Shown: one piece after another, positions 1 to 20,616 of the stretch
How positions within the stretch are numbered: the first letter of the stretch is position 1
Layout of the letters: every line of letters starts with the position of its first letter
IMG/VR virus record: IMGVR_UViG_3300030333_005378
Location: 42,741 to 63,356 of that record
Strand: one strand, 5' to 3'
Length of the DNA stretch: 20,616 nt
Source: a virus
Translations under genes and position numbers: made by a program
The notes under the pieces: generated by a model
Databases searched by the model: none
What the model saw: only the letters and a program-made list of their open reading frames with translations
What the model was told of the DNA's origin: nothing

Positions 1-525
1 TAATCCTTCGTTTTTTAATATTCTTCTAAGCGTTACTAAAATTACATCTTTATCTATTAAGCCAAAGAAATAATTTGCACATCTTGATTGTAGGGGTAAA
101 ATAATTTTATTTCTATCATTACACGTAACAATGAAGCGTATGTTATTAGCATATTTTTCCATTACTCGTTTAAGTGCATTTTGTGCATCAATAGTCATCC
201 CTTCAATTTCATCTAAAAGGCATATCTTAAATGGTGCATTTCCCATTTTACCTGTTGAAGCAAACTCTTTAATTTTAGTTCTTACTGTTTCTAACTTTCT
301 GTCATCACTTGCATTTATTTCAATAAAATTAAAATCAAATTCATCTTGAAGAATGTCTTTACCCAATGCAATTGCGGCACTTGTTTTTCCTGTCCCTTGA
401 GGGCCATGTATTAATATATTTGGCATTTCATTCTTTTCACAAAATGCAAATGCATCTTCACAAAAAGCAGTTTGACCCACCACATCCATTATTTTATTCG
501 GTCTGTATTTCTCCGTCCATAGCAT
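1..525 (-). CDS. rfcS: Replication factor C small subunit (clamp loader), N-terminal part
   Basis: AAA+ ATPase that, with a large subunit, opens the PCNA clamp and loads it on primed DNA. The first 175 residues are present and the gene runs off the left edge. Seen: the family's N-terminal signature WTEKYRP (residues 3-9) followed by DVVGQ, Walker A GPQGTGKT (41-48), Walker B LLDEIEG (about 103-109), sensor-1 TCND (134-137) and the arginine-finger SRC motif (147-149). The start ATG at 525 gives exactly the canonical N-terminus and has a GAGATGA ribosome-binding sequence just upstream. It overlaps the end of the preceding winged-helix gene by 32 bases. With the large-subunit-like gene two genes upstream, it forms a clamp-loader module. 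Archaeal RFC small subunits are usually about 320 residues, so roughly half is missing only because the window ends. Confidence 0.93.
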   Translation of the reverse strand, partial: MLWTEKYRPNKIMDVVGQTAFCEDAFAFCEKNEMPNILIHGPQGTGKTSAAIALGKDILQDEFDFNFIEINASDDRKLETVRTKIKEFASTGKMGNAPFKICLLDEIEGMTIDAQNALKRVMEKYANNIRFIVTCNDRNKIILPLQSRCANYFFGLIDKDVILVTLRRILKNEGL

Positions 526-814
526 AAATATCATCTCTTAATTTCCATTTAATTATCTTATAATTACCGTCATTTCCTAATATACTTTCATTTTCTACTT
601 TTTCAAATAAATTTGAGAAAGTATGTAACATTCCACTTGCTTGTCTTGTATCAGGATAAAACCTATATTTATCCTTTAATCTATTTTGAATCTCATGAAC
701 ATTTGCCGGTCCTTGTTCTAAGGCCATAATCAATAAACCTAATTGTCTAGGTTTATGGACTTTACCTAAAGATAAAGGAATTTTGTTGATAATAGAATCT
801 GTTTTACTTCTCAT
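494..814 (-). CDS. Small winged-helix-like protein
   Basis: 106 residues, function not recognised. The central part (about 22-95) reads as a winged helix-turn-helix: a helix around QLGLLIMAL, a short turn GPANV, a helix HEIQNRLKDKY, a candidate recognition helix TRQASGMLHTFSNL, then a beta wing ending YKIIKWKL. This suggests DNA binding or a protein-protein wHTH. The ATG overlaps the TAA of the clamp-loader-like gene upstream (TAATG), and the 3' end overlaps the start of rfcS, so it sits translationally coupled between two clamp-loader genes. A role in replication or in regulating that module is inferred only from position. Confidence 0.7.
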   Translation of the reverse strand: MRSKTDSIINKIPLSLGKVHKPRQLGLLIMALEQGPANVHEIQNRLKDKYRFYPDTRQASGMLHTFSNLFEKVENESILGNDGNYKIIKWKLRDDIYAMDGEIQTE

Positions 815-1656
815 TAAAAATCCTCCAATGTTACATTAGATTTGGAATAATACGTTTTATTTTTTCTTAATTTCTTTTCTCCTAACCCCAACTTGCGCCA
901 TTCTGCATTACTAACTCTACCTTTAACCTTTTTCTCAAAATCAGGGTCATTTATTAAAATCGAAAATAAATGACTTTCATTTGCCTTTAGTCCAACCCTT
1001 TTACAAATCTTAACTAAATTACTATATGTCCCCCTTGATGGGGTATTTAATTGAGCATAATTAAATCCTGAAATAGAGTATGTCGCTAATTCATATAAGT
1101 AATTATTTGACCATCTTCGTTTAACATGACCATCTAAAAACGCTAACGAATTAATATGTATATTATTCATTAGCCACAACATTAAATAATTATCAGAAGG
1201 TTTATTATGTTTAAGTAATTTTACTACCTCTTCTCGATTAGTATTTTTAACAAATGCTCTCATCACATCATACATTGATTTATCTAAAGGTTCGGGATTC
1301 TCACTATTTGGGGCAACTTTTGTAATATGCTCTCTTCCCCATTGTCTTGATGCTCTTGAAATTTTACATTTTTTCTTTATTTCTTCGGGAACATCTTTTT
1401 GATTATTAGAAGTAATAATGATTTCTCCTTTGTATGTTCTAATGATTTCAACAATTGCTTTAGTATCAGGTTTATAATGAACCTCTTCAATTAATAACCC
1501 TCTCTCCACAGGTAGTGAATAAATATCATTAGGTATTTCATTTGCATACATAATAATGGGGTCGCCTAATTTTTTAATCGCACCTGTTGTTTTTCCTGTC
1601 ATTGGTTTCCCTATTAAAAGAGTAGGTTGAATAGTTTGCATCCCAATTAAACTCAT
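814..1656 (-). CDS. AAA+-type ATPase, probable clamp-loader large subunit (RFC-L-like)
   Basis: 280 residues. Seen: Walker A GKPMTGKT (16-23), Walker B-like LLIEEVH (54-60) and a sensor-1-like stretch IIITSNNQ (79-86), followed by an alpha-helical region. The C-terminus ends NVTLEDF, close to the TLxDFF core of PCNA-interacting (PIP) motifs, which archaeal RFC large subunits commonly carry at the extreme C-terminus. This tail, the position two genes from rfcS and the AAA+ core argue for a reduced RFC large subunit. Archaeal RFC-L is usually 400-500 residues, so this one is short and its N-terminal signature is not recognisable. Another AAA+ protein is possible. The start ATG overlaps the upstream stop (TAATG), and GGTGA lies just upstream. 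Confidence 0.7.
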   Translation of the reverse strand: MSLIGMQTIQPTLLIGKPMTGKTTGAIKKLGDPIIMYANEIPNDIYSLPVERGLLIEEVHYKPDTKAIVEIIRTYKGEIIITSNNQKDVPEEIKKKCKISRASRQWGREHITKVAPNSENPEPLDKSMYDVMRAFVKNTNREEVVKLLKHNKPSDNYLMLWLMNNIHINSLAFLDGHVKRRWSNNYLYELATYSISGFNYAQLNTPSRGTYSNLVKICKRVGLKANESHLFSILINDPDFEKKVKGRVSNAEWRKLGLGEKKLRKNKTYYSKSNVTLEDF

Positions 1657-2057
1657 TAAATTTCACCTTTCAATTTAAGTAATTCATCAAACCCATCTTG
1701 AGTAGTATGGTCGCCACGATAAATCATTTGTGATGCCTCTTTGAAAGTTACCCATTGTCCCTTTGATGATGGATAATTAGATTCCATTAATTCGCAAACT
1801 CTTATTACATTAATTATCCCTGAAATCCAAAGAATAGGTTTTGGTCTAATTTTACTTTCAGACGATTTAACTTTAGAATTAATATTTAATTCTTCTAATC
1901 CCAATTTTACATAATCTAAAAATTCCAAATTATCGGCTCTAAGGTTTACTCTTAATCTTATCTCATACCCTATGTGCTTTTTTTCATTACGATAAATTGT
2001 TAATTCAGGGCGACCTGATGCTAATAAAATTCCTTTTAGTATTTCAGGACTAAACAT
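1656..2057 (-). CDS. LAGLIDADG-fold protein with degenerate catalytic motif
   Basis: 133 residues. The N-terminus (SPEILKGILLASGRPELT) fits a LAGLIDADG helix followed by the usual first strand, and the rest keeps the family rhythm: a strand with YEIRLRVNL, a helix with LDYVKLGLEEL, then the strand ILWISG, a helix, and a KGQW segment near the end. At the motif (residues 7-15, LKGILLASG) the acidic residue of the ADG core that binds catalytic metal is Ser14, and the preceding Asp is Leu. It is therefore probably not an active homing endonuclease and may be a DNA-binding protein derived from one. I chose ATG 2057 over a GTG at 2069 because GGTGGTGA lies about 6 bases before the ATG. It overlaps its neighbours on both sides and shows no sign of an intron or intein insertion. 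Confidence 0.65.
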   Translation of the reverse strand: MFSPEILKGILLASGRPELTIYRNEKKHIGYEIRLRVNLRADNLEFLDYVKLGLEELNINSKVKSSESKIRPKPILWISGIINVIRVCELMESNYPSSKGQWVTFKEASQMIYRGDHTTQDGFDELLKLKGEI

Positions 2058-2424
2058 TTGATTCACCACCCATAGAACCCAAGAATTGATAATGCAATTT
2101 CAAGAATTGTAATCCTTCTTCAATAGTTCTAACAATAATCATTGCTAATTCATTTTCTAATTCTCCCGGAAATACCCACTGAATTGACCATCCTCGACTC
2201 AAATTATACATTTCCGCCGCTTCTTTATCTACATCTTCCATTATTTGAACATATCTGCAATTTTCATATCCTTCTTGCATTAATGTAACGGTTAATCCTT
2301 CATTAATAATAGCATTATCTTTAATTGTCATAGGACTGTAAACCATGAAAGAATATGAAGTCACTGACCCATATTCATTTTTCCAATGCTCAATTATTGA
2401 GCCATCTGATTCACTCACTTCCAT
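2050..2424 (-). CDS. Hypothetical protein
   Basis: 124 residues from ATG 2424. A longer reading from 2457 is possible, but the inner ATG follows GGGGTAAAGAAG and overlaps the upstream gene by only 14 bases. No family recognised. The predicted pattern is alternating strands (SYSFMVYSP, LTVTLMQEG, YVQIMED, SIQWVF) followed by a long helix (ELAMIIVRTIEEGLQFLKL). It has no signal peptide, membrane segment or cysteine motif. It lies between the second histone-fold gene and the LAGLIDADG-like gene, overlapping both. Confidence 0.65.
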   Translation of the reverse strand: MEVSESDGSIIEHWKNEYGSVTSYSFMVYSPMTIKDNAIINEGLTVTLMQEGYENCRYVQIMEDVDKEAAEMYNLSRGWSIQWVFPGELENELAMIIVRTIEEGLQFLKLHYQFLGSMGGESNV

Positions 2425-2929
2425 CTTCTTTACCCCGCTTCTCTCTTGCTTCTTCATCTTTATCTAACCAAATAGATTCTTTTAATGCATAATCATCATT
2501 ATCGGGTTCGTAATATCTATAATCATGGTTATAGTGAATACGTCTAAAATGGGCGGGCATTAATCTAGTATGTCCTTTTGCTTGGGCATTTTTAATGCAA
2601 TCATCTAAAATTCTATACAATAAATCATCAATCCATTCATATGCATATGCAATAAACTCTTTTGATACTTGAATGTTCTCGCCAGAATTTTTCTTGAAAA
2701 ATGAACCAAGATGAATATTAGTTTTTATTGTTTTAGGTTTTTGTTCCATAGTCGGAACTACTAATTTACCTTCTTCAAAATATGGAACCTCTCTCCAATA
2801 CATCTTTTTAGATTTGCCACGCGCATTTGGTTGTCGCATCCAAACAAACCCATTTTCAATTTTTTCAATCATATAAATGTCTGCACCCAATGGCACAATA
2901 TCTCCTACTTTTTGGTGTTTCATTTCCAT
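2411..2929 (-). CDS. Protein with internal histone-fold domain
   Basis: 172 residues. Residues about 1-65 look like a small beta-rich domain (VGDIVPLGADIYMI, GFVWMR). Residues about 72-132 align without gaps to the archaeal histone fold from the loop-1 Val-Ser onward: a short helix (LGSFFKKN), loop, VSKEF, a long amphipathic central helix ending IKNAQAKGH, then the loop-2/last-helix region TRLMPAHFRRI, where archaeal histones have GRKT then EDI. The Asp of that last motif is His here. The C-terminus is highly charged, mixed acid and lysine. A DNA-packaging or transcription-factor-like role is inferred from the fold only. The start ATG overlaps the upstream gene; a second ATG six bases downstream is possible. 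The assignment rests on visual alignment. Confidence 0.6.
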   Translation of the reverse strand: MEMKHQKVGDIVPLGADIYMIEKIENGFVWMRQPNARGKSKKMYWREVPYFEEGKLVVPTMEQKPKTIKTNIHLGSFFKKNSGENIQVSKEFIAYAYEWIDDLLYRILDDCIKNAQAKGHTRLMPAHFRRIHYNHDYRYYEPDNDDYALKESIWLDKDEEAREKRGKEDGSE

Positions 2930-3318
2930 TTCGCCCCTGCTGTTTCATTTAAGGTATCTGCTCTTTTCATCATAAATTTTTGATATTCCACAAAATCTTT
3001 TTGCCAATTTGGTGATAATTCCCAAAGTATTTTTTTACTTTTTGGCCAACTTGTATTAACATTAACTATCTCTTTATCACTTTCAACTACCCATGTTAAT
3101 TTATGTTTTAGAAGATTCATTATTTGGTGTATATTAGGTCGCATTCCCCAATTACCACGTTCTTTACTTGAATGAGATTCATTTGGTTTTTTACTTTCGT
3201 TATAAATTTCTTGAGCAGTTACAAATTCTTTTTCTAAAATAAATTCTAACAATTTACAAATCCATTTATGGTTTGCTTTAGTCCAAACTGTAAATCCCTT
3301 TGACGCACCAATTGGCAT
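2920..3318 (-). CDS. Hypothetical protein, possible winged helix
   Basis: 132 residues, not recognised. The layout resembles a winged helix: a helix WICKLLEFILEKEF, a turn VTAQEIYNES, a charged loop rich in Ser/Lys/Glu (about 43-58), a helix PNIHQIMNLLKH, then strands WVVESDKEIV and KKILWEL. It starts one base after the ligase stop codon with GGAGATGATG as ribosome-binding site, so it is probably co-translated with the ligase. DNA binding is a guess from the fold pattern. Confidence 0.6.
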   Translation of the reverse strand: MPIGASKGFTVWTKANHKWICKLLEFILEKEFVTAQEIYNESKKPNESHSSKERGNWGMRPNIHQIMNLLKHKLTWVVESDKEIVNVNTSWPKSKKILWELSPNWQKDFVEYQKFMMKRADTLNETAGAKWK

Positions 3319-3319
3319 T

Positions 3320-4849
3320 TTACATCATCTCCTTCATATCATCAATTGTGTTAATATCACTAACGGGCTTATCGTTTCTAATTCTAGTTTTACGAGGAAA
3401 TCTTAATCCATATTCTCCCTTTTCATTAGAAGTGACTAAATCAGCCTTTACTTGTAAAACAATTCTTGGTTTAACCTTATGAGTATCACCATCCAAATGA
3501 GTAACAATTGGTTTAAGTTGTCTAGTTAAACTTAAAAAATCAGAATCAGAAAAACCTGTTCCAACGGCCCCAATAGAAATAAATCCACCTTCTGAATCTG
3601 AAACCGCCATATCATATGAAGCCATTACATTAGCCCTTTTTCCATCTCCATATCTAGCACCTGTAATAACTACGTCTAATTCTATTGTGGGCGGTTTGTA
3701 TTTTGCCCACTTAACTGAACGTTTTCCTGATTCATAACAAGCATTAAGGTCTTTAATCATTATACCTTCAAACCCTTTAGAAATCGCTTCTGAATAAAAT
3801 GGAATCGAATTGTCGGGGTTCACGACTCGCGCCGCTTGGTCAGGAAACATTTCAATAAATTGTAATCTATCCTTTAATGGGGTATCAATAAGCCCATTCC
3901 CCCTTATCATCAAACAATCAAAAATTGCAATCGCTACGGGGCATTTTATCACCGCTTCATTCGCGTCTTTGCTATGGAAGCGAGCATTCATCAGTTGAAA
4001 TTTCGCGGGTGAACCGTCCTCATTAATTGGATAAATTTCTGAATCCACAATAAAGGGAGAAATCTCCCATGAAAGCACTTCTCTAACAACATCTGGGAAT
4101 TGTTCAGTTACAATCACACCTTTGCGATTAAAAATAATCACAGTATCTCCATTTCGATGAATTTGGTATCTTGCGCCATCATATTTGTATTCGACAAGTT
4201 TCTCTCTTGGCCATTTATTCTTAGGAACTGCTTTAGCCAACATAGGCGCAACATAGGAACCAACAGTTAAATCCATTGAAGGTGTTTCGCCGCTTTCATA
4301 TGCAGATACAACATTACGATAGGTATTAAAGTTACAATGCTTTTTAACTTCAGCCTGTTTCTTATCATAAATTTTAGCCAATGCCTTTACAACATTTCCA
4401 CTACCAAATCCGTGTCTTGGTGTTCTAACCCAATATCGCAAAAACCACTTCTTTTCAAGAGCAGACATTTCTTCAAACATCGAATCAAACAAATCAAACG
4501 TGTTACTTTCAATTCTACTACAATCTTGTATTAAAAGATTGTAAACAGCAGTTATCGAAAAATTACTATCTTCACCACCTTCATCAAAGAAATAAATACC
4601 TTCTCCCAAATCACCATACATATCTGCATACTGTTCAATTTCATCATCAAACGCTTCATAAAACTTTGTTACCCACTTTACTGCTTTCTTTTGCCCTAAG
4701 TTATTCATTGGGTATTCTAATGTCAATAAGGAAACTAATGCTTCCTTATCATCAAACAAATCCCATGCTCTCTTAACTTGCACAATAGATGCCGTAGGCG
4801 ACAAATCTTCTATCGCCTGATTTAATCTAGAAAATCTACTCCAACTCAT
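3320..4849 (-). CDS. lig: ATP-dependent DNA ligase
   Basis: 509 residues; seals nicks using ATP, joining Okazaki fragments or repaired strands. Seen: an all-helical N-terminal DNA-binding region (about 1-195), then the nucleotidyltransferase core with catalytic motif I YKYDGAR (active-site Lys about residue 222), motif III-like FIVDSEIY, motif IV EGIMIKD, motif V KWAKYKP, and a C-terminal OB-fold region ending with the FPRKTRIRNDKP segment typical of archaeal/eukaryotic ligase I. The usual archaeal length is about 550-600, so it is slightly compact. A TTG three bases upstream is in frame, but the ATG at 4849 is better placed behind GGAGAG. It is preceded by a tiny overlapping membrane-peptide gene and followed one base later by a small gene. 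No obvious PIP box is visible. Confidence 0.96.
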   Translation of the reverse strand: MSWSRFSRLNQAIEDLSPTASIVQVKRAWDLFDDKEALVSLLTLEYPMNNLGQKKAVKWVTKFYEAFDDEIEQYADMYGDLGEGIYFFDEGGEDSNFSITAVYNLLIQDCSRIESNTFDLFDSMFEEMSALEKKWFLRYWVRTPRHGFGSGNVVKALAKIYDKKQAEVKKHCNFNTYRNVVSAYESGETPSMDLTVGSYVAPMLAKAVPKNKWPREKLVEYKYDGARYQIHRNGDTVIIFNRKGVIVTEQFPDVVREVLSWEISPFIVDSEIYPINEDGSPAKFQLMNARFHSKDANEAVIKCPVAIAIFDCLMIRGNGLIDTPLKDRLQFIEMFPDQAARVVNPDNSIPFYSEAISKGFEGIMIKDLNACYESGKRSVKWAKYKPPTIELDVVITGARYGDGKRANVMASYDMAVSDSEGGFISIGAVGTGFSDSDFLSLTRQLKPIVTHLDGDTHKVKPRIVLQVKADLVTSNEKGEYGLRFPRKTRIRNDKPVSDINTIDDMKEMM

Positions 4850-4928
4850 CAAAATCTCTCCATTCTTTTAATACAAATAATGCAAATGTTCCCCAAATGA
4901 AAATCATGCACCAATATGCTTCACTCAT
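4836..4928 (-). CDS. 30-residue putative membrane peptide
   Basis: A short reading frame encoding MSEAYWCMIF followed by IWGTFALFVL and a charged tail KEWRDFDELE. The hydrophobic stretch (about 5-20) could form one membrane helix with the acidic tail inside. The ATG overlaps the TGA of the preceding 49-codon gene (ATGA), a G-rich ribosome-binding sequence (GGGGGAAAAAG) precedes it, and its end overlaps the ligase start by 14 bases. This coupling supports it being translated. Function unknown. Confidence 0.5.
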   Translation of the reverse strand: MSEAYWCMIFIWGTFALFVLKEWRDFDELE

Positions 4929-5074
4929 TCTTTTTCCCCCGTTGGACTTGAGCCGTGAGGGGGAAACTTACCTGTTTTAAGAAAAAACTTTTCTGCAAGA
5001 AATTCTGGGGCAGTATAAAACCCATCACTCTTTAAAAATGCTTTCCATTCTTCAATCGTTGCTACTTCAGTCAT
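4925..5074 (-). CDS. 49-residue hypothetical protein
   Basis: Begins MTEVATIEEWKAFLKSDG and ends with a Pro/Gly/Ser-rich tail (FPPHGSSPTGEKE). The ATG overlaps the stop of the upstream 111-residue gene inside the GGTGAAGAAGAATGA-type junction, and its TGA overlaps the ATG of the next small gene, so it fits exactly into the coupled chain. No family recognised. Confidence 0.6.
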   Translation of the reverse strand: MTEVATIEEWKAFLKSDGFYTAPEFLAEKFFLKTGKFPPHGSSPTGEKE

Positions 5075-5085
5075 TCTTCTTCACC
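5071..5085 (-). promoter_or_regulatory. Combined ribosome-binding/start/stop junction
   Basis: On the minus strand the 15-mer reads GGTGAAGAAGAATGA: a GGTGA ribosome-binding sequence, the next gene's ATG and the previous gene's TGA in one element. The previous protein therefore ends Gly-Glu-Glu-Glu. The same exact sequence occurs at 5510-5524 and 5707-5721. Confidence 0.7.
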
Positions 5086-5406
5086 CGTTAATTGTTCCCA
5101 ATGTTTTAGGTCGTGTCTATCTCTAACCATTTCTAATGTCTTAGAATTAAAGTCATCTTGTAAATTGCGAGCCATTTGACAACACAATCTAATCTTTTGG
5201 GTTGATTCAAGATTCCAAAAAGAATCCTTCTCCCAACCAAACTTCATCTCAATATGATTACACAATCCATATCTTGACATATTTCTAAAGTCCTCGTCAA
5301 TTTCTTGACCAAGAATAGGACTCGTTTCATGAGTCAAACCTTTATCTAGCCACACATAGACATTACCCATAAAAGCAATAATCTTTCTTCGTAGCCATTG
5401 ACTCAT
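5071..5406 (-). CDS. Hypothetical protein, 111 residues
   Basis: Not recognised. It starts MSQWLRRKIIAF (basic, amphipathic), contains Trp- and Met-rich helical stretches and ends LTGEEE, the last residues being dictated by the coupling sequence for the next gene. The ATG overlaps the stop of the upstream 35-residue gene (TAATG) and follows an excellent GGAGGA ribosome-binding site. Confidence 0.65.
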   Translation of the reverse strand: MSQWLRRKIIAFMGNVYVWLDKGLTHETSPILGQEIDEDFRNMSRYGLCNHIEMKFGWEKDSFWNLESTQKIRLCCQMARNLQDDFNSKTLEMVRDRHDLKHWEQLTGEEE

Positions 5407-5513
5407 TAAGATTCCTCCGGTTTTGTTCCATTGTAGTTGCCTTGACGTATTCGCATTACTTGTTTTCTTTCGGTTTTGCCTTTACGCTGATTTCGTCTAA
5501 CTTCATTGGTCAT
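5406..5513 (-). CDS. 35-residue basic peptide
   Basis: A very basic small protein (MTNEVRRNQRKGKTERKQ then VMRIRQGNYNGT) with about ten Arg/Lys in 35 residues, which suggests nucleic-acid binding. The ATG overlaps the TGA of the upstream gene within the GGTGAAGAAGAATGA junction, and the TAA overlaps the next ATG. These precise overlaps on both sides make translation likely. No family assigned. Confidence 0.6.
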   Translation of the reverse strand: MTNEVRRNQRKGKTERKQVMRIRQGNYNGTKPEES

Positions 5514-5524
5514 TCTTCTTCACC
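5510..5524 (-). promoter_or_regulatory. Combined ribosome-binding/start/stop junction
   Basis: Second exact copy of the 15-mer GGTGAAGAAGAATGA (minus strand). It joins the 66-residue gene to the 35-residue gene. Confidence 0.7.
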
Positions 5525-5710
5525 CAATAAACTCTTTTCTAAAACGTTTTGAACCATTATCATAGCATCTCTCATTCCCATAACATGACCTGCTACAAAT
5601 TCTAATGTTTGGTATGAGTTATCTACAATAACTGAAAAATCTTCGTCTACTTCTGCTTCCACAAATTTCATTGCGGAATTAATGTGTATAATTATTTCTT
5701 CAAAATTCAT
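5510..5710 (-). CDS. 66-residue acidic helical protein
   Basis: Acidic, Met-rich and predicted mostly helical (EEIIIHINSAMKFVEAEV, then a helix around GMRDAMIMVQNVLEKSL), ending LLGEEE. No DNA-binding motif or membrane segment. It sits directly after the histone-fold gene with an ATGA overlap. Its acidity and position would suit a partner of that basic protein, but that is speculation. Confidence 0.6.
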   Translation of the reverse strand: MNFEEIIIHINSAMKFVEAEVDEDFSVIVDNSYQTLEFVAGHVMGMRDAMIMVQNVLEKSLLGEEE

Positions 5711-5721
5711 TCTTCTTCACC
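5707..5721 (-). promoter_or_regulatory. Combined ribosome-binding/start/stop junction
   Basis: Third exact copy of GGTGAAGAAGAATGA (minus strand). It joins the histone-fold gene to the 66-residue gene. Confidence 0.7.
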
Positions 5722-5937
5722 TTTTATCATTTTCATAGTCAATAAAAACATAGTATCTCTTACATCTAAAACACTTATTCTTTTATGTTTTCCATTTTTC
5801 TTTGACTCTATTTTATCAATAGCAAGTCGCATTACACCTTCCATATCTTTAGAAAATGCTTCCTTCGCTTCACCTGTCCATTGAATAGTATTATCACTCT
5901 TCTTTATCAGTCGCTCTATTTCTCGTATGCTCACCAT
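5707..5937 (-). CDS. Archaeal histone-fold protein
   Basis: 76 residues, the size of an archaeal histone. Seen: an N-terminal helix IREIERLIKKS (cf. archaeal histone IxRIIRKAG), loop 1, a long central helix about EAKEAFSKDMEGVMRLAIDK, then a basic loop 2 KNGKHKRISV and LDVRDTM matching the histone GRKTVxxEDI segment. The loop-2 basic cluster is where histones contact DNA. It lies directly downstream of the PC4-like gene (44-base overlap) in a transcription/chromatin cluster. It may be a viral histone that coats DNA or a CBF/NF-Y-like transcription partner; sequence alone cannot tell. The terminal GEEE comes from the junction with the next gene. Confidence 0.75.
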   Translation of the reverse strand: MVSIREIERLIKKSDNTIQWTGEAKEAFSKDMEGVMRLAIDKIESKKNGKHKRISVLDVRDTMFLLTMKMIKGEEE

Positions 5938-6136
5938 CTAAAATTCTCTCCAATATATTTTTCATATGAACCAATTCTTGCATATTAACTCTAATTCCTT
6001 TACTAGTTGCCTTTCCATCTTTATACCATCTAATGTCTACGACATCAATATTCCAATATTTACCCTTTTCAATAATAACTTCATCTATTGCACTTCGGGC
6101 AATTCGGCCTCTAATTTCAGAATCCTTTAATCCCAT
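5894..6136 (-). CDS. PC4/Sub1-like ssDNA-binding protein
   Basis: 80 residues. Residues about 19-66 match the transcriptional coactivator p15 (PC4) fold: a strand VDIRWYKDGKA, a second strand with the hallmark KGIRVN (KGISL in eukaryotic PC4), then a helix QELVHMKNILERI. PC4-family proteins are small dimers that bind single-stranded DNA and act in transcription, replication or repair. It starts within the last codons of groEL (10-base overlap) behind a perfect AAGGAGG ribosome-binding site and is followed by the histone-fold gene. The N-terminal 18 residues are charged, unlike the Ser-rich tail of eukaryotic PC4. Confidence 0.75.
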   Translation of the reverse strand: MGLKDSEIRGRIARSAIDEVIIEKGKYWNIDVVDIRWYKDGKATSKGIRVNMQELVHMKNILERILDGEHTRNRATDKEE

Positions 6137-7650
6137 TCAGGTTCCTCCTTTTCTGGAACTAAAACATCAGTAGTTAAAACAAGTCCCGCAATAGAAGCCG
6201 CAGTTAATACTGCATTCTTTGTAACCTTTACAGGGTCAATAATTCCTGCATCCAATAAATTCTCATATTGATTTTTGTTGGCATTAAAACCTACACCATC
6301 TTTAAGACGCTCAAAATCTAAAGCAATTCCGGCATTAGAGGCAATAACCTTAGCGGGTGCGCTAAATGCTGAATAAAAAGAAGTGTCTGATTTATCCCAA
6401 TCATAAAGAGCCATTCCTCCACCAACAACAATTCCTTCTTGAACTGCACATTTAGTGGCATTAAGAGCATCATCTAATCTTTCTTTTCTTTCTCTTAATT
6501 CTGTTTCAGTAGCCGCACCAACCTTTACAACTGCTACGCCGCCTGTTAATTTACCCATTCTTGTTAAAATTTTCTCAGCAAACCAATCATTACTTTGACT
6601 ATCCAATTGAGTTCTCAATGAAGTAACTCTATCACTAATATCAGTGGGGTTAGCATTATCATTAATCAATAAAGTATGGGTTCTATCAATTTTAATTTTA
6701 GTAGCCGTGCCTAAATCTTCTAATTTTGCTTTAGTAATATCTTGGCCTACATCAGCATTAAATACCTTTCCACCTAATAGAGCAGAAACGTCCTTTAGAA
6801 TCTCTACTTGGTCATCTCCCCATTCGGGGGCGCGAATAGCACACGCTATAATTCGTCTATCTATAATATTACCCAACAAATTAGTTAAAGCATTTCCTTC
6901 AAGGTCTTTTGATATAATCAAAAGTGGCTTTTGTTCATGTGCCGCAATATTCATTACGGGTAGCAAATCATTAATATGATTAATGGATGCGTTAGTCATT
7001 AAAACCAAAGCATTATCTACTTCCCAATAACCTTCATCTGGCTTATTAATCATAAAGTGAGTAAAATACCCTCTATCCAATTGCATTCCATCAATTACAC
7101 TATAAGTAGTGTCGGCATTTTGTCCATCTTCAACAGAAATAACACCGTCTTTACCAATTTCCTCAATAATATCAGCAATTAATAATCCCAATTCAGCATC
7201 ATTATTTGCGGCAATAGTGGCTACATTTTCTAAATCACCACGACCATTAACAGGCTTTGATATTGCATCAAGATGTTCTACTACATCATTAGTAATAATG
7301 TCTAATTCCTTTTTTAGAGTTACAGGGTCCATACCTGCATCTTTAATATCCTTTAATCCCTTTCTACATAATTCTCTTGCTAGAATAATAGAGGTTGTAG
7401 TCCCATCTCCAGATTTATTCTGTGCTTGTGATGCTACTTCTTGAACCAATTCAACACCCATTTGAATATAGGGGTCATCAGACCAAACTGCCTTAGCAAT
7501 AGTTACACCGTCATTAATTATAACGGGTTTTTTATTTTGCTTAATGACAACAGTTTTTGCCTTTGGTCCCAATGTTCCAATAACTGTATCTGCTACTAAA
7601 TCTACACCTTGCATTAATTTTTCTCTTGCTTCTTCTCCATGTAAAATCAT
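6127..7650 (-). CDS. groEL: Group I chaperonin GroEL (HSP60)
   Basis: 507 residues. ATP-driven folding chamber that works with GroES. Seen: TLGPKAKTVVI (about 26-36), NDGVTIAK (46-53), the nucleotide-binding GDGTTT (81-86), the apical-domain segment DRGYFTHFMINKP, and GGVAVVKVGAATE followed by LDDALNATK containing the catalytic Asp equivalent to GroEL Asp398. These are GroEL (group I) features rather than thermosome. It is shorter than the usual 540-550: the equatorial segment after VVGGGMALYDW is reduced, and the Gly-Gly-Met tail is missing, replaced by an acidic end EKEEPEWD. The ATG overlaps the groES stop (ATGA), behind GGAGAGTGA. It probably folds virion or replication proteins. Confidence 0.96.
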   Translation of the reverse strand: MILHGEEAREKLMQGVDLVADTVIGTLGPKAKTVVIKQNKKPVIINDGVTIAKAVWSDDPYIQMGVELVQEVASQAQNKSGDGTTTSIILARELCRKGLKDIKDAGMDPVTLKKELDIITNDVVEHLDAISKPVNGRGDLENVATIAANNDAELGLLIADIIEEIGKDGVISVEDGQNADTTYSVIDGMQLDRGYFTHFMINKPDEGYWEVDNALVLMTNASINHINDLLPVMNIAAHEQKPLLIISKDLEGNALTNLLGNIIDRRIIACAIRAPEWGDDQVEILKDVSALLGGKVFNADVGQDITKAKLEDLGTATKIKIDRTHTLLINDNANPTDISDRVTSLRTQLDSQSNDWFAEKILTRMGKLTGGVAVVKVGAATETELRERKERLDDALNATKCAVQEGIVVGGGMALYDWDKSDTSFYSAFSAPAKVIASNAGIALDFERLKDGVGFNANKNQYENLLDAGIIDPVKVTKNAVLTAASIAGLVLTTDVLVPEKEEPEWD

Positions 7651-7901
7651 TCAATCACTCTCCAAAAAACTTCTCTCCAATTAACTGCAATATAACCTTC
7701 AAGTTCTTCTACTGTTCTAACCTGAGAATATACTACTTCTTCACCAACTAAACTCTTAAAGGATTCAGGGCATTCCTTACCAACAGAAATAACTGTCCCG
7801 CTATTTCCATCAGTTACTATAAATCCACTACTAGTCTTTTCTTGCTTTTCTAAAATTACCCATTCGCCTTGCGCTTCTAATATTTTTACTACTTCAATCA
7901 T
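7647..7901 (-). CDS. groES: GroES-like co-chaperonin
   Basis: 84 residues from ATG 7901, chosen because GGTGG lies 5 bases upstream; in-frame starts up to 7934 exist. Seen: the GroES strand EWVILEKQE, a mobile-loop-like KTSSGFIVTD, where FIV stands in the place of the GroEL-binding IVL tripeptide, the GTVISVG turn, then GEEVVYSQ, and EGYIAVNWREVFWRVIE replacing the usual EYLIMRESDILAIV end. Divergent, but the order is that of GroES, and it overlaps groEL, the typical pairing. The mobile loop is short and its sequence may be adapted to the viral GroEL. Confidence 0.82.
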   Translation of the reverse strand: MIEVVKILEAQGEWVILEKQEKTSSGFIVTDGNSGTVISVGKECPESFKSLVGEEVVYSQVRTVEELEGYIAVNWREVFWRVIE

Positions 7902-8031
7902 CATAACCACCTGATTCATTATGAACATAACCACAACTATTACAATGCCAAAAATACCAAAACTCTACGGTATGGCCATTATAGGCTCTATCATGTTCTT
8001 CTTTCATTTCATCTCCACATCTAGGACACAT
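7894..8031 (-). CDS. 45-residue zinc-ribbon protein
   Basis: Two CxxCG knuckles (MCPRCGDEM at 2-6 and HCNSCGYVH at 30-34) separated by about 25 residues form a complete four-cysteine zinc ribbon. The ATG overlaps the stop of the preceding 33-residue gene by one base, and the end overlaps the groES start. A nucleic-acid or protein adaptor role is typical of such ribbons, but the partner is unknown. Confidence 0.6.
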   Translation of the reverse strand: MCPRCGDEMKEEHDRAYNGHTVEFWYFWHCNSCGYVHNESGGYDD

Positions 8032-8132
8032 CATTTCATTACCACCACTCTACAAGTTTGTGTTGTTTTACAAAAGTTTCTCCATTCGGGTAATGGTTTA
8101 TTACAACATGGACAAATATCTCCTGTTTTCAT
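8031..8132 (-). CDS. 33-residue cysteine-rich peptide
   Basis: Begins MKTGDICPCCNKPL and contains further cysteines at 21 and 27 (FCKTTQTC), five in all, suggesting a tiny zinc-binding peptide. The ATG overlaps the TGA of the upstream 54-residue gene (GGTGAGGAAGAATGA), and the TGA overlaps the next ATG, which supports translation. Confidence 0.5.
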   Translation of the reverse strand: MKTGDICPCCNKPLPEWRNFCKTTQTCRVVVMK

Positions 8133-8293
8133 TCTTCCTCACCTTCTACTTCTTCCAACATACTCAATGCAATAGCATAAATAATATCATGCTTTTCTTC
8201 TGGCCATTCTTTCTTCAAAATATCAAAAAGAATTACTGAATCCTTATCACTTACTTTATTTGCTACTGCCGTTACTAAATCTACATTCAACAT
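8129..8293 (-). CDS. 54-residue acidic helical protein
   Basis: Reads MLNVDLVTAVANKVSDKD, then two predicted helices, and ends EVEGEEE. The start overlaps the stop of the JAMM gene (TAATG) behind GGAGGAAG. The GEEE ending comes from a one-base variant of the recurrent coupling junction. Function unknown. Confidence 0.6.
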   Translation of the reverse strand: MLNVDLVTAVANKVSDKDSVILFDILKKEWPEEKHDIIYAIALSMLEEVEGEEE

Positions 8294-8790
8294 TACTCTT
8301 CCTCCATAAAATCATCAAGAGTCATTTGATTATCGGCCCAATCTGGAATATCAACCTTCTTGTAAAATACAGTATGTTCTTCTCCCTTAATCCAACACAT
8401 TGATTCATTATCCCCAAGAACAATTGCCATATTCATCACAGGTTCCCATGTTCTAATTGTTCTCCAATCAGTCCCACTAAAATATGCCGCACCAAATGGG
8501 TGAGTATGAATCCAACATTCAATAGGTAACTTCATTTTAACTCCACTTTCAAGTGTGGGCATTTCTTTAAACCAAACAAATCCTGGGTCACCTGCTGAAA
8601 TAAATAAATTCATTCTTCCATCAACAACCACTTGAACTTCTCGCGGAATATCAAATGCAGTTAAACTCATTTCCCAAATAGTATCAAGAAACAAATCACT
8701 TTCAAAATCAAATTCCGAATTGCACCAAGCATCTCTAATTTGGTCTTCCCAATCTGCTAACATTACTACAATATTTTCACTTGAAATCAT
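8293..8790 (-). CDS. JAMM/MPN+ metalloprotease with C-terminal PIP-like motif
   Basis: 165 residues. Zinc isopeptidase of the JAB family, which removes or matures ubiquitin-like proteins. Seen: the complete JAMM signature HTHPFGAAYFSGTD (His95, His97, Ser105, Asp108) with plausible catalytic Glu upstream (Glu40 or Glu51), so it should be active. After the core, the tail QMTLDDFM (155-162) fits the PCNA-interacting consensus Q-x-x-L-x-x-F-x, lacking only the second aromatic. The same window has an E1-like gene about 600 bp upstream in transcription order and a Ubl gene about 7.2 kb upstream, so it could trim the Ubl precursor or remove it from targets, possibly at the sliding clamp. The start overlaps the upstream stop (ATGA), with GGTGATT before it. 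Phage tail-type JAB proteins usually carry an NlpC domain, absent here. Confidence 0.88.
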   Translation of the reverse strand: MISSENIVVMLADWEDQIRDAWCNSEFDFESDLFLDTIWEMSLTAFDIPREVQVVVDGRMNLFISAGDPGFVWFKEMPTLESGVKMKLPIECWIHTHPFGAAYFSGTDWRTIRTWEPVMNMAIVLGDNESMCWIKGEEHTVFYKKVDIPDWADNQMTLDDFMEEE

Positions 8791-8987
8791 AGTAAATCAC
8801 CAATATTATTTGCTACATATACTACTGATAGTGTAATAAATAGTGCAATTACTAACCATTTACCACTTCTAGTTGATACCTTTTTACTTTTATATTCTTC
8901 CCATTCTGCGCTACTAATAAATCGCACCTTTCCATTTTCATCCTTAACATAAGGACGACCATTTTTTGCTATAAATACTTCATTCAT
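8787..8987 (-). CDS. Small single-pass membrane protein
   Basis: 66 residues from ATG 8987. An upstream GTG at 8996 is in frame, but the GGAAGTGA ribosome-binding sequence suits the ATG. A charged soluble N-terminal part (residues 1-43, with a short beta hairpin RPYVKDENGKVRFIS) ends in a basic stretch KSKKVSTRSGK, followed by one hydrophobic helix (about 44-60) and a short tail. The positive-inside rule predicts the N-terminus in the cytoplasm. It is coupled to the JAMM gene by an ATGA overlap. Function unknown. Confidence 0.65.
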   Translation of the reverse strand: MNEVFIAKNGRPYVKDENGKVRFISSAEWEEYKSKKVSTRSGKWLVIALFITLSVVYVANNIGDLL

Positions 8988-8988
8988 T

Positions 8989-9252
8989 CTATTCACTTCC
9001 TTTCATTTGATTTGTGTTCCACGCTACACCATAACTTTCCTGTAAATCTTTAACAGTTATTCTTGGGTAATTAAATGGTGTCCCACAATTACATTCACCG
9101 CTCTTTCTCCACTTTTTTCTACCTTGAAAATCATAACCACAAAAAATACGCTCACTACTAATCACAAGCATTTCTGGGGTTAAAGCCCAAAGTTTTCCAC
9201 ATTTTGAGTTTTCACACTCATATCTAACTAATTTTCTATTTCTCAATTTCAT
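8989..9252 (-). CDS. Zinc-ribbon hypothetical protein
   Basis: 87 residues from ATG 9252, which follows GGTGG and overlaps the stop of the preceding membrane-peptide gene (ATGA). Cysteines at 13 and 18 (CENSKC), 38, 54 and 56 (CNCG) suggest a zinc-binding domain of the rubredoxin/ribbon type. The basic N-terminus KLRNRKLVR suggests nucleic-acid contact. No family recognised. Confidence 0.65.
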   Translation of the reverse strand: MKLRNRKLVRYECENSKCGKLWALTPEMLVISSERIFCGYDFQGRKKWRKSGECNCGTPFNYPRITVKDLQESYGVAWNTNQMKGSE

Positions 9253-9380
9253 TTCAATACCACCATCAATAATACACACAATGTAACAATGTTCACTACA
9301 TTAACTGTAATAATAATTCTATTTGTTTTTTCTATCAGAACATTTAACTTTTCCAATAGAACATTTGTTTCATCCATCAT
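9249..9380 (-). CDS. 43-residue membrane peptide with coiled-coil N-terminus
   Basis: Residues 1-20 form a heptad-like amphipathic segment (LLEKLNVLIEKTN), and residues about 22-42 are an uninterrupted hydrophobic helix. The TGA overlaps the ATG of the zinc-ribbon gene, and the start lies 3 bases after the E1-like gene's stop codon. This looks like a small viral membrane protein that may oligomerise. Holin-like or receptor-like roles cannot be separated. The ribosome-binding site is weak (GTGTGAG). Confidence 0.55.
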   Translation of the reverse strand: MMDETNVLLEKLNVLIEKTNRIIITVNVVNIVTLCVLLMVVLK

Positions 9381-9382
9381 AC

Positions 9383-9943
9383 TCACACATTCACAACCTT
9401 AAAATCTGCTACATCATCACCTGCAAAATATCGGTGAATCCATTGTGCGCCCATTCCTGCCGCAATAATATGTGAAAAATGTTGAGCATTTGCTGAACCA
9501 TCCCATGAATCACCTTGACAACTAAATGAACCTTCAGGTCCGGCCAATAATACATCATGTTTATTTCTATCTGCACGATATGAAATATATGCACAATTTC
9601 TACCTTGCGCTCTCAAATCTAACCATGCGCAATTTTCACGGTATAGTAATCGTCTAACATCTAAATTATCTGCACAACATACCACTAAATCATACCCCCA
9701 AATTTGCTTTGCTGTCAAAATTGGATACTTTATGTAACCAACGGTGTTATGCTTTCGGGCAGTTTGAACGGCCTTATTTTCACCAATATCACTACCATTA
9801 CAATACTGATAAGTCATATTTTTATTTTCATATTTATCGGGGTCTGCTACAACAATATCATAACATTCAGTTCGATTTAACACTTCAATTAAATACGACC
9901 CTATTCCACCTGCGCCTATAACTAATATTTTATTCTTCTTCAT
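9383..9943 (-). CDS. E1/ThiF/MoeB-like Ubl-activating enzyme
   Basis: 186 residues; the family adenylates the C-terminal glycine of a ubiquitin-like protein. Seen: the Rossmann ATP loop VIGAGGIGSY (8-17), acidic strand end VVADPDKYENKN (31-42, where E1 proteins have DxDxVxxxN), GENKA (54-58) carrying the conserved Lys, and CCADNLDVRRLL (89-100), the usual E1 NxxxR-like helix. A Cys in GSFSCQGDS (Cys142) is a candidate catalytic or thioester cysteine. Shorter than MoeB/ThiF (about 250) and without an obvious CxxC zinc pair, it resembles the compact ThiF proteins of PRTRC plasmid and phage systems. It overlaps the end of the TFB gene and lies close to the JAMM gene. A sulfur-transfer role (thiamine/molybdopterin type) is the main alternative. 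Confidence 0.85.
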   Translation of the reverse strand: MKKNKILVIGAGGIGSYLIEVLNRTECYDIVVADPDKYENKNMTYQYCNGSDIGENKAVQTARKHNTVGYIKYPILTAKQIWGYDLVVCCADNLDVRRLLYRENCAWLDLRAQGRNCAYISYRADRNKHDVLLAGPEGSFSCQGDSWDGSANAQHFSHIIAAGMGAQWIHRYFAGDDVADFKVVNV

Positions 9944-10910
9944 TTCTTCTCACACCATTTACTATATCTTCTACTCTATAATATCCATTTTCAAAATTCT
10001 TTTTATCTATTCCCATATGCTTTAATATGGTATTATAATTATTTCTAAGAGTTACTTCTGTAATATTACAAGTTTCAGAAATATCTCTTTGAGTTCTAAA
10101 GGAACCGTTTACTGTTAATTTAATTCCAATATACATGATTGCCGCAGTAAACCCGTGTCCCATTTGTAAACATAACGCTTCACCCATTTGTTCAATAGGA
10201 ATAGAAACAGATAAAATGTTATTAATTGTTCTTCTATCCATTTCCATTTTAGTTGCATATTTTTCAATATCTTGGGCTAAATTTCTTTGAGAAAGAACCC
10301 AAGGTTTTCTAAATGCTGAAGCAACCTTTCTTGCTAATTTTGCTACTTGACGAGGATGCGCCCCATTTTCTCTACAAATTTCTTCAATAGACATTCTAAT
10401 GCCATTATCTTTATATGTAAAATATGTAATTGCGGCGGCTCTAACTTCTAAAGGTATTCCTGCCATCTGTCTTTCTTTTAACATTTTTTTGTAATTCCAC
10501 ACTACTTGGTCTACTAAAGAAGGAGGGGCTTGTAAATCAGAAAGTAACATTCTACAAACTACAATGCCCTTCTGTTGAGAACGAACATTACTTGGTATTG
10601 AACGCTTATCATAATTTCTTAATTTTCTGCCCAATTTACTTCTATCAAATGAACCATCATAATTTCTAGTTCCTACTTGAGAACCCAAAAGAAAACTTTG
10701 CTTGTTTGGCTCATAAACTCTTTGTGAAAGTGGGTCGCCTGCTTTTTCTCTACCTGAAGTAGTTTCTTCAAGAATGTCTTCTGCTAAAACCAATCCACAA
10801 TCTTGACAAAATATCTCTCCTCTAAAGGAGTCAGTTTTTAAATTTCGACTATTACATTCATGACATTTTACAATGTCTTCTACATCTTCAACTCTTTTAA
10901 TATTTCTCAT
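9930..10910 (-). CDS. tfb: Archaeal transcription factor B (TFB/TFIIB)
   Basis: 326 residues. Bridges TBP-bound promoter DNA and RNA polymerase. Seen: the N-terminal zinc ribbon CHEC...CQDCG (Cys16, 19, 35, 38), the B-reader/linker region (about 45-108, including EKAGDPLSQR), and two cyclin repeats (about 110-205 and 210-300), the second with a helix-turn-helix QRDISETCNITEVTLRNNY that would read the BRE. Full length for the family (about 300-340). ATG 10910 is chosen over 10946 because GGAGAGTGA sits just before it and the N-terminus then matches TFB. A virus-encoded TFB could redirect host polymerase to viral promoters. It ends NEEE, overlapping the E1-like gene by 14 bases. Confidence 0.95.
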   Translation of the reverse strand: MRNIKRVEDVEDIVKCHECNSRNLKTDSFRGEIFCQDCGLVLAEDILEETTSGREKAGDPLSQRVYEPNKQSFLLGSQVGTRNYDGSFDRSKLGRKLRNYDKRSIPSNVRSQQKGIVVCRMLLSDLQAPPSLVDQVVWNYKKMLKERQMAGIPLEVRAAAITYFTYKDNGIRMSIEEICRENGAHPRQVAKLARKVASAFRKPWVLSQRNLAQDIEKYATKMEMDRRTINNILSVSIPIEQMGEALCLQMGHGFTAAIMYIGIKLTVNGSFRTQRDISETCNITEVTLRNNYNTILKHMGIDKKNFENGYYRVEDIVNGVRRNEEE

Positions 10911-11058
10911 AATCTTCACTCTCCGTAATTTTAATAATTGTAGCATCTCTACTATTATTTCTTAACATTGAAATTAATTCATTTATATCTTCTAAAGTAT
11001 TATCCCATATATTTTCACTATCGCAATATACCTCTACTATAACTATCTTTTTAATCAC
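10897..11058 (-). CDS. 53-residue hypothetical protein (GTG start)
   Basis: Starts with GTG inside the last codons of the 412-residue gene, behind GGTGTGATG, and overlaps the TFB start by 14 bases, so it fills an otherwise empty 140-base gap exactly. It begins with a hydrophobic strand IKKIVIVEVY, then an acidic helix (NTLEDINELISMLRN) and a second strand ATIIKITE: a small alpha/beta fold. There is a faint resemblance to the 103-residue gene at 12980-13291 (VIVEL... WD... I..MNQL). Function unknown. Confidence 0.5.
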   Translation of the reverse strand: MIKKIVIVEVYCDSENIWDNTLEDINELISMLRNNSRDATIIKITESEDYEKY

Positions 11059-12289
11059 GCTTCATCACACCTTCTAAATCCTTATGACAAAAGGCATCCA
11101 TATCTAATCGTTGGTCAAATTGGCCCTCAACGTGACCCTCATTCAAATAACGAGCGACAGTATTTACAATTTTAACCGTAATTGTATCATTTAATAATGC
11201 TAATGCTCTTGCGGCAAATTGGTCACCAACGGATGAATTTTTTGTCATGTTATCAATACAAATTGGCCCATCTAACCAACAGTCTTGTATTTTAGTTTTA
11301 TTGGTTGATTGACTTTCTAATGTTCCGCTCTTCTTAACAATAAAGGTTGAAACGGCCTGAATTTCAGATTTAAACTGGTTATCAGTAATAACCCAATCTG
11401 CTAACTTTCCTCTAACCATAATGGCTTTAATTTGTTCCTTATTAGATTCTCCTAAAGAAAACCATATAACCTTCATTCGCCCTTCATACTGCTTTTCCAA
11501 ATCCTTTACAAGTTGAACCGCTCTACTTTGAACAATATCATCTGTTCTATTTTGTTGTAGAAAAGCAATCATCATTTTTAATTGGCCTTCAGTTGGTTCT
11601 TCTTTCATTAATTTAACCCACAATTTCTTAGGGGATAAAAATGCCCAAGAACCTCTTTGAATGCCCTTCCAATAATAATTCATATAAACATTTAGATTTT
11701 TTACTGAAATAGGGGCCCAAACACCATCAGAAATTTCCATAGCACATTCATCATCTCCAATCATTCTAACATTAAATCTAACGTCTACCTTTTCTCCTTT
11801 AATATACCAATGAAAAGGTGCGCGATTTTCTAAAGCATATGACACATTTGCAGGTAGGCGCAAATGATGTAACATATACTTATACAATTGGTCTTTATCT
11901 TGATTAAAACAAGATTTATAAATTGCTCTTGCCATAGCAGTAATAATTGTTTCCTTTGATTGCATTTCTCCCATTAAATGATAACGGGTTCCAATTTTAC
12001 TCAACATCATAGTAAAGGGGTTATCCACATCACCTATACTAATATAAGCACTAAAATCTTTTATTCCCTTTTCCTTTAGTTTTAATTTAACCACTAACCA
12101 ATCATAAATTGCTGAAACTGTTGGGTCATGCTTATGTCTATATTGTGATGGATAGACACTTTGATTTCCCGTATCCCAAATTGTTCTTCTACGACGATAA
12201 CTAGGCTCATATTCAATGTTACTCTTAAAATTAACATATGTTGAATGATAAGCATTGGTATCGTCTGCTGTATAAATCTTAAATTCCAT
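11051..12289 (-). CDS. Hypothetical protein, 412 residues
   Basis: Not recognised. An N-terminal region with a basic patch YRRRRTIWD (about 31-39), a mid region rich in strands (about 150-205), an aromatic stretch VYMNYYWKGIQRGSWAFL (about 205-222), and a C-terminal part with KVIWFSLGES and a helix ending LEGVMKRD. It has no signal peptide, membrane helix, Walker motif or cysteine cluster. Located between the RNR block and TFB. Its size and lack of overlap with known enzymes would suit a virus-specific structural or DNA-processing protein, but nothing in the sequence decides this. AGGACGAG precedes the ATG. Confidence 0.75.
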   Translation of the reverse strand: MEFKIYTADDTNAYHSTYVNFKSNIEYEPSYRRRRTIWDTGNQSVYPSQYRHKHDPTVSAIYDWLVVKLKLKEKGIKDFSAYISIGDVDNPFTMMLSKIGTRYHLMGEMQSKETIITAMARAIYKSCFNQDKDQLYKYMLHHLRLPANVSYALENRAPFHWYIKGEKVDVRFNVRMIGDDECAMEISDGVWAPISVKNLNVYMNYYWKGIQRGSWAFLSPKKLWVKLMKEEPTEGQLKMMIAFLQQNRTDDIVQSRAVQLVKDLEKQYEGRMKVIWFSLGESNKEQIKAIMVRGKLADWVITDNQFKSEIQAVSTFIVKKSGTLESQSTNKTKIQDCWLDGPICIDNMTKNSSVGDQFAARALALLNDTITVKIVNTVARYLNEGHVEGQFDQRLDMDAFCHKDLEGVMKRD

Positions 12290-12290
12290 A

Positions 12291-12467
12291 TTAACTCGTC
12301 CTATATTTTTTACTTTTGTATTTCTCTAAACATTTTTTATGCATTTCCATTTTACATTCTTCAGGGTCATACAATGGTCCACCACAAATTCTGCATCTAG
12401 TAGCAATTCGCCTCATATAAGAAGTTCTACTTTCTACATAATCTGGGTTTCTACTCATTTTACTCAT
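12291..12467 (-). CDS. 58-residue zinc-finger protein
   Basis: A CRICGGPL knuckle (Cys25, Cys28) followed by Cys38, His43 and Cys46 (ECKMEMHKKC) gives a compact treble-clef-like zinc site of the type seen in many small phage proteins. The tail is basic (KYKSKKYRTS). It starts in the last codons of the preceding gene (in-frame ATGs at 12467 and 12458; AGGAAG lies upstream) and ends two bases before the 412-residue gene. It is likely a nucleic-acid-binding adaptor. Confidence 0.6.
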   Translation of the reverse strand: MSKMSRNPDYVESRTSYMRRIATRCRICGGPLYDPEECKMEMHKKCLEKYKSKKYRTS

Positions 12468-12645
12468 CTTCCTGTATTACAATTCTTTGTTTAGACATAA
12501 CAAGATGTGGGTATTGGGCAATTAATTCTCCCGCACCTTCAAGCATAGCAGGAATTGATTTGTAATCTTCAACCCACACGCTTCCACTTGCTCTTAAAAT
12601 TGTTACTCTATATCTATATTTAACATTCATTTCTTCTTCATTCAT
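12460..12645 (-). CDS. 61-residue hypothetical protein
   Basis: A small alpha/beta protein: strand KYRYRVTILRA, strand SVWVEDY, helix IPAMLEGAGELIAQYP, strand RIVIQED. It starts with ATGA overlap inside a GGAAGTGAAGAAGAATGA junction; an in-frame ATG five codons in is also possible. No family recognised. Confidence 0.6.
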   Translation of the reverse strand: MNEEEMNVKYRYRVTILRASGSVWVEDYKSIPAMLEGAGELIAQYPHLVMSKQRIVIQEDE

Positions 12646-12983
12646 TCTTCTTCACTTCCATATTTTTGTTGCCACATTCTATACGCAAAAACTTTCAATA
12701 GCGCATTTGGGTAGGCTTTTAATTCTCCCCAAGTATAAGTATTACCATCAATTACCGGTCTATAAAATGACATATCCGGACCACTATGTTCTCTACTAAA
12801 TCTTGAAATAAGAGTGTGGTCATACCATTCTCCTTGACAAGTTTTTCTTTGAACAATCTGTTCTTTTGTTGTGGTTTTTATGCCACCTCTATTTCTATTT
12901 GGAAAAACCATTTCTTTCATAACTTCTGTCACTTCTGCTTTATTCATATTTTCTAATTCTTCAAATCCCTTAAATACACTCAT
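12642..12983 (-). CDS. Hypothetical protein, 113 residues
   Basis: Not recognised. A helical N-terminus (FEELENMNKAEVTEVMKEM), a basic Thr/Lys-rich stretch (about 30-47), a mid region with Cys/Trp/His residues (TCQGEWYDHTLISRF) and a helical C-terminus AYRMWQQKYGSEEE. GGAGGA lies before the ATG, and the start overlaps the upstream stop. Confidence 0.6.
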   Translation of the reverse strand: MSVFKGFEELENMNKAEVTEVMKEMVFPNRNRGGIKTTTKEQIVQRKTCQGEWYDHTLISRFSREHSGPDMSFYRPVIDGNTYTWGELKAYPNALLKVFAYRMWQQKYGSEEE

Positions 12984-13291
12984 CTTTTTTCCTCCGGATT
13001 TTTTTTATAATAACTTATCATATCTTTTAATTCTGGTATTTTTTGCATTAACCAACTTTTTGGGAACATTTCAGGGGGCAATAATAATTGTCTACTAACC
13101 GTAGTCATTAATAAATGAATTTTTTTAGATTCAGGTATATCTTCTCTTTCTAATTGGTTCATTCTTTCAATTATTCCATCCCACACATAAGGCTGTTCAT
13201 AATGACCTCTTCTTTCATATTCTAACTCTACTATAACCATCTTTGCTTCTCTATAATCCGTAAACATTTTTGCCCAAGATGATTTTATCAT
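12980..13291 (-). CDS. Hypothetical protein, 103 residues
   Basis: Follows the RNR stop codon directly. A strand AKMVIVELEYERR, then helices (IIERMNQLERED, KKIHLLMTTVSRQLLL, MQKIPELKDMISYYKK) and a charged end NPEEKR. Another in-frame ATG at 13240 would remove 17 residues; the first ATG is preferred because it abuts the upstream gene. Function unknown; a link to RNR is suggested only by adjacency. Confidence 0.6.
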   Translation of the reverse strand: MIKSSWAKMFTDYREAKMVIVELEYERRGHYEQPYVWDGIIERMNQLEREDIPESKKIHLLMTTVSRQLLLPPEMFPKSWLMQKIPELKDMISYYKKNPEEKR

Positions 13292-15445
13292 TTAACCACA
13301 CTCGGAATGTCCACATTTATCACAGGTAGCACAACCACCTTGAAATACCATATTACCATCATTACATGAATGACATAATTCGGTATAGGGGTCATCGCTT
13401 CTTGATGCAAACTCTTTTAACACATTTGAAATTTGTGCAACAGTCCCTTTCATTGAACCTTTTGATTTTTCTAATTGTTCAATCAATTTATCCAATGGAA
13501 TATGATAGCGTAAACCAACTGAAATAAGTCTTGAAATACTATCCAACTGTTCACGACGTTGGGTATGTTCTATTGTTGGTCTATTTAGATAAGGATAGTT
13601 TACAAACATCTCAATAGGTTTATTCTCATAATGTGATACTGTAATGTAAATATATTCATCATCAAGACCTTCAGCCGGTAATCTAAATCTAACTGCTTCA
13701 CTAATATCATCCAAATCCTTTGGTTGTAAACTATTCTTTTCGGAAGTATTCAAAACCTGTATAGATTTTGAGCCATCTCTATAAATCGTTACACCTTTAC
13801 AATTTGAATCCCAAGCCAACATATATGCTCGCTTAACATCATCAACAGTAACACTATTATCCATATTAATAGTCTTACTAATTCCTGAATCAACCCATTT
13901 TTGAAATGCGGCTTGAACATTAATATGTGCATCAACATCTAATTCAGTAGCCGACACAAATACTTCAGGGTATTGTGCCGCTAATGGTGTAGTAATCCAT
14001 GTTCCATCGGGATTTGATTGGTCCACTCTAAATACCTTATCAGCATAATGTGGTTCAATACCCGTAGAACAATCTGCAATATACCCAATGCTACCTGTTG
14101 GTGCAATTGTTGTAATACAAATATTTCTTATTCCTGTCTTTTTATACTTCTTACGTGTTTCGGGAGGTAATTTACGACCATCAATAAGTGGCTCATAATC
14201 ACCATATTCCCAACCCTTAAATGCACCAAATTGTTCAGCATATTCTACTGATTCAACAAATGTCCATTTGTAAATAAACTTCATTACTTCTTCACCAAAG
14301 GCTAAAGCATCTTCTTCACCATATCGCATTCCCATTAGAATACACGCATCAGCATATCCCATTACACCTATACCTATGTTTCTATACGCACGACTATGCT
14401 TCTCAATTTCAGGAATAGGATAAACATTCTCATCAATTACTGCTTCACCTAAACGATAAGCATACTTAATTGCATCTTGAAGTCTATTCCAATCCATTTT
14501 ACCCTTAGAAACAAAATTACCCAAGTTTAATGCAACAAGATTACATGAACCATAATCAGGCAACGGTTGTTCACCACAGGGATTAGTTGCGCGTATAGTC
14601 AAATCGTCACCGGATTCTTTCAAGTATTCAGGGTGAGCCAAATAATTTGCTGGCATTTGTTTATTAATTCTATCAATAAAAATAATTCCGGGGTCTGCAC
14701 ATTCCCACGCTGATTGGGCAATTAAGTCCCAAATATCACGATAAGTATAATATGTTCTAGTATCTCGATTTTGTTCTATATCCATAACTACTTCATCAGT
14801 TTCACAATCAATAATATATTGATAATCTTTCCAACTAAATAAACAAATATCATTTGGATATTTCTGAAGATTCGCCATAAATTCATCTGTCACACTAACA
14901 CTAATATTAAAGTTAGTTAATGTGCCATCATCTGCTGTTTTCATTTTAATAAACTTAATAATATCAGGGTGGTCAATTCGTAGTTCGGCCATATTAGCCC
15001 CACGACGCTTTCCACCTTGCTTAATTTCTTGTGTGTTTGCATCAATAACTCTCATAAATGAAAGTGGTCCTGATGCAACTTGATTAGTTCCACCAACAGA
15101 CGCGTTTTCAGGTCTAAGTCTGCTAAAATCAAATCCGGTCCCACCTCCATATTTATGAATTAAAGCGGTATGTTTAGTAGTATCAAAAATTTCTTCTAAA
15201 CTATCTTTCATTGGCAATACATAACACGCCGAAAGATTCCCTTTACCTGTTCCTGCATTAAATAATGTAGGACTGTTAGGTAGAAAATCACAATGCAACA
15301 AATAATTAAAAAATGCCGCTTGGTCTTCCGGTGTTTTTCCTAAAGAGGCAACTCTTTGACAAACTTGAGGCCATGTATTTTCGTCTGCTGTATAATATCT
15401 TTGTTTAAGTAGGTTTTGAACCCACGGTTTTTCATCTGGTAACAT
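13292..15445 (-). CDS. nrdJ: Class II (adenosylcobalamin-dependent) ribonucleotide reductase
   Basis: 717 residues; reduces ribonucleotides to deoxyribonucleotides using a B12-derived thiyl radical. Seen: NSPTLFNAG (57-65), the redox Cys74 in NLSACYVLP, GGTGFDFSRLRP, the radical site NPCGEQPL (Asn288, Cys290, Glu292), partner redox Cys301 in GSCNL, and APTGSIG (448-454). The C-terminus has CHSC...CATCDKCG cysteines that supply a zinc site and reductant exchange. No N-terminal ATP cone is present, and no small-subunit or activase gene is nearby, consistent with class II. ATG 15445 is chosen over a GTG at 15454 because AAGGTG lies about 7 bases before it. It lies second in the operon after the candidate promoter at 15891-15904. 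Confidence 0.95.
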   Translation of the reverse strand: MLPDEKPWVQNLLKQRYYTADENTWPQVCQRVASLGKTPEDQAAFFNYLLHCDFLPNSPTLFNAGTGKGNLSACYVLPMKDSLEEIFDTTKHTALIHKYGGGTGFDFSRLRPENASVGGTNQVASGPLSFMRVIDANTQEIKQGGKRRGANMAELRIDHPDIIKFIKMKTADDGTLTNFNISVSVTDEFMANLQKYPNDICLFSWKDYQYIIDCETDEVVMDIEQNRDTRTYYTYRDIWDLIAQSAWECADPGIIFIDRINKQMPANYLAHPEYLKESGDDLTIRATNPCGEQPLPDYGSCNLVALNLGNFVSKGKMDWNRLQDAIKYAYRLGEAVIDENVYPIPEIEKHSRAYRNIGIGVMGYADACILMGMRYGEEDALAFGEEVMKFIYKWTFVESVEYAEQFGAFKGWEYGDYEPLIDGRKLPPETRKKYKKTGIRNICITTIAPTGSIGYIADCSTGIEPHYADKVFRVDQSNPDGTWITTPLAAQYPEVFVSATELDVDAHINVQAAFQKWVDSGISKTINMDNSVTVDDVKRAYMLAWDSNCKGVTIYRDGSKSIQVLNTSEKNSLQPKDLDDISEAVRFRLPAEGLDDEYIYITVSHYENKPIEMFVNYPYLNRPTIEHTQRREQLDSISRLISVGLRYHIPLDKLIEQLEKSKGSMKGTVAQISNVLKEFASRSDDPYTELCHSCNDGNMVFQGGCATCDKCGHSECG

Positions 15446-15447
15446 TT

Positions 15448-15858
15448 TTAACACCTTATTGTTGTTCTAAATGGACATTGGTTTAGTTCAGTAAATGTTG
15501 TTACCCATTCACCATTAAACTTAGTTATTGTCCATTCTTTTTCTTCTTCAAAATTCCAACTTTCTATATCTTTCATTCCATCAATCCCAAATCTATCATA
15601 TATTCCCCATCCCGTGAGGAATCTTTCATTTCTATAATGAATAATAGTTTTTCCGACAGACTTAATTATAGCCTTATCGGAACGTGCGAGCAAAGCACCT
15701 TCAGGGTAAAAATCTGCTCTAAAGGGAACAAAGGAATGTTCCCATTTATCTCCTTCTTTACAATAATCCATCAAACTATGACAATAATCCCAATTAAAGG
15801 TTTGGAGGATTAATTTTAGCGTAACTTCATTAAAGAAGTTCTTTCCATCTGGTTCCAT
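15448..15858 (-). CDS. Hypothetical protein, 136 residues
   Basis: First gene after the terminator/promoter region and directly upstream of RNR. A good AAGGTGAT ribosome-binding site precedes the ATG. Aromatic-rich, apparently beta-rich C-terminal half (EWTITKFNGEWVTTFTEL), with Cys26, Cys33 and two Cys near the end. No family recognised. Adjacency suggests co-expression with RNR. Confidence 0.65.
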   Translation of the reverse strand: MEPDGKNFFNEVTLKLILQTFNWDYCHSLMDYCKEGDKWEHSFVPFRADFYPEGALLARSDKAIIKSVGKTIIHYRNERFLTGWGIYDRFGIDGMKDIESWNFEEEKEWTITKFNGEWVTTFTELNQCPFRTTIRC

Positions 15859-15890
15859 TTTATCACCTTTTACAGGCGATACTCTCCCCC

Positions 15891-15904
15891 AATTTTAATG
15901 TGTG
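15891..15904 (-). promoter_or_regulatory. Candidate archaeal promoter (TATA-like box)
   Basis: On the minus strand the AT-rich CATTAAAATT lies 34-42 bases before the ATG at 15858. A start of transcription about 25 bases downstream would leave a short leader carrying the AAGGTGAT ribosome-binding site. It sits just after the terminator and palindrome, where a new transcript would be expected. It was located by eye; no consensus scoring was possible. Confidence 0.35.
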
Positions 15905-15905
15905 A

Positions 15906-15924
15906 TTTCGGAAGTTTTCCGAAA
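15906..15924. repeat. Perfect inverted repeat, possible operator
   Basis: TTTCGGAA and TTCCGAAA arms of 8 bp around a 3-base centre, perfectly matched. It lies immediately upstream of the TATA-like box of the RNR transcript, about where the BRE or a repressor site would be, and separate from the terminator hairpin. It could be a binding site for a dimeric regulator. Confidence 0.55.
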
Positions 15925-15926
15925 CC

Positions 15927-15972
15927 AAAAAAAGGAGGGAACAGATAATATAATCAAATACTACCTGTTCCC
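15927..15972 (-). terminator. Hairpin plus T7 transcription terminator
   Basis: In the minus-strand transcript GGGAACAGGTA (15972-15962) pairs with TATCTGTTCCC (15947-15937), 11 bp with one G-U, around a 14-base AT-rich loop. CTCC and seven T (15933-15927) follow. It lies about 50 bases after the Ubl stop and is the only clear terminator in the window. It separates the transcript ending with the Ubl gene from the RNR transcript. Confidence 0.7.
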
Positions 15973-16007
15973 CCCAATCGGTCGAGTTTGACCTAAAGGG
16001 AGAAAGT

Positions 16008-16034
16008 AGCCAACTTAGCCACTTAAGCCCAACC
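16008..16034. repeat. Three imperfect 9-bp tandem units at the Ubl stop codon
   Basis: On the plus strand AGCCAACTT, AGCCACTTA and AGCCCAACC follow one another. The repeat covers the last codons and stop of the Ubl gene. It is short and imperfect and may be chance. Confidence 0.35.
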
Positions 16035-16226
16035 GCCGACAATGGCGGGGGTCAAATCAATAGAAGCAATATTGTCCCAATCAAGGGTATTCACTTCTTC
16101 TCTTGAAACCATTTCACCATCTACAAACACCCAATGTGTCGGGTGGTCGTTAATTTGTTCAATAGCCTCATTCATTGTTACTTCTAATTCAGTATGTCCT
16201 GTTTCGTTCAAAATTCTCAATTTCAT
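16023..16226 (-). CDS. Ubiquitin/MoaD-like beta-grasp protein with masked Gly-Gly
   Basis: 67 residues. It begins with a ubiquitin-like hairpin, strand MKLRILNETG and strand HTELEVTM, followed by the helix NEAIEQIND, strand HWVFVDGEMV, then ASIDLTPAIVGGWA. The end matches the MoaD/Ubl tail pattern (hydrophobic-x-P-x-x-x-GG), but two residues, Trp-Ala, follow the Gly64-Gly65. A classical Ubl is activated only with GG at the end, so a protease such as the JAMM protein encoded in this window would need to trim it. The length suits a minimal beta-grasp protein. AGGAAGTGA precedes the ATG. It is the last gene before the terminator and is not adjacent to the E1-like gene. Alternatives: a beta-grasp protein with no conjugation role, since the GG could be coincidental. 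Confidence 0.65.
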   Translation of the reverse strand: MKLRILNETGHTELEVTMNEAIEQINDHPTHWVFVDGEMVSREEVNTLDWDNIASIDLTPAIVGGWA

Positions 16227-16230
16227 TTTT

Positions 16231-16302
16231 TCACTTCCTTTTTCTTTCGTTTAACTCTTTAGCATAGATTGACGGTTGCTCGGCGGCAACTCTCCAACCC
16301 AT
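16231..16302 (-). CDS. Possible 23-codon micro-ORF before the Ubl gene
   Basis: Encodes MGWRVAAEQPSIYAKELNER and a basic end KRK. Its stop lies in the Ubl gene's ribosome-binding sequence, a coupling arrangement seen elsewhere here, but it has no ribosome-binding site of its own. It could be a leader peptide or untranslated leader RNA. Confidence 0.25.
   Translation of the reverse strand: MGWRVAAEQPSIYAKELNERKRK
16275..16290. repeat. Short hairpin in the leader of the Ubl gene
   Basis: GTTGC and GCAAC arms around a 6-base CGGCG-rich loop, in an 86-base gap between the coiled-coil gene and the Ubl gene. GC-rich compared with the surroundings, it could fold in RNA. A TTAATATA stretch at about 16309-16316 (minus strand) might be a promoter for the Ubl gene. 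Confidence 0.3.
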
Positions 16303-16312
16303 AGGGACTATA

Positions 16313-16528
16313 TTAAGCCTCCCTCGCTTCCAATAATCGCTTAGTCATAATCATAAGCGTTTTCTCGTATTGGTCCATCATTAACTTCAAATTACGATTT
16401 TCGTCTTTCAATGCAACAAGTTGGTTTTGCATAGCATTTAACGTTTGACCAATCGACGCCTTTTCATCAGCATAATTCTGCTGAAGTGCATCTAATTCTT
16501 CTATCAATTCTGCTTTTGTCTTTCTCAT
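16313..16528 (-). CDS. 71-residue coiled-coil protein
   Basis: Heptad pattern through most of the protein (AELIEELDALQQN, then LNAMQNQLVALKDENRNLKL, YEKTLMIMTKRLLEA), predicting one long helix that would dimerise. The ATG overlaps the stop of the 714-residue gene (ATGA), behind GGAAGTGG. Likely a scaffold or adaptor. No family recognised. Confidence 0.65.
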   Translation of the reverse strand: MRKTKAELIEELDALQQNYADEKASIGQTLNAMQNQLVALKDENRNLKLMMDQYEKTLMIMTKRLLEAREA

Positions 16529-18669
16529 TTCTTTCCACTTCCTTTTCTTACTTGTTTGTCAAATTCCGATTCCCATATACTTACTACATTAAATCCCATA
16601 CTCTTCAATACGTTTTCCTTTATTATGGTTTTCATATGCAGTTCCCCAAATGTTTTACCATTTCTAGGATTAATATCTTCAGGTTCATATTTGTCAGGAT
16701 TACCGTGCCAAAAATCCCCATTAAATTCATAAATTGTATTATTCTCTCTACAATATCCATCTGCAAGATAATAGTTTCCATTACCTAAATCAACTCTAAG
16801 TTCTTTCTTTCTCTCAGCGTGTTCTAAAATTAGTCCCTGTTCTCTTTCTATTCTTCTTAGCCAAGCCATAGCCTTCATTGAATATGGTCCACTAATATTT
16901 CCTGCAAAATAAAACTTATCCTTGTTACCTTTCCATGAACCTTCTCGCCATCTAATAATAGAATGATTTCTACCATTTACAGGTTCAGGTTCTTCTTCTA
17001 CATCGTATCCCAAATCAAGATACTTTTGGGTATTGGTAATGTAATACTTTGCTAAAGAGGGTCTTGAAAACCAAGTCCCTTTCTTCTTTCCCTTTTTCTT
17101 TTTAGGATAAACATATACTTGTTGATTTGTTCCCCATACCCATTTTCTATATGTGGTTGTTTCTTTCTTACCTGTTCGTGGGTTCTTAATAGTTCTCTCA
17201 CCCTTTACTTTTCTAATTTGATTTCTAAGTTCGGGAGAAGAATATGCAATCAATAGTTTTAATGAATCCCATACTATCTCACTAAATTTTTCAGCAAAAT
17301 CATCATCCATATTAGATTCAGCATTCATCTCAACAATATCTTTATATGATTGCACACCACTTTCATCAGCATGGACAAAGTTAAATCCTCTATGAGTAGA
17401 TTGATAACCAATCCATGCTTGATAAACTAAGCCTTTATTTTCAGCATCTTCTACCCAAAAATCATCTTCAAAATATTTATCTTTAAATATAGATTGTTCG
17501 TTTTCAAGAGCCTTCTTCATACTTTTTTCTGTAATCTTATCTGGAAAATTATCCATTGAAAAGTAAAAAGGATGTATAGAAGATACAGGATTAATTTCAT
17601 CTGTATTGCTATGGTTTTGGGTAATCACTAATGTATCTGATTCATCAAGCCAAATATGTATATGCTGTTTTGGAAAGTTTTTATGATTTCTAGAAAATAT
17701 AAAATTTACACCATCCCTTAGCATCTTTGACTTAAGAAATACTTCTTTTGGCAAAGATACTTCTGTGGCTTCTAACTTAGATAAAATGCTCTTTCTAATA
17801 TCAATTTTCCAACTATTCCAATGCGTTAACTTTGCGCTAAGATTAAAATGAACCATGCCCGTTACTTGTTGAACAATAGGTTCAAATTCATTTAATACAC
17901 CGTGGTCTAAAGTATAGGCAATAAATCTAAAGTTTTCATCTAAAAGCATAGCGTATTCACTTGAACGATTCATTATCAATGATTGATTATTTAGTGGCAT
18001 ATATGCTTCAATATCAATTTCTCTATCAGTATCGCCATTTAAATTAATAGTATAACCCGCATCTTCTTGCATGGCGTCCCAATAATCTCTATGAACAAAG
18101 GGTAGTTTCATTCCTGTCATATGTGGCTCTATTAAAACAGAACAATCTAGCCCAAAAAGAGCATTTCTAACATAAGAATCTTCTTCACTAGAATCAATTC
18201 CCTTTTCTGCTTTTGTAACAACGTCTAAAAATAAGTCCTTATATTTTTCAATATCAATAGCAAGTAAATTACACTTATCTCCATCAATATAATTCTGTTG
18301 CCCTTCTTCTATTTCAACACCATGTTCCATAGTAAACACAGTAATGTATTTTACAATAGGGTTTGCTTGAAGAAATGCACTCAAGGTTAAATTAATCCAA
18401 GCATTTTCAGTAAATAAGGGAGTCCCATGTAAGGCATCTGTTATTGCCTCATGTTTATCATAATCTCCCTGCAACCTCCATTCTGCTCGGTCCTTAATAA
18501 TTTTATTTCTAAGTTTATCTTTATCTACATTACTATCCAATAGGTCTTTAGCAAGATTATTTAATCCAAAATCTCTATTATCACCTTGACTATTTAATAT
18601 ATTTTTAATGCTATCTTTATTGTTTATATTAAACTTGGGAACCTCTTTTCTATTCCCTATATCTGCCAT
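16525..18669 (-). CDS. 714-residue protein with C-terminal Vsr/PD-(D/E)xK-like nuclease domain
   Basis: The C-terminal about 100 residues read as a Vsr-like endonuclease fold: YYLADGYCRENN (metal-binding Asp), IYEFNGDFWHGNPD (the Glu and the FNGDFWHGNP loop recurrent in these nucleases), then a helix TIIKENVLKSMGF and VVSIWESEFDK. The N-terminal about 480 residues are unrecognised (helical start, then a mixed domain). A basic linker KKKKGKKKG (about residues 555-563) follows a WVWGTNQQVYVYP strand. The pairing of a large unknown region with a nuclease suggests a viral DNA-processing, recombination or host-DNA-attack enzyme. GGTGAATA precedes the ATG. Not a polymerase: no palm motifs were found. 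Confidence 0.75.
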   Translation of the reverse strand: MADIGNRKEVPKFNINNKDSIKNILNSQGDNRDFGLNNLAKDLLDSNVDKDKLRNKIIKDRAEWRLQGDYDKHEAITDALHGTPLFTENAWINLTLSAFLQANPIVKYITVFTMEHGVEIEEGQQNYIDGDKCNLLAIDIEKYKDLFLDVVTKAEKGIDSSEEDSYVRNALFGLDCSVLIEPHMTGMKLPFVHRDYWDAMQEDAGYTINLNGDTDREIDIEAYMPLNNQSLIMNRSSEYAMLLDENFRFIAYTLDHGVLNEFEPIVQQVTGMVHFNLSAKLTHWNSWKIDIRKSILSKLEATEVSLPKEVFLKSKMLRDGVNFIFSRNHKNFPKQHIHIWLDESDTLVITQNHSNTDEINPVSSIHPFYFSMDNFPDKITEKSMKKALENEQSIFKDKYFEDDFWVEDAENKGLVYQAWIGYQSTHRGFNFVHADESGVQSYKDIVEMNAESNMDDDFAEKFSEIVWDSLKLLIAYSSPELRNQIRKVKGERTIKNPRTGKKETTTYRKWVWGTNQQVYVYPKKKKGKKKGTWFSRPSLAKYYITNTQKYLDLGYDVEEEPEPVNGRNHSIIRWREGSWKGNKDKFYFAGNISGPYSMKAMAWLRRIEREQGLILEHAERKKELRVDLGNGNYYLADGYCRENNTIYEFNGDFWHGNPDKYEPEDINPRNGKTFGELHMKTIIKENVLKSMGFNVVSIWESEFDKQVRKGSGKK

Positions 18670-18671
18670 AA

Positions 18672-19952
18672 CTATTCACCTTTCAAAGTTGTAATTAAAT
18701 CGCTTGCCGCAGTTTTTGTTAGACCATCTGGAATTTCAAAATCATCTCCGCCCAATTTCTTAATATACCAAATCTGCTTATCTGTTGCAGGAAGTGGTGT
18801 ATCAAGAACAATCTTACGAAGATGATTTAATTGATTATCACTCAATGGCTTATTTTGACTCATTCTTATAGTAATATCATTAAGAAATCGTCGTTCCCAA
18901 TCTGTTGATGCTATATTAACTGTAAATGGGGGCAAATCATAATACTCACACATATCAGCAAAGTTTTGGTTATTATCTTGAGCGTTAATTCTATCCGCAA
19001 TAATTCTATCTAAGCGTTGTTGCTCAATAATTCCCTCACGTTCTGCATCTCGCATATCTCTTTTTTCTTGTTCTGCTCGTTGTTCAGCACGACGAATCTC
19101 ATACAGTCTTTCTTGTTCTGCTCTTGCTAATTCATTTTGTCTTTTCATTTCTTCAATTTCTTCAATTCTTCGAGCAATTTCTGCTTCTTCTTCAGCAATT
19201 TGATTAAGATACGTTTGTCGAGTAATATAAAATATCTGCAAATCATTCCACAATCTTTCATTGGGATAACCGCGAGTATCTATTTGTCTTTTAGCATTAT
19301 CGGGGTGATTCCAACGCCATACAATTGACGCCATCTTATATCCTGATTGACCAAATTGACCTTCGGCTCTTTTACGAATAGCCGTTTGTCGAACATTTCG
19401 TCTAATATCACTTCGCCATCTATATGAATTAAGTTCTCTTACATTAACTCTTAAATCTAATTCACGAATTGCTTCAAACCATTCGGTAAATTGGTCGCCA
19501 TGCAAATCCCACCACCATTGGGCTTTAAGGGATTTAACCTTTTCTTGAATCCATTGTTCAATCATTTCCTCGGTAATTGTTTCAGGGGCATAACCCTTAT
19601 TTTCAAAGTAACGAATAACCATGTAAGACTCAATGTGTTCTGAACCAACAATGTTCTTTTGCCCTGTTTCAGTATTTTCAATCTCAAAATGCCAAACAAT
19701 TGGATGACCGCACAAACATTCATGTGGATGATTTCTCAATGGGCCACCTTCACAATGAATATCAGGTAAAATGGGTTCAGCATCTTCCCCAAATGGAACA
19801 TACCAGACATTTTCAGTAACAACCCATTCACGTTTTGCATCATCATAATTATCAGCAACTGATAATTCAACCATTCTTCGCTTTAATCTTCTATCCCAAT
19901 GACCATCTCCCAATGCTCTTCGGGGCAATAATTCTTCATATTCTCTATCCAT
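18672..19952 (-). CDS. Zinc-ribbon / coiled-coil protein, 426 residues
   Basis: ATG 19952 is used because GGTGATTAAT precedes it; an ATG at 19964 is in frame. Seen: a cysteine-containing module (Cys67, then CLCGHPIVWHF at 79-89, and TGQKNIVGSEHI at 96-107). This resembles a recurrent phage/plasmid motif CGxxI...N..TG....VGSxC, with His in place of the last Cys. A long Glu/Arg-rich helix or coiled coil lies at about 240-325 (e.g. EEEAEIARRIEEIEEMKRQN), and the C-terminal TDKQIWYIKKLGG...GLTKTAASDLI motif is a DUF3072-like tail. Acts perhaps as a structural linker or nucleic-acid adaptor; function not established. It overlaps nothing and ends two bases before the nuclease gene start. Confidence 0.75.
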   Translation of the reverse strand: MDREYEELLPRRALGDGHWDRRLKRRMVELSVADNYDDAKREWVVTENVWYVPFGEDAEPILPDIHCEGGPLRNHPHECLCGHPIVWHFEIENTETGQKNIVGSEHIESYMVIRYFENKGYAPETITEEMIEQWIQEKVKSLKAQWWWDLHGDQFTEWFEAIRELDLRVNVRELNSYRWRSDIRRNVRQTAIRKRAEGQFGQSGYKMASIVWRWNHPDNAKRQIDTRGYPNERLWNDLQIFYITRQTYLNQIAEEEAEIARRIEEIEEMKRQNELARAEQERLYEIRRAEQRAEQEKRDMRDAEREGIIEQQRLDRIIADRINAQDNNQNFADMCEYYDLPPFTVNIASTDWERRFLNDITIRMSQNKPLSDNQLNHLRKIVLDTPLPATDKQIWYIKKLGGDDFEIPDGLTKTAASDLITTLKGE

Positions 19953-19957
19953 ATTAA

Positions 19958-20287
19958 TCACCATTCTTCTATATTACAATCACAAATATCCCTATCATAA
20001 CTTAGGTCTTTACTTCCATCACTACTAAATGTTGTTACTGCGTATTCAATTACGCCCGTATTATTACAATCCTTACAATCATATAAAGCCTTTGGAACAA
20101 AACCATGTCCAACACAAATCATACATGGGCCTGTTCTCCAACCTTTTTCATTTGAAACAGTTGTTAATCCAGCACCATTACAAGTTCTACATTTTAGAAT
20201 TTCTCTTGAACCTTCACAAATAGGACAAACGCATAAGCCATCATCAATAACTACTTTGCCTTCTCCTTTACATAATGTGCATTTCAT
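19958..20287 (-). CDS. DnaJ-type CxxCxGxG zinc-finger protein
   Basis: 109 residues built of successive cysteine knuckles: CTLCKGEG (3-10), CPICEGSR (21-28), CRTCNGAG (33-40), CMICVGHG (55-62), CKDCNNTG (71-78) and a final CDC (102-104). These resemble the zinc-binding central domain of DnaJ, but there is no J domain (no HPD) and no client-binding domain. A standalone zinc scaffold or a co-chaperone-like partner of the viral GroEL is possible. The start overlaps the upstream stop (ATGA). Confidence 0.75.
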   Translation of the reverse strand: MKCTLCKGEGKVVIDDGLCVCPICEGSREILKCRTCNGAGLTTVSNEKGWRTGPCMICVGHGFVPKALYDCKDCNNTGVIEYAVTTFSSDGSKDLSYDRDICDCNIEEW

Positions 20288-20529
20288 TCGTTATCCATCC
20301 GTTCATATTCTCTTTGTTCTGACAAAAATCCACTCAAAATTATATCAATCTTTTCAAATAGGGATTGAGCGCAACCCGCAATTTCTTTACGGTTTAAGCA
20401 CAACCAAATTTTATGATGGTTATTTAATACGACCTTAACATCATCATCATCTGTCATAGTAATGACAATAGGCGGTAAGTTTTCATCACTAACTACTCTA
20501 TATTCTACCATACTTCTATCTTCATTCAT
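20284..20529 (-). CDS. 81-residue acidic hypothetical protein
   Basis: ATG 20529 is chosen over a GTG at 20538 because GGAGAGTGAAGAGA lies before it. Beta-rich start (VEYRVVSDEN, PPIVITMTDDDDVKVVLN, KIWLCLN) and a helical, acidic C-terminus. No family recognised. It overlaps both neighbours. Confidence 0.6.
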   Translation of the reverse strand: MNEDRSMVEYRVVSDENLPPIVITMTDDDDVKVVLNNHHKIWLCLNRKEIAGCAQSLFEKIDIILSGFLSEQREYERMDNE

Positions 20530-20616
20530 TCTCTTCACTCTCCATTATTTTATAAATCTGTCCTAATCTTTTCGATGCCATTCTAAACATATAGCCCCAA
20601 AAACCTAATTCAATTA
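20522..20616 (-). CDS. C-terminal end of an unidentified gene (cut by window edge)
   Basis: The last 30 codons of an open frame running in from beyond the right edge: ...IELGFWGYMFRMASKRLG..., ending SEENE with its stop overlapping the start of the next gene. In-frame ATGs exist inside (at MFRMAS), so it could also be a very small complete gene. Too short to assign. Confidence 0.5.
   Translation of the reverse strand, partial: IELGFWGYMFRMASKRLGQIYKIMESEENE

Follow-up and report, generated by a model that had tools for sequence, protein, structure and literature searches.

A ubiquitin-like protein with a short, variable tail after Gly-Gly, and the genes that accompany it, in magrovirus-like viruses

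A small viral protein ending in Gly-Gly-Trp-Ala raises the question of whether its last two residues are a built-in lock, to be cut off before the protein can be activated. E1 enzymes need a free Gly-Gly end, and proteases of the JAMM family can cut after Gly-Gly. An earlier note on this DNA had proposed an ordered pathway in which a JAMM protein of the same genome removes the Trp-Ala, after which activation and transfer follow. The stretch analysed here, called the window below, comprises 20,616 nucleotides (positions 42,741 to 63,356) of a 63-kb IMG/VR virus record, IMGVR_UViG_3300030333_005378.

The ubiquitin-like gene and its C-terminal end

The gene occupies 16023-16226 on the minus strand, starts with ATG and encodes a protein of 67 amino acids, MKLRILNETGHTELEVTMNEAIEQINDHPTHWVFVDGEMVSREEVNTLDWDNIASIDLTPAIVGGWA, followed by TAA. 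Its C-terminus reads TPAIVGGWA, with the stop codon at 16023-16025, the Trp-Ala tail at 16026-16031, the Gly-Gly codons at 16032-16037 and the preceding Val at 16038-16040, all on the minus strand, so that 16023-16040 spells exactly V-G-G-W-A-stop, as the earlier note had read it. An AlphaFold2 model built with 37 homologues (mean pLDDT 79) showed a beta-grasp arrangement of beta, beta, alpha, beta, beta, short helix and beta, with the Gly-Gly end unstructured. Foldseek placed ubiquitins at the top for this model with probabilities of 0.98-0.99 and modest E-values, and gave a TM score of 0.59 against TtuB. The best rows of VIA-align, with moderate Z scores of 4.9-5.7, comprised MoaD (5.7), TtuB (5.2-5.3), ISG15, a SAMP2-JAMM complex, UFM1 and a bacterial Ubl-deubiquitinase complex, with some further beta-grasp chains and protein L in between; gaps below 1 in these Z scores are too small to separate MoaD from ubiquitin. 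Because the fold matches coincide with a Gly-Gly end and an E1 partner, the 67-aa protein is very likely a ubiquitin-like protein (Ubl).

Sequence searches with the Ubl returned little. Scans against Pfam, PHROGs and NCBIfam gave no meaningful match, the PADLOC models did not recognise the protein, the PRTRC and Prok_Ub models did not match it, the Ubl profile, searched against PDB sequences, retrieved no Ubl, and tblastn against annotated phage genomes found nothing. Among the prokaryote genomes searched, matches occurred only in two contigs (L058 and L059) of a bacterial MAG labelled Altibacter, which are probably mis-binned virus contigs. Directly 3' of the gene, pattern matching detected a terminator-like hairpin with a T run (15934-15975, minus strand), which suggests that the Ubl transcript may end separately and be expressed apart from the downstream genes.

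Relatives were collected in three scans. The first IMG/VR scan yielded 56 homologues, all with Gly-Gly; a profile scan yielded 203 relatives, the best 80 of which were taken; and a scan with the E1 described below yielded the 80 loci taken, in whose selection the Ubl played no part. Among the 103 distinct Ubls thus examined, drawn in the case of the profile scan from the best 80 of its 203 relatives, Gly-Gly stood at the same place in every one (103/103), followed by no residue in 14, one in 31 and two in 58. The earlier note had suggested aligning homologues around the Gly-Gly, and had held that homologues lacking it or carrying long C-terminal extensions would speak against the idea; neither kind occurred (0/103 each), and no tail exceeded two residues. 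Furthermore, a Ubl was present in 46/46 of the E1-fetched loci with at least 7.5 kb of upstream DNA, and all Ubls in the E1-fetched loci ended in Gly-Gly plus zero to two residues, providing a check that is independent of the Ubl because these loci were fetched through the E1 gene.

The tails themselves are biased in composition, not conserved. The 103 distinct Ubls carried 32 different tails, among which the Trp-Ala of the window is unusual. The final residue was Tyr, Leu, Cys or Phe in 69/89 tails (78%), whereas 12% of the other long ORFs in the same loci end in one of these. The enrichment is approximately six-fold, over a rough background that takes in all long ORFs and over-represents Glu, and the sequences compared, being related, are not independent samples. 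When each distinct tail was counted once, 21/32 ended in one of these four residues (P = 3e-12). In two-residue tails, the first residue was Ser or Asn in 37/58. The length limit and the composition bias fit the action of a protease that favours a particular site, though other causes of a preferred C-terminus are possible. Leu in the tails was always encoded by CTT or CTC, more than one base from any stop codon, so the tail pattern is not simply the result of point mutation of stop codons; drift of the stop codon as the origin of the tails is disfavoured by these codons and by the enrichment of the four residues. On a quick, unrooted tree built from E1 and JAMM with the Ubl left out, in which branches are long and some placements unsure, there were at least six changes between the tailed and tail-less states, 17 changes of tail length and 56 changes of the exact tail.

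Among the long ORFs that served as background, 32% end in Glu, and many genes have Glu-Glu-Glu or a similar run before the stop codon, for example that at 8293-8790; perhaps these ends overlap the GAGGA ribosome-binding sites of the next genes.

A gene set kept with the Ubl gene

All same-strand ORFs from the Ubl to the JAMM, with margins of 1.5 kb, were clustered into families. Only five families were present in all 153 loci with enough flanking DNA, namely the Ubl, a 412-aa protein, a TFIIB-like transcription factor (TFB), an E1 and a JAMM, with constant strand and order; some contigs are represented twice among the 153 loci, of which 111 have distinct E1 and JAMM sequences. The TFB gene (9930-10946, minus strand) always lies between the 412-aa gene and the E1 gene. 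The distance from the Ubl to E1 and JAMM is 6-7 kb in the window and about 2.5-9 kb in relatives, so the set forms no tight operon. The remaining genes between Ubl and JAMM vary among loci, and no sulfurtransferase, rhodanese or cysteine synthase is among the families present in all 153 loci. This five-gene viral set, with its candidate E2, is a new finding and a larger one than the tail itself. In the window, a class II-like ribonucleotide reductase with a TSCPD domain (13292-15454, minus strand), one of the variable genes, separates the Ubl gene from the 412-aa gene, an insertion shared by only a few related viruses.

The E1, which the earlier note's scheme demanded, was found downstream of the Ubl and on its strand in 153/153 loci, as was the JAMM. 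In the window the E1 gene (9383-9943, minus strand) has a start codon overlapping the TFB stop codon and encodes a minimal E1/ThiF adenylyltransferase of 186 aa, shorter than MoeB, that matches PF00899 (2.3e-15). The family keeps G10-x-G-G-x-G, D34, D36, K57 and D92 without variation, among them the Asp and Lys residues at the ATP site. The N-x-x-R-Q motif lacks its Arg, with Tyr in 43/46 and Asn in 3/46 sequences, and retains Asn42 and Gln46. Cys142, in an (F/Y)SCQ context, the residue considered as a possible catalytic Cys beyond the adenylation core, is also invariant, and the region around it fails to align with known E1s. The family profile matched UBA5, MccB, Uba4, MoeB and Cap2; among the PADLOC models only the E1 parts of E1-E2 (CBASS) models were matched, and PRTRC_ThiF gave a weak 33.7 bits, well short of the 144.75 bits that this model requires. 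The 186-aa protein is thus a plausible yet unusual E1.

The JAMM/MPN+ metalloprotease (8293-8790, minus strand; 165 aa) carries E51 and H95-x-H97-x7-S105-x2-D108. The H-x-H-x7-S-x2-D motif was present in 127/127 distinct JAMM sequences, and Glu51, His95, His97, Ser105 and Asp108 were invariant in the 46/46 that were aligned. The JAMM that the earlier note had placed in the same genome is therefore present, with its catalytic residues intact in every sequence. The protein scored 18.8 bits against Pfam Prok-JAB, below the gathering score of 25, and the family profile matched the structures of AMSH-LP, Sst2 and CsRpn11.

The 412-aa protein (11051-12289, minus strand) has a putatively UBC-like C-terminal domain at approximately residues 247-399 and an invariant Cys344, in GPIC344IDN in the window. 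Cys344 occurred in 125/125 family sequences, in the context G-P-[IFV]-C-[IV]-D-N; around it G341 was kept in 117/125, Ile or Val at 343 in 115/125 and Ile or Val at 345 in 125/125, in agreement with the pattern G-x-[IV]-C-[ILV]. Other invariant polar residues of the family are D298, W299, Q311, D356, Q357, R361 and N367. In the AlphaFold2 model (pLDDT 86), the C-terminal domain runs helix, four strands, Cys and two helices, which is the order of E2s, and Cys344 is predicted to lie where E2s have their cysteine, after the fourth strand and ahead of the second helix. With residues 247-399, the first 14 rows of VIA-align were E2s or the same-fold RWD domain, aligned over their entire length, at Z scores of only 4.1-5.2 that are compatible with chance by the tool's own warning, E2s being numerous in the PDB. 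Foldseek alone gave no significant match of the model to E2/UBC folds. When the family profile was aligned locally with those of five human E2s, Cys344 and the next helix paired with the catalytic Cys and its helix (P 0.011), and 2/300 column shuffles scored as high; this match came from the default local mode, an earlier run with other settings gave no useful alignment, and it is one positive among a few tries. In the same comparison the positive control, Cap2 against human E2, worked, and that of the 412-aa family with Cap2 E2 domains was not significant, though its weak best alignment again paired the cysteines.

The conserved H-P-N before the Cys is absent from the alignment of the 412-aa family; the classical E2 His is missing in some bacterial E2s too. 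Neither the Pfam nor the PDB profile scan of the family gave an E2 match, a BFVD search with the model returned only three matches, all relatives of the same family, and tblastn against annotated phage genomes returned none. We consider the protein a candidate E2, slightly more probably an E2 than not, because several weak lines point the same way and because the gene is strictly linked with Ubl, E1 and JAMM.

Upstream of the 412-aa gene, at a distance of 1 nt, lies a gene (12291-12458, minus strand) that encodes a small C2HC zinc-finger protein (C-x2-C...H-x2-C). It occurs in 118/153 loci and is missing from part of the tree, and all four ligands are kept in 72/72 distinct sequences. The protein is no RING and is possibly an optional accessory or targeting part.

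Maturation, removal and the competing readings

The loci can be sorted by the tail of their Ubl, and JAMM and E1 accompany two-residue tails (92 loci), one-residue tails (38) and tail-less ends (23) without exception. The JAMM is intact in each of the 23 scorable tail-less loci. The elements of the cleavage-first pathway suggested by the earlier note, namely the Gly-Gly, the short tail, the E1 and the JAMM, were thus all found; as a general rule the pathway was not supported. Since the tail is absent from 14/103 Ubls, its presence has switched at least six times and the JAMM is kept in 23/23 tail-less loci, cleavage before activation cannot be obligatory, nor can trimming be the sole reason for the conservation of the JAMM. 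A maturation step is plausible, yet appears optional across the Ubl family, with deconjugation the likelier conserved job of the JAMM and trimming a second one. That the tail blocks activation and is removed by the JAMM would have good precedent in Caldiarchaeum, whose CsRpn11 cuts the CsUb precursor after Gly-Gly and also deconjugates (PMC6043591), and prokaryotic JABs have been proposed to act in both processing and removal (Iyer et al.; PMC1779556).

Considering the invariance of the Gly-Gly, the length and composition of the tails, the intact E1 and JAMM motifs and the strict co-occurrence and order of the genes, we infer, with a probability of roughly 0.6, that a magrovirus-like archaeal virus carries its own Ubl modification set of Ubl, E1, probable E2 and a JAMM that both deconjugates and trims. 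The missing Arg and the shortness of the E1, the low E2 scores and absent H-P-N of the 412-aa protein, the sub-threshold Pfam score of the JAMM and the distance of the Ubl gene from E1 and JAMM weigh against this reading. The minimal E1 may adenylate the Gly-Gly end of the Ubl, and the 412-aa protein, probably an E2, may receive the Ubl through Cys344 and transfer it to targets, perhaps host or virion proteins. A Ubl with a tail of one or two residues, such as the Trp-Ala of the window, would be trimmed after Gly-Gly before use by the E1, most probably by the viral JAMM; a Ubl with no tail would skip this step. The main conserved task of the JAMM would be to cut the Ubl off its targets again, which would account for its retention both with and without a tail. 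An extended version, in which the core genes form a complete and self-sufficient Ubl cycle with a new, very diverged E2 family and a tail repeatedly gained and lost while the JAMM persists, retagging host or virion proteins, is more tentative and falls a little short of an even chance.

The closest rival to this conjugation reading is a sulfur carrier system, in which the Ubl would be of the MoaD/ThiS/TtuB/CysO type, the E1 would make a Gly-Gly thiocarboxylate with no protein conjugation, and the JAMM would release the Ubl end, either by removing the tail or by splitting off a small-molecule adduct. MoaD and TtuB are indeed among the best structural matches, the E1 is small and ThiF/MoeB-like, and trimming of a two-residue tail by a JAMM is known from thioquinolobactin synthesis, in which the Cys-Phe tail after the Gly-Gly of QbsE is removed by QbsD. 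However, MoaD and ubiquitin are left unseparated by the Z scores, the enzymes of sulfur transfer sought among the constant families are missing, and the constant partner carries its invariant Cys within a putatively UBC-like domain although a sulfur carrier needs no E2, making this reading rather unlikely. It is also unlikely that a host peptidase, such as a host JAMM or carboxypeptidase, trims the tail and leaves the viral JAMM to act on conjugates only. The wide variation of the tail residues and the persistence of the JAMM in tail-less viruses, which makes its conservation independent of the tail, would agree with such a division of labour, but the composition of the tails is strongly biased, and an Rpn11 enzyme from archaea is known to do both jobs, trimming and deconjugation (PMC6043591). 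Improbable, finally, is a tail that is a neutral leftover, tolerated by an E1 that accepts one or two extra residues or produced by a drifting stop codon. The repeated gain and loss on the tree suits it, as do the Tyr, Cys and Gln codons, which lie one base from stops; the Leu codons do not, nor do the enrichment of the four final residues and the limit of two residues in all 103 distinct sequences.

The 412-aa protein may, instead of an E2, be an unrelated conserved viral enzyme, with the E1 transferring the Ubl directly. We lean against this reading while regarding it as a serious possibility: SAMP modification in archaea is known to proceed without an E2, the fold and profile scores of the 412-aa protein are weak, and its many invariant polar residues besides Cys344 are unusual for an E2. 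Against it stand the strict linkage of the gene with Ubl, E1 and JAMM, the place of the Cys as in E2s and the GxIC[IV]D motif.

Several known systems resemble the viral set in part. In Caldiarchaeum subterraneum, CsUb and CsRpn11 offer a precursor Ubl, a JAMM cut after Gly-Gly, deconjugation, and an E1 and an E2 alongside (PMC6043591); CsUb, however, has a nine-residue tail and a cellular operon, whereas the viral tails have zero to two residues, the viral E1 has 186 aa and the viral E2 is at best very diverged. The SAMP-UbaA-JAMM1 system of Haloferax and Pyrococcus likewise combines a euryarchaeal Gly-Gly Ubl, a ThiF/MoeB-type E1 and a JAMM deconjugase (PMC4443979), and SAMP2 is among the structural matches of the viral Ubl, but that system is cellular and has neither a dedicated E2 nor a conserved 412-aa partner. 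The parts list is the same in bacterial Ubl-E2-E1-JAB operons (Iyer et al. 2006, rows 6a-6e; Bil, Bub, CBASS Cap2/Cap3), among which BilC matures BilA (PMC11354881). Those operons have tight gene order or fusions, whereas the viral parts are separate genes, dispersed across about 3-9 kb, with TFB in between. The PRTRC system is a ThiF-JAB-Ubl (C protein) trio on mobile elements, which the viral set recalls through the weak PRTRC_ThiF match of its E1. The viral tails -CY, -AF, -RF and -NC resemble the Cys-Phe of QbsE, which differs in being a sulfur carrier in a biosynthetic operon.

The carrier virus

The gene set of the virus includes TFB, an RFC-type clamp loader (RFC-S), an ATP-dependent ligase, PolB, GroEL and GroES. 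PolB, RFC-S, an ATP-dependent ligase, TFB and GroEL/GroES are also the set by which ICTV describes the magroviruses of Poseidoniales (PMC10768690), and by this likeness of gene set the viruses studied here look like magroviruses of Poseidoniales. Searches of the virus's own genome with PF04127 and a terminase model returned nothing useful. A ubiquitin-like gene is unmentioned in the magrovirus texts searched, including two ICTV profiles, though an earlier mention elsewhere is possible. If the proposed reading is true, protein-tagging machinery of their own is part of the core genes of viruses whose archaeal hosts are among the most abundant in the ocean, and a diverged viral E2 would bear on the origin of ubiquitin systems. 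The mixture of Ubls with and without a tail, each accompanied by an intact JAMM, furthermore forms a natural test of whether the JAMM is conserved for maturation or for removal.

In the window, a bacterial-type GroEL (6127-7650, minus strand) overlaps a short, very diverged GroES (7647-7934, minus strand), a pair found here in an archaeal virus and missing from this position in many related viruses. The PolB of the same virus (G000:C1:36328-37651, minus strand) matches in two pieces, the second of which contains two TGA codons; a PolB split into NTD and CTD has been described for Aoguangviridae.
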